Shown: positions 1 to 64,000 of the stretch, piece by piece
Layout: every line of letters begins with the position of its first letter
Position numbering within the stretch: the stretch's first letter is position 1
Made by a program: the position numbers and the translations under genes
Notes under the pieces: model-generated
What the model was told of the DNA's origin: nothing
The model's database searches: none
The model's input: only the letters and a program-made list of their open reading frames with translations
Source: Nocardioides mangrovicus
GTDB taxonomy: Bacteria > Actinomycetota > Actinomycetes > Propionibacteriales > Nocardioidaceae
Length of the DNA stretch: 64,000 nt
Direction of reading: 5' to 3'
Assembly: GCF_003674065.1 (NCBI RefSeq)
Contig: NZ_RDBE01000010.1
Span: 856,528-920,527 of the forward strand

Positions 1-553
1 CGACCAGGACGACGATCGAGACCAGGTTGTTCGCGATCGGGGCCCACATCATCGGCCCGAACCGGTGGCGGGCGTTGAGCACCTGGCCCACCAGCACGAA
101 CATGCCGTAGAAGAAGACCTGCGGCAGGCAGTAGCGGGCGAAGGCGACCACGGACTCGCGCTGGGCGGCCAGCTCGTGGGCGTTGTAGGCGGAGTCGAGG
201 AACAGCCGCATCAGCCAGGGCGCGCCGATGACCAGCACGGCTGTGACGCCGGCCAGGAACAGCGCGGCCAGCGTGATGACGCGACTGGTGTAGGCCTCGC
301 CGCCGTCGGGGTCCTGTCGCATCGCCCGCACCAGCTGCGGGACGAGCACGGCGTTGAAGACGCCGCCCGCCAGCAGGATGTAGAGCATGTTGGGCACGGT
401 GTTCGCGATCGTGAACACGTCGGCGTGCAGCTGGACGCCGAGCGCAGCGGCCAACAGCGAGCCGCGCGCGAATCCGGTGATCCGCGAAACCACCGTGCCC
501 GCGGCCATGACGGCGCTGGAGCCGAGGACCGAGCGGCTGGCCGCCTCGCTCAC
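1..553 (-). CDS. murJ: Lipid II flippase MurJ/MviN, N-terminal part (cut by window edge)
   Basis: This is the amino-terminal 184 codons of a polytopic membrane protein, read leftward off the window edge. The segment has the MurJ/MviN hallmarks: an early SRITGFARG motif, NTVPNMLYILLAGGVFNAV in the second helix, and a later FYGMFVLVGQVLNARHRFGP stretch. MurJ translocates lipid II across the cytoplasmic membrane for peptidoglycan synthesis. The GTG start overlaps the stop of the upstream DUF6049 gene in a GTGA, so the two are probably translationally coupled. The same gene pair lies next to the CCA transferase in mycobacteria (Rv3909-Rv3910, from memory). The rest of the gene is outside the window. 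Confidence 0.93.
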   Translation of the reverse strand, partial: MSEAASRSVLGSSAVMAAGTVVSRITGFARGSLLAAALGVQLHADVFTIANTVPNMLYILLAGGVFNAVLVPQLVRAMRQDPDGGEAYTSRVITLAALFLAGVTAVLVIGAPWLMRLFLDSAYNAHELAAQRESVVAFARYCLPQVFFYGMFVLVGQVLNARHRFGPMMWAPIANNLVSIVVLV

Positions 554-2646
554 GGGGCGGGCTCGCGGCGCAGTCCGCGCCGGACGGCGCGGCGCGCGAT
601 GGTGAAGGCGAGCAGCGCGAAGGCGCCGGCCATGATGCCCCACACCAGGGAGCTGACCCGGCTGTTGCGGATGCTGAAGCGGAACGGGGTGCCGACGGCG
701 TGGCCGTTGCTGGTCTCGGGGGTGAGCACGACCGTCCGCACCCGGCTGGCGCCGGCGGTGACGCGCAGCCGCACGGTGGTGCGCTGACCGGCGGGCAGCA
801 CGGCGGCGGTGGGCGTGGTGATGTGCAGGTCGCCGCTGGTCCGCGCGCGCAACCCGACCTTGACCGGTCGGCTCAGGTCGTTGACCAGGGTCACCGTGAA
901 CCGGCCGGTGCCCCCGGACATCGTCACCAGCGAGAAGCCCTCGACGTGGATGCCCGCCAGCCGGTCGCGCACCGACGTCGCCAAGGAGCGGGTGCTGCGC
1001 AGCGAGGTCTCCCGGTGGGCGCGGGCGTGGAACGACGCGCCCTCCAGCGCCACCTTGGTGAACTGGTCGACCACCGAGCCGGGGTCGACCAGGGCGTCGG
1101 CGTAGATCTCGGCGTCGCGGCGCACGTCGGAGACGGCGTCGATCTGGGCCGCGGAGAGCTGCAGGTCGGCCAGCGTCGAGGGGTAGGCCACCGAGGTGAC
1201 GGTCGGGGCGTCGGCGGGCACGGTGTCGGCGCCCAGCCGCACCAGGCGCAGCCACGGCACGCGCAGGCCGGCGAAGAAGCCAGAGGTGCTCCAGTCCGGG
1301 CCCGGGTTCCAGCCCGCCGGCAGCTCCACGACCAGGGGGTCCTGGGTGCCGGTGCGGTGCAGCGAGGCCTCGGCCAGGATGCGCTGGCGCATGGCCAGGG
1401 CCCAGGTGGCCGGTGTCGGCGACGGCCCGCCCTGGGCGGTGGCGGTGCTGGTGGTCACCAGCGGCTGCCCGCTGCGCGAATGTGAGAGCGAGCCGGAGCC
1501 GGTCACCGCCGTGTCGGACATCAGCAGCACCGTCGAGGGGTCGAGCAGGTCGGAGAACCGCGGCGGTAGCGCCCCCTCCACCGGCGCCGCGGCCGGCGTG
1601 GCGTCGATGTCGTGGCGGGCCAGGGCCTGCTCGGAGAGCGACGCGGCCACCGAGAGCAGCGCCGGGCGGTGCCGGGCGAGGGCGGCGACGTCGGGGTCGC
1701 CGTAGCCCAGCCCCAACACGCTCTGGTGCGAGGCGACGCCGCGGAAGCGGACCAGCCAGGCCTTGGCGCGCGCGACGTCGTCCTGCTCGCTGGTGTCCTT
1801 GCTGTCGCTGTCGGACTGGGCCAGCGTCGCGACGGCGTCGAGCACCGCGGGGTCGAGCAGCATGGTCAACGGGGCGTTGCCGGCACTCTCGGCGAGCCCG
1901 AGGAGCCGCTCGAGCCGGCCGTCGGCGGAGAGCTGCGTGCGCCACCGGTCCGGGTCGCGCAGCTGGCCGGCCTCGTCGGCGTCGCGGGAGACGGCCTGGC
2001 GGAACGGCAGCACCAGCGCGACGGCGGCCCGCGGCTTCTTGCCGTCGACGACCGGCATGAAGGTGCGGGCGCGCCCGGCCACCTCGCGGCCCTCGTCGCT
2101 GGTGCCGAGCGCGTGGACGCCCATGAAGTAGACGCCGGGCTCGTCGGGGATGGTCAGCTCCGCGCGCGGGACGCGCAGGGTGAACGACGTCTGCTGTCCC
2201 GGGGCGAGGTCGCCGACGGCGACGAAGCCGTGCTCGCTGGTCAGCCGCTCGCCGACGTCGGCGTCGGCGTCGGTGGCGGCGGCCGTCGCCAGGTCCTCGG
2301 TCGAGGTGATGGGCGTGGTGGAGTCCCAGGCGTGCACGTTGATGTCGCGCCAGGTCTGCGAGGAGGCGTTGCGGACCGTCCCGACCAGCTCCACCGCGCC
2401 CTTCGTGGGGACCACCCCCGGCGAGAGCGAAATCAGGTCGACGTCGAGCGGTTCGTCGCTGTCGTCGGCCGCGCGGTCGTCGGCGCGCGAGAGCGTGCTG
2501 GTGCGGGGGGTGGGGCTCGACGTGGGGTCGGGGTGGCGCGAGGAGGCGGCCGTCGCGGCCGGGGCGGGCACGCTCACGGCCACGGTGACCAGCACCGCCA
2601 GCAGGGTCAGCAGGCCCCGAAGCCGGCTGCCGGACCCCTCTGCCAC
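550..2646 (-). CDS. DUF6049 family secreted/membrane-anchored protein
   Basis: A 698-residue protein with an N-terminal signal-like hydrophobic stretch (about residues 10-32), a long extracytoplasmic region and one C-terminal membrane helix (about 664-684) followed by an Arg-rich tail. That gives an out/in single-anchor topology. It matches the DUF6049 family, which sits upstream of murJ across Actinobacteria. Its function is not established; the coupling suggests a role in the cell envelope. The start is a GTG only 47 bp from the divergent cca start. In mycobacteria a NUDIX gene (mutT4) lies between these two; it is absent here. The stop overlaps the murJ start by 4 nt. Confidence 0.85.
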   Translation of the reverse strand: MAEGSGSRLRGLLTLLAVLVTVAVSVPAPAATAASSRHPDPTSSPTPRTSTLSRADDRAADDSDEPLDVDLISLSPGVVPTKGAVELVGTVRNASSQTWRDINVHAWDSTTPITSTEDLATAAATDADADVGERLTSEHGFVAVGDLAPGQQTSFTLRVPRAELTIPDEPGVYFMGVHALGTSDEGREVAGRARTFMPVVDGKKPRAAVALVLPFRQAVSRDADEAGQLRDPDRWRTQLSADGRLERLLGLAESAGNAPLTMLLDPAVLDAVATLAQSDSDSKDTSEQDDVARAKAWLVRFRGVASHQSVLGLGYGDPDVAALARHRPALLSVAASLSEQALARHDIDATPAAAPVEGALPPRFSDLLDPSTVLLMSDTAVTGSGSLSHSRSGQPLVTTSTATAQGGPSPTPATWALAMRQRILAEASLHRTGTQDPLVVELPAGWNPGPDWSTSGFFAGLRVPWLRLVRLGADTVPADAPTVTSVAYPSTLADLQLSAAQIDAVSDVRRDAEIYADALVDPGSVVDQFTKVALEGASFHARAHRETSLRSTRSLATSVRDRLAGIHVEGFSLVTMSGGTGRFTVTLVNDLSRPVKVGLRARTSGDLHITTPTAAVLPAGQRTTVRLRVTAGASRVRTVVLTPETSNGHAVGTPFRFSIRNSRVSSLVWGIMAGAFALLAFTIARRAVRRGLRREPAP

Positions 2647-2693
2647 CCAGGGGACTCTAGTGGTGGCCGCTGTTGGCCCTAGGGTTGTGCCCC

Positions 2694-4148
2694 GTGTCCG
2701 AGCCGCCCGTCCTGAACATGGGCGAGGTGCAGGCCCGCGTCGCGCGTGAGCTGGAGCGGATCGGGCCCGTCGTCGACGAGCTGGGCGAGCGCTTCGCCGC
2801 GGCCGGCGAGGAGCTGGCGCTGGTCGGCGGGCCGGTGCGCGATGCGATGCTGGGCCGGCTGCAGCAGGACCTGGACCTGACGACGTCCGCGCGGCCGGAG
2901 ACCACGGAGCGGCTGGTGGCCGGCTGGGCCGACGCGGTCTGGGACATCGGCCGCGCCTACGGCACCATCGGCTGCCGCAAGGGCGACTGGACGGTCGAGA
3001 TCACCACCTACCGCTCCGAGGCCTACGACCCGGACTCGCGCAAGCCCGAGGTGGTCTACGGCGACTCGCTGGCCGGTGACCTGGGCCGGCGCGACTTCAC
3101 CATCAACTCGATGGCGCTGACCCTGCCCGACCGAGGCTTCGAGGACCCCTACGGCGGCATCGTCGACCTCGCCCACCGCACGCTGCGGACCCCCGGGACG
3201 CCGGAGCAGTCGTTCTCCGACGACCCGCTGCGGATGATGCGCGCCGCCCGGTTCTCAGCGCAGCTCGGCTTCGAGGTGGCGCCCGAGGTGCTCGCCGCGA
3301 TGAGCGACATGGCCGAGCGGATCACCATCGTCTCCGCCGAGCGCGTGCGCGATGAGCTGGTGAAGACGGTCATGGCGCCCGACCCGGTGCGCGGGCTGCG
3401 GGTGCTGGTGGAGACCGGGCTGGCCGCCCACGTGCTGCCCGAGCTGCCCGCGCTGGCGCTCGAGCGCGACGAGCACCACCGGCACAAGGACGTCTACGAG
3501 CACACCCTGACCGTGCTGGAGCAGTCCATCGACCTCGAGGACCGGCTCCCGGCTGCAGGCGAGGGGGGCGGCCCCGACTTCGTGGCGCGGTTCGCCGCGC
3601 TGATGCACGACGTCGGCAAGCCGCGCACGCGCCGGTTCCTCGCCGACGGCTCGGTGACCTTCCACCACCACGACGTCGTCGGCGCCAAGCTGACCCGCAA
3701 GCGGATGCAGGCGCTGCGCTTCTCCCGCGACCAGACCGAGGCCGTGGCCACCCTGGTCGAGCTGCACCTGCGCTTCCACGGCTACGGCTCGGGGGAGTGG
3801 ACCGACTCCGCGGTGCGCCGCTACGTGCGCGACGCCGGCCCCCTGCTGCCCTGGCTGCACGTGCTCACCCGGGCCGACTGCACCACGCGCAACCAGCGCA
3901 AGGCCGAGCGGCTGCGCCGCACCTACGACGAGCTCGAGGACCGCATCGAGCGCCTCTCGGAGGAGGAGGAGCTCGCCTCCATCCGCCCCGACCTCGACGG
4001 CAACCAGATCATGCGGCTCCTCGGCCTCGGCCCCGGCCGCGAGGTCGGCGAGGCCTACCGCTACCTCCTCGACCTGCGCCTGGAGGAGGGCCCGCTGGGT
4101 GAGGACGTGGCGGCCGAGCGGTTGCGGGCGTGGTGGGCGGCCCGGTGA
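2694..4148 (+). CDS. cca: CCA tRNA nucleotidyltransferase with HD domain
   Basis: Adds or repairs the 3'-terminal CCA of tRNAs. The class II nucleotidyltransferase head shows LVGGPVRDAMLG (Gly45-Gly46) and the metal-binding DLD at residues 59-61. The RRDFTINSMAL motif and the FSDDPLRMMRAARF brace motif follow. A C-terminal HD phosphohydrolase domain carries MHDVGKPRTRR with His305-Asp306. The length of 484 aa is normal for the actinobacterial family (PcnA/Cca). I chose GTG 2694. An in-frame TTG at 2673 and an ATG at 2718 are alternatives, and no strong Shine-Dalgarno decides between them. It is transcribed divergently from the DUF6049-murJ pair. Confidence 0.95.
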   Translation: MSEPPVLNMGEVQARVARELERIGPVVDELGERFAAAGEELALVGGPVRDAMLGRLQQDLDLTTSARPETTERLVAGWADAVWDIGRAYGTIGCRKGDWTVEITTYRSEAYDPDSRKPEVVYGDSLAGDLGRRDFTINSMALTLPDRGFEDPYGGIVDLAHRTLRTPGTPEQSFSDDPLRMMRAARFSAQLGFEVAPEVLAAMSDMAERITIVSAERVRDELVKTVMAPDPVRGLRVLVETGLAAHVLPELPALALERDEHHRHKDVYEHTLTVLEQSIDLEDRLPAAGEGGGPDFVARFAALMHDVGKPRTRRFLADGSVTFHHHDVVGAKLTRKRMQALRFSRDQTEAVATLVELHLRFHGYGSGEWTDSAVRRYVRDAGPLLPWLHVLTRADCTTRNQRKAERLRRTYDELEDRIERLSEEEELASIRPDLDGNQIMRLLGLGPGREVGEAYRYLLDLRLEEGPLGEDVAAERLRAWWAAR

Positions 4149-4166
4149 GCGTGGTCCGTTGACCAA

Positions 4167-4248
4167 GGCACCATGGTGAACGGACGGTTCCCACGATGTG
4201 CTGACCGTGGGAAGCGACCGTTCACCACGGCACCATGGTGAACGGACG
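4167..4248. repeat. Intergenic hairpin with a duplicated arm
   Basis: A perfect 20-bp direct repeat occurs at 4167-4186 and 4229-4248. Between the copies lies a long hairpin. The outer arms TGGTGAACGG (4174-4183) and CCGTTCACCA (4218-4227) enclose the inner arms TTCCCACG (4188-4195) and CGTGGGAA (4206-4213). The second repeat copy carries another TGGTGAACGG (4236-4245) that can pair with the same 4218-4227 arm, giving two mutually exclusive folds. The element lies between cca (ends 4148) and recQ (starts 4310). It could be a bidirectional terminator, an attenuator or a REP-like element. Confidence 0.75.
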
Positions 4249-4309
4249 TCCGCGGCCGGGCCTGTGGACGACGGCCCCCACCGTCGGTGACGCCTGTTAG
4301 ACAGGACGC

Positions 4310-6394
4310 ATGACCGCCGCCGCCGACGAGCGCACCGCCACCCGGGCCGACGCCGAGCACCACCTGCGCGCCCTGGTGGGCCGCGAGGACGCCGTGCTTC
4401 GCGAGGACCAGTGGACCGCGATCGAGGCGCTCGCCGTCGACCGGCGTCGCGCGCTGGTCGTGCAGCGCACCGGCTGGGGCAAGTCCGCGGTCTACTTCGT
4501 GGCCACGCTGCTGCTGCGTGCCCAGGGGGCGGGTCCGACGGTCATCGTCAGCCCGCTGCTGGCGCTCATGCGCAACCAGATCGCCGCGGCCGAGCGGGCG
4601 GGCATCCGCGCGGTGACGGTGAACTCCACCAACGTCGAGGACTGGGAGCAGGTGCACACCGCCATCGCCGCCGGCGAGGTCGACGTCCTCCTGGTCAGCC
4701 CGGAGCGGTTGAACAACCCCGGTTTCCGCGACGAGGTGCTGCCGCGGCTGGCCGAGACCTGCGGCCTGCTCGTGGTCGACGAGGCGCACTGCATCTCCGA
4801 CTGGGGTCACGACTTCCGCCCCGACTACCGGCGGATCCGCACGTTGCTCCAGGACCTCCGCGCGGGGATCCCGGTGCTCGCCACCACGGCGACGGCCAAC
4901 GCCCGGGTCACCGACGATGTCGCCGAGCAGCTGGGGGCCGACGTTCTCGTGCTGCGCGGCTCGCTGGACCGCGAGTCGCTGCGGCTGGCCGTCGTCGCCC
5001 TCCGCACGCCCGAGCAGCGGCTGGCCTGGCTGGCCGACCACCTCGCCGAGCAGCCCGGCTCGGGCATCGTCTACTGCCTCACGGTCGCGGCCACCCAGGA
5101 GGTGGCCGACTACCTGCGCTCGCGGGGCCTCGACGTCGCGGCGTACTCCGGGCGCACCGAACCCGCCGAGCGGCACGACCTCGAGCAGCGGCTGGCCGCC
5201 GGCGAGGTCAAGGCGCTCGTGGCCACCAGCGCGTTGGGCATGGGCTTCGACGCGACGCTCGGGTTCGTGGTCAACCTCGGTGCTCCGCAGTCGCCGGTGG
5301 CCTACTACCAGCAGGTCGGCCGCGCCGGTCGCGGCACGCCGGACGCCGCGGTCGTGCTGCTGCCGCAGATCGAGGACAAGGACATCTGGGCCTACTTCGC
5401 CTCGCTCTCCTTCCCCCGCGAGGAGCTCGTGCGGCAGACGCTCGACGTCCTCGCCGAGCACGGCACGCTCTCCACCGCGGCGCTGGAGACGTACGTCGAG
5501 CTGGGCCGCACCCGGCTCGAGCAGATGCTGAAGGTGCTCGACGTCGACGGCGCGGTGCGGCGCGTCCGCGGCGGCTGGGAGGCCACCGGTCAGTCGTGGA
5601 GCTACGACGCCGAGCGCTACGCCCGCGTCACCGCCGCCCGCGAGCGCGAGCAGCAGGCGATGCTCGACTACCTCACCACCGACGTCTGCCGCATGCGCTA
5701 CCTGCGCGAGCAGCTGGACGATCCCGAGGCGACGGACTGCGGCCGCTGCGACGTCTGCGGCGGCTTCGACGTCGTCACCGCGGTGTCCGAGGACGCCGTC
5801 GCCGAGGCGGGTGCTCGACTCGCCCGACCGGGCGTCGTCGTCGAGCCGCGCAAGCTGTGGCCCACCGGGCTGGCCAACCTGGGCGTCGACCTGCGCGGCA
5901 AGGTGGCTGCGGCCTCGGAGGGCCGGGCGGTCGCCCGGCTCACCGACCTCGGCCACGGCCAGGCGCTGCGCGACCTCTTTCGCGCCGGGGTCGAGGACGG
6001 TCCGGTGCCCGACCGGCTGGTCCGGGCGGTCCTCGAGGTCGTCAACGACTGGCGTCCGCACGTCGACGGCATCGCCCAGGTCGAGTCCGCCACCCGCCCG
6101 CAGCTGGTCGGGTCGCTGGCCGAGGGTCTCTCGCGCTACCTCAAGAAGCCGCTGGTGGCCACGTGGCAGATCGTCGACCCCGACGTCCCCCCGGGCGCCG
6201 GGGCGGCGAACTCCGCCCAGCGAGTCGCGGCGGTCCGGCGCCGGGCCCGGCTGGTCGGTGACGTGCCCGCCGCCCCTGTGCTGCTGGTCGACGACCAGCT
6301 CGTCACCGGCTGGACCCTCACCCTGGCCGCCCAGGGTTTGCGCGAGGCCGGCGCCACCGACGTCCTGCCGCTGGTGCTCGCCGTCGCCGGCTGA
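4310..6394 (+). CDS. recQ: RecQ-type DNA helicase with C-terminal phosphoribosyltransferase-like domain
   Basis: An ATP-dependent 3'-5' DNA helicase of the RecQ family. The Walker A-like motif is GWGKS (55-59) and the Walker B/DEAH box is VDEAHCISDWGHDFRP (from about 156). Motif VI is QQVGRAGRG. The RecQ zinc module uses Cys460, Cys477, Cys480 and Cys483. Beyond it the protein does not end in a standard HRDC domain. A roughly 180-residue tail ends in VLLVDDQLVTGWT (657-669), the PRPP-binding signature of type I phosphoribosyltransferases (ComF-like). Helicase-PRTase fusions of this kind are known in actinobacteria (from memory), but the role of the tail is unclear. The start is ATG 4310; no strong SD was seen. 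Confidence 0.92.
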   Translation: MTAAADERTATRADAEHHLRALVGREDAVLREDQWTAIEALAVDRRRALVVQRTGWGKSAVYFVATLLLRAQGAGPTVIVSPLLALMRNQIAAAERAGIRAVTVNSTNVEDWEQVHTAIAAGEVDVLLVSPERLNNPGFRDEVLPRLAETCGLLVVDEAHCISDWGHDFRPDYRRIRTLLQDLRAGIPVLATTATANARVTDDVAEQLGADVLVLRGSLDRESLRLAVVALRTPEQRLAWLADHLAEQPGSGIVYCLTVAATQEVADYLRSRGLDVAAYSGRTEPAERHDLEQRLAAGEVKALVATSALGMGFDATLGFVVNLGAPQSPVAYYQQVGRAGRGTPDAAVVLLPQIEDKDIWAYFASLSFPREELVRQTLDVLAEHGTLSTAALETYVELGRTRLEQMLKVLDVDGAVRRVRGGWEATGQSWSYDAERYARVTAAREREQQAMLDYLTTDVCRMRYLREQLDDPEATDCGRCDVCGGFDVVTAVSEDAVAEAGARLARPGVVVEPRKLWPTGLANLGVDLRGKVAAASEGRAVARLTDLGHGQALRDLFRAGVEDGPVPDRLVRAVLEVVNDWRPHVDGIAQVESATRPQLVGSLAEGLSRYLKKPLVATWQIVDPDVPPGAGAANSAQRVAAVRRRARLVGDVPAAPVLLVDDQLVTGWTLTLAAQGLREAGATDVLPLVLAVAG

Positions 6395-6418
6395 GGGTCG
6401 CGGCCCGCGCCGACCCCG

Positions 6419-6464
6419 GACGTCATACGAAGGGGTCTCCCCGGCGACCGGTCCGTATGACGTC
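6419..6464. repeat. Palindrome with 11-bp arms and nested hairpin
   Basis: GACGTCATACG (6419-6429) and CGTATGACGTC (6454-6464) are perfect inverted repeats separated by 24 nt. The loop itself contains GGGG-TCT-CCCC. The element sits 25 bp after the recQ stop and 22 bp before the next ATG, on the same strand, so it may be a terminator or a repressor-type operator. No T-tract follows it. Confidence 0.7.
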
Positions 6465-6486
6465 TCGAGCACCTAGAGTCCGGACC

Positions 6487-7359
6487 ATGCGCTTCGGGCT
6501 GTGCATCCTCACCGACCTGCCGTGGGAGGAGACCGAGCCTCGCTGGCGGGCGGCGGAGGAGCTGGGGTTCGACCACGCCTGGACCTACGACCACCTGGTG
6601 TGGGGCGGGTTGCCCGAGTCGCCGTGGCGAGGCGCGATGCCGACGCTGACCGCGGCCGCCATGGTGACCGGGCGGATCGGGCTGGGCACGTTCGTCACCT
6701 CACCGAACTTCCGGCACCCGGTGGCCTTCCACCGCGAGGTCGAGGCGATCGACGAGATCTCGCGGGGTCGGTTCCTGCTGGCGCTCGGCGCGGGTGGCGA
6801 CCGCGACCGAACCATCACCGGCGGCCCGCCGCTGAGTCCGAAGGAGCGGGTGGACCGGCTGCAGGAGTTCACCGACCTCACCGTCCGGCTGCGCACCGAG
6901 GACCACGTCAGCAGCCAGGGTCGGTGGTTCAGCGCCGACGACGCCCGCACGCTGCCGCGGCTGACCAGGGTCCCGCTGCTCCTGGCCGGCAACGGCCCGC
7001 GCTCGGTGCGCTACGCCGCCCGCGTCGGCGAGGGCTGGGTGACCACCGGCCTTCCCGCCGACAGCATCGAGGAGTGGTTCGCCGGGCTGGCCCGCAACGT
7101 CAGCGTCCTCGACGACGCGCTGAGCGAGGCCGGGCGCGAGCCGACGGACTTCGGTCGCTACCTGAGCCTGGACTCCTCGCCGCGCTACTCCCTCGAGAGC
7201 GCAGATCTGTTCGCCGAGCTCGTGGGCCGCTCGGCCGAGCTGGGCTTCACCGACCTGATCGTGCACTGGCCCCGGCCGCAGCCGCCGTACGCCGGGAGCG
7301 AGGACGTGCTGCACGAGGTGGCCGAGCTGCTGCCGCGGCTGCGCGGCGGCGGTGTGTGA
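6487..7359 (+). CDS. LLM-class flavin/F420-dependent oxidoreductase
   Basis: A 290-residue protein of the bacterial luciferase-like (LLM) TIM-barrel family, which uses FMN or coenzyme F420. Evidence is the N-terminal MRFGLCILTDLPWEETE strand, the AAEELGFDHAWTYDHL motif, IGLGTFVTSPNFRHPV, and ISRGRFLLALGAGG near the middle. These match the F420-dependent subgroup common in Actinobacteria. The substrate cannot be told from the sequence. I chose ATG 6487; a longer frame exists upstream but would run through the palindrome. It is convergent with the downstream membrane-protein gene, with a terminator between them. Confidence 0.88.
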   Translation: MRFGLCILTDLPWEETEPRWRAAEELGFDHAWTYDHLVWGGLPESPWRGAMPTLTAAAMVTGRIGLGTFVTSPNFRHPVAFHREVEAIDEISRGRFLLALGAGGDRDRTITGGPPLSPKERVDRLQEFTDLTVRLRTEDHVSSQGRWFSADDARTLPRLTRVPLLLAGNGPRSVRYAARVGEGWVTTGLPADSIEEWFAGLARNVSVLDDALSEAGREPTDFGRYLSLDSSPRYSLESADLFAELVGRSAELGFTDLIVHWPRPQPPYAGSEDVLHEVAELLPRLRGGGV

Positions 7360-7427
7360 GACCGGGTCGGCCGGCCTCAGATGTGCGGTTTGACGTACCG
7401 CTGCCCGGGCGCCACCGACACGACGAA

Positions 7428-7454
7428 GGCCCCCGACCGCGACGGTCGAGGGCC
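7428..7454 (-). terminator. Stem-loop terminator between convergent genes
   Basis: A 12-bp stem with one mismatch and a CGA loop lies in the 112-bp gap between two convergent genes. It probably ends transcription from both sides, chiefly the leftward membrane-protein gene. No T-run follows, as is common in GC-rich actinobacteria. Confidence 0.65.
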
Positions 7455-7471
7455 CTCGTGGAGCAGATCGA

Positions 7472-8320
7472 TCAGTTCGGCGCCGGGCTGACCGGCTGGC
7501 CGTTGAGCCGCCGGAAGGTGTAGGCCGCGGCGATGACGACGATCGGGGCGGTCACCAGCAGTCCGACCAGGCACACGATCGCGCCGACGGCGAACGCGAT
7601 GATGGCCAGGATGTAGAACAGCAGCGTCTCGCCGAGGTGTGAGGTCGTGAACTTGATGCTGGCTCGGATCGCGTCCATCGGTGCCAGGTTCTGGTCGACG
7701 ACGTAGAACATCGTCCAGTTCAGCAGGAACCCGGCGACGATGCCCGGCAGGTAGCACAGCACGAAGCCGATGGCGGTGATGACGGAGACGAGCAGGGCGG
7801 CCACGATCACGTTCGGCTTGGTGAACCAGGCGAACACCTCGCCGACCGTGGCCGGCTTGCCGTCGGCGACGTTCAGGCCGTCCTTGATCACACCGGCGCC
7901 GAGGGCCTGGGTGATCAGGCTGACGATGAAGCCGCCGATGCCGCTGCCGAGCAATGAGACGAAGAGGCCAGGTCCGCACTGGGTCTGCACCGACTGACGG
8001 AACACGGTCTGGGTGCACGAGTGCGTACCCAGCAGCGTCGAGCGCAGCAGGATCTGGATGATCACCTCCAAGACCACGACGACCACGAAGACGACCAGGA
8101 TCGGCACCAGCATCTCGCCGGGGCTGTTCTTGAACTTGCGCCAGGCGTAGCCGAAGGCGTTGGTGGCCTGGTACGGCCCCTCCTCGGCGCCCTGCCCGTA
8201 GCCGGTACCCGCCGGCGGCGGCGCGGAGCCGTACGGCGACCCGGCCGGCGGCGGCGGGGGCGGGGGCGTCGATCCCTGGCCGGGGTCACGAGGCGGAGGC
8301 GGTGGGACGGAGTCGCTCAT
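7472..8320 (-). CDS. Integral membrane protein with proline-rich N-terminus
   Basis: A 282-residue protein. Residues 1-48 are rich in Pro, Gly and Ser (a long poly-Pro stretch) and are probably cytoplasmic. About six hydrophobic segments follow, beginning with a strong helix near residues 68-92. An extracytoplasmic loop carries two Cys about 16 residues apart. The C-terminal half has alternating helices and short Gly-rich turns, as in DUF975/GPDPase-membrane-domain-like proteins; I do not assign a family. The start ATG lies 17 bp beyond the terminator that ends the padR-ino1 unit, so it is likely a separate transcript. Confidence 0.8.
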   Translation of the reverse strand: MSDSVPPPPPRDPGQGSTPPPPPPPAGSPYGSAPPPAGTGYGQGAEEGPYQATNAFGYAWRKFKNSPGEMLVPILVVFVVVVVLEVIIQILLRSTLLGTHSCTQTVFRQSVQTQCGPGLFVSLLGSGIGGFIVSLITQALGAGVIKDGLNVADGKPATVGEVFAWFTKPNVIVAALLVSVITAIGFVLCYLPGIVAGFLLNWTMFYVVDQNLAPMDAIRASIKFTTSHLGETLLFYILAIIAFAVGAIVCLVGLLVTAPIVVIAAAYTFRRLNGQPVSPAPN

Positions 8321-8337
8321 GGAGCGAAGAGTAGAGA

Positions 8338-8375
8338 AAACCGCCCGCCGTGCCTATGGACACGTCGGGCGGTTT
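8338..8375 (-). terminator. Intrinsic terminator of the padR-ino1 unit
   Basis: A 15-pair stem with one mismatch and an 8-nt loop, followed on the minus strand by TTTTCTCT. This is the clearest rho-independent terminator in the window. It ends leftward transcription from ino1 and insulates the membrane-protein gene that starts at 8320. Confidence 0.82.
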
Positions 8376-8396
8376 CTCAGGTGATTCTCAGCAGCT

Positions 8397-8514
8397 TCAG
8401 CGCTCGACCGTGCTTGGTTTCGGCTCGCCGTTCCGGCTTCGTCGCTCAGCCGGAGGCTCGCTCAACCTTCGGGCATGTCGGTCCAGCGCTGCGTTCCTCA
8501 GCGCTCGACCGTGC
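8397..8514. repeat. 17-bp duplication of the ino1 tail around a GGTTGAG...CGAAACC-type element
   Basis: The 17 bases that contain the ino1 stop codon (8498-8514) recur exactly at 8397-8413. Read on the minus strand, the DNA between them starts with GGTTGAGCGAGC, ends with CGAGCCGAAACC and contains small hairpins. I recall similar GGTTGAG...CGAAACC intergenic repeats as common in Nocardioides genomes; that recollection was not checked. The arrangement suggests insertion of a repeat with duplication of target DNA. Confidence 0.55.
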
Positions 8515-9589
8515 CCTCGATGAAGGCTTCGACGCTGGCTCGGCCCTCGTCGTCGGGGCGCTGCACCGGCGGGGACTTCATCAGGTACGACGACGCCGAG
8601 AGCAGCGGTCCGCCGATGCCGCGGTCCTTGGCGATCTTCGCGGCGCGGATGGCGTCGATGATGATGCCGGCGGAGTTCGGGGAGTCCCAGACCTCCAGCT
8701 TGTACTCCAGGTTCAGCGGTACGTCGCCGAAGGCGCGGCCCTCGAGGCGCACGTAGGCCCACTTGCGGTCGTCGAGCCACTGCACGTAGTCCGAGGGTCC
8801 GATGTGCACGTTCTTGTCGGCGATCTTGCCGCCGAGCGGACCGTGCAGGTTCGAGGTCACCGACTGGGTCTTGGAGACCTTCTTCGACTCCAGCCGCTCG
8901 CGCTCGAGCATGTTCTTGAAGTCCATGTTGCCGCCGACGTTGAGCTGGTAGGTGCGGTCGAGCACCACGCCGCGGTCCTCGAACAGCTTGGCCAGCACGC
9001 GGTGGGTGATGGTGGCGCCGACCTGCGACTTGATGTCGTCGCCGACGATCGGCACGCCGGCGTCCTCGAACTTCTTGGCCCACTCGGGGTCCGAGGCGAT
9101 GAAGACGGGCAGCGCGTTGACGAACGCGACGCCGGCGTCGATCGCGCACTGGGCGTAGAACTTGTCCGCCTCCTCCGAGCCGACGGGCAGGTAGGAGACC
9201 AGCACGTCGGCACCGGTCTCGCGCAGCACCTGCACGACGTCGACCGGCTCGGCGTCGGACTCCTCGATGGTCTGCCGGTAGTACTTGCCGAGCCCGTCGA
9301 GGGTGTGGCCGCGCTGCACGGTGATGCCGGTCGGCGGGACGTCGGTGATGCGGATCGTGTTGTTCTCGCTGCTGTTGATCGCCTCGGCCAGGTCGAAGCC
9401 GACCTTCTTGGCGTCGACGTCGAAGGCGGCGACGAACTCGACGTCGCGCACGTGGTAGTCACCGAACGTGACGTGCATGAGACCCGGCACGTCCGCCGCC
9501 GGGTCGGCGTCCTTGTAGTACTCGACTCCCTGCACCAGGGAGCTGGCGCAGTTGCCCGTCCCCACGATCGCTACACGTACCGAGCCCAT
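8498..9589 (-). CDS. ino1: Inositol-3-phosphate synthase
   Basis: Converts glucose-6-phosphate to 1L-myo-inositol-3-phosphate in an NAD-dependent reaction. This is the first step to phosphatidylinositol and mycothiol in Actinobacteria. The N-terminus has a Rossmann NAD site GTGNCASS (about residues 10-17). Further family motifs are [31 protein letters not shown] and [11 protein letters not shown]. The 363 aa match the short actinobacterial enzyme. I chose ATG 9589 because AAGGAG (9596-9601) lies 6 nt upstream. A GTG at 9610 overlapping the padR stop is possible but has no SD. padR-ino1 adjacency matches Rv0047c-Rv0046c. Confidence 0.95.
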
Positions 9590-9595
9590 CGGCTT

Positions 9596-9601
9596 CTCCT
9601 T
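9596..9601 (-). promoter_or_regulatory. Shine-Dalgarno site fixing the ino1 start
   Basis: AAGGAG on the minus strand, spaced 6 nt from ATG 9589. It decides for the ATG over the overlapping GTG at 9610. Confidence 0.8.
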
Positions 9602-9606
9602 TGTCG

Positions 9607-10167
9607 TCACTTATCCGGGGTGGTGTTGGTCTGTTGGTGCTGGTGGCTGTCGCGTTCGGTCTCGATCAGCCCGGTGAGCCAGGTCAGCTCGCGCTCGACC
9701 GACTCGACGCGGTGGCGGTGCAGCTCCTGGGCGTACCGGTCGGCGCCGGCGCGCACCGGTCGGATCCGCTCCAGCCGCTCCTGCAGCCGCGCCCGGCGCC
9801 CCTCGAGCACCCGCAGCCGGACGTCGCCGGCGGACTGGGCGAAGAAGGAGAACCGGACGTCGAAGGCGTCGTCCTCCCACGCGGCCGGGCCCGACTCGCT
9901 CATCTGCGCGGCGAAGTGCTCACGGCCGGCGTCGGTGATCGTGTAGGTGATCCGCTGACGGCGGGCGACGGCGTCGGGTTCGAAGGCGTCGGTGACGTAG
10001 CCCTGCCGCAGCAGCTTCTTCAGCGCCGGGTAGAGCGAGCCGTAGCTGAGCAGCCGGCTCCAGCCCAGCAGCAGGTTGAGCCGCTTGCGCAGCTCGTAAC
10101 CGTGCAGCGGCGACTCCAGGAGCAGGCCGATCACGGCCATGTCCAGCGAGTCACTGCGCTTCGTCAC
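9607..10167 (-). CDS. PadR-family transcriptional regulator upstream of ino1
   Basis: A 186-residue repressor-type protein. The PadR winged helix occupies residues 6-85, with the [14 protein letters not shown] and [16 protein letters not shown] signatures, and a coiled C-terminal dimerisation region (PF10400-like) follows. I chose GTG 10167, preceded by GAGAGGA at a good distance; a longer frame to 10248 would run through the operator-like repeat. It is co-directional with ino1 and ends just before it, so it probably controls ino1 and itself. The homologous pair exists in mycobacteria (Rv0047c-Rv0046c, from memory). The effector is unknown. Confidence 0.9.
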
Positions 10168-10195
10168 GATGGGTCCTCTCGATGTGTTCGCACAA

Positions 10196-10212
10196 TATAT
10201 CGAGGTGATATA
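10196..10212. promoter_or_regulatory. Candidate PadR operator
   Basis: TATATC-GAGGT-GATATA, an AT-rich inverted repeat with 6-bp arms, sits 29 bp upstream of the padR GTG in otherwise GC-rich DNA. The minus-strand TATATT within it may also be the -10 box of padR. Autoregulation is inferred. Confidence 0.6.
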
Positions 10213-10376
10213 AAGCGCCACGCGGTCATCGCGGGAGCGCCGTGCCACCGGCGGCGGTGCTGCCGCTGCTCCTGCTGGCCCCGCGATCGAGCAGCGAGAC
10301 CGGCTCCCGCCCCGATGCCGGACGTGGGTGGCGGCGGTGAGGTGGGTCCTAGCGGGCGCCTCGTACCCTCGTTGCC

Positions 10377-12587
10377 GTGACTGAGCGCAAGCCCGGGCGG
10401 CGACCGGCCGCCCCCACCCGGAGCACGACCCCGGGCGGCACCAGCCGACGCCCGGCCAAGAAGGGCGGCAAGTCCGGCGGCAAGAAGCGGGGCGGGTGGC
10501 GGCGGCTGCTGCGCGTGGCGGTGATCTCGGGGCTGTGCCTGGTCATCGTGCTGGCCCTGGGCCTGGTCTTCGCCTACAACGTGACCTCGGTGCCCGACCC
10601 CAACACCGACTTCCAGACCCAGACCACGAAGGTCTACTACGCCGGCGGCAAGGCCTCCCTGGGCACGTTCGTGGACCAGAACCGCGAGTCGATCGCGTAC
10701 TCCAAGATGCCCAAGTCGCTGCGCGACGCCGTCATCTCCGCCGAGGACCGCAGCTTCTGGACCAACCAGGGCATCGACCCCAAGGGCATCTTGCGTGCGG
10801 CGTTCTCCAACGCCTCCGGCAACGCCACCCAGGGCGCCTCGACGATCACCCAGCAGTACGTGAAGATCCTCTACCTGACCTCCCAGCGCACCTACACGCG
10901 CAAGCTCAAGGAGGCGCTGGTCTCGCTGAAGCTGCAAAAGCAGCAGTCCAAGCGCGAGATCCTCAAGGGCTACCTCAACACCATCTACTTCGGCCGCGGC
11001 GCCTACGGAGTGCAGGCCGCGGCGCAGGCGTACTTCCGCAAGGACGCCGACCAGCTCAACGTGCGCCAGTCGGCCGTCTTGGCCTCGGTGCTCAACTCAC
11101 CGGGCAACCTCGACCCCGCCGACGGCGAGAGCGCCCAGCAGCGGTTGCTGTCTCGGTACCGCTACGTGCTGGCGGGCATGGCCAAGATGGGCAACCTCGA
11201 CCCCGACCTGGCCACCCGTTACGAGCAGCGGCTGCCGGTGTTCCCGAAGATCCCGAAGTCCAACCGGCTGGCCGGCCAGAAGGGCTTCATGCTGCAGATG
11301 ATCCGCGATGAGCTGAAGACCCTGCACTTCACCGACTCCCAGATCGACGGCGGCGGCCTGCGCATCACCACCACCTTCTCGAAGAAGTACATGGCCGACA
11401 TGCAGAAGAGCGTCGAGGACGACCGTCCCACCGGGCTCAAGGGCCTGCACACCGGCGCGGTCAGCATCGACGTCAAGACCGGTGCCGTCCGCGCGATCTA
11501 CGGCGGCCAGGACTACCTCAAGAGCTCCTTCAACTGGGCTGAGGCGGGTGCGCAGCCGGGCTCGACCTTCAAGGCGTTCGCGCTGGCGGCCGGCATCAAG
11601 GCCGGGTTCAGCCTGAAGGACACCTTCGACGGCAACTCCCCGCTCACTCTCGACGACGCCAACAAGACCGAGATCAAGAACGAGGGCTCGGGCGACGGCA
11701 CCAGCTACGGGTCGGCGGTCAACCTCATCAGGGCCACCGAGGAGTCGATCAACACCGCCTTCGTCGACATGACGCAGTCGATGCCCAACGGTGGTCGCAA
11801 GATCCTCGCCATGGCCGACGCCATGGGCATCCCGGTGGACAAGACCTCGCTGCAGCCCAACCTGGGCATCTCGCTCGGCTCGGAGCGGGTGGGAATGCTC
11901 GACATGGCCAACGGCTACGCGACCATCGCCAACGCCGGCAAGGAGCACCCCTGGTTCGTGGTGCAGAAGGTCTCCGACGCCGACGGCAAGGTGCTCTACC
12001 GGGCCCGCCGCGACGACACCCAGGTGCTCGACCCCGACATCGCCGCCGACGTCTCCTACGCGCTGCAGCAGGTGGTCAGCAACGGCACCGGCACCGCGGC
12101 CCAGGCGATCGACCGCGACTCGGCCGGCAAGACCGGCACCGCGACGGCCGGCGACGACGGGCACGTCTCCAGCTCCTGGTACATCGGCTACACCCCCCAG
12201 CTGGTGACCGCCGTGATGTACGTGCGCGGTGACGGCAACGACCAGCTCGACGGCTGGCTTCCGGGCCCGTACGGCTACTTCGGGGCCGGCTACCCGGCCC
12301 ACACCTGGGCCGACATCATGAGCGGCGAGCTCGAGGACGTCGACGACGACGTGAAGTTCCCCGACCCGGTCTACGTCGACGGCACGGCGCCCAGCTCGGG
12401 CCACGCGCCGTACACCCCGCCGCCGCCGTCGAAGAAGCCCAAGAAGACCAAGACCCCCAGGCTGACCTCGACGCCATCGGCGACGCCCACCTCCGCGGCG
12501 CCCACCACCGCGGCGCCCACGACCGCGGCGCCCACCACCGCGCCCCCGACGACGGCGCCGCCGGTCACCGTGACGCCGACCCCGTGA
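10377..12587 (+). CDS. ponA: Bifunctional class A penicillin-binding protein (glycosyltransferase/transpeptidase)
   Basis: Polymerises and crosslinks peptidoglycan. It has a basic cytoplasmic tail (1-45), one membrane helix (46-67), and a GT51 domain with SAEDRSFW (Glu123 catalytic) and GASTITQQYVK. The transpeptidase domain has Ser396-Thr-Phe-Lys399, Ser457-Ile-Asn and KTGT from Lys585. After about residue 690 comes a Pro/Thr-rich tail of TTAAP-type repeats, typical of PonA1-like proteins. The total is 736 aa. GTG 10377 is the start; no clear SD was found. The stop overlaps the next gene's GTG. The same neighbours occur around Rv0050. Confidence 0.95.
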   Translation: MTERKPGRRPAAPTRSTTPGGTSRRPAKKGGKSGGKKRGGWRRLLRVAVISGLCLVIVLALGLVFAYNVTSVPDPNTDFQTQTTKVYYAGGKASLGTFVDQNRESIAYSKMPKSLRDAVISAEDRSFWTNQGIDPKGILRAAFSNASGNATQGASTITQQYVKILYLTSQRTYTRKLKEALVSLKLQKQQSKREILKGYLNTIYFGRGAYGVQAAAQAYFRKDADQLNVRQSAVLASVLNSPGNLDPADGESAQQRLLSRYRYVLAGMAKMGNLDPDLATRYEQRLPVFPKIPKSNRLAGQKGFMLQMIRDELKTLHFTDSQIDGGGLRITTTFSKKYMADMQKSVEDDRPTGLKGLHTGAVSIDVKTGAVRAIYGGQDYLKSSFNWAEAGAQPGSTFKAFALAAGIKAGFSLKDTFDGNSPLTLDDANKTEIKNEGSGDGTSYGSAVNLIRATEESINTAFVDMTQSMPNGGRKILAMADAMGIPVDKTSLQPNLGISLGSERVGMLDMANGYATIANAGKEHPWFVVQKVSDADGKVLYRARRDDTQVLDPDIAADVSYALQQVVSNGTGTAAQAIDRDSAGKTGTATAGDDGHVSSSWYIGYTPQLVTAVMYVRGDGNDQLDGWLPGPYGYFGAGYPAHTWADIMSGELEDVDDDVKFPDPVYVDGTAPSSGHAPYTPPPPSKKPKKTKTPRLTSTPSATPTSAAPTTAAPTTAAPTTAPPTTAPPVTVTPTP

Positions 12588-14035
12588 GCGAGCCCGAGCA
12601 GCCGCCCGTGCAGGCGCCGGTCCACCCCAGCCACGCCGACCCCGTGGCGCGGGCCTGGTCGGAGCGGATCGGCGGCCCGGTGGGCGGCCACGCCCGGCCG
12701 CACGCGTGGTGGACCCCGGTCCGGGTGATCCTGGCCGTGGCCACGGTGGTGTGCTGCCTGGCCCTGGTGCAGAAAGGTCCGTGCATCCAGACGCAGTGGC
12801 TCAACAACGACGTCCGCTACTCCAAGATGTGCTACTCCGACATCCCCTACCTCTACGTCGACCGCGGCCTGGCCGAGCACCACTGGCCCTACAGCGACTC
12901 CGACGGCCGCTACCAGGCGATGGAGTATCCGCCGGGCATCGTCTACGTCGCCTGGGCGGCGTCGTGGCTGACCGTCCCGTTCGCCACCGGCCCGCCGCAG
13001 AGCGTGCGGGCACACACCGAGCCGGACTCCTTCTGGGGTCTGCCCGGGATGACGCAGGAGATCAACCGCAACTTCCTGGTCAACGCGGTGATCCTGCTCG
13101 GGGTGGCGCTGCTGGCGACGTTCTGCCTGGTCGGGGCGGCCGGCCCCCGGCCATGGGACGCGATGGCCTTCGCCGCCTCACCGACGCTGTTGGTGACCGC
13201 GCTGATCAACTGGGACCTGCTGGCCGTCGCGTGCGTGGCCGGGGCGCTGTGGGCCTGGGCGCGCGGTCGGCCGGTGGTCACCGGGCTGCTGCTCGGGATC
13301 GGCACGGCGGTGAAGCTCTACCCGTTGTTCCTCTTCGGTGCGTTGCTGGTGATCTGCCTGCGCCGCCGCGACCTGCCGGCCCTGGGGCGCGCGCTCGTGT
13401 CCGGGCTGCTGGGCTGGGTGGTCCTCAACCTGCCGGCCGTGCTCACCGGCGCGCCGCAGTGGCGCTACTTCTGGCACTTCAACTCCGAGCGCGGGCCCGA
13501 CCTGGGGTCGCTGTGGCTGGTCATCTCCGACTCCGCGAACCCGATCTCCGCCCACACCGTCAACGTGTGGTCGTGGCTGGTGTTCGCCCTGGCCTGCCTG
13601 GGCGTCCTGGTGCTGGGGCTGGTGGCACCCCGCACCCCTCGCCTGTCGCAGCTGGGGTTCTTGGTGCTGGTCGCGTTCTTGATGGTGAACAAGGTCTACT
13701 CCCCGCAGTACGTGCTCTGGCTGCTGCCGCTCGCGGTGCTGGCGCGGCCCCGCTGGCGCGACCTGCTGCTGTGGCAGGTCGGTGAGCTGTTCTACTTCGG
13801 GATGGTGTGGCTGCACCTGGACAACGCCCTCGCATCGGGCACCTCCGGGGGCGGCGACCCCGCCTACACCATCGCGATCCTGGTCCGGGTGGTCGCCGAG
13901 CTGTATCTGACCTCGATGATCATCCGCGACGTGCTGGTGCCCGAGTACGACGTGGTGGGTGGGGCCCCGAGTGAGGCTCCGGAGTCCGATCAGGCTCAGT
14001 CGACGACGACCCGGTCGAACCCGGTGGTGGTGTAG
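12584..14035 (+). CDS. GT87/DUF2029-like polyprenol-phosphate-dependent glycosyltransferase (membrane)
   Basis: A 483-residue multispanning protein, the counterpart of Rv0051 by position. A first helix (about 45-65) is followed by an extracytoplasmic loop with Cys residues and an Asp-containing YSDIPYLYVDRG segment, where GT-C enzymes keep a catalytic acid. Roughly ten further helices follow, including a loop LLLGIGTAVKLYPLFLFGAL typical of DUF2029/GT87 mannosyltransferases. The GTG start overlaps the PBP stop (GTGA), so the two genes are probably coupled. The acceptor and sugar are unknown. The 3' end overlaps the convergent racemase-like gene by 40 nt. Confidence 0.82.
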   Translation: MSEPEQPPVQAPVHPSHADPVARAWSERIGGPVGGHARPHAWWTPVRVILAVATVVCCLALVQKGPCIQTQWLNNDVRYSKMCYSDIPYLYVDRGLAEHHWPYSDSDGRYQAMEYPPGIVYVAWAASWLTVPFATGPPQSVRAHTEPDSFWGLPGMTQEINRNFLVNAVILLGVALLATFCLVGAAGPRPWDAMAFAASPTLLVTALINWDLLAVACVAGALWAWARGRPVVTGLLLGIGTAVKLYPLFLFGALLVICLRRRDLPALGRALVSGLLGWVVLNLPAVLTGAPQWRYFWHFNSERGPDLGSLWLVISDSANPISAHTVNVWSWLVFALACLGVLVLGLVAPRTPRLSQLGFLVLVAFLMVNKVYSPQYVLWLLPLAVLARPRWRDLLLWQVGELFYFGMVWLHLDNALASGTSGGGDPAYTIAILVRVVAELYLTSMIIRDVLVPEYDVVGGAPSEAPESDQAQSTTTRSNPVVV

Positions 14036-15075
14036 CGCACGCGCACGTCGACCTCCTCGCCCACCTCGGGCGGCCGGACGCCGGCGGGCAGCAGCAGCAG
14101 CGAGACCTGCATGTGGGGCGGTTCGGCGAAGAGCCGACGCTTGCCGGCCACCGTGAACGGCGACCTCGCCCACCCGGCGGCCTCCAGCCCACCGCGGGCC
14201 AGGGTGCCGGCGCGCGAGCGCACCGAGGTGTCGCCGGCCGGTGCCTCGAGCCCGATGCCCTGAGCGGTGCCGCCGGCCACGACCAGCAGCGTGCCCGAGC
14301 GGGGCGCGCTGCGTCCGCGGTAGCCGTAGGGCGTGCCCCGCTCGAGCGGGTGCACGTCGAGCACGGTGGCGCGAGGGTGCAGCGCCCCGCGGTCGCCCAG
14401 CCACAGGGCGGTGCCCACCCGGGGCCGGAAGACGTGCTCGGGATAGGAGGCGCGCAGCCGGGCCAGCTCGGTGTCGGCGAGGTGGGAGACCCAGACGGTG
14501 CGGGTGTCCAGGTCGGCGGCGACGACGTCGGTCATCAGCCGCTCGACCTCGCCCAGGTGCCCTCCGCCGCCCGTGCCGTCGGTGCCGTCGGCCAGCGGCA
14601 GGTGCAAGGCGATGCCCTCGACGCTGACGTTGCCCGGCACCGAGGCCACCGCCTCGCGCAGCCCGGTGCCGCTGAAGCCGTGGCGGCGCATCGAGGTCAT
14701 CAGCTCCAGCACCACGCGCGGGCCGGTGCCGGGCAGGTCGGCGCGGCGGACCAGGTCGGCCAGGTCCTCGCTGCGGCCCACGGTGTGCACCACCCGGCGC
14801 GCCAGCGGGCCCGCCAGCGGTGCGTCGTGGAAGGGGCGCCACGGGGTGAGCACCAGCACCGAGCCGGCGAAGCGGGTGCGGACGGTCTCGATCTCGTCGT
14901 ACTGACCGACGGCAACGGTGTCGGCGCCCAGCCAGGCCGAGCGCCGGGCCAGCCGGGCCAGGCCGAAGCCGTAGCCATTGCCCTTCGCCACCGGCACCAG
15001 ACCCGGCTCGGCCTCAGCGGCTGACCGCAGGTGCGCGCGCCAGCGGTCGCCGTCGACGTAGAGCGTGAGCGGCAT
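13996..15075 (-). CDS. Alanine-racemase-family PLP protein
   Basis: A 359-residue protein resembling the alanine racemase fold III barrel. The PLP lysine is Lys31 in VPVAKGNGYGFG, and the C-terminal part has a PRVGTALWLGDRGAL strand. It diverges from canonical Alr in the C-terminal beta domain, so its substrate need not be alanine. The ATG start overlaps the femX-like stop by one base (TGATG), so it is translated from the same message. Such racemase-like genes next to femX are common in Streptomyces and related genera (from memory). A role in precursor or bridge amino acids of peptidoglycan is inferred. Confidence 0.8.
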   Translation of the reverse strand: MPLTLYVDGDRWRAHLRSAAEAEPGLVPVAKGNGYGFGLARLARRSAWLGADTVAVGQYDEIETVRTRFAGSVLVLTPWRPFHDAPLAGPLARRVVHTVGRSEDLADLVRRADLPGTGPRVVLELMTSMRRHGFSGTGLREAVASVPGNVSVEGIALHLPLADGTDGTGGGGHLGEVERLMTDVVAADLDTRTVWVSHLADTELARLRASYPEHVFRPRVGTALWLGDRGALHPRATVLDVHPLERGTPYGYRGRSAPRSGTLLVVAGGTAQGIGLEAPAGDTSVRSRAGTLARGGLEAAGWARSPFTVAGKRRLFAEPPHMQVSLLLLPAGVRPPEVGEEVDVRVRYTTTGFDRVVVD

Positions 15076-16190
15076 CAGCGTCGCCTCATGTAGGCACTGA
15101 AGCCGGCGTAGAGGGCCCGGTTGAGCGGCAGGTCCCACTCCCCGGCGTACTCCACGGCCTCACCGCCGGTGCCCACCTTGAACTGCACCAGCCCGGCGTG
15201 CGGGTCGGCGGGGTCCAAGGTGTCGGTGATGCCGCGCAGGTCGTAGACCTCGCAGCCGCCGGCCAGGGCGTCGCGGATCATCGCCCACTGCACCGCGTTG
15301 GACCCGCGCACCTCGCGCTTGTGGCTGCTCGAGGCGCCGTAGGAGTACCAGTAGTGGGCGCCGACGCGCACCGAGAGGGTGGCCGCCACCAGGTCGCCCT
15401 CGTGGCGCGCGGCCCACAGCCGGATCCGCTCGGGGTCCTCGGCGCCGAGCGCCGCGACCATCGTGCGGAAGTACGACAGGGGGCGCGGGGTGAACCCGTC
15501 GCGCGCCGCGGTCTCGGCGTAGAGCCGGTGGAAGTCGGCGACGTCGCAGTCGGGCGCCACCTCCACCCCGGCCTTGGCGGCCTTCTTGATGTTGCGCCGC
15601 CACAGCTGGTTCATGCCGGCCAACACGTCGTCCTCGCCGCGTCCCGCCAGCGGCAGCATGAAGTTGAACTGCGGCTGCCCTGCGGTGAACCCGCCGGTGC
15701 CGCCGAGCTGGCGCCAGCCCTGCTCGCGCAGCGTGGAGACGACGCGGGCGCCGACGACCTCGCGCTCGGTCGGCGCCAGCTCGGTCAGCGAGCCCACACC
15801 GGCGTCGGCGATGCCGTCCTTGACCTGCTGCGCGCTCCAGCGCCGGCACGCCACGGGCGGCCCGATCCGCACCCCGAAGGCACCGCGTCGCCGCAGCTCC
15901 TCGGTCATCGGGTTCAGCAGCGCGGGCAGGTCGTCGCTCGACCAGTCGAGCACCGGTCCTTCCGGCAGGTAGGCCAGGTAGCGCTTGAGCCGGGGCAGCC
16001 GACGCAGCAGCACGAGCCCGACGCCGATCAGCTCCTCGCCGGCGTACCAACCCAGCGAGAGCGAGCCCCACTCCGGCTTGACCAGCGCCCAGGCGGGGGT
16101 CTGCAGGAAGCTGGCCCCCCGCTCCCGCACGAACCCCAGGTGCGTCTCGGCATCGATGACGCGGACGCCGGGGTGGGTGGTGGAGGGCAC
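15075..16190 (-). CDS. femX: FemX/FemAB-family peptidyltransferase
   Basis: A 371-residue member of the FemABX aminoacyltransferases, which add amino acids from aminoacyl-tRNA to lipid II to build the interpeptide bridge. It has the double GNAT-like fold signature: SFLQTPAWALVKPEWG near the N-terminus, LKRYLAYLPEGPVLDW, a central NQLWRRNIKKAAKAGV motif, and the C-terminal YDLRGITDTLDPADPHAG and QFKVGTGGEAVEYAGEWDL. The last motif is the family's terminal block. The serine-type coiled-coil arm is missing, as in other FemX-like actinobacterial forms. It is upstream of and coupled to the racemase-like gene. Confidence 0.88.
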   Translation of the reverse strand: MPSTTHPGVRVIDAETHLGFVRERGASFLQTPAWALVKPEWGSLSLGWYAGEELIGVGLVLLRRLPRLKRYLAYLPEGPVLDWSSDDLPALLNPMTEELRRRGAFGVRIGPPVACRRWSAQQVKDGIADAGVGSLTELAPTEREVVGARVVSTLREQGWRQLGGTGGFTAGQPQFNFMLPLAGRGEDDVLAGMNQLWRRNIKKAAKAGVEVAPDCDVADFHRLYAETAARDGFTPRPLSYFRTMVAALGAEDPERIRLWAARHEGDLVAATLSVRVGAHYWYSYGASSSHKREVRGSNAVQWAMIRDALAGGCEVYDLRGITDTLDPADPHAGLVQFKVGTGGEAVEYAGEWDLPLNRALYAGFSAYMRRR

Positions 16191-16200
16191 GGCGACGACC

Positions 16201-17028
16201 CTAACGAGCCTCGAGCAGCCGCCGGGTGGTGCGCCACAGGGAGGCGGTGGGATCGATGATCGTGAAGTGGTCGCCGCCTACCTCGGTGAAGCTCGCGGTG
16301 CCGCCGGCCGCGCGATCGAGCGCGACGTAGCGAGTGCTCTGGTCACGAGGCACGGTGGTGTCGTCGCGCCCGCGGACGCAGGCCACCGGGCAGCCGGCCG
16401 GCACCAGCAGCGCGGGATCGCCGAGCCGGTAGCGCCGCGGCACGGCGGTGGGGCTGCCGCCCATCAACTGCTCGACCGCGCCGCCGCCGAGCTGCTCGGC
16501 GTAGCCGTGGGTGAGGTCGAGCACGCCGGCCAGGCTGACCACCCGCGCGGGCCGCACCCGAGGTGCCCCGCCGGGGGTGGCGTCGGTGCGCGCGGCCGCC
16601 CACACCGCGAGGTGGCCACCCGCGGAGTGGCCGAGCACCCGGACGTCGTCGTGGGGCACGTCGAGCGCGCGGACGTGGTCGACGCCGGCCGCGACGTCCT
16701 CGAAGGTGTGGGGCCACCCGCCGCCGTCGCCGAGACCGCGGTACTCCAGGTTCCACACCGCCCAGCCCGCCCGCTGCAGGGTGCGGGCGATCGGCGTCAT
16801 CAGCGAGAGCGTGTACTGGGAGGACCAGTAGCCGCCGTGGATCGTCACGACCGTCCCCCGGGCCGTGCCCTGCGGCAGGTGGAGCTCGCCGAACCGGTGC
16901 GCACCGGAGGCATAGCGGACCCGCCGGGCTCCGGCGGCGCGCGACGGCGCGGGGTCAGACGTGCCGCAGGCCGCTGCGCCCCAGCCGACCAGCCCGGCCG
17001 CGAGCAGGCTGCGTCGGCTGCTCCTCAC
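16201..17028 (-). CDS. Alpha/beta hydrolase lipoprotein
   Basis: A 275-residue secreted hydrolase. The N-terminus has twin Arg (residues 5-6), a short hydrophobic stretch and a lipobox-like AAACG with Cys21, so Tat export with lipid attachment is likely. The alpha/beta fold shows the oxyanion HGGYW (64-68), as in carboxylesterases and arylformamidases, and the nucleophile elbow GHSAGG with Ser135. The distal acid and His are in VRGRDDTTVP and GGDHFTIID. The GTG start overlaps the nfo stop (GTGA). The substrate is unknown. Confidence 0.85.
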   Translation of the reverse strand: MRSSRRSLLAAGLVGWGAAACGTSDPAPSRAAGARRVRYASGAHRFGELHLPQGTARGTVVTIHGGYWSSQYTLSLMTPIARTLQRAGWAVWNLEYRGLGDGGGWPHTFEDVAAGVDHVRALDVPHDDVRVLGHSAGGHLAVWAAARTDATPGGAPRVRPARVVSLAGVLDLTHGYAEQLGGGAVEQLMGGSPTAVPRRYRLGDPALLVPAGCPVACVRGRDDTTVPRDQSTRYVALDRAAGGTASFTEVGGDHFTIIDPTASLWRTTRRLLEAR

Positions 17029-17822
17029 AGGTGCTCGCGCAGCCAGGCGAAGTCGGCCAGGTGCTCGGCCGCGCCGCCGGGGGTCTCGCACACCACCGGT
17101 GCGCCCGCCTCGCGGACGATGCCCGCGAACTCGTCGGACGGCAGCTGGCCGGAGCCGAAGTTGGCGTGCCGGTCGGCGCCGGAGTCGAAGGTGTCGCGAC
17201 TGTCGTTGGCGTGCACGAGATCGATGCGGCCGGTGATGCCGAGCACCTTGGCCACCGCCGTGCCCAGCTCGATCCCGCCGGCCCAGGCGTGGCAGGTGTC
17301 GAGGCAGAAGCCGACCTGCTCGGCGCCCTCGGCGCGGGCCACGGCGTCCCAGACGCCGGCGATCCGGTCGAGCTGGCGGGCCATCGCGTTCTCCCCGCCG
17401 GCGGTGTTCTCGATGAGCAGCGGGATCTTCAGGTCGGTGGCCTCGATGGCCTTGCGCCAGTTGTCGAAACCCTTCGCGGGGTCGTCGCTCTTGTTCACGT
17501 GACCGCCGTGGACGACCAGCCCGATCGCGCCGATCTCGGCGGCGGCGTCCATGTGCTGCTGCAGCAGCTTGCGGCTGGGGATGCGGATCCGGTTGTTGGT
17601 GGTGGCCACGTTGACGATGTAGGGCGCGTGGACCACCAGGCTCACCCCGGCAGCCTGGGCCGCCTCGCGCAGCGCAGCCGCGCCGCCGGGGTAGCGGATC
17701 TCGGGACCCTGGTAGCCCTGCGGGTCGCCCAGGAACAGCTGCACCAGCGTCGTGTCGCGGGCCTGCGCCTCGGCGACCGGGTCGTTCTGCTCGACGTGGG
17801 CTCCGATGGTGAGGTCCGCCAT
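17025..17822 (-). CDS. nfo: Endonuclease IV (AP endonuclease)
   Basis: A 265-residue Zn-dependent TIM-barrel nuclease that cuts 5' of abasic sites in base-excision repair. Metal-ligand motifs are visible in order: VVHAPYIVN, GLVVHGGHV, LLIENTAGG, FCLDTCHAWAGG, and DLVHANDSRDTFDSGADRHANFGSG. ATG 17822 was chosen because it begins the conserved MADLTIGAHV; a frame reaching 17861 has no support. It is the first gene of a two-gene leftward unit with the lipoprotein hydrolase. Confidence 0.93.
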   Translation of the reverse strand: MADLTIGAHVEQNDPVAEAQARDTTLVQLFLGDPQGYQGPEIRYPGGAAALREAAQAAGVSLVVHAPYIVNVATTNNRIRIPSRKLLQQHMDAAAEIGAIGLVVHGGHVNKSDDPAKGFDNWRKAIEATDLKIPLLIENTAGGENAMARQLDRIAGVWDAVARAEGAEQVGFCLDTCHAWAGGIELGTAVAKVLGITGRIDLVHANDSRDTFDSGADRHANFGSGQLPSDEFAGIVREAGAPVVCETPGGAAEHLADFAWLREHL

Positions 17823-18174
17823 GGTCACCAACCTAGGCGCTGCCGTGATTCGCCGATGCACCGGCGAATTGCGGCGGCGACAACCGACGTTTCGGTAGCG
17901 CCCGCCGCGATTCGGTCGCTGCTCACCCCGCCGACGGGGTCCGGTGGGCCCAGGAGCGGCGAGTCACGCCGGCGACGACGCCCGTTCCGGGCGGTGAGCG
18001 TCGCGGGTTGTCCACAGGCCGACGGGTCGGCTCTGGCGCAGTGTCGTAGGGCCGGTGCAGGATTTCGTCCGTGACGACGGCTGCGGATATGCTGGCTCGT
18101 CGCTCCGCCGAGGAGCGCGTCCCTCCTGCCACGGAACGTCCGTGGCCGCTTGAGTCCGAAGGAGGTGGGCACCT
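17823..18174 (+). promoter_or_regulatory. rpsF leader and promoter region (no gene)
   Basis: This divergent gap between nfo and rpsF has no supportable gene. It holds a palindrome ATTCGCCG/CGGCGAAT (17848-17869), a DnaA-box-like TTGTCCACA (18008-18016) and a candidate sigma70-type promoter: TTCGTC (18064-18069), 18 nt, TATGCT (18088-18093). The transcribed leader can form two 6-bp hairpins (18101-18117 and 18129-18145) before the SD AAGGAGG. Leader hairpins upstream of rpsF bind S6:S18 in many bacteria; that is inferred here. Confidence 0.6.
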
Positions 18175-18465
18175 GTGCGTGCCTACGAACTGATGGTGAT
18201 CCTCGACCCCGATCTCGAGGAGCGCACCGTCCAGCCGTCGCTGGACACCTACCTCAACGTGGTCCGCAAGGACGGCGGCTCGGTCGACAACGTCGACGTC
18301 TGGGGTCGTCGCCGGCTGGCCTATGAGATCGACAAGAACGCCGAGGGCATCTACGCCGTCGTCACGCTGCAGGCCGAGCCGGCCACGGTCAAGGAGCTCG
18401 ACCGGCAGCTCACGCTCAACGAGTCGGTGCTGCGCACCAAGGTCATCCGGCCCGACGCCCACTGA
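18175..18465 (+). CDS. rpsF: Small ribosomal subunit protein bS6
   Basis: A 96-residue S6 with [15 protein letters not shown] at the start and [20 protein letters not shown] in the middle, the strands that contact S18. It is complete, of normal length, and lacks the acidic tail of enterobacterial S6. It starts at GTG 18175 behind a strong AAGGAGG. It is the first gene of rpsF-ssb-rpsR-rplI. Confidence 0.97.
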
Positions 18466-18522
18466 TCGACCCGACCGACCCGGTCGGTCCCCGACCCCCC
18501 CGCCACCCAGGAAGCTGGCCCC

Positions 18523-19128
18523 ATGGCACTCAACGGAGACACCTACGTCACCGTCGTCGGCAACCTCGTCGACGACCCGGAGCTGCGGTTCACGCCCTCG
18601 GGTGCGGCCGTCGCGAACTTCCGGGTCGCCTCGACGCCGCGCACCTTCGACCGCAACACCAACGAGTGGAAGGACGGCGAGGCGCTGTTCTTGTCCTGCT
18701 CGGTGTGGCGGCAGGCCGCGGAGAACGTCGCGGAGTCGCTGCAGCGCGGCATGCGCGTCGTCGTGCACGGGCGGCTCAAGGCCCGCTCGTACGAGACCCG
18801 CGAGGGCGAGAAGCGCACCGTCTTCGAGATGGAGGTCGAGGAGGTCGGGCCGAGCCTGAAGTACGCGACCGCCAAGGTGAACCGCGTCAGCCGCAGCGGC
18901 GGCGACGGCGGCTACTCCGGCGGCGGTAACTCCGGCGGCAACTCCGGCGGCAACTCGGGCGGCAACTCCGGCGGCAGTGCTGGGGGCGGCTACTCCGGTG
19001 GCGGCTCCCAGGGGGGCAACGACCCCTGGTCCGGCGGTGGCTCCTCGGGCGGCTCCAGTGGCGGCTCCAGTGGCGGCTCGGGCGGCAGCGACCCGTGGGC
19101 CGGCAGCGGCGACGAGCCTCCCTTCTGA
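18523..19128 (+). CDS. ssb: Single-stranded DNA-binding protein SSB
   Basis: A 201-residue SSB. The OB fold spans residues 1-112 ([54 protein letters not shown]). A long linker (about 123-195) is made almost only of Gly, Ser and Asn in GGNS/GGSS repeats with a few Tyr. The tip DEPPF is the conserved hook that binds partner proteins. The linker is longer and more repetitive than in E. coli. It lies 57 nt after rpsF, in the usual S6-SSB-S18 order. Confidence 0.97.
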
Positions 19129-19193
19129 TCAACCCATCCCATCCCACTTGATCCATTCCGGCGCGAGCCGGGCTCTTAAGGAGGAGCACCACA

Positions 19194-19430
19194 ATGGCCA
19201 AGGCGATCATCCGCAAGCCCAAGAAGAAGGTCTGCCAGTTCTGCAAGGACAAGGTGACCTACGTCGACTACAAGGACACGAACCTGCTCCGCAAGTTCAT
19301 CTCCGACCGCGGCAAGATCCGCGCCCGCCGCGTCACCGGCAACTGCGTCCAGCACCAGCGCGACGTCGCCACGGCGGTCAAGAACGCCCGCGAGGTGGCG
19401 CTGCTGCCCTACACCTCCGCCGGTCGCTGA
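19194..19430 (+). CDS. rpsR: Small ribosomal subunit protein bS18
   Basis: A 78-residue S18 with [11 protein letters not shown] near the N-terminus, [22 protein letters not shown] and a third Cys in GNCVQHQ. This is the zinc-type (C+) paralogue. The ATG follows a strong TAAGGAGGAG. The organism may also carry a zinc-independent C- copy elsewhere, as many actinobacteria do. Confidence 0.97.
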
Positions 19431-19449
19431 GCAGGAAGGTCACACACTG

Positions 19450-19899
19450 ATGAAGCTCATCTTGCTCCAGGAGGTCACCGGTCTCGGTGCCGCCGGCGAC
19501 ATCGTCGAGGTCAAGGACGGCTACGGCCGCAACTACCTGGTCCCCCGCGGCCTGGCCACGGCCTGGTCGAAGGGCGGCCAGAGCACGATCGACTCGATGC
19601 AGCGTGCTCGCAAGGCCCGCGCCGTGCGCGACGCCGACCACGCGGCCACGGTCAAGCAGAAGCTCGAGGCCACGACCTTCGCAGTGAAGGTCCGGGCCGG
19701 GGAGAGCGGCCGGCTGTTCGGCTCGGTCACCGTCACCGACATCGCCGACGCGATCAACGCCGCCGTCTCCGGCGACCAGGTCGACAAGCGCACCATCGTG
19801 GTCGAGAACCCGATCCGCTCGCTCGGCGGCCACCAGGTCGTGGTGAAGGTGCACGACGACGTCGAGGCCACCGTGAGCCTCAACGTCATTCCCGCCTGA
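19450..19899 (+). CDS. rplI: Large ribosomal subunit protein bL9
   Basis: A 149-residue L9. The N-terminal domain is [35 protein letters not shown] connecting helix and the C-terminal RNA-binding domain ([16 protein letters not shown]) follow. It is the last gene of the S6 cluster. Its TGA abuts the stop of the convergent membrane gene with no spacer. Confidence 0.97.
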
Positions 19900-20487
19900 T
19901 CAGTCGGGACGATCCTCTGGGCGGGCCGGGTCCACGAGCAGTGGACCCGGCCCGCCGAGGTATGTCCGGCGGTGCACCCGGAACAGCGAGTAGACGCCCA
20001 CCAGCACCACCAGGTACATCAGCGCCTGCGCCGGCAGCTCCAGGGGCTGCAGCCGGCCGCCGACGGTGAGCACCGGCAGCACCGCCAGCGCGGTGAAGCC
20101 CCACCCCAGCAGCCCGAAGCGCTTGGCGACGTAGTCGTCGCGCGGCTGCTGCTCGGCGCCCAACCGCCCGATCGCGCGGCACAGCACCAGGCAGGCCAGG
20201 TTCTGCGGCAGCAGCGCGGCCCACGCCCCGGCCCCCGTGACGTGGTGGGAGAGCTGGGGCAGCCACAGCGGCACGCTGACGACGCCGGCCAGCACGGCCC
20301 ACCCGCGCGCGGAGGCCAGCTCGGGGAGCTGGCGGGCCAGCGGCACCAGCCCGGTCAGGACCAGCGCCCACCCGAGCGGGTCGGGCAGCGCGTCGTAGTG
20401 GCGCCAGGCCGGGTGCGGATGGGCCGGGAAGAGCGCGACGCCGAAGACGACGACCCAGCCCAGCGCGATCCGCTGCAACGGCGACAC
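19900..20487 (-). CDS. Small integral membrane protein
   Basis: A 195-residue protein with about five hydrophobic helices and a Tyr/Arg-rich C-terminal cytoplasmic end. I recognise no family. The frame is supported by clean hydrophobic periodicity and a GTG start that begins with a helix (IALGWVVVFGVALF). An overlapping frame at 19886-20503 is Arg/Ala-rich and not credible. It is convergent with rplI, stop against stop. Confidence 0.7.
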   Translation of the reverse strand: MSPLQRIALGWVVVFGVALFPAHPHPAWRHYDALPDPLGWALVLTGLVPLARQLPELASARGWAVLAGVVSVPLWLPQLSHHVTGAGAWAALLPQNLACLVLCRAIGRLGAEQQPRDDYVAKRFGLLGWGFTALAVLPVLTVGGRLQPLELPAQALMYLVVLVGVYSLFRVHRRTYLGGPGPLLVDPARPEDRPD

Positions 20488-20918
20488 GCGGACAGGGTGT
20501 CACCCGGGCGCACCCGGGCGTGCGCGAGGGCGTGAGCCGACGCGCCGAAGCCCACAGCCACCCTCGATTGGCACGTTCAAGTGCGCTGCGGGCCCGGCTC
20601 CGTCACCGCGTCCCAGATGACGGAACGGTGAACACGGGATGGAGAAGATTTCTCCGCCGGCCCGGCTGTGAACCGAGTCCGCGCAGGTCAGGCCGTGTGG
20701 AGGGATATATCGGGCAGGTGTTCTCCACAGCGGCATCAACAGGCTGTGCACACTCCTGGCGGAGTGCTCCACCGGTCGCGGAGGTTGTCCACAACGGCCT
20801 GTGGATCACCGTGTGGCGCCGGCCCCCCGACGGCTCCTAACCTCGGCGCGGCGAAAGAGTCGGTGGGCTCGCCTAGCGTCCCTCACCGGTGGGGGTCACG
20901 ACGGGTGTGAGGGGTTCG
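20488..20918 (+). promoter_or_regulatory. dnaB upstream region with DnaA-box-like sites (no gene)
   Basis: About 430 bp without a credible gene. It contains TTCTCCACA (20721-20729), a perfect TTGTCCACA (20785-20793) and, 6 nt on, the inverted TGTGGATCA (20800-20808). Together the last two form a small inverted repeat, CCACA-N6-TGTGG. TTGTCCACA is the usual actinobacterial DnaA box. A DnaA effect on dnaB transcription is inferred. The dnaB SD is GAGGGG just before ATG 20919. Confidence 0.55.
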
Positions 20919-22373
20919 ATGAGTCAGGTCGCGGAGTCGGGCACCGGGCTGGACGCCGGCTACGACGGTGGCTACCAGGGCGGCTACCAAGGTGGCTACG
21001 ACGGCGGGTTCGAGGGCGGGGGCTTCGACGACGGCGGAGGCGGCGGCTTCGGTGGCGACGGCGGCCGCATGCCGCCGCAGGACCCCACCGCCGAGATGAG
21101 CGTGCTCGGCGCGATGATGCTGTCCAAGGACGCGATCGCCGACGTCGGCGAGCAGATCCGCGGCACCGACTTCTACCGTCCGGCGCACGAGACGATCTAC
21201 GACGCCATCATCGAGCTGTTCGGCAAGGGCGAGCCGGCCGACCCGATCACCGTCTCGGCCGAGCTGCAGCGCCGTGGCGAGCTGGTCCGCATCGGCGGCG
21301 CGCCGTACCTGCACCAGCTCACCGCCGAGGTGCCGATCGCGGCCAACGCAGGCTTCTACGCCTCGATCGTGCGGGAGAAGTCGATCCTGCGGAAGCTGGT
21401 CGACGCCGGCACCCGGATCGCGCAGATGGGCTACGCCGGCGAGGGCGACGTCGACGACACCGTCGACCGCGCCCAGCAGGAGGTCTACGCGGTCACCGAG
21501 AAGCGCAGCTCGGAGGACTACGCGCCGTTGAGCGCGATCATGGCCGACACCCTCGACGAGATCGAGGCGATCTCGGCCCACGACGGCAGCCTGCGAGGCG
21601 TGCCCACCGGGTTCGTCGAGCTCGACGAGCTGGTCAACGGCTTCCAGGGCGGCCAGATGGTGATCGTGGCGGCTCGACCCGGTATGGGGAAGTCGACGAT
21701 CGGTCTGGACTTCTGCCGCGCCGCCTCGATCAGCCACCAGATGACCACGGCGTTCTTCTCCCTGGAGATGTCGCGCAGCGAGATCACGATGCGGCTGCTC
21801 TCCGCCGAGGCCCGGGTGCCGCTGAACCACATGCGCAGCGGCGGCATGACCGAGGAGGACTGGAACAAGCTGGTGCCGAAGATGGGCCAGGTCTCGGGGG
21901 CGCCGATGTTCATCGACGACTCCCCGAACATGACGATGATGGAGATCCGGGCCAAGGCTCGGCGCCTCAAGGAGCGCCACGACCTCAAGCTGATGGTGGT
22001 CGACTACCTGCAGCTGATGACCAGCGGCAAGAAGGTCGAGTCGCGCCAGGTCGAGGTCTCGGAGTTCTCCCGGCAGATCAAGCTGCTGGCCAAGGAGCTC
22101 GACGTGCCGATCATCGCGCTCTCCCAGCTCAACCGTGGTCCCGAGCAACGCACCGACAAGCGGCCGATGATGAGCGACCTGCGTGAGTCCGGCAGCCTCG
22201 AGCAGGACGCCGACATCGTCATCCTGCTGCACCGCGAGGACGCCTACGAGGCCGAGTCCACCCGCCCCGGCGAGGCCGACATCATCGTGGCCAAGCACCG
22301 CAACGGCCCCACGCGCAACGTCACCGTGCTGTTCCAGGGTCACTACAGCCGCTTCGTCGACATGACCCACTGA
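20919..22373 (+). CDS. dnaB: Replicative DNA helicase DnaB
   Basis: A 484-residue hexameric replicative helicase. After an unusual Gly/Tyr/Phe/Asp-rich stretch (about 9-46, GGYQ/GGF repeats), the normal DnaB N-domain begins at PPQDPTAEMSVLGAMMLS. The RecA-like motor has Walker A RPGMGKST (253-260), the H1a-H2 blocks ending in MVVDYLQLMTS, ALSQLNRGPEQR, and the final AKHRNGPTRNVTVLF motif. No intein is present, unlike in some mycobacteria. I chose ATG 20919 over GTG 20889 on SD grounds. Confidence 0.95.
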   Translation: MSQVAESGTGLDAGYDGGYQGGYQGGYDGGFEGGGFDDGGGGGFGGDGGRMPPQDPTAEMSVLGAMMLSKDAIADVGEQIRGTDFYRPAHETIYDAIIELFGKGEPADPITVSAELQRRGELVRIGGAPYLHQLTAEVPIAANAGFYASIVREKSILRKLVDAGTRIAQMGYAGEGDVDDTVDRAQQEVYAVTEKRSSEDYAPLSAIMADTLDEIEAISAHDGSLRGVPTGFVELDELVNGFQGGQMVIVAARPGMGKSTIGLDFCRAASISHQMTTAFFSLEMSRSEITMRLLSAEARVPLNHMRSGGMTEEDWNKLVPKMGQVSGAPMFIDDSPNMTMMEIRAKARRLKERHDLKLMVVDYLQLMTSGKKVESRQVEVSEFSRQIKLLAKELDVPIIALSQLNRGPEQRTDKRPMMSDLRESGSLEQDADIVILLHREDAYEAESTRPGEADIIVAKHRNGPTRNVTVLFQGHYSRFVDMTH

Positions 22374-22498
22374 CGTCCCGTCCGCTGGGCTAGTCCAGTC
22401 GCCACCCGGTCCTCGGTTGACCGGACAAACCGGACACTCGCCCATACGCTCGATGGGCCGGAGAGTGCCGGAGGGGCGCTCGGGCGGAGGGAGCGTCG

Positions 22499-24739
22499 AT
22501 GCCGTCGAGCACGGCCCGCCCGCCCCGTGCACCCTGGCTGCGAGGCGCGGCCACGCTCCTGGGCACGGTCATCGTGGTGCTGCTGGAGTTCGCCCTCCTC
22601 ACCACCGTCTACCACTCCGGCGACGGGGCGCGAGAGCGGCAGCGGGCCTTCATCGCCGCCGACGCCGCCCTCTCGGCCTGGGCGCCCGGCGCGTCGACCG
22701 GGCCGGTGACAGCCGAGTTCGACCACCTCGAGGCCGTCGTCGGTCGCGACGGCGTCCACCACGACCAGACCGAGGCGCTGATCGCGGCGCAGAACAGCTG
22801 GCGCACCGACCCCTACGACACCACTGCCCAGCAGCGGCTGCAGCGGGCCAGCGACCGGCTCGGTCGCAGTCTGGCCGGCGACGTGCGGTTCGCCGACCGG
22901 CGGGCGGCCGCCATCCACGCCGCTCTGCTGGCGCTGGTCTCGGTCGGCTGGTTCTTGTGGTTTCGCCGGGTGGTGCGCCGTCACCGCGAGCTCGAGCACA
23001 CGGTGACCCAGGCCCACGCCCAGATCCACGGCGAGCACCGCATGAGCGCCCTGGTGCGCAACAGCGCGGACATGATCACCGTGATCGAGTCCGACACGAT
23101 GCTCTCCTTCGCCAGCTCTTCGATCCGCACCGTCACCGGGCACGACCCCGAGGCGATGGTCGGTCGCTCCTTCCTCGACGTCATCGCCGCCGAGGACCGC
23201 GAGCTCGTGACCTCGCTGCTGGCCGCCGCACGCCCCGGCGATCACCCGGTGACGCTGCACGCCACGCACACCGACGGCCGGGCGCTGCTGCTCGAGGGCA
23301 CCTTGACCAACCTGCTCGCCGACGAGGCCGTCAACGGCTGGGTCTGCACGATGCGCGATGTCACCGAGCGGACCCGGCTGCAGGAGGAGCTCAGCCACCA
23401 GGCCCTGCACGACGCCCTGACCGGGCTGGCGAACCGCCGCCTCTTCACCGACCGGCTCTCGCACGCGCTGCGACGCCGCCGGCGCGAGGGCGACGTGGGA
23501 TCGCTGGTGGTGCTGTTCCTCGACCTCGACGACTTCAAGATCGTCAACGACTCGCGCGGTCACCACGTGGGCGACGAGCTGCTCACCACCTTCGCCGAGC
23601 GCCTGCGCGCCACCACCCGTGGTGGCGACACCGTCGCGCGGTTCGGGGGCGATGAGTTCGCGGTGCTCATGGAGGACGTCGACGTGCTGGTGGCGCGGGA
23701 GGTGGCCGAGCGCATCGTGGCCGGCTTCGCCGAGCCGATCCTGGCCGGCCACCAGGAGATCCAGGTCGCCGCCAGCATCGGCCTGGCCGTCGCGGTGCCG
23801 GGGGAGGTGACCGGCGAGGACGTCATGCGCAACGCCGACGTCGCCATGTACTGGGCCAAGGACCGCGGCAAGGGGACCATCGCGGTCTACGACGCCGACC
23901 TCCACGCCGACGCCCTGGCCCGGCTCGAGCTGCAGAGCGAGCTGGCCCACGCGGTGGACCACGACGAGCTGCGGCTGCACTTCCAGCCCAACGTCGACCT
24001 CGAGAGCGGGCGGATCGTCGCGTTCGAGGCCCTGGTGCGCTGGCAGCACCCGACCCGCGGGCTGGTGCCGCCGGCGGCGTTCGTGCCGATCGCGGAGCAG
24101 TCCGGGCTCGACGTGCCGATGGGCTCCTGGGTGCTGCGCGAGGCCTGCCGCAGCGCCCAGGAGCACCTGAACGGCCCCGGCGAGCCGGTCGGCATCACCG
24201 TGAACGTCACCGCGCGCCAGATTGCCGACCCCGGTTTCGTCGAGCTGGTCACCGCCATCGTGGCCGAGACCGGGCTCGATCCGCGGCGCCTGGAGCTGGA
24301 GATCACCGAGAGCACGCTGCTGGCCGATCGCGAGGAGACCGTGCGGCGGCTCGGTGTGCTGCGCGAGCGGGGCATCTGGGTGGCGGTCGACGACTTCGGC
24401 ACCGGCTACAGCTCGCTGTCCTACCTCTCCGACCTGCCCGTCGACGTCCTCAAGATCGACAAGTCCTTCGTCGACCAGATCACGCTGGACGGCGGCCCGC
24501 TGGTGGACGCGATCGTCAGCCTGGCCGGGAGCCTGCGGCTGCTGCCGGTCGCCGAGGGCGTCGAGACCGCTGAGCAGGCGTGGCGGCTACGCCGGGCCGG
24601 TTGCCGGATCGGGCAGGGCTTCTTGTGGTCCAAGCCGGTGCCGCTGGCCGAGGCCACCGAGCTGCTGCAGAACGAGCTGACGCTGCCGCTGTTCCACGCG
24701 CTGAGCCACGAGGCGACCCGGCCCGTCACGGTCGCCTGA
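22499..24739 (+). CDS. PAS-GGDEF-EAL cyclic-di-GMP enzyme, membrane anchored
   Basis: A 746-residue protein. Two membrane helices (about 16-40 and 138-158) flank a roughly 100-residue extracytoplasmic sensor. A PAS domain (about 180-290), a GGDEF domain and an EAL domain follow. The cyclase motif is intact (RFGGDEF, 383-387), with an upstream RxxD inhibitory site (Arg374-Gly-Gly-Asp377). The phosphodiesterase motif is intact (Glu510-Ala-Leu), with DDFGTGYSSL and KIDKSFV in loop 6. It could therefore both make and degrade c-di-GMP. The SD GGAGGGAG precedes ATG 22499. Confidence 0.93.
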   Translation: MPSSTARPPRAPWLRGAATLLGTVIVVLLEFALLTTVYHSGDGARERQRAFIAADAALSAWAPGASTGPVTAEFDHLEAVVGRDGVHHDQTEALIAAQNSWRTDPYDTTAQQRLQRASDRLGRSLAGDVRFADRRAAAIHAALLALVSVGWFLWFRRVVRRHRELEHTVTQAHAQIHGEHRMSALVRNSADMITVIESDTMLSFASSSIRTVTGHDPEAMVGRSFLDVIAAEDRELVTSLLAAARPGDHPVTLHATHTDGRALLLEGTLTNLLADEAVNGWVCTMRDVTERTRLQEELSHQALHDALTGLANRRLFTDRLSHALRRRRREGDVGSLVVLFLDLDDFKIVNDSRGHHVGDELLTTFAERLRATTRGGDTVARFGGDEFAVLMEDVDVLVAREVAERIVAGFAEPILAGHQEIQVAASIGLAVAVPGEVTGEDVMRNADVAMYWAKDRGKGTIAVYDADLHADALARLELQSELAHAVDHDELRLHFQPNVDLESGRIVAFEALVRWQHPTRGLVPPAAFVPIAEQSGLDVPMGSWVLREACRSAQEHLNGPGEPVGITVNVTARQIADPGFVELVTAIVAETGLDPRRLELEITESTLLADREETVRRLGVLRERGIWVAVDDFGTGYSSLSYLSDLPVDVLKIDKSFVDQITLDGGPLVDAIVSLAGSLRLLPVAEGVETAEQAWRLRRAGCRIGQGFLWSKPVPLAEATELLQNELTLPLFHALSHEATRPVTVA

Positions 24740-24749
24740 GCCGCACCGG

Positions 24750-25175
24750 TCAGCGGCACAGCCGCTGGTCGATCCAGGCCGCGGCCCCGGCCACCGGCAG
24801 GCGGCCCGACCGCAGGTCGCGGACGAACACGATCGCGGCCTCGGTGAGCTGGCCGTCCGGTGAGGACGTGGCGTCGCCGCTGTGCTCCATCAGCCACCGG
24901 GTCGCCGTGACGCCGAGCAGCTGGCAGGCCCGGGCGACGCCGCAGAAGTGGCGCACCTGGCCGGCGCTGCCGTCGTCGTAGACGGCACGGAAGCCACGCC
25001 CGCGCACCAGGTTGCGGCCACCGCGGGCGAGGTCGAGCACCCCCAGCGGCAGCGGCCTGACGCCCGCACCGCCGCGCGCCAGCCGCCGCAGGAACACGTG
25101 CGGCGCCGGGTCGCCGGCGGCGCACCGCTCGGCCAGACCCACCAGGCCCGAGCAGGCGTCGGCGGGCAGCGCCAT
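24750..25175 (-). CDS. Hypothetical protein coupled to a class B PBP
   Basis: A 141-residue protein I do not recognise. It is mostly helical by composition, with conserved-looking blocks GQVRHFCGVARACQLLG and LTEAAIVFVRDLRSGRLP and five Cys. There is no signal peptide or clear membrane helix. Its ATG shares a base with the PBP stop (TGATG), so it is almost certainly translated after the PBP. A role in envelope growth is suggested only by that linkage. Confidence 0.7.
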   Translation of the reverse strand: MALPADACSGLVGLAERCAAGDPAPHVFLRRLARGGAGVRPLPLGVLDLARGGRNLVRGRGFRAVYDDGSAGQVRHFCGVARACQLLGVTATRWLMEHSGDATSSPDGQLTEAAIVFVRDLRSGRLPVAGAAAWIDQRLCR

Positions 25176-27046
25176 CAGGAGAACCCGAGTAGGAAGCGCT
25201 TGAGCAGCGGGCCGGCGGTGCCCGAGCCGGACGCCCCGTCCTCGACAAAGACCGCGACCGCCAGGTCGCCGTGGATCGCGACCATCCAGGCGTGGGTGGG
25301 CAGCGAGCCGCCGGCCTTCGCCGTGCCGTACTCAGCCGTGCCGGTCTTGGCCAGCACCGGCGCGCCCGGCACGGTGGCCAGCAGCTTGCCGCTTCCCTCG
25401 GTGACCACCGCGCGCATCAGCGAGCGCAGCGAGGACGCCTCGGCGGCGGTGAGCGGGTGCGACGGCGAGGCCTGGGCCGTGTGCCCCTCGATCAGGCTCG
25501 GCACCACGGCGGCGCCCTTCTGCACCGACGCGGCCACCGTCGCCATCGCCATCGGCGAGGCCAGCACCTTGCCCTGGCCGATGAGGTCGGCCGCCCCCTC
25601 GGTCTGCGAGCCGGCCGCCGGGGCCTGCCCGAAGTACGCGGGGAACCCGAGGTCGTGGTCGACGCCGAGGCCCAGCGCCGCCGCCGCGTCGGTGAGCGCC
25701 GAGCCCTGCAGCCGTGCCCGCTGGGAGATCACCGCGGTGTTGCAGGAGTTGGCGATGGCCTCGCGGAACGGGATCCGGCCCAGCGCGGAGGCGGGGTAGT
25801 CGTCGTAGTTCTTGAAGGTCTTGCCGTCGACCACCAGCGTCGGCGAGCAGTCGACGGTGGTGCTCGGCGTGACGCCGGAGCGGAGCAGGGCCAGGCTGCT
25901 GACCACCTTGAACGTCGAGCCCGGGGCGTAGCGGCCGTAGGTGGCGATGTTCTGGCCCTGGGCCGACGGGCTGCTCGCCGCGGCCACGATCGCGCCCGTG
26001 GAGGGGCGGATCGCGACCAGCGCGCTGGGGGAGGACTGGCCGGCCACGACCGAGTCGGCCAGCTGCTGGGCGTTGACGTCGAGGGTGAGCCGCAGCGGCT
26101 TGCCGGCCGTCGGTTCCGTGCGGAAGAGCTGCGTCGCGGTGCCCTGGCCGTCGACCGCGGCGATCTTGACGCCCGGCGTGCCGCGCAGCTGGTCGTCGTA
26201 GCGCGCCTGTAGGCCCGAGAGTCCCACCTGGTCGGTGGCGCTGAGCGTGCCGCCGGCCTTCTTGACCATCTCGGCCGTGGGCTGCCCGACGGTGCCGAGC
26301 AGCTGCGCGGCGAACGCCTTGGTCGGCGCGAGCGGCTGCACCGCGGCGAGCTTCCGGGCACCCGGGATGGCTGTGACCTGCGGTGTGCCCGGCTCGTCGG
26401 CAGCGTTGCGACGGAAGGTGATCGCCTCCACGAACGCCTTGGCACTGGCCTGCTGCACCCGCTTGGCGTAGCCGGCTGCGTCGATGCCGACCAGCCGCGC
26501 CAGCGCCTGCGCCGAGGTGACCGCGGCGTCGCCGCTGACCAGCGTCTTGTCGATGCCGATGCGGTCGACGGCCCGGTTGGTGACGATGCGGCGGTCGCCG
26601 GCGCCGAGGATGTCACCGCGCTGGGCCAGCAGAGTCGTGGCGCGCAGGGTGGAGTCGGACCCCAGCTGCGCAGCCACCAGCTTCGGGCTCCACACCGGTC
26701 GCCAGGTGTCGCCGCGCTTGGTCAGGTCCAGGCTCGAGCGCACCACCCAGTTCCGCCCCGGCGTCTGCCAGGTCCAGATGAGGTCACCGCTGGCGTGGTC
26801 GCCGTCGGCCTCGACCCCGGCCGCCCGGACGGTGGCGCGGACGCCGTCCATCCCGGCCACGATGCGCTTCAGCCGCGCCTGCGCGGTGGCCGCGGTGGTG
26901 CCCGCGAACTCGATCGAGGAAACGTCCTCGCGACCCAGGGCGGTGGCCAGCCGGTCGGCGGCGCCGGTGGGTTTGGGCCCGCCCGACAGGCTGCACCCTG
27001 CGCACAGCAGCAGCAGGACGAGAGCGGTTCCGAGAGCGCGTCGCAC
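25175..27046 (-). CDS. Class B penicillin-binding protein, lipoprotein, with NTF2-like N-domain
   Basis: About 623 aa. The signal ends in the lipobox LLCAGCS. A MecA-N/NTF2-like domain (about 25-135), a PBP-dimer domain and a transpeptidase domain follow. Catalytic motifs are Ser377-Thr-Phe-Lys380, Ser434-Cys-Asn and Lys567-Thr-Gly. This layout is that of PbpA-like, PBP2a-related proteins (compare Rv2864c), which crosslink peptidoglycan and tend to be less sensitive to beta-lactams. I chose GTG 27046 (SD-like AGGATCGAGG upstream); an ATG at 27076 is possible. It precedes a coupled unknown gene. Confidence 0.9.
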   Translation of the reverse strand: MRRALGTALVLLLLCAGCSLSGGPKPTGAADRLATALGREDVSSIEFAGTTAATAQARLKRIVAGMDGVRATVRAAGVEADGDHASGDLIWTWQTPGRNWVVRSSLDLTKRGDTWRPVWSPKLVAAQLGSDSTLRATTLLAQRGDILGAGDRRIVTNRAVDRIGIDKTLVSGDAAVTSAQALARLVGIDAAGYAKRVQQASAKAFVEAITFRRNAADEPGTPQVTAIPGARKLAAVQPLAPTKAFAAQLLGTVGQPTAEMVKKAGGTLSATDQVGLSGLQARYDDQLRGTPGVKIAAVDGQGTATQLFRTEPTAGKPLRLTLDVNAQQLADSVVAGQSSPSALVAIRPSTGAIVAAASSPSAQGQNIATYGRYAPGSTFKVVSSLALLRSGVTPSTTVDCSPTLVVDGKTFKNYDDYPASALGRIPFREAIANSCNTAVISQRARLQGSALTDAAAALGLGVDHDLGFPAYFGQAPAAGSQTEGAADLIGQGKVLASPMAMATVAASVQKGAAVVPSLIEGHTAQASPSHPLTAAEASSLRSLMRAVVTEGSGKLLATVPGAPVLAKTGTAEYGTAKAGGSLPTHAWMVAIHGDLAVAVFVEDGASGSGTAGPLLKRFLLGFS

Positions 27047-27129
27047 GCCTCGATCCTGCCGGACCACCCCAGCCATCTGCGGTCACGGTGGCGTCGAATA
27101 ATGGAGGAACCCCGTGAACGAGGAGACCC

Positions 27130-27612
<483 letters not shown>

Positions 27613-27624
27613 GACGCTGCGGTC

Positions 27625-28053
27625 ATGGAGATCGCCGAGGCCCTGGACTTCGTCCGCGGTCAGCGCCAGGTGGTGCTGGTGACGCTGCGACGCAACGCTC
27701 GCCCGCAGCTGTCCAACGTGCTCGCCCACGTGGGCGACGACGGCGTCCTGCGCATCTCGATCACCGAGAGCCGCGCGAAGTACAAGAACCTGGTGCGCGA
27801 GCCGTGGGGCGCCGTGCACGCCACCTCCGACGACCGCTGGTCGTGGGTGGTGGTGGAGGGCGACGTGACGCTGAGCGACGTCGTCCGCGACCCCCACGAC
27901 GACGCTGCCGAGGAGCTGGTGCGGCTCTACCGCGACCTGGCCGGCGAGCACCCCGACTGGGAGGAGTACCGCGCCTCGCTGGTCGCCGAGGGCCGGGTCG
28001 TCGTGCGGCTGAGGCCGGACCACGCCTACGGACAGCTGCCGCAGGGCAGATGA
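27625..28053 (+). CDS. PPOX-class F420/flavin-dependent oxidoreductase
   Basis: A 142-residue split-barrel protein of the pyridoxamine-phosphate-oxidase-like family. Evidence: ALDFVRGQRQVVLVTLRRNARPQLSNV, SITESRAKYKNLVREP and WSWVVVEGDVTLSD, the pattern of F420-dependent actinobacterial members. It starts 12 nt after the peroxidase and its stop overlaps the following TfoX-N gene (ATGA), so three genes form one unit. The substrate is unknown. Confidence 0.88.
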   Translation: MEIAEALDFVRGQRQVVLVTLRRNARPQLSNVLAHVGDDGVLRISITESRAKYKNLVREPWGAVHATSDDRWSWVVVEGDVTLSDVVRDPHDDAAEELVRLYRDLAGEHPDWEEYRASLVAEGRVVVRLRPDHAYGQLPQGR

Positions 28054-28361
28054 GCTACGACCCGGAGCTGGCCGAGCGCGTGCGCGCGCTGCTGCCAGCC
28101 GGGGCCTGGGTGGAGAAGCCGATGTTCGGCGGACTGGGGTTCATGCTCGAGGACCGGCTGCTGCTCAGCGCCTCCCACACCGGCGGCCTGCTGCTGCGGC
28201 TCGACCCGGCCGAGGTCGACGACCTGCTGGACCCGCCGCAGGTGGACCGGATGACGATGGGCGGGCGCCGTTCGCGTCGCTGGGTGAGCGTGGCCGGCGG
28301 CCGGGTGGCCGACGACGCCTCGCTGCGGGTCTGGCTGGACCTGGCGCTGCGCGCCGACTGA
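28050..28361 (+). CDS. TfoX/Sxy N-terminal domain protein
   Basis: A 103-residue single-domain protein: MSYDPELAERVRALLP, EKPMFGGLGFMLEDRLLLS, and a C-terminal SLRVWLDLALRA. It matches the TfoX-N family and lacks the C-terminal domain of the competence regulator TfoX. Its function in actinobacteria is not established. The start is taken from the ATGA overlap with the upstream stop; the frame extending further upstream is the neighbour's shadow. Confidence 0.85.
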   Translation: MSYDPELAERVRALLPAGAWVEKPMFGGLGFMLEDRLLLSASHTGGLLLRLDPAEVDDLLDPPQVDRMTMGGRRSRRWVSVAGGRVADDASLRVWLDLALRAD

Positions 28362-28478
28362 GGCTGCACCCCGCCTCGCCGTCACGTCGTCTCCTGCTGC
28401 TCACCTGAGCGCCACGTCGGCGTCGCCGGGTGCGGTTGGCATGGGCGGGCACCTGCTCGCTCTCGGGAGGACGTACCC

Positions 28479-30995
28479 ATGCCTGACATCTCTCGTCGCC
28501 ACCTGCTCACCAGCGGCGCCGCCATCGCCGGCGGCGTCGTCGGTGGCTCGCTGCTACCGCCCCATCTGGCCGCGGCGGTGGCCGCCGAGCCGCGGCGAGG
28601 CTCGATCCGCGACATCAAGCACGTCGTGGTGCTGATGCAGGAGAACCGCTCGTTCGATCACTACTTCGGCACGCTCGCCGGCGTCCGCGGCTTCTCCGAC
28701 CCCGACGCGATCACCCTGCCCACCGGGCGCTCGGTCTTCTACCAGCCGACGACGAGCAACCCCGACGGCTACCTCCTGCCCTGGCACCTGGACACCAAGA
28801 CCACCAGCGCGCAGGCGATCCCCTCGACCAGCCACGCCTGGGCGGTGCAGCACCAGTCGATCAACAACGGCGCCAACGACAGCTGGATGCCTGCCCACCT
28901 GGCCGCCGACGGCGCAGCGCACGGGCCGTACACGATGAGCTACTACGAGCGCGACGACATCCCGTTCCACTTCGCGCTGGCCCAGAACTTCACCGTCTGC
29001 GACGGCTACCACTGCTCGCTCCTCGGCCCGACGTGGCCGAACCGGATGTACCTGATGACCGGCATGATCGACCCCCGGGGCACCGGCGGCGGCCCGATCA
29101 TCTCCAACGTCGTGCCGACCCCGGCGTACTCGTGGACGACCTACCCCGAACGGCTCGAAGCGGCCGGGGTGAGCTGGCAGGTCTACCAGGAGGAGGACGA
29201 CTACGGCACGAACGTGCTGGAGTTCTTCCAGAGCTTCCAGGACGCGCGCCCCGGCTCGGGCCTCTACGAGCGCGGTCTGACGATCTCCCAGCCGGGCCGG
29301 TTCGAGGCCGACTGCGCGCGCGGCACGCTGCCGACCGTCTCGTGGATCGTGCCGACCTCGGGCAAGTCCGAGCACCCGGCCTACCTGCCGGCGTCCGGCG
29401 CGAACTTCATCGCCTCCAAGCTCGAGGCGGTCGCGGCGAACCGGGAGCTGTGGAACTCGACGCTGTTCATCCTCAACTACGACGAGAACGACGGGCTGTT
29501 CGACCACGTCGTGCCGCCGCTGCCGCCGGCCGGCACGCCGGACGAGTTCGTCGGCGGGCTGCCGATCGGCGGCGGCGTCCGCGTGCCCTGCATCCTCATC
29601 TCGCCGTGGACGGTCGGCGGCTGGGTGGCGACCGAGAACTTCGACCACACCTCCGTGCTCCAGCTGCTCGAGCAGGTCACCGGCGTCCAGGAGACCAACA
29701 TCTCGCAGTGGCGACGCCAGACCTTCGGCGACTTCACCTCCGCGCTGGGCATGGGCGGTGGCCGTCGGCGCACTCCGCCCCCGGTGCCCGACACGATCCA
29801 CCGGTTCTGGGAGGCCGAGTACGAGGTCGAGACCCTGCCGGCGCCGACGGTGCCGGGGGCCGACCAGACGCCGCCCGTACAGGAGCCGCGCCGCCACCCC
29901 GTCCCGCGCGTCGGCACCGAGGCAACGCCAAGACGTCAGGGCCATCACGCGCTGCCCGGCTCGGTGAGCCGGCTGACCGAGAACCGCACCACCCACCGCG
30001 CCGACTTCCCCGACGGCACCGCGGGCACCCAGTTCCCCGGCGAGCTGGAGCAGCGGGTCGACAAGGCGCTCGCGGCCACCGGGACGTACGCGTGGGTCAC
30101 GATGGTCTGCGCCGGCGGCGTGGCCGCCATCGACACCGAGACCTACCAGTGGACCTCGGCGAAGGTCTCCGAGACCAACCCCTACGGCATCGCGGCCACG
30201 CCCGACGGCTCGAAGCTCTACGTCAGCCAGTCGGGCACCAACCTGGTCTCCGCCTTCGACGTCGCCGCGCTGCGGACCGCGACCGCCAAGGTGGCCGGCA
30301 CCTCGATCGTCGTCGGCGTCTACCCGCACGGCGTGGTGGCCTCCCCGGACGGTGCGCGGGTCTACGTCGCGAACACCGGCCCCGACAACGGCGGCGCGGC
30401 CGCCTCGGAGACGGTCTCGGTGATCGAGGTCGCCAGCGACACCGTGGTGGGGGAGATCGTCGTGGGCTCGGCGCCGCAGGTCGTCGCGGTCAGTCCGAGC
30501 TCGCGGCTGCTGTGGGCGACCTGCTCCGAGGGCCTGTACGTGGCCGACACCACCACGCGCCGGAGCCGGCTGGTGACGCGGGCCTGCTCGCAGGCGCACG
30601 GCGTGGCGGCGTCGCCCGACGGCAGAGCCGTCTACGTCGCCGACACCACCCGCGACCGGGTGCTGGTCGTCGACGGCGCGGGTCGGTCGGTCATCGGGCA
30701 CGTGCGCGTGGGGAGGGGACCGTGGGCGGTCGCGTTCACCACCGACGGTGCGCGGGCCTACGTCACCAACGCCAACGACGACACGGTCTCGGTGATCGAC
30801 ACCAGGTCGCGGCGCGTCGTCGACACCGTCTCGGTGGGCAGGATCCCCACCGGGATCAGCTGCCACGGCTCGCAGATGTGGGTGACCGGCAACGTGTCCA
30901 GCACGGTCTCGGTCATCGAGACGACCAGCAACACGGTGATCGAGTCGATCCCGCTCGGGATCAGCGCCGAGCCGGTCACGGCCGCCTTCGCCTGA
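28479..30995 (+). CDS. Tat-exported phosphoesterase (phospholipase C-like) fused to YVTN beta-propeller
   Basis: An 838-residue secreted protein. A Tat signal (SRRHLLTSGAAIAGG, residues 5-19) leads a PF04185-type phosphoesterase domain (about 43-450). That domain carries the metal-binding VVVLMQENRSFDHYFG, HAWAVQHQSINNG, FILNYDENDGLFDHV and FDHTSVLQLLE motifs of bacterial phospholipase C and acid phosphatases. After a Pro/Arg-rich linker, residues about 530-838 form roughly seven YVTN-type repeats (PDGARVYVANTG, DGRAVYVADTT, YVTNANDDTVSVID). Either domain is common alone; the fusion is notable. The SD GGGAGGACG precedes the ATG. Confidence 0.9.
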   Translation: MPDISRRHLLTSGAAIAGGVVGGSLLPPHLAAAVAAEPRRGSIRDIKHVVVLMQENRSFDHYFGTLAGVRGFSDPDAITLPTGRSVFYQPTTSNPDGYLLPWHLDTKTTSAQAIPSTSHAWAVQHQSINNGANDSWMPAHLAADGAAHGPYTMSYYERDDIPFHFALAQNFTVCDGYHCSLLGPTWPNRMYLMTGMIDPRGTGGGPIISNVVPTPAYSWTTYPERLEAAGVSWQVYQEEDDYGTNVLEFFQSFQDARPGSGLYERGLTISQPGRFEADCARGTLPTVSWIVPTSGKSEHPAYLPASGANFIASKLEAVAANRELWNSTLFILNYDENDGLFDHVVPPLPPAGTPDEFVGGLPIGGGVRVPCILISPWTVGGWVATENFDHTSVLQLLEQVTGVQETNISQWRRQTFGDFTSALGMGGGRRRTPPPVPDTIHRFWEAEYEVETLPAPTVPGADQTPPVQEPRRHPVPRVGTEATPRRQGHHALPGSVSRLTENRTTHRADFPDGTAGTQFPGELEQRVDKALAATGTYAWVTMVCAGGVAAIDTETYQWTSAKVSETNPYGIAATPDGSKLYVSQSGTNLVSAFDVAALRTATAKVAGTSIVVGVYPHGVVASPDGARVYVANTGPDNGGAAASETVSVIEVASDTVVGEIVVGSAPQVVAVSPSSRLLWATCSEGLYVADTTTRRSRLVTRACSQAHGVAASPDGRAVYVADTTRDRVLVVDGAGRSVIGHVRVGRGPWAVAFTTDGARAYVTNANDDTVSVIDTRSRRVVDTVSVGRIPTGISCHGSQMWVTGNVSSTVSVIETTSNTVIESIPLGISAEPVTAAFA

Positions 30996-31005
30996 GCCCT
31001 GCGGC

Positions 31006-31728
31006 CTACGGCTGCTCGGGGATCTGGGCCGCGAAGCCGGCGATGAGCATGTCGACGCCGAAGGAGAACCGCTCGTCGCTGGTGCCCGACGTCATGACCG
31101 GCAGCGCCCGGGCGAGGTAGGGGTACCGGTCGGCCGGCATCGCCCCCATGTCGTGCTGGACCGAGGCGACGAAGTCGGCGTCGACCTCCGCCACGGGACG
31201 GCCGCGGGCGTCGTGGGAGAACCGCTGCTGCATGATCCAGCCCTCGAAAGCGTCGGCTCCGACGTAGAGGCTGAGGATGTCCAGCGCCCAGGCGGCCACC
31301 CGGTCGGGCACGCCCGCCTCGATCATGGCGCGGAGCAGCCGCTCGCTGCCGGCGAGCACCTTCTCCCCGGTGGGGATGTGGGCGAAGCTGAGCCGCGCGA
31401 CGTCGGCGTGGCGCTGGTAGGCCGAGCGGACGTTGTGGGCGAACCCGCGGACGACGTCCTGCCAGGCGTCGGCGGTCGGGACCTCCATCTCGTCGATGAC
31501 GCGGTCGAGCACGAGCCGCAGCAGCTCGTCCTTGTCGCGCACGTGCGCGTAGAGACTGGCCGGCCCGGTGTCGAACTCCGCGGCCACCCGCCGCATGGAG
31601 ACCGCCTCGGTGCCCTCGGTGTCGACGATGCGCAGCGCGACGTCGACCATCGCCTGCTTCGACAGCGGTCGGCGCCGCGCCCGCTTGGCCGCCTTGGCGC
31701 GGACCCGATCCACCTTGCCCATGCTCAT
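31006..31728 (-). CDS. TetR-family repressor
   Basis: A 240-residue regulator with an N-terminal helix-turn-helix (SKQAMVDVALRIVDTEG, SMRRVAAEFDTGPASLYAHV, DKDELLRLVLD) and a TetR_C_1-like ligand domain. The open frame extends far upstream into the MFS gene on the other strand. The real start is ATG 31728 (or 31722), next to the operators. It is divergent from an MFS exporter that it most likely represses. The ligand is unknown. Confidence 0.92.
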   Translation of the reverse strand: MSMGKVDRVRAKAAKRARRRPLSKQAMVDVALRIVDTEGTEAVSMRRVAAEFDTGPASLYAHVRDKDELLRLVLDRVIDEMEVPTADAWQDVVRGFAHNVRSAYQRHADVARLSFAHIPTGEKVLAGSERLLRAMIEAGVPDRVAAWALDILSLYVGADAFEGWIMQQRFSHDARGRPVAEVDADFVASVQHDMGAMPADRYPYLARALPVMTSGTSDERFSFGVDMLIAGFAAQIPEQP

Positions 31729-31743
31729 CGCCGCCCATCCTAG

Positions 31744-31804
31744 TTGACACGAACGGTGTTCGTGCGTAGAACAGCGTTCGTCCATAATGACGAACAGTGT
31801 TCGG
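31744..31804 (+). promoter_or_regulatory. MFS promoter with three TetR operator copies
   Basis: TTGACA (31744-31749), a 17-nt spacer and TAGAAC (31767-31772) form a good sigma70-type promoter. Three inverted repeats of the form ACGAAC-N3-GTTCGT overlie it: ACGAACGGTGTTCGT (31749-31763), TAGAACAGCGTTCGT (31767-31781) and ACGAACAGTGTTCGG (31790-31804). They cover the spacer, the -10 box and start point, and the early leader. Confidence 0.82.
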
Positions 31805-31812
31805 GAGCAGCC

Positions 31813-33267
31813 ATGACCACCACCGCCCCTGCGGCCACCACCGCCTACGCCCTGCGCTGGCCCGCCCTCTTCGTGGTGCTCGCCGCCGAGGTGATGGACC
31901 TCCTCGACGCGCTGATCACCTCGATCGCCGGGCCGACGATCGTCCGCGACCTCGGCGGCGGCCAGACGCTGATCCAGTGGCTCGCCGCCGGCTACACGAT
32001 CGCCATGGCCAGCGGGCTGCTGATCGGGGGACGGCTGGGCGACATCTACGGCCGCAAGCGGATGTTCATGATCGGCATGGCGGGCTTCACGCTGATGTCG
32101 CTGGCCTGCGCACTCGCCCAGAGCCCGGAGATGCTGATCGCCTTCCGGGTGCTGCAGGGGCTGATCGGCGCGGTGATGCTGCCCCAGGGTCTCGGGCTGA
32201 TCAAGGAGATGTTCCCGCCCGAGGAGATCGCCGGTGCCTTCGGCGCCTTCGGACCGGTGATGGGCCTCTCCGCGGTCGGTGGTCCGATCCTGGCCGGCTG
32301 GCTGGTCGACGCCGATCTCTTCGGCTGGCAGTGGCGCACCATCTTCGCCATCAACGTCCCCATCGGCGTGATCGCGCTGCTGGCCGCGGTGCGGATCCTG
32401 CCGGCGTCCAGGCCGAACCGCGACCTGCACGTCGAGCTCACCAGTGCCGCGATTGCGTCGGGCTCGATGTTCTGCCTCATCTACCCCCTCATCCAGGGCC
32501 GCGAGCTCGGCTGGCCGGCGTGGAGCTACGTGATGATCGCCGCCGGTCTGCTGGGCTTCGGGCTGCTCGCCCTCGTCGAGCGGGCCCGTGACCGGGCCGG
32601 CAAGGTCACGCTGATCACGCCGTCGCTGTTCACCAAGCGCGCCTTCACCACCGGCCTGGTCACCGGCATGGCCTTTTTCGGCGCGCTGATGGGCATGAGC
32701 ATCGTGTTCACGCTGTTCGTGCAGCTGGGACTGGGCTTCACCCCGCTGCACGCCGGCCTGGCCGGGATCTCCCAGGCCGCCGGGATGGTGGTTGGGTTCG
32801 TGGCGTCGCAGCCGCTCAACGCCAGGCTGGGCGGGCGGCGGCTCATGCACGTCGGCGAGGTGATCACGATCGCCGGGCTGGCCGGGTTCGTCTGGACGCT
32901 GCACCTGGCCGGTGACGGCGTCGGCGCCTGGGACCTGCAGCCGTCGCTGGCCGTCGTCGGCCTGGGCATGGGTCTGACGATGGCGCCGTTCTTCGACCTG
33001 GTGCTGGCCGGCGTGGAGGACCACGAGTCCGGCTCGGCCTCCGGCGTGATGACGGCCGTGCAGCAGCTCGGCGGCGCGTTCGGCATCGCGGTGCTCGGCA
33101 CGTTGTTCTTCCACGTCCTGACCGCCGCCGACGCCACCTCGCGGATCGCGGTCTTCCGCGACGCAGCGGGCGCGGCGATGTGGCTGGCCGCCGGACTCCT
33201 GGTCGTCGGGTTCGGGCTCACTTTCTTCCTGCCCGCGCGGGCACGCGAGGACGCCGTCGCGCACTAG
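31813..33267 (+). CDS. MFS drug exporter, DHA2 (14-helix) type
   Basis: A 484-residue transporter resembling EmrB/QacA. Helix 1 contains VMDLLDALITSIAGPTI (motif D1-like), the loop 2-3 motif A is GGRLGDIYGRKRMF, and motif C in helix 5 is GPVMGLSAVGGPILAGWL. The hydropathy fits about 14 helices. Proton-driven drug or lipid export is expected. I chose ATG 31813 (GGGAG 6 nt upstream) because upstream frames run through the operators. Confidence 0.92.
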   Translation: MTTTAPAATTAYALRWPALFVVLAAEVMDLLDALITSIAGPTIVRDLGGGQTLIQWLAAGYTIAMASGLLIGGRLGDIYGRKRMFMIGMAGFTLMSLACALAQSPEMLIAFRVLQGLIGAVMLPQGLGLIKEMFPPEEIAGAFGAFGPVMGLSAVGGPILAGWLVDADLFGWQWRTIFAINVPIGVIALLAAVRILPASRPNRDLHVELTSAAIASGSMFCLIYPLIQGRELGWPAWSYVMIAAGLLGFGLLALVERARDRAGKVTLITPSLFTKRAFTTGLVTGMAFFGALMGMSIVFTLFVQLGLGFTPLHAGLAGISQAAGMVVGFVASQPLNARLGGRRLMHVGEVITIAGLAGFVWTLHLAGDGVGAWDLQPSLAVVGLGMGLTMAPFFDLVLAGVEDHESGSASGVMTAVQQLGGAFGIAVLGTLFFHVLTAADATSRIAVFRDAAGAAMWLAAGLLVVGFGLTFFLPARAREDAVAH

Positions 33268-33277
33268 GTTCAAGGCC

Positions 33278-33715
33278 ATGAGATTCACAGCGGAGCTGCT
33301 CGCCACCGGCGGCACCACCACGGGCTCCGAGGTCCCCGAGCAGGTGGTCGAGGACCTCGCCGCCGGGAAGCGACCCAAGGTCGTCGTCACCCTCGGCGGA
33401 CACACCTGGCGCTCCTCGATCGCCTCGATGGGCGGCCGCATGATGCTCGGCGTGTCCGCGGCCAACCGCGAGGCGGCCGGGGTCGAGGCCGGGCAGTCCT
33501 ACGAGGTCGACGTCGAGCTGGACGACGCCCCGGGCACGGTCGAGGTGCCGGCCGCGCTGGCCGAGGCGCTCGCGGCCGACCCGGCGGCGCAGGCTGCGTG
33601 GGACCGGCTCAGCTACAGCGCCCAGCGCGGTCAGGCCGAGCCGATCGCCGCCGCGAAGGGCGAGGACACCCGCGCCCGGCGCGTCGCCAAGACCCTCGAG
33701 GGGCTGCGGTCGTGA
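33278..33715 (+). CDS. DUF1905/YdeI-OmpD-associated family protein
   Basis: A 145-residue protein. The DUF1905 barrel covers residues 1-90 (MRFTAELLATGG, RPKVVVTLGGHTWRSSIASMGGRMMLGV, YEVDVELDDAPGTVEVP). A YdeI-type 'bacteriocin-protection' helical tail follows (AALAADPAAQAAWDRLSYSAQRGQ, TRARRVAKTLEGL). The biochemical role is unknown. Its stop overlaps the next GTG, so it leads a three-gene coupled unit with an acetyltransferase and a LanC-like protein. Confidence 0.87.
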   Translation: MRFTAELLATGGTTTGSEVPEQVVEDLAAGKRPKVVVTLGGHTWRSSIASMGGRMMLGVSAANREAAGVEAGQSYEVDVELDDAPGTVEVPAALAEALAADPAAQAAWDRLSYSAQRGQAEPIAAAKGEDTRARRVAKTLEGLRS

Positions 33716-34182
33716 GCGTCCGCCCGGCCACTCCCGAGGACGTCGCCCGCATCGTGGAGCTGGTGCGCGACCTGGCCGCCTACGAGCGCGAGCCGGAGCA
33801 GGCCGTGGCCACCGAGACCGACTTCCACCGCGCGCTCTTCGGCGAGGCGCCCGCGGCGTTCGCGCACGTGGCGGAGGTCGACGGCGAGGTGATGGGCATC
33901 GCGGTGTGGTTCTTGACCTTCTCCACCTGGACCGGCACCCACGGCATCTGGCTGGAGGACCTCTTCGTCGACCCGGCCCACCGCGGCTCCGGGCTCGGCC
34001 GCGAGCTGCTCGCCACCCTGGCCAGGACGTGCGTCGAGCGCGACTACCAGCGGCTGGAGTGGACGGTGCTGGACTGGAACGAACCCTCGATCGGCTTCTA
34101 CCGCAGCCTCGGAGCGGTCGGCCTGGAGGAGTGGACCACCCACCGGCTCGACGGCGAGGCGCTGCGGCAGCTGGGGTCGTGA
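33712..34182 (+). CDS. GNAT acetyltransferase, SSAT (diamine/polyamine acetyltransferase)-like
   Basis: A 156-residue GNAT protein. The acetyl-CoA loop is DPAHRGSGLGRELL. The frame around it (IRPAT-type start, LAAYEREPEQ, TGTHGIWLEDLFVD, WTVLDWNEPSIGFYRSLGA) closely follows eukaryotic spermidine/spermine acetyltransferase SAT1 as I remember it. Polyamines, thialysine or a side-chain amine are possible substrates. The GTG start and the stop both sit in GTGA overlaps with neighbours, so it is translated with the LanC-like gene. Confidence 0.87.
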   Translation: MSVRPATPEDVARIVELVRDLAAYEREPEQAVATETDFHRALFGEAPAAFAHVAEVDGEVMGIAVWFLTFSTWTGTHGIWLEDLFVDPAHRGSGLGRELLATLARTCVERDYQRLEWTVLDWNEPSIGFYRSLGAVGLEEWTTHRLDGEALRQLGS

Positions 34183-35333
34183 GCGACGCCGAGCGGCTCG
34201 GTCTCGACGCCGTCGACTGGCTGCTCGTCCACGAGGAGCCCGACGATCCGACGCTCTACAGCGGCACCGCGGGTGTCGTGCTGACGCTGCTCGAGGCGCA
34301 CCACCACACCGGGGAGCAGCGGTACGCCGACGAGGCCGAGCGACGCGTCGACGGACTGTCGGGGCTCGACGGTGGGTCGCTGTACTTCGGACAAGCCGGT
34401 GGGGCGCTGGTCCAGCACGCGGTGCGACGCGACCCCTTAGCCGCACTCGCCGCGGTGCGTGCGGCGTTCGACGGCGAGCGCTTCGAGCACTGGCTGGACC
34501 TCCTGCTCGGCAACGCCGGCGTCGCGCTCACCGCGCTGGCGCTGGGCGATCACCAGCTCGCGATCGACGTGCTGGCGCCGCTGCCGGAGCTGGCCGAGCC
34601 GACGTCGGCCGGCGTCATCTGGCAGACGCGGGCCGGGCGCGAGGCACGGCTGCACCACGTCTCCCACGGCACGCTCGGCGTCGTCATGGCCCTGGTCGCG
34701 GTGGGCGCGGCCTGCGGCCGCGCCGACCTCGTCGAGCTCGGGCTGGCCGGTGCGGCGGACGTCGTGGCCCGCGACGAAGCCGGCCCGACCGGCTTCCTGG
34801 TGCCCCACTCGGACCCGCAGAACCTGCCCGACCGGGTCGAGCGCTACAGCTTCGGGTGGTGCCACGGTCCGGTGGGCGATGCGCAGGCGTTCCGGCTGCT
34901 CGCCGCCGCCACCGGCGACGCCGCATGGAGCACCCTGGCCGAGCGGTGCTGGACGAGCGTGCTCGGATCGGGCCTCCCGCAGCGACTGCGGCCGGGGTTC
35001 TGGGACAACAGCGGCCGCTGCTGCGGCACCGCCGGGGTGCTCGCGCTGGCCTCCGACCGCCGGGCCGAGCTCGACGACGACCCGACCTTCGGCCGGCTCC
35101 TGGTGGCCGACCTCGAGCGGCGCGCCGTCCGGACGTCCGCCGGCGTGTGCTGGCGCAACACCGAGCACACCGCCGCCCAGCCGCTGCTGCCGTCCCGGTC
35201 GGGCTGGGCGATGGGCAACGCCGGGATCGCCCGGGAGCTGCTGCGGTGGACCCGGGTCGAGGCGGGTGGGGACCCGCGGTATGCGGTGGCGCTGCCGGAT
35301 CAGCCGGTGGTCGGGGACGGTTCCCCCGCCTAG
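34179..35333 (+). CDS. Stand-alone LanC-like cyclase family protein (CCG type)
   Basis: A 384-residue alpha/alpha toroid protein of the lanthionine synthetase C-like family. GxxG repeats are visible (YSGTAGVVLTLLEAHHHTG, YFGQAGGALV, GNAGVALTALALG). The LanC active-site motifs are all present: SHG with His163, WCHG with Cys228, and CCG with Cys281-Cys282. LanC enzymes bind Zn through the last two and add Cys thiols to dehydroamino acids. The CCG (rather than CHG) form is known from ProcM-like synthetases. No dehydratase or precursor peptide is nearby, so the substrate is open; glutathione-transfer-like or moonlighting LanCL roles are alternatives. Confidence 0.85.
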   Translation: MSDAERLGLDAVDWLLVHEEPDDPTLYSGTAGVVLTLLEAHHHTGEQRYADEAERRVDGLSGLDGGSLYFGQAGGALVQHAVRRDPLAALAAVRAAFDGERFEHWLDLLLGNAGVALTALALGDHQLAIDVLAPLPELAEPTSAGVIWQTRAGREARLHHVSHGTLGVVMALVAVGAACGRADLVELGLAGAADVVARDEAGPTGFLVPHSDPQNLPDRVERYSFGWCHGPVGDAQAFRLLAAATGDAAWSTLAERCWTSVLGSGLPQRLRPGFWDNSGRCCGTAGVLALASDRRAELDDDPTFGRLLVADLERRAVRTSAGVCWRNTEHTAAQPLLPSRSGWAMGNAGIARELLRWTRVEAGGDPRYAVALPDQPVVGDGSPA

Positions 35334-35348
35334 GCGGGGAAACCGTCC
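35315..35348. repeat. 34-nt palindrome spanning the LanC-like stop codon
   Basis: A 34-nt palindrome with a single mismatched pair, centred on GCCTAGGC. The TAG at 35331-35333 is the stop codon of the LanC-like gene. It could act as a terminator hairpin in which the stop codon lies at the apex of the stem. No T-tract follows. Confidence 0.8.
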
Positions 35349-35442
35349 TCCGGATCGTCACGAATCGGGACACCACAGGGCGGTTTCCTCCACTCGGGTG
35401 ATTGGCTGGTCCGGTTGGTCGGCCGTGGCAGTGGCAGTGGCA

Positions 35443-35529
35443 CCCGGTTTCACCGGCCGGCGGGTGAAACCGGGGGACGAACCCGGAGGAACCACCCCGC
35501 GAACGTCCGGATTCGCGCGCCCGTGGCCC
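35443..35529 (+). repeat. Composite palindromic repeat, copy A
   Basis: A 32-nt palindrome (35443-35474; arms CCCGGTTTCACC/GGTGAAACCGGG) is followed, after 31 nt, by a conserved tail (35506-35529). That tail matches 22 of 24 bases in copy B at 48592-48620. It lies in the gap between the LanC-like gene and tspO. Copies B and C bracket a gene near 49 kb. Confidence 0.85.
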
Positions 35530-35532
35530 TGA

Positions 35533-35577
35533 ATGACCCGGTTCTGGATGACCCGGTTCTGGATGACCCGGTTCTGG
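35533..35577. repeat. Three perfect 15-bp tandem repeats
   Basis: ATGACCCGGTTCTGG occurs three times head to tail directly after repeat copy A and ends 6 bp before the tspO stop codon (35583-35585). There are no spacers, so this is not a CRISPR. The number of copies may vary between strains. Confidence 0.9.
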
Positions 35578-35582
35578 ACGAG

Positions 35583-36035
35583 CTAGTTCCGCCGCGCGAT
35601 CTCGGCGTTCAGGGCGGTGGCGAAGCTGTTCCAGGCCAGGTAGGGCGCCACCAGATGGTGCGCGGTCGGGTCGACCTCGCGCAGTCGGCGCAGCAGGTCG
35701 GCGGTCGAGGCGTCCAGGGCGAGGATCTCGGCGAGGGCGAGCCGGGGTCGCTCGGCGGTGAAGAACAGCCAGCACCAGCCGGCGTTGAGCGCCATGTTCG
35801 TCCACAGAGCCCGCTCGATCCCGCGTACCTGTGCGGCCGTGCCTCGTTCCATCGCGCGCGCGGTGCCGTAGGCCGTCAACGCGTACAGCGCCGTCCACAC
35901 CGGGCCGAACACCGCGTTCGGCGGATTCCAGCGCGGCTTGTCCAGCGCCCGGTACCACCGCGAGGTCGGCCGGACGCCCAGTCCGCCTACGACGGCCCCG
36001 AGCACCACCGGCACCACGTTGCGTCGCAGGCTCAT
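35583..36035 (-). CDS. tspO: TspO/MBR-family tryptophan-rich membrane protein
   Basis: A 150-residue protein with five membrane helices. Motifs are WYRALDKPRWNPPNAVFGPVW in loop 1/helix 2 and MALNAGWCWLFF, AVGGLG-type and VAPYLAWNSFATALNAEI in the last helix. TspO proteins bind porphyrins and are linked to light, oxygen and tetrapyrrole stress. It is the last gene of a photolyase-SDR-tspO operon; its ATG overlaps the SDR stop (ATGA). This fits a light-related regulon. Confidence 0.92.
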   Translation of the reverse strand: MSLRRNVVPVVLGAVVGGLGVRPTSRWYRALDKPRWNPPNAVFGPVWTALYALTAYGTARAMERGTAAQVRGIERALWTNMALNAGWCWLFFTAERPRLALAEILALDASTADLLRRLREVDPTAHHLVAPYLAWNSFATALNAEIARRN

Positions 36036-36994
36036 CGCTCGGCCCCGCCCTTGTCGGGCGACGTCTCCTCGATCCCGATCTGCTCGCACACCCAGCGCCA
36101 CATCCGCGCGACGTCGCCGGGCCGGCTGCGCGTGGTGGGCGAGAAGTGGGGCGGTCGCCGGCGGCGGTCGTGCCACAGGCTGCCGCCCGGCGGTGCCGGG
36201 TCGACCGCGCTGAGCCAGACGGTGGTGTCGGCGCCGCCCTCGGCGTCGCGCAGCAGCGGCCGGGTGAGCCGCCGGAAGCCGGGTAGCGAGTCGGCCACGC
36301 CGGGGGTGTCGGCCCACCCCGGGTGCGTCGCCCAGACCGAGGCCTCCCAGCGCCGGTCCAGGATCGACAAGAGCTCGACCTGGGCGCGCTTGCTGCGGGC
36401 GTAGGCGGTGGTGGGGGAGTAGCGGCCGGTGAGGTACTCGGGGTCGTCGGCCCGCAGCCGTTGGGCGTACATGCCGCCCGAGGTCACCAGCACCACCCGC
36501 TCGCGGGGCCGCAGCAGCTCGCTCATCAGCACCGGGCCGAGCACGTGCACCGCCATCGCCAGCTCGTGGCCCTGCTGCGACTCGGTGCGTGAGGGCGGCA
36601 TCACCCCGGCGTTGTGCACGAGCACGTCCAGCGGCGACTCGAACGAGGCGGCGAACCGGCGCACGTCGTCGAGGTCGCCGACGTCGCAGCGGTGCACCTC
36701 GACCACCGCCGTCGGCACCTCGGTGACGATCCGCGCCACCACCGGCCTGGCCTTCTCGGGGTTGCGCACCACCAGGTGCAGCTGCGCGCCGAGGCGTGCC
36801 AGGCCCAGCGCGGTGGCGGCACCCAGTCCCGACGAGGCGCCGGTGACGGCGACGTGGCGGCCCAGCAGCGCCTGCGGTGCCGGGTCGGCGGGCCAGCCGG
36901 GCAGGTGGGAGCGGACGCCGAGGCCGAGGCGCGTGAAGCCCAGGACGACGCTGCGGTCCAGCGCCGTGTCGACCAGGGCGGACGCCGCCCTCAC
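36032..36994 (-). CDS. Short-chain dehydrogenase/reductase
   Basis: A 320-residue SDR, similar in layout to the retinol/protochlorophyllide-reductase-like group. It has VTGASSGLGAATALGLARLG (NADP-binding), HNAGVMPP, a Ser-containing LVTSGGMYAQ and the catalytic TTAYARSKRAQVELL (Tyr-x3-Lys-like YARSK). A roughly 40-residue N-terminal extension precedes the Rossmann fold. The GTG start overlaps the photolyase stop (GTGA) and its own stop overlaps tspO. The substrate is unknown; a pigment or lipid in light response is a guess. Confidence 0.88.
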   Translation of the reverse strand: MRAASALVDTALDRSVVLGFTRLGLGVRSHLPGWPADPAPQALLGRHVAVTGASSGLGAATALGLARLGAQLHLVVRNPEKARPVVARIVTEVPTAVVEVHRCDVGDLDDVRRFAASFESPLDVLVHNAGVMPPSRTESQQGHELAMAVHVLGPVLMSELLRPRERVVLVTSGGMYAQRLRADDPEYLTGRYSPTTAYARSKRAQVELLSILDRRWEASVWATHPGWADTPGVADSLPGFRRLTRPLLRDAEGGADTTVWLSAVDPAPPGGSLWHDRRRRPPHFSPTTRSRPGDVARMWRWVCEQIGIEETSPDKGGAER

Positions 36995-38352
36995 CGCGAG
37001 GCCGCCTGGTAGCGGTCCAGCGCCTTCGTGCGCTCCTCGGCGTGGTCGACGATGCGCTGGGGGTAGTCGTGGTCGTAGCCGTCGTCGTGCTCCCACGGCT
37101 CGTGCGCGGCCTTGCCGGCCAGGTGCGCGAGCTCGGGCACCCAGCGACGCACGTACTCGCCCTGGGGGTCGAACTTCTTGCCCTGGGTGATCGGGTTGAA
37201 GACCCGGAAGTACGGCGCCGCGTCGGTGCCGGTGCCGGCGGTCCACTGCCAGCCGTGGTTGTTGGAGGCCAGGTCGCCGTCGAGCAGGTGGTCCAGGAAG
37301 TGGCGGGCCCCGACGGGCCACCACACGTGCAGGTCCTTGGCCAGGAAGCTGGCGGTGATCATGCGGACCCGGTTGTGCATCCAGCCGGTGGCCAGCAGCT
37401 GCCGCATCCCGGCGTCGACGATGGGGTAGCCGGTGCGGCCCTCGCGCCACGCCTCGACCGCCTGCGCCGACTCGTCGTAGCGCATCGAGCCGAGCTCGGC
37501 GCGGTAGTCGTGCCAGGCGGAGTCGGGGCGGTGCCAGAGCACGTCGGCGTAGAAGTCGCGCCAGCACAGCTCGGTGGCGTAGCTGGCGGCGCCCGTGCCG
37601 CGGCGTCCGTCGAGGTCGGCCAGCATGGTCCGCGGGTGGATCGCACCGACCTTGAGGTAGGGGGAGAGGAACGAGGTGCCGTCGACGGCGGGCTTGTCGC
37701 GGTCGCCGTCGTAGTCGGCCAGTGGGCCGTCGAGGAAGTCGTGCCACCGCTTCAGCGCCGCCTTCTCCCCGGCGTCGGGCAACTGCTCGGGCCCCTCGCG
37801 CAGCGCCTTGTCGATCATCGCCGCCACGCGCTTGTCGTCCTCGGCGTCGGCCAGGTGCAGGCCGGTGGGGTCGGCGGCGGGCTCGCGCCAGCCGTGGTCG
37901 TGCCAGGCCCGCGAGAACGGGGTGAACACCTGGTAGGGCGAGCCGTCCTTCTTGCGCACCCGCCCCGGCGTCACGGCGTAGGGGGAGCCGGTCTCGACCC
38001 AGCCGATGCCCTCGGCATCGAGCCGCTCCTGCACCGCGCGGTCGCGCGAGCGGCCGTAGGGGAAGGGCTCGGCCGAGACGTGCACGGCGTCGACGCCCAG
38101 TTCCTTCGCCAGTCGTGGGATCAGGGTGCGCGGGTCGCCGTGGCGCAGTGAGACCTTGCCGCCGTAGGCCTCCTGGACGGCGCGCAGGTTGGCCGCGGTC
38201 CACGCCGTGCGCACGGCGCCGGCGCTGCCCCAGATCGCGGGGTCCACGACGAACACGACGTGCACCTGACCGCCCTCGGTGCCGGCGGCTGCGCCCAGGG
38301 CCGGGAGATCGTGTCGTCGCAGGTCACGGCGCAGCCAGAGGAGGGAGGGCAC
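36991..38352 (-). CDS. phr: Deoxyribodipyrimidine photolyase, class I
   Basis: A 453-residue flavoprotein that splits cyclobutane dimers using blue light. The photolyase domain is LLWLRRDLRRHDLPAL at the N-terminus. The FAD domain has ELCWRDFYADVLWHRPDS, WREGRTGYPIVDAGMRQL, TGWMHNRVRMITASFL and HVWWPVGARHFLDHLLDGDLAS. NNHGWQWTAGTGTDAAPYFR comes near the end. The three electron-transfer Trp positions appear conserved. GTG 38352 is preferred; an ATG at 38394 would add 14 residues. It is divergent from a B12-type light sensor. Confidence 0.95.
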   Translation of the reverse strand: MPSLLWLRRDLRRHDLPALGAAAGTEGGQVHVVFVVDPAIWGSAGAVRTAWTAANLRAVQEAYGGKVSLRHGDPRTLIPRLAKELGVDAVHVSAEPFPYGRSRDRAVQERLDAEGIGWVETGSPYAVTPGRVRKKDGSPYQVFTPFSRAWHDHGWREPAADPTGLHLADAEDDKRVAAMIDKALREGPEQLPDAGEKAALKRWHDFLDGPLADYDGDRDKPAVDGTSFLSPYLKVGAIHPRTMLADLDGRRGTGAASYATELCWRDFYADVLWHRPDSAWHDYRAELGSMRYDESAQAVEAWREGRTGYPIVDAGMRQLLATGWMHNRVRMITASFLAKDLHVWWPVGARHFLDHLLDGDLASNNHGWQWTAGTGTDAAPYFRVFNPITQGKKFDPQGEYVRRWVPELAHLAGKAAHEPWEHDDGYDHDYPQRIVDHAEERTKALDRYQAASR

Positions 38353-38403
38353 GGATTCAACGTAATCCTTGTCAAAGGTTCGTGGAAGGTCCATCCTCTC
38401 GGC
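38353..38403. promoter_or_regulatory. Divergent photolyase / B12-regulator promoter region
   Basis: A 51-bp gap carries an unusually AT-richer core. It contains a minus-strand TTGACA (38375-38370) and an overlapping imperfect palindrome CCTT-GTCA-AAGG (38367-38378). By the CarH/LitR model the regulator would sit here in the dark and block both directions. The exact operator is not proven by sequence alone. Confidence 0.5.
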
Positions 38404-39312
38404 ATGGACCAGACGGCCGAGCGACCCCTGCGCATCGGGGCCCTGGCCGAGCGCACCGGCACCACCACCCACCTGCTGCGGGTGTGGGAGGAGCGCTACC
38501 AGCTGCTGTCCCCGCACCGCTCGGCCAGCGGCTACCGGCTCTACGGGCCCGAGGACGAGCGCCGCGTGCGCGACATGGTGGCGTTGCGCTCGCAGGGCGT
38601 GGCTGCCGCACAGGCCGCCGACCGCGTCCTGCAGGGCGCGCTGGCCCGCGCCCGCCCGGCCAGCCTGGAGCACCTGCGCGAGGACCTCATGGTGGCCTTC
38701 GCCGCCTACGACGACGCGGGCGCGCACGAGGTGGTCGACCGGGCCATCTCGGGCCACGCCATGGAGCAGGTCATCGACCGGCTGTTCTTCCCGGTGCTGC
38801 GCCACCTCGGCGACGCCTGGGAGGCCGGCACCATCACGGTCGCGCAGGAGCACTACGCCAGCGGCATGATCCGGGGCCGGATGCTGGCCATGGCCCCCGG
38901 GCAGCACGCCGGTCTGCACGCCGGCGCGACGGGTCCTTCGGCCGTGCTCGCCTGCACCGCGCACGAGCGGCACGACATCGGGCTCCTCGCGCTGAACCTG
39001 CTGCTGCGTCGCAACGGCTGGCGGGTGACGTTCCTGGGCGCCGACACCCCGGTGGTCGACGCCGTGACCATGGCCGACGACCTGCCGGCCGACGTCCTGG
39101 TCCTGTGCGGCACCGAGCCCTACATGTACGCCGCCCAGCTCGAGCAGCACGACATCGCGCTGCGCACCCGGCGGCGCACCGTACGGCTGGCGCTGGGCGG
39201 CAGGGCGGCCAGTGCGGAGCTGGCGGCCGAGCACGGTGCGGAGCTGCTCCCGCTCGACCCGGGTGAGGCCGCCGCGCAGCTCGAGGCCGCGCGCGTCTCA
39301 CGCGGGCACTGA
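38404..39312 (+). CDS. MerR-family adenosylcobalamin photoreceptor repressor (CarH/LitR-like)
   Basis: A 302-residue repressor. A MerR winged helix (residues 8-77) includes RIGALAERTGTTTHLLRVWEERY. A four-helix cap bears the light-sensing Wx9EH motif (Trp139 to Glu149-His150). A cobalamin-binding Rossmann domain carries ExHxxG (Glu188, His190, Gly193), whose His is the lower axial ligand. These are the diagnostic residues of CarH-type B12 photoreceptors, which bind DNA in the dark as tetramers and release it in light. It is divergent from photolyase, so photoreactivation is probably light-induced through it. Confidence 0.9.
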   Translation: MDQTAERPLRIGALAERTGTTTHLLRVWEERYQLLSPHRSASGYRLYGPEDERRVRDMVALRSQGVAAAQAADRVLQGALARARPASLEHLREDLMVAFAAYDDAGAHEVVDRAISGHAMEQVIDRLFFPVLRHLGDAWEAGTITVAQEHYASGMIRGRMLAMAPGQHAGLHAGATGPSAVLACTAHERHDIGLLALNLLLRRNGWRVTFLGADTPVVDAVTMADDLPADVLVLCGTEPYMYAAQLEQHDIALRTRRRTVRLALGGRAASAELAAEHGAELLPLDPGEAAAQLEAARVSRGH

Positions 39313-39389
39313 CGAGGTGTGCGGGGCCGCGCTCCGGTCGTAGAGTGGGCGGCTCTCACCCCATCCGTGACCACCCCGGGAGCAGCCCG

Positions 39390-42227
39390 ATGCCGAGCGT
39401 CGCCGACGTCGAGCAGGCGTTACGCGTCGCCGATGCACTCCCGTCCGGCGAGGAGCAGGTCGCTGCCTCCGAGCGCGCGCTCTCGCTGGCCACCGCGGTG
39501 GAGGGGGCCGACCCCGCCCGCGCCTGGGGGCTGGAGGTGCAGGCGCGCATCAACCTGGTCGCCGCCTACGACGCCGCCCTGCCGGGCGAGCGCGAGCTGC
39601 CGCACATCGCGTGGCTACTGAGCGCGCTGGGCGAGTCGACCGGGGGCCGCGAGGACCGCGTGCTCAGCGAACGGCAGCGCTTCGAGATCTTGTGGGAGAG
39701 CCGGTTCGCGCTGGTGCGCACCCGGCGCAGCTCGCGCATCCCGCTCAGTGTGGTGCGCCGCATCCACGGCGATGTCGAGCGGCGCTACCGCGCCGAGGGC
39801 GTCTCGCCGCACCTCTACGCCAAGCACCGCGCGCTCTTGGCCCGCGACGTCGACTCCCCCGAGGTGCTCGAGCGGTGGCTGAGGGTGTGGCGGGAGAGTC
39901 CGCGCGACGAGCTGTCGGACTGCGAGGCCTGCGACATCGCCGCCGAGGCGCGCTTCGTGGCCGACTCCGGCGACCTCGAGGGTGCCCTGGCCCGGGCCTC
40001 GGAGCTGGTGGAGGGTCGGCGGGCCTGCGACGACCAGCCGGCCCGGCTCCTCGGCCAGGCCGCCGACTGGGCCGCGCGCCTGGGGCGCGTCGACGCCGCC
40101 GAGGCCTACCACCGCACCGGCTGGCTGATGGTTGCCGGCCACCCCGGTCAGGTCTCGGCGATGGCCGACCACGTGATGTACCTGATGCGCGCCAACCGGC
40201 CCGGCCGCGGCGTTCGGCTCGCGCTGGAGCTGGTGCCGCTGCTCACTGGCCGTGCGGCCGACCGGATCGACGACGTCGACCGGATGCGGGGCAGCGCGGT
40301 CGTCGCGCGGGCCCTGCGCGCCGGGCGCGGCCACCAGCTCGCCCCGGCGGTCGTGGCCGGCCTGCCGCTGGACACCGCCATCGCCAACTTCGACGCCGTC
40401 GCGCGCGAGCTGGCCGCCTGCTTCGACGAGCGCAACGACAACCGCCGTACCAGCCAGCGGCTGGCGGCGCTCACCCGGATCTCCCCCTACCGCCACCTGG
40501 CCTCGGTCGAGACGCGCGCCTCCGACCTGCTCGAGGTGGCGCTCGAGGCGCCGCCGCAGCCCGCACCGGCGTCGTCGGTGCCGCTGCCGGGCAGCGCGCT
40601 GGGCTACGCCGCCGAGCTGCTGGCCGCCAGCGACGCCTTCGACGCCGCGCGCGTCGTCGACCTGGTCAACGGCTGGGCCGCGCACCGCGAGGAGCTGCTG
40701 CCCGTCGACGACCCGCTGGAGCACTTCTCGGTGGCCTACCTGGACCGGCGGGCGCTGGCGTCGGATCGGGCGCAACTCGACGACGCGTTCGCCGATGCCT
40801 TGCTGGCCAACGCCGCCGAGTCCGCGCGGCTCTCGGGCAGCCAGCCGGCCGTCCAGCGCGTCGAGGTGGAGATCATGCACCGAGCCGCGCTGGCCGGCGA
40901 CGAGACGGCCTGGCGTCGCGCCGAGAAGCTGGTCTCCGAGCTGGCGGCCGTCGGTGAGCTGCGCGAGGCGGCGGCGGGGCTGATGACGCTGAGCCGCAAC
41001 CCCGACCCGAAGCGCGGGATGGCCTACGCGCTGCGAGCCTCCGACCTCTTCGCCCGCGGCGGCCACGAGCGCTGGCAGGTCACCGCGCTGCAGGCCGCCG
41101 GGTACGCCGGCATCTGGGCGGCGCCCGACCTCGCCGCCGATCTGCTGCGCAAGGCCCGGGCCATGGCCGTCCAGCAGGCGCTGCCCTCGCTCGTCGTCGC
41201 CGTGACCGCCACGTTGGCCAAGCTGGCCTGGCAGCGCGGCGACCTCGACGCCGCGGTCGCCGGCTACCGCGAGGCCGTCGCGGAGTCCGCGGAGGTGGGC
41301 GTCACCGACCCGGCCGGGCTCCGCTCGGAGCTGTGCGACGTGCTGTTGCAGGCCGGCGACTGGGAGGCCCTGGTCGACGAGGCCCACTCGCTGCTCGACC
41401 GGCTGGCCCCGGACGACGTACTGCGGCGGGCCCTGGCCCACCGCGTGCTCGGCCTGGGTCTGCTGGAGACGGGCAACGCCGCCGAGGCGGCCGAGGTGCT
41501 GGCCCCGGCCGTCGTCGCGCTCGAGCGGGCCGGCGACCCGCTGGTCGCCGTCACCGCCTGGACGCTGGGCCGCGCCCTGCTGGCCGCCGGGCGCGCCGAC
41601 CTCGCGGTGGAGCACTTCGAGACCGCCGCCGGCGGCTTCCGCGCCCAGCGACGGCTCGCCGACTCCGCCGCGGCCCACGAGGCGGCCGGCGCCGCCCTGG
41701 CCCAGGCCTCGCTGGGACGACCCGGCCAGGCCGGTCCCACCGCCACCAGCACCGCCACCAGCACCCGCGCGGCCGAGCACCTGGTGGCGGCGGCGCGCAC
41801 CGCCCGCGCGGTGGGCGACGTCCACCGCATGGTCTCGGCGCTGCGTCAGCTGGCCGGCGTCCAGGCCACGGCCGGACGCGTCAACGAGGCACTGGCCACG
41901 CTCGGCTCGGTCATCCCGGAGGCCCGGTCGGTGCCGGTGCCCGACGATCCGCCGCCCGGCCTGTCGACCGCACCGCTGGCGGAGGAGAGGCTGCGCGGCC
42001 GGCTGGAGCACCAGGCCGCGCTCGTGCTCATCGACGGCGGCCGGGGCGAGGAGGCGGTCCCGCTGCTGAGCGACGCCGTGACGCTGCTGGGCGACCACGG
42101 CGACGCCGAGGAGGCGGCCGCCGCCCGGGCCGCCTGGCAGCGGCTGACCGGTCGCGTGTGGACAGAGAACGACCGTTCACGCGAAGATCGCCGCAGGTCG
42201 TCCTCCCACGGGAAAGAGTCGAGGTAG
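39390..42227 (+). CDS. Large helical-repeat (TPR-like) protein of unknown function
   Basis: A 945-residue soluble protein with no enzyme motif or signal peptide. It is nearly all Ala/Leu/Glu/Arg-rich helices; the region from about 560 to 880 shows 34-40-residue TPR-like units (LAWQRGDLDAAVAGYREAV, GLLETGNAAEAAEVLAPAV, AAGRADLAVEHFETAAGGF). A short Thr/Ala linker (TATSTATSTR) comes near residue 790. The stop TAG directly abuts the ATG of a cyclic-nucleotide-binding protein, which in turn overlaps an adenylate cyclase. A scaffold role in cAMP signalling is therefore plausible. GGGAG precedes the ATG. Confidence 0.85.
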   Translation: MPSVADVEQALRVADALPSGEEQVAASERALSLATAVEGADPARAWGLEVQARINLVAAYDAALPGERELPHIAWLLSALGESTGGREDRVLSERQRFEILWESRFALVRTRRSSRIPLSVVRRIHGDVERRYRAEGVSPHLYAKHRALLARDVDSPEVLERWLRVWRESPRDELSDCEACDIAAEARFVADSGDLEGALARASELVEGRRACDDQPARLLGQAADWAARLGRVDAAEAYHRTGWLMVAGHPGQVSAMADHVMYLMRANRPGRGVRLALELVPLLTGRAADRIDDVDRMRGSAVVARALRAGRGHQLAPAVVAGLPLDTAIANFDAVARELAACFDERNDNRRTSQRLAALTRISPYRHLASVETRASDLLEVALEAPPQPAPASSVPLPGSALGYAAELLAASDAFDAARVVDLVNGWAAHREELLPVDDPLEHFSVAYLDRRALASDRAQLDDAFADALLANAAESARLSGSQPAVQRVEVEIMHRAALAGDETAWRRAEKLVSELAAVGELREAAAGLMTLSRNPDPKRGMAYALRASDLFARGGHERWQVTALQAAGYAGIWAAPDLAADLLRKARAMAVQQALPSLVVAVTATLAKLAWQRGDLDAAVAGYREAVAESAEVGVTDPAGLRSELCDVLLQAGDWEALVDEAHSLLDRLAPDDVLRRALAHRVLGLGLLETGNAAEAAEVLAPAVVALERAGDPLVAVTAWTLGRALLAAGRADLAVEHFETAAGGFRAQRRLADSAAAHEAAGAALAQASLGRPGQAGPTATSTATSTRAAEHLVAAARTARAVGDVHRMVSALRQLAGVQATAGRVNEALATLGSVIPEARSVPVPDDPPPGLSTAPLAEERLRGRLEHQAALVLIDGGRGEEAVPLLSDAVTLLGDHGDAEEAAAARAAWQRLTGRVWTENDRSREDRRRSSSHGKESR

Positions 42228-42653
42228 ATGAGCTCCGAGAAGCCCGCGCTGGCGCAGGTGCCGATCTTCGACACGCTCTCCGACGCCGAGGTCCGTGCCA
42301 TCGCCAAGGCCGGCACGGAGGTCACCGCGCCCGCGAACTGGTCGCTGATCTCGGAGAAGACGCCGGCCGACAAGGCCTACATCATCCTCGAGGGCGAAGT
42401 CTCCGTGCGCCACGGCAAGGAGGAGATCGCGCGCCTGGGGCCGGGCAACATCGTCGGCGAGACCGCGATCGTGCGGCACAAGCTGCGCAACGCCTCGGTC
42501 GTCACGCTGGCCCCCACCACCGCCCTGCACTTCACCCGCGAGGCCGTGGAGAAGCTGGTCGCCGACATCCCGACCTTCCGCGAGGCGCTGGAGAGCGCCG
42601 CCTCGGGTCGCAGCGGTGGCGGCGGTGGAGGCGGTGGCGGCACCGCCTCCTGA
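42228..42653 (+). CDS. Stand-alone cyclic-nucleotide-binding domain protein
   Basis: A 141-residue cNMP-binding beta-roll without a DNA-binding helix-turn-helix. The phosphate-binding cassette is recognisable: GPGNIVGETAIVRHKLRNASVV, with the Gly-Glu pair and the Arg that hold cyclic phosphate. The protein ends in a roughly nine-residue Gly run followed by TAS. It starts immediately after the upstream TAG, and its last 38 nt also encode the start of the adenylate cyclase. It is a likely local cAMP reader or a regulator of the cyclase. Confidence 0.87.
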   Translation: MSSEKPALAQVPIFDTLSDAEVRAIAKAGTEVTAPANWSLISEKTPADKAYIILEGEVSVRHGKEEIARLGPGNIVGETAIVRHKLRNASVVTLAPTTALHFTREAVEKLVADIPTFREALESAASGRSGGGGGGGGGTAS

Positions 42654-43602
42654 CCCCGGCGAGCTGCTCGAGGCGGTCGAGGCGCTCCTGCTCGGCGGTC
42701 CGCCGGAGCTGACGCGGGCGCAGGTGGCCGAGCGGGCCGGCGTCGAGCTGGCCACCGCCACCTCGCTGTGGCACCTGCTCGGGTTCCCGGAGTCGGCCGA
42801 CGACGAACCGGTCTTCACCGAGGCCGACGTGACCGCGCTGCGCCAGGCCGCGCAGCTCATCGACGCCGGCATCCTCGACGAGCAGTCCCAGAACGCGCTG
42901 GTGCGCACCTGGGGCCGCAGCTTCGCGCGGCTGGCCGAATGGCAGGTGCGGCTGCTGGCCGGCATCGCCGTCGATGCCGAGGACCCCGGTCGCCGGCTCG
43001 AGGAGCTCGCGCTCGACGTCGTACCGGTGGTCGAGGAGCTGCAGGCCTACATCTGGCGCCGCCACCAGTTGGCGGCGACGACCCGGCTCCTGATGCGCCC
43101 GGCCGCCGACGCCGAGCGACTGGCCGTCGGGTTCGTCGACATCGTCGGCTACACCAGCCGCAGCAAGACGATGGAGGACGGCGAGCTGGTCGACCTGGTC
43201 GAGCACTTCGAGGACGTCGCCACCAGCGCGACCACCGACCACGGCGGCCGGATCGTCAAGACGATCGGCGACGAGGTGCTCTTCGTCGCCGACGACCCGG
43301 CCGCGGCCGCCGAGCTGGCACTGGACCTGGTCGGTCGCTCGGAGGCCGACGAGGCGTTCCCGCAGGTGCGTGCCGGAGTGGCCTACGGGGCGGTGGTGGA
43401 GCGGCTGGGCGACGTGTTCGGCCCCACCGTCAACATCGCCTCGCGGCTGACGAGCGTGGCGCGGCCGGGCTCGGTCCTGGTCGACCAGGGCATGCACGAG
43501 GTGTTGGAGGGCGAGGCCTACCAGCTGCATCGCACGCGCCGGGTCTCGGTCAAGGGTTATCGCCACCTCGAGCCGTGGCGGCTGCGCGCCCGCGACCGAT
43601 GA
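42616..43602 (+). CDS. Class III adenylate cyclase with N-terminal regulatory domain (Rv1264-like)
   Basis: A 328-residue cyclase. Residues about 20-140 form an all-helical regulatory domain like the autoinhibitory pH-sensing domain of Rv1264 (LTRAQVAERAGV, LWHLLGFPESADDEPVFTEAD). The CHD domain has every catalytic residue: metal Asp175 and Asp219, ATP-specifying Lys215 and Asp266, and transition-state Asn273 and Arg277. It is thus predicted to make cAMP. The start lies inside the Gly codons of the upstream gene; GTG 42616, 42625 and 42634 are all possible. Confidence 0.92.
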   Translation: MAAVEAVAAPPPDPGELLEAVEALLLGGPPELTRAQVAERAGVELATATSLWHLLGFPESADDEPVFTEADVTALRQAAQLIDAGILDEQSQNALVRTWGRSFARLAEWQVRLLAGIAVDAEDPGRRLEELALDVVPVVEELQAYIWRRHQLAATTRLLMRPAADAERLAVGFVDIVGYTSRSKTMEDGELVDLVEHFEDVATSATTDHGGRIVKTIGDEVLFVADDPAAAAELALDLVGRSEADEAFPQVRAGVAYGAVVERLGDVFGPTVNIASRLTSVARPGSVLVDQGMHEVLEGEAYQLHRTRRVSVKGYRHLEPWRLRARDR

Positions 43603-43668
43603 GTTCGGGGCTCGCGAACTGTCGGTCCCTGGTGATGTGCTGCGGGTGCAGCCGAGGAGAGGGGCCAG

Positions 43669-44694
43669 ATGATCACCGCACGAGGTCTGGTGCAGACCTT
43701 CCACACCAAGCAGGGCAGGCACAAGAGCGAGGTCCGCGCCGTCGACGGGGTCGACCTCGACGTCGCCGAGGGTGAGGTCGTCGGCTTCCTCGGACCCAAC
43801 GGCGCGGGGAAGACCACCACCCTGCGGATGCTCACCACCTTGCTGCGCCCGACCGCCGGCACGGCCACGGTCGTCGGCTACGACGTGGTCACCCAGTCCG
43901 AGCAGGTGCGTCGCAGCATCGGCTACGTATCCCAGGCCGGCAGTACCTTCTCCGGCGCCCGCGCAGGCGACGAGGTGGTCGACCACGGGATGCTCTACGG
44001 AGTCTCGCGCAAGGCGGCCGTCCAGCGCGGCCGGGAGCTCTTCGAGCAGCTGCAGCTCGAGGGACTGTGGCAGCGGATGCCCAAGAACATGTCCGGTGGG
44101 CAGAAGCGCCGGCTCGACATCGTGATGGGACTGGTCCACGACCCGACGCTGGTCTTCCTCGACGAGCCCACCACGGGCCTGGACCCGCAGGCCCGGGCCA
44201 ACCTGTGGGAGCACATCGCGGCACTGCGCTCCGCGCGCGGCGCGACGGTCTTCCTCACCACCCACTACCTCGACGAGGCCGACGCCCTCTCCGACCGCAT
44301 CCTCATCATCGACCGCGGCCGCATCGTCGCCGCCGACACCCCCGACAACCTCAAGGCCCAGGTGAAGGGCGACCTGGTCGACCTCGAGGTGGAGGACCCG
44401 GACCGGCTCGCGCTGGTGGCCCAGCGGCTGGCGGCCATCGGCGCCGAGGTCGAGACCGCCGACCAGCACGTGCGCGGTCGTGTCGCCCGAGCGGGCAAGG
44501 CCGTGCCCGGGCTGCTGCGCGAGCTCGCCGCCGCCGACGTCGCGCTGGCCTCGATCGAGATCGCGCGGCCGACGCTGGACGACGTCTTCTTGACCATGAC
44601 AGGCCGGTCGCTGCGCGACGCCGAGGATGAGCAGACCGACGAGCAGCCGGCCCAGCAGGCCGGACCCGCCAGCGAGGAAGGGGGTGCCCGATGA
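43669..44694 (+). CDS. ABC transporter ATP-binding protein, DrrA-like
   Basis: A 341-residue ATPase. Walker A is GPNGAGKTT, the Q-loop is GYVSQAG, the signature is MSGGQKRRLD, Walker B is LVFLDEPTTGLD and the H-loop is LTTHYLDEADALSD. A roughly 100-residue C-terminal domain with PTLDDVFLTMTGRSLRD is typical of DrrA/ABC-2 exporters, and an acidic Gln-rich tail follows. It is paired with the membrane subunit through ATGA. The drug or lipid substrate is unknown. It begins 66 nt after the cyclase. Confidence 0.93.
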   Translation: MITARGLVQTFHTKQGRHKSEVRAVDGVDLDVAEGEVVGFLGPNGAGKTTTLRMLTTLLRPTAGTATVVGYDVVTQSEQVRRSIGYVSQAGSTFSGARAGDEVVDHGMLYGVSRKAAVQRGRELFEQLQLEGLWQRMPKNMSGGQKRRLDIVMGLVHDPTLVFLDEPTTGLDPQARANLWEHIAALRSARGATVFLTTHYLDEADALSDRILIIDRGRIVAADTPDNLKAQVKGDLVDLEVEDPDRLALVAQRLAAIGAEVETADQHVRGRVARAGKAVPGLLRELAAADVALASIEIARPTLDDVFLTMTGRSLRDAEDEQTDEQPAQQAGPASEEGGAR

Positions 44695-45446
44695 GGTTCC
44701 TGCGCGAGTGCTCGATCGTGTTCCGCCGCCAGATCCGGATGAACCTGCGCAACCCGGCCTGGGTGATCATCGGGATGCTGCAGCCGGTGCTCTACCTGCT
44801 GCTGTTCGGCCCGTTGCTCAAGCCGCTGATCAGCCAGTTCGGTGCCGCGAACGCCTACACCTTCTTCGTGCCCGGCATGCTCGTGCAGCTGGGGCTGTTC
44901 GGGGCGTTCTTCGCCGGCTTCTCCCTCATCGGGGAGTGGCGCGAGGGAGTCATCGAGGCCGAGCGGGTCACGCCGGCCTCCCGCACGGCGTTGCTGGTCG
45001 GCCGGCTCACCCGCGACGTGCTGCAGCTGCTGGTGCAGGCCGTGATCCTGGTCGGGCTGGGCTACGCCTTGGGCATGGACGCCTCGTTCGGCGGCATGCT
45101 GCTCGGCGTCGTGCTGACGGTGCTGATCGGCGGGGCCTGCGCCGCGGCGTCCAACGCGCTCGCGCTGAGCACGAAGTCCGAGGACGTGATGGCGCCGGTC
45201 ATCAACGTGGTGATGATGCCGGTGCTGCTGCTCTCGGGGATCTTGCTGCCGATGACGATCGGGCCCCAGTGGCTGCAGCGCGCCAGCGACTTCATGCCGA
45301 CCCGCTGGGTCGTCGACGCGACGCGCAGCCTGTTCGGTGGCGACTTCTCAGGCCACGACATCTGGTGGGGCACCGGATGGGCGCTGCTGCTCTTCGCGCT
45401 GGCGCTGTGGTGGGGGACGGCGACGTTTCGCCGTGAGAACGCCTGA
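44691..45446 (+). CDS. ABC-2 type membrane permease, DrrB-like
   Basis: A 251-residue permease with six membrane helices. It contains the EAA-like loop GEWREGVIEAERVTPASRTALLVGR and the C-terminal PTRWVVDATRSLFGGDF motif of DrrB proteins. It is translationally coupled to the ATPase (ATGA). Together they form a two-component exporter. Confidence 0.92.
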   Translation: MRFLRECSIVFRRQIRMNLRNPAWVIIGMLQPVLYLLLFGPLLKPLISQFGAANAYTFFVPGMLVQLGLFGAFFAGFSLIGEWREGVIEAERVTPASRTALLVGRLTRDVLQLLVQAVILVGLGYALGMDASFGGMLLGVVLTVLIGGACAAASNALALSTKSEDVMAPVINVVMMPVLLLSGILLPMTIGPQWLQRASDFMPTRWVVDATRSLFGGDFSGHDIWWGTGWALLLFALALWWGTATFRRENA

Positions 45447-45466
45447 CCCGGCCGCGGGCGGCCCGC

Positions 45467-46066
45467 TCAGTCGCGCCGGAAGTCGTGCTCGATGCCCCAG
45501 AGCACGGCTCGGCTGCGGCTGGTGACGCCCATCTTGCGGTAGCTGGAGCGGATGTAGGACTTCACCGAGTTGATGGAGAGGAACGCGCGGTCGGCGATCT
45601 GCTGGTTGGAGAGCCCGCTGGTGATCATCATGATGATCTCCGACTCCCGCGCGGTGAGTCCGGCGTCGCGGCCCGGCCAGCGGTCGGGGTCGGCGGCCAG
45701 CACCGGGGGCGGCGGCACCACCACGGTCTCGCCGAGGTGGATCCGCTCCAGTGCCTCGACCAGGTCGGCGGCCCCCAGCGTCTTGGCCAGGTAGCCCGCG
45801 GCCCCGTTGCCCATGGCCTCCTGGACGTGGCGCGGGTCGGTGTCCCACGACCACAGCACTACCCGCCGGGCCAGTGAGCGGCGGCGCAGCGTGGCCAGCT
45901 CGGCCAGGTCACAACCGTCGACCAGGACGATGTCGTAGCCGACCTCCTGGTCCTCGGCGTGGTCGCGGGGGAGCGCGACGACCTCGACGCGCGAGGCGTA
46001 GGGCTCGACCATCTTGACCAGGCCGTGCACGACCAGCTCGACGTCGTCCACGAGAGCGACGCGCAC
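45467..46066 (-). CDS. LuxR-family response regulator with atypical receiver
   Basis: About 199 aa. The receiver begins VRVALVDDVELVVHGL (acidic pair present) and has a possible phospho-acceptor Asp in DIVLVDGCDLAEL. The usual DxxMPxxxG loop is missing, and the beta-4 strand reads VVLWSWD. Lys is kept in GYLAKTLG. The C-terminal LuxR helix-turn-helix is standard (LTARESEIIMMITSGLSNQQIADRAFLSINSVKSYI). No histidine kinase is adjacent. I chose GTG 46066 (AAGGGG upstream); ATG 46084 is an alternative. Confidence 0.87.
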   Translation of the reverse strand: MRVALVDDVELVVHGLVKMVEPYASRVEVVALPRDHAEDQEVGYDIVLVDGCDLAELATLRRRSLARRVVLWSWDTDPRHVQEAMGNGAAGYLAKTLGAADLVEALERIHLGETVVVPPPPVLAADPDRWPGRDAGLTARESEIIMMITSGLSNQQIADRAFLSINSVKSYIRSSYRKMGVTSRSRAVLWGIEHDFRRD

Positions 46067-46168
46067 CGGCCGGCCCCTTGTCATGGGCGTCAAGGTAAGC
46101 GACGACCTGGCCACCCCTAGGGAGGTAGGTAGGCCGGTGGAGCGGATCCTAGGTTCGTCCCATCTGGG

Positions 46169-46201
46169 GGGCCACGGTGTCCGACCCGACGACCGTGGCC
46201 C
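46169..46201. repeat. Inverted repeat in the LuxR/EthA-like divergent gap
   Basis: GGGCCACGGT (46169-46178) and ACCGTGGCCC (46192-46201) form perfect 10-bp arms around a 13-nt loop, about midway between two divergent genes. It is a candidate operator or hairpin. The rest of this 241-bp gap shows nothing clear. Confidence 0.65.
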
Positions 46202-46307
46202 TTCATGATCTTCTTTCGCGGCTCCCCGGGCGTCGGCCGACGGCTGTGGGTGAGTGCACCCGTTGGGACCGATCGCTTCTGCCGCCTCGGTCCCTAGACT
46301 CCAGCCC

Positions 46308-47750
46308 ATGGCCGCTGTCGACGTCGACGTCCTCGTCGTCGGGGCGGGGCTCTCGGGGATCGGTGCTGGCTGCCACCTAGAGCGCGACCTCCCGGCCACC
46401 ACGTACGCGATCTGGGAGGCGCGCGACGCCAGCGGCGGCACCTGGGACCTGTTCCGCTATCCCGGGGTGCGCTCGGACTCCGACATGTTCACGCTGGGCT
46501 ACCGGTTCCGCCCCTGGCCCGGGGAGCAGGTGCTGGCCGACGGCGCGTCGATCCTGGCCTACGTGCGCGAGACCGCGCAGGAGTACGGCGTCGAGGACAA
46601 GATCGCCTACGACCACCGCGTGACGCGGGCCGAGTGGTCCTCGACCGATCGCTGCTGGACGGTGACCGCGCAGCACGCGGGCCGCTCGACGACGGTGCGG
46701 GCCCGGATGCTGTGGATGTGCAGCGGCTACTACGACTACGAGGCGGGCTATCAGCCCGACTTCGCGGGCCTGGCGAGCTACGAGGGCCGGTTCGTCCATC
46801 CGCAGCTGTGGCCCGAGGACCTCGACGTGACGGGCCGCCGCGTGGTCGTCATCGGCAGCGGCGCCACGGCCGTGACGCTGGTGCCCGCGCTGGCCGAGAC
46901 GGCCGAGCAGGTGACGATGCTGCAGCGCTCGCCGACCTACATCCTGCCGCTGCCCTCGCGCGACTCGGTCTCCGCGGCCCTGCACCGGTGGTTGCCCGGA
47001 CCGGTGGCGGACGCGGTGACCCGCTGGAAGAACGTGCTCACCCAGAACGCGCTCTACCAGCTGGCGCGGCGTCGCCCGGGCTTCGTGCGCGGCCTGGTGC
47101 GCAAGGCCAACGTCGCCCAGCTGCCGCAGGGCTACGACGTCGACACCCACTTCCGGCCGCGTTACGACCCGTGGGACCAGCGGCTGTGCCTGGTGCCCGA
47201 CGGCGATCTGTTCGCGGCGGTGCGCCGCGGTGGCGCGGAGGTGGTCACGGACACGATCGAGACCTTCACCGCCGAGGGCATCCGCCTCGGCTCGGGCCGC
47301 GAGCTCGCCGCGGACGTCGTGGTGAGCGCGACCGGGCTGAACCTGCTCGCGTTCGGCGGCGTCGAGCTGGTCGTCGACGGTGAGCCGCTGCACCTGCCCG
47401 ACACGGTCGCCTATCAGGGGATGATGCTCTCCGGCGTGCCCAACTTCGTCTTCACCATCGGCTACACGAACGCCTCGTGGACGCTGAAGGCCGACCTGGT
47501 GGCCGAGTACGCGGTGCGCGTGCTGCGCGAGCTCGGCCGCACCGGGCGCAGCGTCTTCGAGCCGACGGCGCCGCCGGCGATGAAGACCGCGCCGTTCTTG
47601 GACTTCGCGGCCGGATACGTGCTGCGCAGCGTCGAGCAGCTGCCCCGCCAGGGCTCGTCTGGACGGTGGCGGATGCCGCAGAACTACCTGCGCGACGCCG
47701 TACGGATGCGGCTGGGCCGCGTGCGTGACGACGCCCTGCGACTCTCCTGA
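46308..47750 (+). CDS. ethA: EthA-like flavoprotein Baeyer-Villiger monooxygenase
   Basis: A 480-residue class B FAD/NADPH monooxygenase. The FAD site is VLVVGAGLSGIGAGCHL. GGTWDLFRYPGVRSDSDMF contains the BVMO arginine region, and the NADPH site is VVVIGSGATAVTLVPALAE. RSPTYILP, YDPWDQRLCLVPDGDLF, SATGLNL and the end GRWRMPQNYLRDAVRMRLG follow. It runs collinear with M. tuberculosis EthA (Rv3854c) as I remember it. EthA-type enzymes oxidise ketones and thioamide prodrugs. ATG 46308 was chosen because the fold begins there. No EthR-like gene is adjacent. Confidence 0.9.
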   Translation: MAAVDVDVLVVGAGLSGIGAGCHLERDLPATTYAIWEARDASGGTWDLFRYPGVRSDSDMFTLGYRFRPWPGEQVLADGASILAYVRETAQEYGVEDKIAYDHRVTRAEWSSTDRCWTVTAQHAGRSTTVRARMLWMCSGYYDYEAGYQPDFAGLASYEGRFVHPQLWPEDLDVTGRRVVVIGSGATAVTLVPALAETAEQVTMLQRSPTYILPLPSRDSVSAALHRWLPGPVADAVTRWKNVLTQNALYQLARRRPGFVRGLVRKANVAQLPQGYDVDTHFRPRYDPWDQRLCLVPDGDLFAAVRRGGAEVVTDTIETFTAEGIRLGSGRELAADVVVSATGLNLLAFGGVELVVDGEPLHLPDTVAYQGMMLSGVPNFVFTIGYTNASWTLKADLVAEYAVRVLRELGRTGRSVFEPTAPPAMKTAPFLDFAAGYVLRSVEQLPRQGSSGRWRMPQNYLRDAVRMRLGRVRDDALRLS

Positions 47751-48520
47751 TGCCGGCGCCCTCACTGTGGCAGCGGCTGCTGGGTCCCTCGCTGACCCGG
47801 CAGGTGCCGCGCGACCACCGCCAGAGCAGCGCCGCGTTCCGCCGCCGGCAGCTGGTGACGCTGGGGTTCGTCGTGCTGGGGGCGGGCGTGCTGGCCTGGT
47901 CGCTGCGCATCACGCCGGGCAGCAACACCTTCTACCTGGCCACGATCCTGCTGGCGATGGTGTGGGCGGTGGGCGGCTTCGCCTCCGGCCCGCTGCACCT
48001 GGGCCGCATCGACACCGGGGTGAGCGGCCCGGAGCACGGCACGGCAGCAGGTACCGACGACGGTAGGGACGCCGGCCCGCTGGGACGCCCGGTGGTGCAG
48101 CCGCTGCTGCTGGGCCTGGGCCTGGCCGCGGTGTTCGTCGTCGGTGGCCTGGCGGTGCACGCCCTGCCCTTCCTGGGCTTCCTCGACGACGCCGTCGCGC
48201 GCGTGCTCGCCTACGCCGACCGCGGCTCGACCCCGCTGCTGCTGGCCGTGACCGTGGTGAACGGCGTGGCCGAGGAGATCTTCTTCCGCGGCGCGGTCTA
48301 CGCCGCCATCCCGCGCCGCCCCGTGGTGTGGACGACCCTGGTCTACGTCGTCGCCACCCTGGCCACCGGCAACGTCATGCTCGGCTTCGCCGCCATCGTC
48401 GTCGGCGCCGTCGTCGCCCTCCAACGCCGCGCCTCCGGCGGCGTCCTCGCCCCGATCATCACCCACATCACCTGGTCGGTGGTCATGTTGTACGCGCTGC
48501 CGGCGATCTTCGTGCGGTAG
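47750..48520 (+). CDS. CPBP-family intramembrane metalloprotease
   Basis: A 256-residue membrane protein of the Abi/CAAX-protease (CPBP) family. Six or more helices carry the motif NGVAEEIFFRGAVY (Glu-Glu-x3-Arg), and the last block includes HITWSVVMLYALPAI, with the metal-site His. Its ATG shares one base with the EthA-like stop (TGATG), so the two are co-translated. The substrate is unknown; roles include prenyl-protein processing and bacteriocin self-immunity. Confidence 0.88.
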   Translation: MPAPSLWQRLLGPSLTRQVPRDHRQSSAAFRRRQLVTLGFVVLGAGVLAWSLRITPGSNTFYLATILLAMVWAVGGFASGPLHLGRIDTGVSGPEHGTAAGTDDGRDAGPLGRPVVQPLLLGLGLAAVFVVGGLAVHALPFLGFLDDAVARVLAYADRGSTPLLLAVTVVNGVAEEIFFRGAVYAAIPRRPVVWTTLVYVVATLATGNVMLGFAAIVVGAVVALQRRASGGVLAPIITHITWSVVMLYALPAIFVR

Positions 48521-48533
48521 GGGCGGTGGTGTA

Positions 48534-48620
48534 CCCGGTTTCACCGGCCGGCGGGTGAAACCGGGGGACAAGCGCCGCGAATGGGCACGAGATCTACCGG
48601 ATTCGCGCGCCCGTTGCCCG
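48534..48620 (+). repeat. Composite palindromic repeat, copy B (left boundary of the AbiEi-like gene)
   Basis: A 32-nt palindrome (48534-48565), 26 nt of spacer and a 29-nt tail (48592-48620). The palindrome is the same in sequence as copy A, and the tail is 27/29 identical to the reverse complement of copy C. It lies 13 bp after the CPBP stop and 83 bp before ATG 48704. Confidence 0.9.
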
Positions 48621-48643
48621 AGATGTCGCGGCCTTCCACAGGT

Positions 48644-48652
48644 TTATCCACA
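48644..48652 (+). promoter_or_regulatory. Perfect DnaA-box sequence
   Basis: TTATCCACA, the strongest DnaA-box consensus, stands between repeat B and the AbiEi-like gene, preceded by CTTCCACAG. A single box is not an origin. It may be chance or may tie the element to the replication cycle. Confidence 0.5.
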
Positions 48653-48703
48653 GGTTCGCGGTGTGGCCTGGCGAGAGGGCACGGCACTGCTCAGGCTCGC
48701 GAC

Positions 48704-49654
48704 ATGGCCACAGACCTCTCCGACCTCCTCATCGACGGCGTACTCCTCACGCGCGAAGCCCTGGCGATGGGCGTCGAGGACAAGGAGCTGACGAAGGCGG
48801 TGCGTGCCGGGGTGCTCACTCGTATCCGCCACGGCGGCTATGCCGCGACGGCGGAGTGGAACGCTGCGGGACCGGATCGACGCCACCAGCTCCGCTACAC
48901 CGCCGTCCTCAGGCTCTACGGCAGCCACGTTGCGCTCTCCCACGTCAGTGCCGTCGTCGCCGTCGGGGGTCCGACGTGGGGGATGAGCACCGATCTGGTC
49001 CATCTGACCCACCTCACGACCGGCAGCGCCCGCAAGGTCGCAGGCGTGTGTCACCACCGCGGTCGTTGTGACCGCGACGAGCTGATCTGGAACCGAACGC
49101 ACTGGGTCACCAATGGTGCTCGCACGGTGCTCGACGTGGTGGCGACCGAGTCGTTCGAGGTCGCCTTGGTGGTGGCCTGCTACTTCCTCCACGAGGGCTT
49201 CGCCGACAAGGAGGAGTTGCTCGGCCGCAGCATCTCGCTGCGGCGGGAGTGGCCGAGCACGCTGAGGGCGCCGCTCGTGCTGTCGCTGGCCGACGAGCGC
49301 ATCGAGTCGGTGGGCGAGGCCAGGTGTTGGTACCTGTTCTGGCGCAGCGATTTTTCGATGCCGGTGCCCCAGCACAAGGTCTACGACCATCGCGGCACCT
49401 TCCTGGGTCGCGTCGACTTCGTGTGGCCCGACCTCGGCGTCATCATCGAGTTCGACGGCGCCGAGAAGTATCTGCGCTATCGACGGCCGGGTGAGAGCGT
49501 CGTCGACGCTGTGATTCGCGAGCGCCGACGCGAGAATCGCATCCAGGAGGCGACGGGCTGGGACGTCATCCGGCTGACCTGGGCTGACCTGGCCTACCCC
49601 GACCTGGTTGTCGAGCGCATCGAAGCCGTCATTGCCCGCCGGGCTCGTCGGTGA
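48704..49654 (+). CDS. AbiEi-antitoxin-like N-domain fused to Vsr/DUF559-like nuclease fold
   Basis: A 316-residue protein. The N-terminus (about 5-60) resembles the AbiEi antitoxin winged helix (LLTREALAMGVEDKELTKAVRAGVLTRIRHGGYA). The middle has an AbiEi-like SHVSAVVAVGG / LVHLTH pattern. The C-terminal part (about 225-310) has a PD-(D/E)xK-like layout: GRVDFVWPDLGVIIEFDGAEKY with Asp, Glu and Lys in register, then RERRRENRIQEATGWDVIRLTW as in Vsr/DUF559. No AbiEii toxin gene is adjacent. Base composition is slightly richer in A/T than its neighbours. It is bracketed by inverted repeats B and C. Start ATG 48704. Confidence 0.8.
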   Translation: MATDLSDLLIDGVLLTREALAMGVEDKELTKAVRAGVLTRIRHGGYAATAEWNAAGPDRRHQLRYTAVLRLYGSHVALSHVSAVVAVGGPTWGMSTDLVHLTHLTTGSARKVAGVCHHRGRCDRDELIWNRTHWVTNGARTVLDVVATESFEVALVVACYFLHEGFADKEELLGRSISLRREWPSTLRAPLVLSLADERIESVGEARCWYLFWRSDFSMPVPQHKVYDHRGTFLGRVDFVWPDLGVIIEFDGAEKYLRYRRPGESVVDAVIRERRRENRIQEATGWDVIRLTWADLAYPDLVVERIEAVIARRARR

Positions 49655-49662
49655 CTACAAAT

Positions 49663-49750
49663 CGGACAACGGGCGCGCGAACCCGGTAGATTCGCGACCC
49701 TCTTGCCCGGTTTTGTGACCCGGTTTCACCCGCCGGCCGGTGAAACCGGG
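49663..49750 (-). repeat. Composite palindromic repeat, copy C (right boundary, inverted)
   Basis: The inverted counterpart of copy B: tail at 49663-49691, 27-nt spacer, palindrome at 49719-49750. It begins 9 bp after the stop of the AbiEi-like gene. Copies B and C therefore face each other as roughly 87-bp inverted terminal repeats of a 1217-bp segment. No target-site duplication was visible. Confidence 0.9.
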
Positions 49751-49756
49751 ATCCCC

Positions 49757-50650
49757 TCAGTCCTGACGCTCGTCCTCGACCGCCCGCCGCACGGACTCCT
49801 GGTAGGAGGCGAGGTCGAGCGGGACGACGCGGGTGATGGCGTCGTCCTCGACGACGACCTCGTTGCCCATGGAGTCGATGAGGTTGCGGGCGGTGGTGGT
49901 GTCGACGTCGGTGACCAGTGACATCCAGTGCGAGGACAGGCCGGCGCTGAGGACCGGGACCTGGAGGATGGGGAGGTCGCGGCCGTTCATCACCAGGGCG
50001 GCCTGCTGGAGCATCTCGGCGTAGGTCAAGACGTCGGGGCCGCCGATCTCGAAGACCTGGCCCATCGCGTCCTCGTTCAGCGCGACGCCGACCAGGTAGG
50101 ACACCACGTCGTCGATGCCGATCGGCTGGGTCTTCGTCGCCGCCCACTTCGGCACGACCATCGCCGGCAGGTGCTTGACCAGCTGGCGGGTCATCTCCCA
50201 GGAGATGCCGCCGCGGCCGACGACGATCGCCGCGCGCAGCACGGTGACCGGCACCTCGCCCTTGGCCAGGATCTTCTCGACCTGCCGCCGCGAGCGCAGG
50301 TGCGCGGAGAGGGAGCCCTTCTCCTCGTTGCCCAGGCCGCCCAGGTAGACGATCTGCTGCACGCCGTTGGCCCCGGCCGCCTGGGAGAAGCTGCGGGCGG
50401 CCTCGGCGTCCTTGTCCTCGAAGTCGTCGTCGTCGAGGGAGTGCACGAGGTAGTAGGCGACGTCGACGTCCTCGAGCGGCTCGGTCAACGAGGCCCGGTC
50501 GGCGACGTCGCCGTAGACCGCACGCCCCGCGCCGTCGTAGCTCTCGGGGTGGCGCGTCATCGCCACGACGTCGTGGCCGGCCTCCTCGAGCGCAGGGGCC
50601 AGCCGGGATCCGACGAAGCCGGTTGCCCCGGTCACCAGTACACGCGCCAC
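49757..50650 (-). CDS. NAD(P)-binding atypical SDR (NmrA/SDR_a5-like)
   Basis: A 297-residue Rossmann protein: VLVTGATGFVGSRLAPALEEAGHDV at the N-terminus, DVDVAYYLVHSLDDDDFEDKD, VYLGGLGNEEKGSLSAHLRSRRQVEKIL and the late FEIGGPDVLTYAEMLQ. The pattern is that of UDP-sugar-epimerase-like atypical SDRs without a clear Tyr-x3-Lys pair. Its enzymatic role is unknown; many are redox sensors or quinone reductases. The GTG start is at 50650. It is divergent from the glycan operon. Confidence 0.86.
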   Translation of the reverse strand: MARVLVTGATGFVGSRLAPALEEAGHDVVAMTRHPESYDGAGRAVYGDVADRASLTEPLEDVDVAYYLVHSLDDDDFEDKDAEAARSFSQAAGANGVQQIVYLGGLGNEEKGSLSAHLRSRRQVEKILAKGEVPVTVLRAAIVVGRGGISWEMTRQLVKHLPAMVVPKWAATKTQPIGIDDVVSYLVGVALNEDAMGQVFEIGGPDVLTYAEMLQQAALVMNGRDLPILQVPVLSAGLSSHWMSLVTDVDTTTARNLIDSMGNEVVVEDDAITRVVPLDLASYQESVRRAVEDERQD

Positions 50651-50708
50651 CCCTTCAGCCTAGGAGCCCTTGCCAGACCCGAAGGGAGGTGCCACGATGC
50701 CGCACCAA

Positions 50709-50723
50709 TAGGAAACTTTCCTA
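50709..50723. promoter_or_regulatory. Candidate ROK-repressor operator
   Basis: TAGGAAA-C-TTTCCTA, a perfect palindrome in AT-rich context, lies 17 bp upstream of the GH9 start codon. The second gene of the operon encodes a ROK repressor, the natural candidate to bind it. I recall similar TTAGGAAA-type sites for actinobacterial ROK regulators (not checked). Confidence 0.7.
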
Positions 50724-50739
50724 ACTAACGGAGGGCGCC

Positions 50740-52620
50740 GTGCGCCGGATCCTGATCGCCGCCCTCGGGCTGGCGTTGACCGCGCCCGCTACCGCGCTCT
50801 CCGCCGCCGCCTCCACCTCGTCGGTGACCGGGGTCGTCCGGCTCGACCAGCAGGGCTACCTCCCCGGCGAGCACAAGCCGGTGGTGCTGATGACCACCGG
50901 CCCGGTCGCGCGGACGCGCTGGGTGGTGCGCGACGCGTCCGGGCACGCGGTGCTCCGCGGCCGCGTGCCGGCGCGTGCCGCGGGCAGCTGGAGCAGCCGG
51001 TTCCCCGACGTCTACCGCTTCGACGTGGCGCGGGTCCGCACGCCCGGGCGCTACCGGCTCACCACCAGCGGCGGTGTGCGTGCGACGTCGCCGTGGTTCC
51101 GGGTGGCGAGCGCCGAGGACCTCTACGGTGAGCTGCTGGACGACGGCGTCGCGTTCGATCAGAACCAGCGCGACGGCGCCGACCAGGTGGCCGGGCCGCT
51201 GCACCGGCAGCCCAGCCACCTCAACGACGCCAGCGCGACGACGTACGCCTGGCCGAGGATGCAGGCCGGCGAGGACCTCATCCTCGACCCGACGCTGACC
51301 CCGACCGGCGGTCCGGTCGACGTCGCGGGTGGCTGGTTCGACGCCGGCGACTACCTCAAGTTCACCCATTCCACGGCCTACAACGACGTGCTGCTGTTCA
51401 CCTCGGCCCGGCTGCTCGGCAGCAAGGCGCCGGCCGCGCTGCTGGCGGAGGCCAGGTACGGCGAGCGGTGGCTGGAGAAGACCTGGGACCCGAGCACCGG
51501 TCGGCTGCTGCTGCAGGTGGGCATCGGGTCGGGCAACAAGCAGGGCACCTTCATCGGCGACCACGACGGCTGGCGCGAGCCCCAGGCCGACGACGCCGAC
51601 ACCGCGACGGGCCACCAGTACGTCAGCCACCGGCCGGTGTTCGTCGCGAACCCCGACGGCGGGCTCATCAGCCCGAACCTGGCCGGCCGGGTCAGCGCCG
51701 CCTTCGCGCTCGCCGCGCAGGCCGACGCCGCCACCGACGCGAGCCGCGCGGCGCACGAGCTGTCGCTGGCCGAGTCGCTCTACGCGCACGCCGCCACCAG
51801 CGACGTCCCGCACCCGCTGGTCACCGCGCTGCCCCACGCCTTCTACCCCGAGTCGACCTGGCGCGACGATATGGCGCTCGGCGGGGCCGAGATCGCACTG
51901 GCTCGCCACGCGCTCGGCCAGGACGCCACGGCCGCCCTGCGCGCCGCGGCGCGCTGGACCCGCGCCTACCTGCGGCACCCCGGCACCGACACCCTCAACC
52001 TCTACGACGTCGGCGCGCTGGCCGACAGCGCGATGGGCCAGGCGCTGCGCACGATCGGCCACGGGCACCTGACGCTCACCCGACGCGCGCTCGCCCGCGA
52101 CCTCGCCCGGCAGGTAGGGACCGGCATCGACCACGCCCGCACCGACCCGTTCCGCTCGGCCGCGAGCGTCGACGACTTCGACGTCAACTCCCACACCTAC
52201 GGCCTGGTGGCGGTCGTCGGCCTCTACGACCGACTCGTCGGCACCCGCCGGTTCCAGGGCTGGGCCACCACCTGGCGCACCTGGCTGCTCGGCGGCGACC
52301 CGTGGGGGGTCACCTCGATGGTCGGCGTCGGCACCCGTTCCCCGCGCTGCATGCAGCACCAGATCGCCAACCTCGCCACCGGCGGAGCGCTGGACGTCGG
52401 CGCCGTCGTCAACGGGCCCAACGGCAAGGACAACTTCGACGGCGGCCTGGGCGGGTTCCAGGACGGGATGGTGCACTGCACCAGCCCCGGGCTGCGACGG
52501 TTCGACGGTCAGGGCAGCCGGTACGTCGACGACGTCCGCGCCTGGCAGACCGACGAGCCCGCGCTGGACATGACCGGCTCGGCGATCGTCGCCGCCGCTG
52601 CCCAGCTGGCGGCGCGATGA
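50740..52620 (+). CDS. Secreted glycoside hydrolase family 9 enzyme
   Basis: A 626-residue enzyme with a signal peptide (1-24), an N-terminal Ig-like CelD-N domain (about 28-125) and a GH9 (alpha/alpha)6 barrel. The catalytic base region is GGWFDAGDYLKF (Asp201, Asp204). The catalytic acid is probably Glu606 in TDEPALDMTGS near the C-terminus. The late GGDPWGVTSMVGVGTRSPRCMQHQ block fits GH9. The family contains endoglucanases and exo-beta-glucosaminidases, so the substrate is a beta-1,4-glucan or chitosan-type polymer. No carbohydrate-binding module is seen. GTG start, GGAGGG SD. Confidence 0.9.
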   Translation: MRRILIAALGLALTAPATALSAAASTSSVTGVVRLDQQGYLPGEHKPVVLMTTGPVARTRWVVRDASGHAVLRGRVPARAAGSWSSRFPDVYRFDVARVRTPGRYRLTTSGGVRATSPWFRVASAEDLYGELLDDGVAFDQNQRDGADQVAGPLHRQPSHLNDASATTYAWPRMQAGEDLILDPTLTPTGGPVDVAGGWFDAGDYLKFTHSTAYNDVLLFTSARLLGSKAPAALLAEARYGERWLEKTWDPSTGRLLLQVGIGSGNKQGTFIGDHDGWREPQADDADTATGHQYVSHRPVFVANPDGGLISPNLAGRVSAAFALAAQADAATDASRAAHELSLAESLYAHAATSDVPHPLVTALPHAFYPESTWRDDMALGGAEIALARHALGQDATAALRAAARWTRAYLRHPGTDTLNLYDVGALADSAMGQALRTIGHGHLTLTRRALARDLARQVGTGIDHARTDPFRSAASVDDFDVNSHTYGLVAVVGLYDRLVGTRRFQGWATTWRTWLLGGDPWGVTSMVGVGTRSPRCMQHQIANLATGGALDVGAVVNGPNGKDNFDGGLGGFQDGMVHCTSPGLRRFDGQGSRYVDDVRAWQTDEPALDMTGSAIVAAAAQLAAR

Positions 52621-52630
52621 GGCGGCTCCG

Positions 52631-53815
52631 GTGAACCCGGGCACGCCCGCGGTACTGCGTGGCATCAACGACCGCGCCGCGCTCGACCTGCTCCTCGAGC
52701 ACGGTCCGCTCTCGCGCACCCGCATCGGCGAGCTCACCGGCCTGTCCAAGCCCACCGCCTCGCAGCTGCTGACCCGGCTCACCGACGCGGGCCTGGTCGT
52801 GACCAGTGGCAGCACCACCGGCGGCCCCGGCCCGCGCGCCCAGCTCTACGCCGTCAACCCCGACGCCGCGCACGTCGCCGGCCTCGACGTCACCCCGGGC
52901 CGTGTCCATGCCGCCGTCGCCGACGTCACCGGCCGCACCATCGGCGAGTACGAGCTCCCCACGCCCCGCCGGGCGCACCGCGACGCGGTGGCCGAGGTAC
53001 TGGAGGCACTGGCCGGCGCGACGGCCGCGGCCGGGCTGCGGCAGCGGGCGCTGGCCCGCGTCGTCGTCGGCACGCCCGGCGCCTTCGACCCCGGCACGGG
53101 CCGGCTCCGCTACGCCCGGCACCTGCCGGGCTGGCACGACCCCGACCTGCTCGACCGGCTCGGCGAGGCGGTGGGCGTACCGCTGGAGGTGGCCAACGAC
53201 GTCAACCTCGCGGCCGCCGCCGAGCAGGACACCGGGGCCGCCCAGGGCGTGGCCGACTTCGTGCTGCTGTGGGCCGAGGACGGCATCGGTGCGGCCGTGG
53301 TGATCGACGGCCGACTGCACCGGGGGGCCACCGGCGGTGCCGGCGAGGTCGGGTTCCTACCGCTGCCCGGCACCCCGAAGCTGCGCGACGTGCGCCGCGG
53401 CAACGCCGGCGGTTTCCAGGACCTGGCCGGCGGCCCGGCGGTGCTCGCGCTGGGACGCGCCCACGGCCTGCGCGGCTCGACGCCCCAGGTGATCGTCGCC
53501 CGAGCGGTCGCCGGCGACCACGACGCCTTCCTCGGTGTGCTGGCCGAGCGGGTCGCGCTCGGCATCGCCGCGCTGGTCGCCGTCGTCGACCCGGCGCTGG
53601 TGGTGCTGGCCGGCAGCGTCCTGGCCGCCGGCGGACCGCGGCTGCGCGACCGGGTCGGCGTCGAGCTCGGCTCGCTGGCCGCCGCCCAGCCCACGCTCGC
53701 ACTCTCCGCCGTCACCGGTCGTCCGGTGCTGGCCGGTGCCCTCCGGACAGCGCTGTCCACCGTCCGCGACGAGGTCTTCGACACCGTCGCCCTCACCCGC
53801 AGGAGAACCCGATGA
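52631..53815 (+). CDS. ROK-family transcriptional repressor
   Basis: A 394-residue regulator. The N-terminal winged helix is SRTRIGELTGLSKPTASQLLTRLTDAGLV. The ROK sugar-kinase-like fold has LEVANDVNLAAAAEQ, EDGIGAAVVIDGRLHRGATGGAGEVGFLP and VLAGSVLAAGGPRL. The usual CxCGxxGCxE zinc motif after GEVG is missing. It follows GH9 by 10 nt and overlaps the solute-binding protein gene (ATGA). It most likely represses the whole operon until a sugar is bound. Confidence 0.92.
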   Translation: MNPGTPAVLRGINDRAALDLLLEHGPLSRTRIGELTGLSKPTASQLLTRLTDAGLVVTSGSTTGGPGPRAQLYAVNPDAAHVAGLDVTPGRVHAAVADVTGRTIGEYELPTPRRAHRDAVAEVLEALAGATAAAGLRQRALARVVVGTPGAFDPGTGRLRYARHLPGWHDPDLLDRLGEAVGVPLEVANDVNLAAAAEQDTGAAQGVADFVLLWAEDGIGAAVVIDGRLHRGATGGAGEVGFLPLPGTPKLRDVRRGNAGGFQDLAGGPAVLALGRAHGLRGSTPQVIVARAVAGDHDAFLGVLAERVALGIAALVAVVDPALVVLAGSVLAAGGPRLRDRVGVELGSLAAAQPTLALSAVTGRPVLAGALRTALSTVRDEVFDTVALTRRRTR

Positions 53816-55137
53816 AGCGCATCCACCGCGTCCTGGCCCTGGCCGCCGTCTCCAGCGTGGCGCTGGCCACGGCCGCCTGCGGCTCCTCCGGCAGCGCCGA
53901 CGACAACCCGGACGCGAAGGTGACCATCACCTTCTGGCACGGCTGGAGCGCGCCCAACGAGGTGAAGGCGATCAAGGACAACATCGCCGCCTTCGAGAAG
54001 AAGTACCCCAACATCACGGTGAAGTCGGTCGGCAACATCACCGACGACAAGATCAACCAGGCGCTGCGCGCCGGCGGCGACAAGGCACCCGACGTCGTCT
54101 CCTCCTTCACCACCGACAACGTCGGCGAGTTCTGTACGTCCAAGGCGCTCGTGGACCTCACGCCCTTCATGAAGAAGTCCGGCGTCGACGCCGCGACCGT
54201 CTTCCCGAAGGCGCAGCGCGAGTACACCCAGTACCAGGGCGACCAGTGCACGCTGCCGCTGCTCAGCGACGCCTACGGCCTCTACTACAACAAGACGATG
54301 TTCGCCGCGGCCGGCATCACGTCGCCGCCGAAGACGCTCTCGGAGTTCGACGCCGACGCCGTCAAGCTCACCAAGACCTCCGGCGACACCTACTCCCAGC
54401 TCGGCTTCATGCCCGACTACCACGGCTACGAGTCGACGATCACCCACTTCGGCGCGCAGTGGAACCCGACCTACTTCACCTCCTCGGGGAAGTCGAACGT
54501 CGGCAAGGACACCGGGCTGACGTCGGCGTACGAGTGGCAGAAGGCGCTGGTCGACAAGCTCGGCGGCTACAGCCGGCTGGAGAAGTACCGCACCACCTTC
54601 GGCGACGAGTTCGGCTCCAAGAACCCGTTCATGACCGGCCAGGTGGCCATGTCCATCGACGGTGAGTGGCGTGCCGGGATGATCAAGGACTCCAAGAGCA
54701 CGGTGGACTTCGGGGTGGCGCCGTTCCCGGTGCCCGACGACCAGGCCGACCAGTACGGCAAGGGCTACGTCACCGGCACCATCGTCGGCATCGCGAGCAC
54801 CAGCAAGAAGCAGAACGCAGCCTGGCGGTTCGTGAAGTTCCTGACCACCGACACCGGTGCCGTCGTGTCCTTCGCCAACGCGATCCACAACGTGCCCTCG
54901 ACGAACGCCGCGCTGGCCTCCTCCGAGGTCAGCCAGGACCCGGCCTTCCAGACCTTCATCAAGATCGCCCAGAACCCGAACAGCAGCACGACGCCCTCGA
55001 GCCCCAACGGCGGCGCCTACCAGCTGACGCTGCAGAACCTGGGCTACGCCTACGAGTCGGGCAAGACCACCGACCTGCAGGGCGGCTTGGACCAGGCGGC
55101 GAAGGCGATCGACCAGGCCGTCGAGCAGGCCCAGTGA
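53812..55137 (+). CDS. ABC sugar-binding lipoprotein
   Basis: A 441-residue extracellular solute-binding protein of family 1. The lipoprotein signal ends in LATAACG. VTITFWHGWSAPNEVKAIKDN is the typical first strand, with LSDAYGLYYNKTMFAAAGI at the hinge and FMTGQVAMSIDGEWRAG later. It is anchored outside the membrane and delivers oligosaccharide to the two permeases that follow. AGGAGAACC precedes the ATG. Confidence 0.94.
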   Translation: MKRIHRVLALAAVSSVALATAACGSSGSADDNPDAKVTITFWHGWSAPNEVKAIKDNIAAFEKKYPNITVKSVGNITDDKINQALRAGGDKAPDVVSSFTTDNVGEFCTSKALVDLTPFMKKSGVDAATVFPKAQREYTQYQGDQCTLPLLSDAYGLYYNKTMFAAAGITSPPKTLSEFDADAVKLTKTSGDTYSQLGFMPDYHGYESTITHFGAQWNPTYFTSSGKSNVGKDTGLTSAYEWQKALVDKLGGYSRLEKYRTTFGDEFGSKNPFMTGQVAMSIDGEWRAGMIKDSKSTVDFGVAPFPVPDDQADQYGKGYVTGTIVGIASTSKKQNAAWRFVKFLTTDTGAVVSFANAIHNVPSTNAALASSEVSQDPAFQTFIKIAQNPNSSTTPSSPNGGAYQLTLQNLGYAYESGKTTDLQGGLDQAAKAIDQAVEQAQ

Positions 55138-55150
55138 GTCAGGAGGCGCA

Positions 55151-56065
55151 GTGAGGACGAGTCGCCTCGCGATCCTGGCGTTCCTGTCACCCTGGCTGCT
55201 CGGCACCGGCCTGTTCTTCCTCTACCCGCTGGCCGACACCGTCTACCTGTCGTTCACGCACTACAACGGCTTCGGCTCGCCCAGCTGGGACGGCCTGGGC
55301 AACTGGACCTACGTCCTGCGCGACTACGACTTCTTCTGGCCGGCGCTGCGCAACACGCTCTGGCTGGTCGTGGTGATGGTGACGCTGCGGGTGGTGTTCG
55401 GGCTGGCGGTCGCGCAGCTGGTGATCTCCGTCAAGCGCGGCAGCAACGTGTTCCGCACGCTGTTCTACGCGCCGTACCTGGCGCCGCCGGTGGCCAGCAC
55501 GCTGGCCTTCGTGTTCCTGCTCAACCCCGGCACCGGACCGGTGAACACGGTGCTGGAGAAGCTCGGGATCCCGGCACCGTCGTGGTTCAACGACCCGCAC
55601 TGGGCCAAGCCCGCGCTGACGCTGCTGGCGCTGTGGGGCGTCGGCGACCTGATGGTGATCTTCATGGCCGCACTGCTCGACGTCCCGCGCGAGCTCTACG
55701 AGGCCGCCGAGCTCGACGGTGCCGGCGCGCTGCGCCGCTACCGGTACGTGACGCTGCCCCACCTGCGCCCGATCATCGGCTTCGCCGTGGTCACCGGCGT
55801 CATCGCGACCATGCAGTACTACACCGAGCCGCTGGTGGCCGGTCAGGTCGCCAGCGGCCAGATCGGCGGCTCGGGCCAGCAGGTCGAGCCCGGCTACCCG
55901 GCCGGCTCGACGCTGACGCTGCCGCAGCTGGTCTACAACCTGGGCTTCCAGCGCTTCGACATCGGCGCCGCCTGCGTGGTGGCAGTCGTGCTGTTCGCCC
56001 TGTCGATGCTCTTCGCGGCGGTGCTGATGCGGCGCGGCGGGGGCTTCATCGAGGCCGACCGGTGA
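55151..56065 (+). CDS. ABC sugar permease, MalF/UgpA-like
   Basis: A 304-residue inner-membrane permease with six helices. Its cytoplasmic EAA loop is LYEAAELDGAGALRRYRYVTLPHLRPII. The GTG start follows AGGAGGCGC. The stop overlaps the second permease gene (GTGA). Confidence 0.94.
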   Translation: MRTSRLAILAFLSPWLLGTGLFFLYPLADTVYLSFTHYNGFGSPSWDGLGNWTYVLRDYDFFWPALRNTLWLVVVMVTLRVVFGLAVAQLVISVKRGSNVFRTLFYAPYLAPPVASTLAFVFLLNPGTGPVNTVLEKLGIPAPSWFNDPHWAKPALTLLALWGVGDLMVIFMAALLDVPRELYEAAELDGAGALRRYRYVTLPHLRPIIGFAVVTGVIATMQYYTEPLVAGQVASGQIGGSGQQVEPGYPAGSTLTLPQLVYNLGFQRFDIGAACVVAVVLFALSMLFAAVLMRRGGGFIEADR

Positions 56066-56889
56066 GGCGCTCGGCGCTGCAGTGGGTCGCGGTCCACGCG
56101 CTGGCGATCGCGGCTGCCGGCTTCTTCGTGGTGCCCTTCGCCTTCGTCGCGCTGACCGCCCTGATGAGCAACGACCAGTCGCTGACGCGCGAGCTGTGGC
56201 CCCACCCGTTCGTCTGGCACAACCTGGTCGAGGTCTGGCACACGCCCGGGTTCGGCACCTGGTGGCGCAACACGCTGATCTACGCCTGCGCCGGCACCGC
56301 CCTGACGCTGCTCTCCAGCGTCCCGGTGGCCTACGCCCTGGCCTGCTTCCGGTTCCGGGGCCGCAACCTGGCGATGATGGTCGTCATCGCGACGATGATG
56401 CTCCCCGCGCAGGTCTCGATCGTGCCGCTCTACCTGGTGTGGGCCAAGGACCTGCACCTCTCGGGCACGCTGTGGCCGCTCATCGTGCCGATGGCGTTCG
56501 GCGACGCCTTCTCCATCTTCTTGCTGCGCCAGTTCCTGCTCACCATTCCGCGCGAGTACCTCGAGGCGGCCAAGGTCGACGGCTGCAGCGACCTGCAGGT
56601 GCTGCTGCGGGTGGTGCTGCCGATGGCGCGACCGGCGGTGGCCGCGGTGGCGCTGTTCCAGTTCTTCTACTGCTGGAACGACTACTTCGGCCCGCAGATC
56701 TACACCAGCGAGAACCCGGGCGCCTGGACGCTGAGCTACGGCCTGCAGTCCTTCAAGAGCGCCCACCACACCGACTGGAACCTCACCATGGCCGCCACCG
56801 TCCTGGTGATGGCGCCGGTCATCGTCCTGTTCTTCTTCGCCCAGCGCGCCTTCATCGAGGGCGTCACCCTGACGGGAGTCAAGGGATGA
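56062..56889 (+). CDS. ABC sugar permease, MalG/UgpE-like
   Basis: A 275-residue permease with six helices. The EAA loop is YLEAAKVDGCSDLQVLLRVVLPMARPAV and the last helix is followed by FIEGVTLTGVKG, the standard CUT1 ending. There is no ATPase gene in the operon, so a shared MsiK-type ATPase elsewhere is expected (family knowledge). The stop overlaps the GH4 start (ATGA). Confidence 0.94.
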   Translation: MRRSALQWVAVHALAIAAAGFFVVPFAFVALTALMSNDQSLTRELWPHPFVWHNLVEVWHTPGFGTWWRNTLIYACAGTALTLLSSVPVAYALACFRFRGRNLAMMVVIATMMLPAQVSIVPLYLVWAKDLHLSGTLWPLIVPMAFGDAFSIFLLRQFLLTIPREYLEAAKVDGCSDLQVLLRVVLPMARPAVAAVALFQFFYCWNDYFGPQIYTSENPGAWTLSYGLQSFKSAHHTDWNLTMAATVLVMAPVIVLFFFAQRAFIEGVTLTGVKG

Positions 56890-58139
56890 GAATCGCAGTG
56901 GTCGGCGGCGGGTCGACCTACACCCCGGAGCTGGTCGACGGTGTCGGCCGCATGCGCGACGTGCTGCCGGTCGACGAGCTCGTGCTGGTCGACCCCGACG
57001 AGCACCGGCTCGAGCTCGTGGGCGGTTTCGGCCGGCGGATCCTCGCCGAGCTCGGCCACCCGGCCACGCTCACCACGACGACGTCGCTCGAGCCCGCGCT
57101 CGACGGCGTCGACGCCGTGCTGCTGCAGCTGCGCGTGGGCGGCCAGGCCGCGCGGGCCCAGGACGAGACCTGGCCGCTGGAGTGCGGCTGCGTCGGCCAG
57201 GAGACCACCGGCGCCGGGGGGCTGGCCAAGGCGCTGCGCACGGTGCCGGTGGTGCTCGACATCGCCGAGCGGGTGCGCGCGGCCGCGCCCGAGGCGTGGA
57301 TCGTCGACTTCACCAACCCGGTCGGCATCGTCACCCGGGCGCTGCTCGCCGAGGGGCACCAGGCGGTCGGGCTGTGCAACGTGGCCATCGGCTTCCAGCG
57401 CCGGTTCGCCGCGATGCTCGGCGTCGGGCCCGACGAGGTGGAGCTGGACCACGTCGGCCTCAACCACCTCACCTGGGAGCGGGCCGCACGGGTCGACGGC
57501 GTCGACCGGCTCCCCGAGGTGCTGGCCGACCACGTGGCCGAGCTGGCCGACGACATCGAGCTGCCCGCGTCGCTGATGACCTCGCTGGGCGTGGTGCCGT
57601 CGTACTACCTGCGCTACTACTACGCCCACGACGAGGTGGTGCGCGAGCTGCTGGCCTCGCCCTCGCGGGCCGAGCGCGTGGCGCAGATCGAGCGCGAGCT
57701 GCTGGCGATGTACGCCGACACCTCGCTGGTGACCAAGCCGGCACTGCTCGGTGAGCGCGGTGGGGCGTACTACTCCGAGGCGGCGCTGCAGCTCACCGCC
57801 TCGCTGCTCGGCACGCGACCCGGCCGCCACGTGGTGAACCTGCGCAACGACGGCACGCTGCCCTTCCTGCCCGACGACGCCGTCATCGAGGTGCCGGCCG
57901 ACGTGGACCACGACGGCGTGCGCGCGGTCGACCTCGCGCCGCTGGAGCCGCTGTACGCCGGCCTGGTCGCGGCGGTGACCGGCTACGAGCACCTCGCCCT
58001 CGACGCTGCGGTGCACGGCGGCCGGCAGCGGGTGTTCGAGGCGCTGCTCGCGCACCCGCTGGTCGGTCAGGTCGAGCTGGCCGAGGGGCTCACCGACCGG
58101 CTGCTCGCCCACAACCGGGAGCACCTGCCGTGGCTGTAG
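56886..58139 (+). CDS. Glycoside hydrolase family 4 (6-phospho-beta-glucosidase-like)
   Basis: A 417-residue GH4 enzyme, cleaving by an NAD- and metal-dependent redox mechanism. NAD binds at RIAVVGGGSTYTPELVDG. The family motifs QLRVGGQAARAQDE, QETTGAGGLAKALRTVP, IVDFTNPVGIVTRALL, GLCNVAIGF (metal Cys) and GLNHLTW (metal His) are all present. The layout is closest to LicH/CelF 6-phospho-beta-glucosidases. No PTS genes are present, which makes the phosphorylated substrate puzzling. The 3' end overlaps the kinase gene by 10 nt. Confidence 0.92.
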   Translation: MRIAVVGGGSTYTPELVDGVGRMRDVLPVDELVLVDPDEHRLELVGGFGRRILAELGHPATLTTTTSLEPALDGVDAVLLQLRVGGQAARAQDETWPLECGCVGQETTGAGGLAKALRTVPVVLDIAERVRAAAPEAWIVDFTNPVGIVTRALLAEGHQAVGLCNVAIGFQRRFAAMLGVGPDEVELDHVGLNHLTWERAARVDGVDRLPEVLADHVAELADDIELPASLMTSLGVVPSYYLRYYYAHDEVVRELLASPSRAERVAQIERELLAMYADTSLVTKPALLGERGGAYYSEAALQLTASLLGTRPGRHVVNLRNDGTLPFLPDDAVIEVPADVDHDGVRAVDLAPLEPLYAGLVAAVTGYEHLALDAAVHGGRQRVFEALLAHPLVGQVELAEGLTDRLLAHNREHLPWL

Positions 58140-59137
58140 ACGTCGTCGTGGCGGTCGACGGCGGCAACTCCAAGACCGATCTGGCCGTGATCGGCCTGGA
58201 CGGTTCGCTGCTGGCCTCGGTGCGCGGCGGCGGGTTCCGGCCGCAGGAGGTGGGGCCGGAGCAGGCGGTGGCCGCGCTCGCGCCGCTGGTGGCGCAGGCA
58301 CTGGCCGCCGCGGGGGCCGGCGACGTCCGCCACGTCTCGGCCTGCCTGGCCAACGCCGACCTGCCCGTGGAGCACGAGACGCTGGCCGCGCTGCTCACGG
58401 CCCGCGGCTGGGCGCCGTCGAGCGCCGTCTTCAACGACACCGACGCCCTGCTGCGCGCCGGGCTCGGAGCGGGACCCGGTCGCTGGCGGGGGGTGGCGGT
58501 GGTCTGCGGTGCCGGCATCAACGCCGCCGGCGTGCTGCCCGAGGGCGCCGAGGCACGGTTCGCCGCGATCGGGACCATCTCCGGCGACTGGGGCGGCGGC
58601 GGACACCTGTGGCAGGAGGCCATGTGGTGGGCGGCGCGGGCCGAGGACGGGCGCGGTCCCGACACCGACCTCCGTCTGGAGCTGCCGCAGCACTACGACC
58701 TGGGCTCGATGGCCGAGCTCATCGAGGCGGTCCACCTGGGCCGGGTCCCCGGCCGCCGCTGCCTGGAGATGACGCCGCTGCTCTTCGCGGTGGCCGAGGC
58801 GGGCGACGCCGTCGCGGCCGACGTGGTGCGGCGCCAGGCCGAAGAGGTCGTGGTCATGGTGAGCGCCGTGGTGCGACGGCTCGGCGTGCTGGAGGAGCCG
58901 ATCGACGTGGTGCTCGGTGGGGGCGTCCTGGCCGCCGGTCACCGGCTGCTCCTCGACGAGATCGGCAAGGGCCTGGCCGAGCGGACGCCGTACGCGACGC
59001 CGGTGGTGGTGGCCGCGCCGCCGGTGCTGGGGGCCGCGCTGCTCGCCCTCGACCACGTCGGTGCGGGCCGGGCGGCGCGTGAGGCGTTGCGCTCAGCCTT
59101 CGGCTCACCCGTACCGGTCCTCGGGGAGGAGTGGTAG
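58130..59137 (+). CDS. BadF/BadG/NagK-type sugar kinase
   Basis: A 335-residue ASKHA-fold kinase similar to N-acetylglucosamine kinase. The phosphate-1 motif is VDGGNSKTDLAVIGLDG. VFNDTDALLRAG, VVCGAGINAAGV, GTISGDWGGGGHLWQEAMW and the adenosine motif DVVLGGGVLAAGH follow in order. It is coupled to GH4 and probably phosphorylates the imported (oligo)saccharide or its product in the cytosol. It is the last gene of the seven-gene operon. Confidence 0.9.
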   Translation: MAVDVVVAVDGGNSKTDLAVIGLDGSLLASVRGGGFRPQEVGPEQAVAALAPLVAQALAAAGAGDVRHVSACLANADLPVEHETLAALLTARGWAPSSAVFNDTDALLRAGLGAGPGRWRGVAVVCGAGINAAGVLPEGAEARFAAIGTISGDWGGGGHLWQEAMWWAARAEDGRGPDTDLRLELPQHYDLGSMAELIEAVHLGRVPGRRCLEMTPLLFAVAEAGDAVAADVVRRQAEEVVVMVSAVVRRLGVLEEPIDVVLGGGVLAAGHRLLLDEIGKGLAERTPYATPVVVAAPPVLGAALLALDHVGAGRAAREALRSAFGSPVPVLGEEW

Positions 59138-59170
59138 GTATGACCCCCAGACCTGCGGAAGGACCTGCCC

Positions 59171-61873
<2,703 letters not shown>

Positions 61874-62199
61874 GGCGCGACCCGGCGGGGGTTTTGCCGG
61901 GTGCCCGGCAAAACCCCGAGAAACTCGGCTCAGAATCGGTCGATGACAAGAGTTCCGGTAGGTCACCACCCGAGTTGTCCGGATGTGGTGACGGCCCGTC
62001 GCCGCCGCGCGGGCGGTCGGTGAGCGCTCGCTGGCCATCCCCGCTTCGTAGGAGGAACCGCGGGAGTGGTCGACGTTGTTTGCCCACCTCACGCGGCAAT
62101 TCCCCGCGCGTGCGGGGAATTGCGGAGACGCCGTCCCCACCACCACTTCCACCCCTAGGGGTGCCCGTACTCCCGGTACCCGGTGGTTGAGTGGACGGC
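61874..62199. other. Intergenic region with two strong palindromes (no gene)
   Basis: No credible coding frame. A 14-bp-arm palindrome with a TG loop (61888-61917) lies 15 bp after the ppdK stop and is the probable terminator. A second palindrome, GCAATTCCCCGC/GCGGGGAATTGC with a 4-nt loop, is at 62096-62123. A 14-nt CACCCCTAGGGGTG palindrome (62150-62163) sits near the csbD promoter. Between the first two, AACTCGG/CCGAGTT and TCACCA/TGGTGA pairs suggest further folding. Confidence 0.7.
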
Positions 62200-62373
62200 A
62201 TGGGACTCGATGACAAGGCAGACAACAAGAAGGACGAGCTCGCCGGCAAGGCCAAGGAGGCCGTCGGCAAGGCGACCGACGACGAGGGGCTGGAGCGTCA
62301 GGGCAAGACCGACCAGGCCAAGTCCAACCTGAAGCAGGCCGGCGAGAAGATCAAGGACGCCTTCAAGGGCTGA
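62200..62373 (+). CDS. CsbD-family stress protein
   Basis: A 57-residue hydrophilic, Lys/Asp/Gly-rich protein with the CsbD pattern (DDKADNKKDELAGKAKEAVGKATDDEGLERQGK, then DQAKSNLKQAGEKIKDAFKG). The family is induced by general stress, though its molecular role is unknown. ATG 62200 was chosen over an upstream in-frame GTG at 62191. Its end overlaps the glpD stop by 11 nt in a convergent arrangement. Confidence 0.9.
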   Translation: MGLDDKADNKKDELAGKAKEAVGKATDDEGLERQGKTDQAKSNLKQAGEKIKDAFKG

Positions 62374-63865
62374 TGCGCGCGAGGACTCGCTCGGCCACCG
62401 GCCGGGCGAGTTCTGCGTGTGCGGGCACCAGCGAGAGCCGGGTGCGCCGCTCGAGCAGGTCCGCCGCCGTGGTCGCGCCCTCGTGCGTGACGCCGAAGAC
62501 CAGCTCGGCCAGCAGGGTCGGCACCCCCGGTGCGAGCGGTGAGGCCAGCTCGGCGCTGGACCAACCTGTGGTCTGTGCCGCCGAGGTGAGCACGAGGTCG
62601 GCCTCGGTGCCGTATCGCCGCTGCAGCCGGTCGGCGGGGTCGAGGTTCTCGCGGGGCGCCGCGCCCAGCAGTGGCAGCGTCCGCGTCCGGCAGGGGCCGC
62701 ACGCGAGTCCGGTGGCGTCGACGGCGTCCTGGGCCATCCGGCGGTAGGTCGTCAGCTTGCCGCCGACCACGGTCACCACGCCGTCGTCGACCAGCACGGC
62801 GTGACGGCGGGACAGGTCGGCGGTGGAGCCGTTGGAGTCCAGCAGTGGGCGAAGTCCGGCGTACGCACTGAGCACGTCGGCGTGCTTGATTGGCTGCTCC
62901 AGCACGCGGGCCACCGTGTCCAGCAGGAAGTCGACCTCCTGTGGCGTCGGTTCGGGCACGTCGGGCACCGGGCCGTCGGCGGGCACGTCGGTGAGCCCGA
63001 CGTAGCGGGTGCCGTCGGGCTGCGGCAGCACGAACACGAAGCGGTTGCGCGAGCCCGGCACCGGGGCCATCACCGCGGCGCGCAGGTCGGGCAGCGAGGC
63101 CGGGCCGAGGACGAGGTGAGTGCCGCGCGAGGGTCGCAGTCGCGCCGACGGTGCCAGCGTGCCGGCCCACACGCCGGTGGCGTTCACCACCGCCTTCGCG
63201 CGCAGGGTCAGTGACGAGAAGGTGCGCTCGTCGAGCAGCATCGCGCCGTTGCCCGAGACCGATGTCGCGCGCACCCGCGTGCGCACGTGCGCGCCGTGCG
63301 CGGCGGCGGTGCGGGCGATCGCCACCACCAGGCGCGCGTCGTCCTCCAGCTGGCCGTCGAAGGAGAGCACCGCCCCGCGCAGGCCTTGCCGCCGGATGCC
63401 GGGGGCCAGCGCGAGCGCCTCGGCGGCACTGATCCGCCGCGAGCGCGGCAGCACCTGCGCCGACGTCCGGGCGCCGGCTCGCAGCAGGTCGCCCGCGGCC
63501 GTGCCGGCCCGGGTGAGCGCGGCCGAGAGGTGGTCGGTGGCCGGGGTCAGCGGGACCACCATCCGCAGCGTCCGCGTCAGGTGCGGCGCCGTGGTCTGCA
63601 TCAAGACGCCTCGCTCCACGGCGCTCTCGTGGGCCACGCCCACCTGTCCGTGTGCGAGGTAGCGCAGTCCGCCGTGCACCAGCTTCGAGCTCCACCGGCT
63701 GGTGCCGAAGGCGAGGTCGTGCGCGTCGACGGCCACAACCGACAGCCCGCGCGTGGCGGCATCGAGGGCCACGCCCGCGCCGGTGACGCCGAGGCCGACG
63801 ACCAGCAGGTCGCAGGACTCCGGCAGCGCGTCGGCGCCGACGCCGATCGCAGCAGGCGACGTCAC
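62363..63865 (-). CDS. glpD: FAD-dependent glycerol-3-phosphate dehydrogenase
   Basis: A 500-residue FAD enzyme oxidising glycerol-3-phosphate to dihydroxyacetone phosphate and passing electrons to quinone. The FAD site is LLVVGLGVTGAGVALDAATRGL. GTSRWSSKLVHGGLRYLAHG, VNATGVWAGTL, SRGTHLVLGP, FVLPQPDGTRYVGLTD and the C-terminal VVGGKLTTYRRMAQDAVD are family motifs. The C-terminal cap domain of GlpD is present. The GTG start overlaps the upstream gene's stop (GTGA). Confidence 0.92.
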   Translation of the reverse strand: MTSPAAIGVGADALPESCDLLVVGLGVTGAGVALDAATRGLSVVAVDAHDLAFGTSRWSSKLVHGGLRYLAHGQVGVAHESAVERGVLMQTTAPHLTRTLRMVVPLTPATDHLSAALTRAGTAAGDLLRAGARTSAQVLPRSRRISAAEALALAPGIRRQGLRGAVLSFDGQLEDDARLVVAIARTAAAHGAHVRTRVRATSVSGNGAMLLDERTFSSLTLRAKAVVNATGVWAGTLAPSARLRPSRGTHLVLGPASLPDLRAAVMAPVPGSRNRFVFVLPQPDGTRYVGLTDVPADGPVPDVPEPTPQEVDFLLDTVARVLEQPIKHADVLSAYAGLRPLLDSNGSTADLSRRHAVLVDDGVVTVVGGKLTTYRRMAQDAVDATGLACGPCRTRTLPLLGAAPRENLDPADRLQRRYGTEADLVLTSAAQTTGWSSAELASPLAPGVPTLLAELVFGVTHEGATTAADLLERRTRLSLVPAHAELARPVAERVLARISP

Positions 63866-64000
63866 GGTGCGAGGTACCGCTCGACCAGGGCCAGGAGCTC
63901 GCGGTCGAGGATCGCCACGCTCACCTGGTGGTCGACCATCGTCTCGGCCGAGAGCCCGAAGCCGTGGGCGGCGAGCACGACGCTGCGCGCGAGCGCGTGC
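63862..64000 (-). CDS. C-terminal end of an unidentified protein (cut by window edge)
   Basis: Only the last 45 codons are visible, ending ILDRELLALVERYLAP. The stretch is helical, and I cannot name the family. Its TGA overlaps the glpD GTG, so it is the first visible gene of that leftward unit. Confidence 0.55.
   Translation of the reverse strand, partial: HALARSVVLAAHGFGLSAETMVDHQVSVAILDRELLALVERYLAP

Follow-up and report, generated by a model that had tools for sequence, protein, structure and literature searches.

Many bacterial genomes contain short palindromic repeats. In the literature searched, no enzymes other than the RAYT tyrosine transposases are tied to the spread of REPs (Nunvar 2010, PMC2817692; Di Nocera 2013, PMC3733652), and the link between REPs and RAYTs is described as consisting of two inverted repeats flanking the gene, coevolution of both, and a repeat abundance tied to the gene (Nunvar 2010, PMC2817692). 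The survey of 2013 describes one large class, the CGTC REPs, as apparently having no dedicated transposase (PMC3733652). Here we describe a locus of comparable arrangement whose gene belongs to another protein family. In the window, meaning the whole 64,000-nucleotide stretch of Nocardioides mangrovicus DNA that was analysed, the following features are concerned.

35443..35529, + strand: solo copy A of the repeat family to which B and C belong
47750..48520, + strand: left neighbour, an Rce1-like (CAAX/CPBP) membrane protease (Pfam PF02517), outside the element and marking the insertion site
48534..48620, + strand: left composite repeat, copy B, with a 32-nt palindromic head at 48534-48565 followed by a tail
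48704..49654, + strand: element gene, encoding a 316-aa protein with an AbiEi_4 winged helix and a predicted Vsr-like C-terminus
49663..49750, - strand: composite repeat on the right, copy C, in the opposite orientation to B
49757..50650, - strand: right neighbour, an NAD-binding epimerase-type protein (Pfam PF13460/PF01370), outside the element and marking the insertion site

The element and its protein

Alignment bore out the original prediction as far as the repeats are concerned: A, B and C lie at these places, the 32-nt near-palindrome forming the head is identical in all three, B and C are inverted relative to each other, and their last 29 nt agree at 27 positions, as had been claimed. 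Over the whole unit, B and C agree in 76 of 90 aligned columns. The heads fold stably in RNA folding, and the tail of approximately 55 nt folds in both B and C as a second hairpin under RNA parameters. The head of copy B begins 13 nt past the stop codon of the left neighbour, the head of copy C lies 6 nt away from the stop of the convergent right neighbour, and the stop of the element gene itself (49652-49654) is 8 bp from copy C, so that the element, consisting of the gene and two inverted head-plus-tail repeats, measures approximately 1.2 kb. No match to the 32-mer at 3 mismatches was obtained in 100 shuffles of the window (mean 0.00). The half-sites of the head may resemble the chromosomal parS site.

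Other repeats also occur in the window. Positions 4179-4244 (- strand) carry a different repeat family, one that brackets the paralogue L021 (G000:C2:681510) of the same genome, and a separate GGTTTCCCCGCCTAGGCGGGGAAACC-type palindrome is found at about 35317-35350, just upstream of copy A. The latter has several copies in the genome, and at loci L004 and L008 it stands 111 bp after a head of the B/C family.

The start codon of the element gene at 48704 is our choice, and the open frame extends back to 48581. Third-position G+C of this frame (48581-49654) is 0.84 compared to 0.95-0.99 in the neighbours, as might be expected of an acquired gene. Pfam recognised AbiEi_4 at residues 12-47 (E 9.5e-7), followed by an AbiEi-like middle part, and PADLOC AbiEi models matched the protein with a best E of 3.8e-10. 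An AlphaFold2 model built with 49 sequences (pLDDT 92.7, pTM 0.89) was matched by Foldseek to the AbiEi antitoxin 6y8q (E 9.8e-6 over approximately 193 columns) and to Rv2827c (1zel, E 3.1e-4). The C-terminal 117 residues were also modelled alone (pLDDT 91.5), and Foldseek aligned this domain (residues ~200-316) with the Vsr endonuclease 1cw0 at a probability of 0.99 and a TM score of 0.63 by query, at an E of 0.058, in a list where three mitoribosomal proteins rank above Vsr and no match reaches E 0.001. D238, E249 and D251 are invariant across the 49 family sequences, of which 38 have the AbiEi_4 domain by Pfam and none a Pfam nuclease domain at E 0.01. The C-terminus is thus predicted to adopt a Vsr-like PD-(D/E)xK fold, the nuclease reading resting on the modelled fold together with the three invariant acidic residues. 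The predicted combination of a winged-helix head with a Vsr-like tail is consequently supported, for the tail by fold similarity. A single-sequence search of the genome contigs with the window protein found no relative. Some family members (L054/L066 in G014, L187, L062) are split or carry in-frame stops, as if family genes were decaying in places.

The similarity to AbiEi could point to a defence or toxin-antitoxin cassette, in which an orphan AbiEi-type antitoxin with a nuclease is mobilised by unspecified means. The PADLOC matches speak for this, but no AbiEii-like partner lies directly beside the element gene, where the locus neighbours are the Rce1-like and epimerase-type genes, and solo repeats that have no gene would be left unexplained; we consider such a cassette very improbable. 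A RAYT was rejected as well, since the Y1 transposase model PF01797 had no match in 11 of 11 genus genomes, including the one carrying the element, while it matched in 5 of 14 in the control set.

Inverted repeats around family genes

The search for the 32-nt palindrome in relatives, which the original prediction had proposed, gave no match at 3 or fewer mismatches in 23 congeners, and it is the arrangement that proved to be conserved. A looser form of the head, GGTTTC-N14-GAAACC, was present in 13 of 24 genomes (the reversed-form control gave one match in G005 and none elsewhere), and some of these matches adjoin homologues of the element gene, for which reason the flanks of the whole family were tested for inverted repeats. 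The threshold for a bracket was set at a score of 45, base shuffles (100 per locus) peaking at 37 or below.

In the genus set, which comprises 46 places found in the genus plus L022, 47 in all, an inverted repeat bracket was present at 38 of 46 testable loci (L065 falling outside the testable count). Records named as Nocardioides or Marmoricola supplied a second set, of 80 loci, which has 7 loci in common with the genus set; here a bracket was present at 73 of 78 testable loci, L131 and L180 falling outside. In other actinobacterial genera the bracket was found at 21 of the 29 best loci, two of them exactly at threshold; 27 of these 29 loci come from beyond Nocardioidaceae, and L273, which belongs to the element's own genome, was left out. 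The reach of the family across the phylum was estimated with the protein model, which at E 1e-15 matched in 140 of 396 drawn genomes and 92 of 246 genera, bracketing at that scale being taken from the 29 best loci.

None of the controls behaved in this way. Outer flanks were bracketed at 0/75 (Nocardioides/Marmoricola set) and 0/29 (phylum set) loci, an unrelated family of epimerase-type genes at 0/25, and mismatched pairs of loci scored as a bracket in 209 of 6006 cases. Within the Nocardioides/Marmoricola set, the own partner flank was the best of all 78 in 61 of 78 loci. A palindrome with an arm score of at least 10 was found within 300 bp upstream on 60 of 80 sides and downstream on 52 of 78, and at distance on 0/79 and 0/74, respectively.

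No bracket at threshold was seen at 8/46, 5/78 and 8/29 loci, among which are some partial matches, pieces of split genes and short flanks. They are L045 (score 38), L051, L054, L055, L066, L112, L119 and L121 in the genus set, L129, L177, L190, L191 (42) and L200 in the Nocardioides/Marmoricola set, and L277 (44), L281, L283, L292, L293, L295, L301 and L302 (39) in the phylum set. For orientation, L049 scored 78 and L281 scored 36 with only 309 bp on one side.

Four further family members are encoded in the element's own genome (L019-L022, one of them a weak match at E 4.3e-5), and each is bracketed by its own, different repeats. Among these paralogues (L018-L022, G000) the repeats differ from gene to gene, yet the two flanks of each gene match. 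No B/C repeat was found around the paralogues because each of them has another repeat. The possibility that B and C are mere 3' ends of the neighbouring genes was rejected, since paralogues and relatives are bracketed by repeats of their own.

Bracketing of the family genes is therefore systematic and not accidental. The original prediction had allowed for accidental bracketing of dispersed repeats and had named, as a finding that would refute it, orthologues that generally lack flanking repeats, and both are contradicted by the proportions of bracketed loci in the three sets, the former also by the controls (0/75, 0/25). Its other refuting condition, that unrelated genes are enclosed equally often, was not borne out by the outer flanks (0/75) and epimerase-type loci (0/25), the comparison being limited to these controls. 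The proposal of a REPtron-like element that has no Y1 transposase gained support both from the bracketing and from the result with PF01797 described above.

Dispersal, genomic position and empty sites

A search with 19 repeat units from seven genomes against nine genomes gave 509 matches, of which 150 were listed, and each of these 150 listed matches falls in a genome with the cognate gene or its orthologue. Units L042 and L109 have their listed matches in the pair G002/G009, which shares the orthologous gene. G003, in which no family gene was found at E 1e-10, had 3 matches (best E 3.6e-4), and G006, with one distant family gene whose unit was absent from the query, had none. Counting both strands of palindromic places, so that the numbers are not copy numbers, 9-72 matches each were obtained in 12 genomes of other genera (11 with a unit in the query and one sister), and none in G046 and G072, which have no match to the gene model, or in G279, which has the gene but whose unit was outside the query. 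In G159, some of the matches belong to the unit of G075, a related genome from the same family, so that the specificity there extends to a group of close relatives. Protein identity and repeat similarity are correlated (Mantel rho 0.35, 0/500 permutations, 69 loci), and repeat similarity climbs steeply above 60% protein identity, although such a correlation is also expected from joint inheritance alone. A hairpin loop motif common to the tails was discarded, as GTTGCAAC occurs in only 14 of 73 units. A distant subfamily (L056, L116, L117, L118, L120 and L122 in G001, G002, G006, G007 and G009) has flanks starting with CATGTAA- or TGTAACGC-type sequences, which by eye differ much less from species to species than the flanks of the main family do.

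Strong hairpins selected behind genes as terminators or insulators, with bracketing either accidental or a protection against read-through, would explain why copies stand directly behind stop codons and why the heads fold stably. They do not predict matching gene-specific pairs (own partner best in 61/78), the near absence of repeats from genomes that have no gene, or the controls at 0/75 and 0/25. This explanation is already contradicted by the gene-specific matching, and we regard it as scarcely credible.

In the element's own genome (G000, 4.1 Mb) the head is present at 17 places with 3 or fewer mismatches, 11 of them exact, and an 18th, more diverged copy was found via the tail at C23:62220, giving at least 18 copies of the B/C family. 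Members of this family occur across the genome singly or as inverted pairs, usually directly downstream of a stop codon, and the repeat families examined have one bracketed gene against several solo copies. By eye, none of 17 copies of the B/C family has a GTAG tetranucleotide beside the head. RNAalifold predicted from 17 copies the hairpin of the head plus a helix of 3 bp, and compensatory changes were absent within the B/C family; a role as RNA was set aside. Among 37 copies of three families of this genome, B and C included, 23 have the head no more than 60 bp from a gene 3' end and 5 no more than 60 bp from a 5' end, with genes called by a codon-position G+C rule, so that single cases may be wrong; the third family by itself has 4/9 at 3' ends and 2/9 at 5' ends.

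These positions bear on the possibility that the protein is an autoregulated AbiEi-like DNA-binding regulator, the flanks being its operators and terminator and the dispersed palindromes a regulon or decoys spread by another enzyme. AbiEi is reported to bind two inverted repeats at its own promoter and to repress it (PMC3985639), the AbiEi_4 domain is present in most members, and 14 of the 37 copies had no 3' end called within 60 bp of the head, while 5 lie close to a 5' end. However, operators do not belong behind genes, where 23 of the copies lie, the repeat on the two flanks differs from one paralogue to the next, and a regulon needs neither long inverted head-tail units nor fixed-spacing dimers nor a conserved nuclease-like domain. 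A regulator thus appears unlikely to us.

The empty-site comparison suggested by the original prediction could be carried out at species distance. For the home locus, the comparison covered 15 relatives of the right neighbour from the genus (L068-L082), with one genome per species, and the element gene was absent from the examined stretch in all 15. The two neighbours converge in 7 of them; the left one has another orientation in 7 and lies outside the stretch in 1. Six of the convergent loci (L069, L070, L071, L072, L074 and L075) have a gap of 11-79 bp between the two protein matches and no element, and empty sites thus exist in relatives at this distance. In the seventh (L073 in G013), the gap measures 122 bp and contains a solo repeat whose head lies a few nt after the stop codon and which aligns with the flank of that genome's own family gene L039 with a score of 82 compared to 20-26 for three others. 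A 400-bp stretch near the epimerase-type gene in G009 (L071, 3096-3495) is missing in G002 (L072).

The pair G009 and G002, 87-96% identical in the compared stretches, allowed a closer comparison. Of 20 solo loci in G009, 7 could be paired with G002 (L234, L238, L240, L243, L244, L248 and L252), L248 by one flank, the 13 others being 11 loci on contigs 3, 4 and 6 together with L246 and L249; from the side of G002, 2 of 5 loci (L268-L272) were paired, L271 being the site of L252 and L272 aligning along its whole length. The pairing gave 8 distinct sites, of which 3 have one and the same repeat in both species (L234, L238 and L272), 1 is empty and 4 are different. At L244 a 300-bp insert of repeats in G009 is absent from G002, at L240 G002 has a remnant, at L243 a full element of 1.3 kb in G002 corresponds to a repeat dimer in G009, at L248 an unrelated palindrome occupies the paired site, and at L252 an L057-type repeat stands in place of the L058-type. 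Since 3 of 8 sites have the same repeat in both species, turnover is not fast. By eye, neither the home locus nor L244 shows a recognisable target duplication, the relatives being too distant for exact element ends. The L109 family in G009 forms inverted dimers at 11 of 12 loci, 8 of them with an identical spacing of 65 nt; the B/C family of the window and the L058 family are mainly singlets.

Vsr-like nucleases include homing enzymes. Because at two gaps the full element of one species corresponds to a solo repeat or a dimer in another, we considered a homing-like gene drive, in which solo repeats would be cut by the nuclease and the break repaired by copying in the gene together with its flanks, the repeats being targets and scars and not cargo. 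In its favour, besides the homing enzymes among Vsr-like nucleases, are the home gap (solo repeat in G013, full element in G000), the second gap (L243), and the fact that the same gaps carry different families in different species. Homing leaves unexplained, however, how solo repeats of new sequence reach 18 sites in one species and why the families have one bracketed gene against several solo copies, and the solo repeat at the common home gap belongs to another repeat family. We therefore regard homing as distinctly improbable.

Proposed mobility and comparison with known systems

The arrangement of gene and repeats and the dispersal of the repeats are well supported. The reading that we prefer, with a probability of about 0.7, is that 48534-49750 constitutes one autonomous unit of a mobile repeat system that resembles REPtrons but does not rely on a Y1 transposase. 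The single repeats and inverted pairs of the B/C family would then be non-autonomous copies of the element. By analogy with AbiEi, which is described as binding inverted repeats (PMC3985639), the AbiEi-like N-terminal part probably binds the palindromic head; the Vsr-like domain may nick or cut the head or the folded tail hairpin, and such a cut could start the copying or insertion of the repeat elsewhere. Copies may survive mainly behind genes, either because they do little harm there or because they are used as terminators. Cutting by the Vsr-like domain appears the most economical assumption, because a binding protein alone needs no conserved nuclease-like domain and would not place sites behind genes. 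We infer that the protein itself moves the repeats; the association and the pattern of presence and absence would also fit a host recombinase or another transposase, the transposase check having covered Y1. On balance, and with more reserve, we favour the wider proposal of a superfamily across Actinomycetota in which an AbiEi-type/Vsr-like fusion would be the sole enzyme that recognises, cuts and spreads a private palindromic repeat, and which would represent a second, convergent REP/RAYT-like invention with a new transposition chemistry.

No description of this association of gene and repeat was found in the titles and abstracts of the best-ranking papers of the literature searched, whose scope excluded ISfinder, bioRxiv and most subscription papers. 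Most hallmarks of REP/RAYT systems are shared by this protein family, which is unrelated to RAYTs, and the system is widespread and, within that literature, undescribed. If the protein mobilises its repeat, a nuclease fold would be added to the transposition enzymes, many ready pairs of protein and site would be available for work on the joint evolution of DNA-binding domains and their targets, and genes whose sole Pfam label is AbiEi antitoxin would gain a meaning.

Among described systems, the AbiE type IV toxin-antitoxin system shares with the element protein a winged-helix antitoxin similarity, as indicated by Pfam, PADLOC and Foldseek (6y8q), but the protein described here has an additional, predicted Vsr-like C-terminus, there is no AbiEii beside the gene, and the gene is bracketed on both sides. 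The likeness to Vsr endonuclease (1cw0) lies in the predicted C-terminal fold and in conserved acidic positions and, at E 0.058, is not accompanied by a significant sequence match. Insertion sequences likewise have terminal inverted repeats around one gene, and their empty sites find a parallel in the relatives at species distance. TIRtrons are described as having long terminal inverted repeats that flank a gene and can form dispersed families, but they carry tyrosine transposases (Di Nocera 2013, PMC3733652). The CGTC-tagged REPs of the same survey are palindromic repeats for which no dedicated transposase was found, and differ in having short stems of other sequence and in occurring mainly in alphaproteobacteria (PMC3733652). 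REPINs (Bertels and Rainey 2011, PMC3116915) resemble the L109 family in G009, which consists of inverted doublets with a fixed spacing at 8 of 12 loci, but the protein family associated with them is another one.

The closest likeness is to the REPtrons of REP/RAYT systems, described as having a single gene between two inverted palindromic repeats, each gene with its own repeat, gene and repeat changing together, and dispersed cognate repeats accompanying the gene (PMC2817692); the repeats also share with REPs a position mostly behind genes (PMC3733652). Unlike REPtrons, the element encodes an AbiEi winged helix with a predicted Vsr-like fold, no Y1/HUH transposase having been found in the 11 genomes searched, and its repeat consists of a palindromic head with a separate tail and no GTAG beside the head in the B/C family, which has at least 18 copies compared to the usual more than 100 REPs per genome (PMC2817692). 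In conclusion, the architecture is that of a REP/RAYT REPtron, built on an unrelated protein family and found across the phylum.
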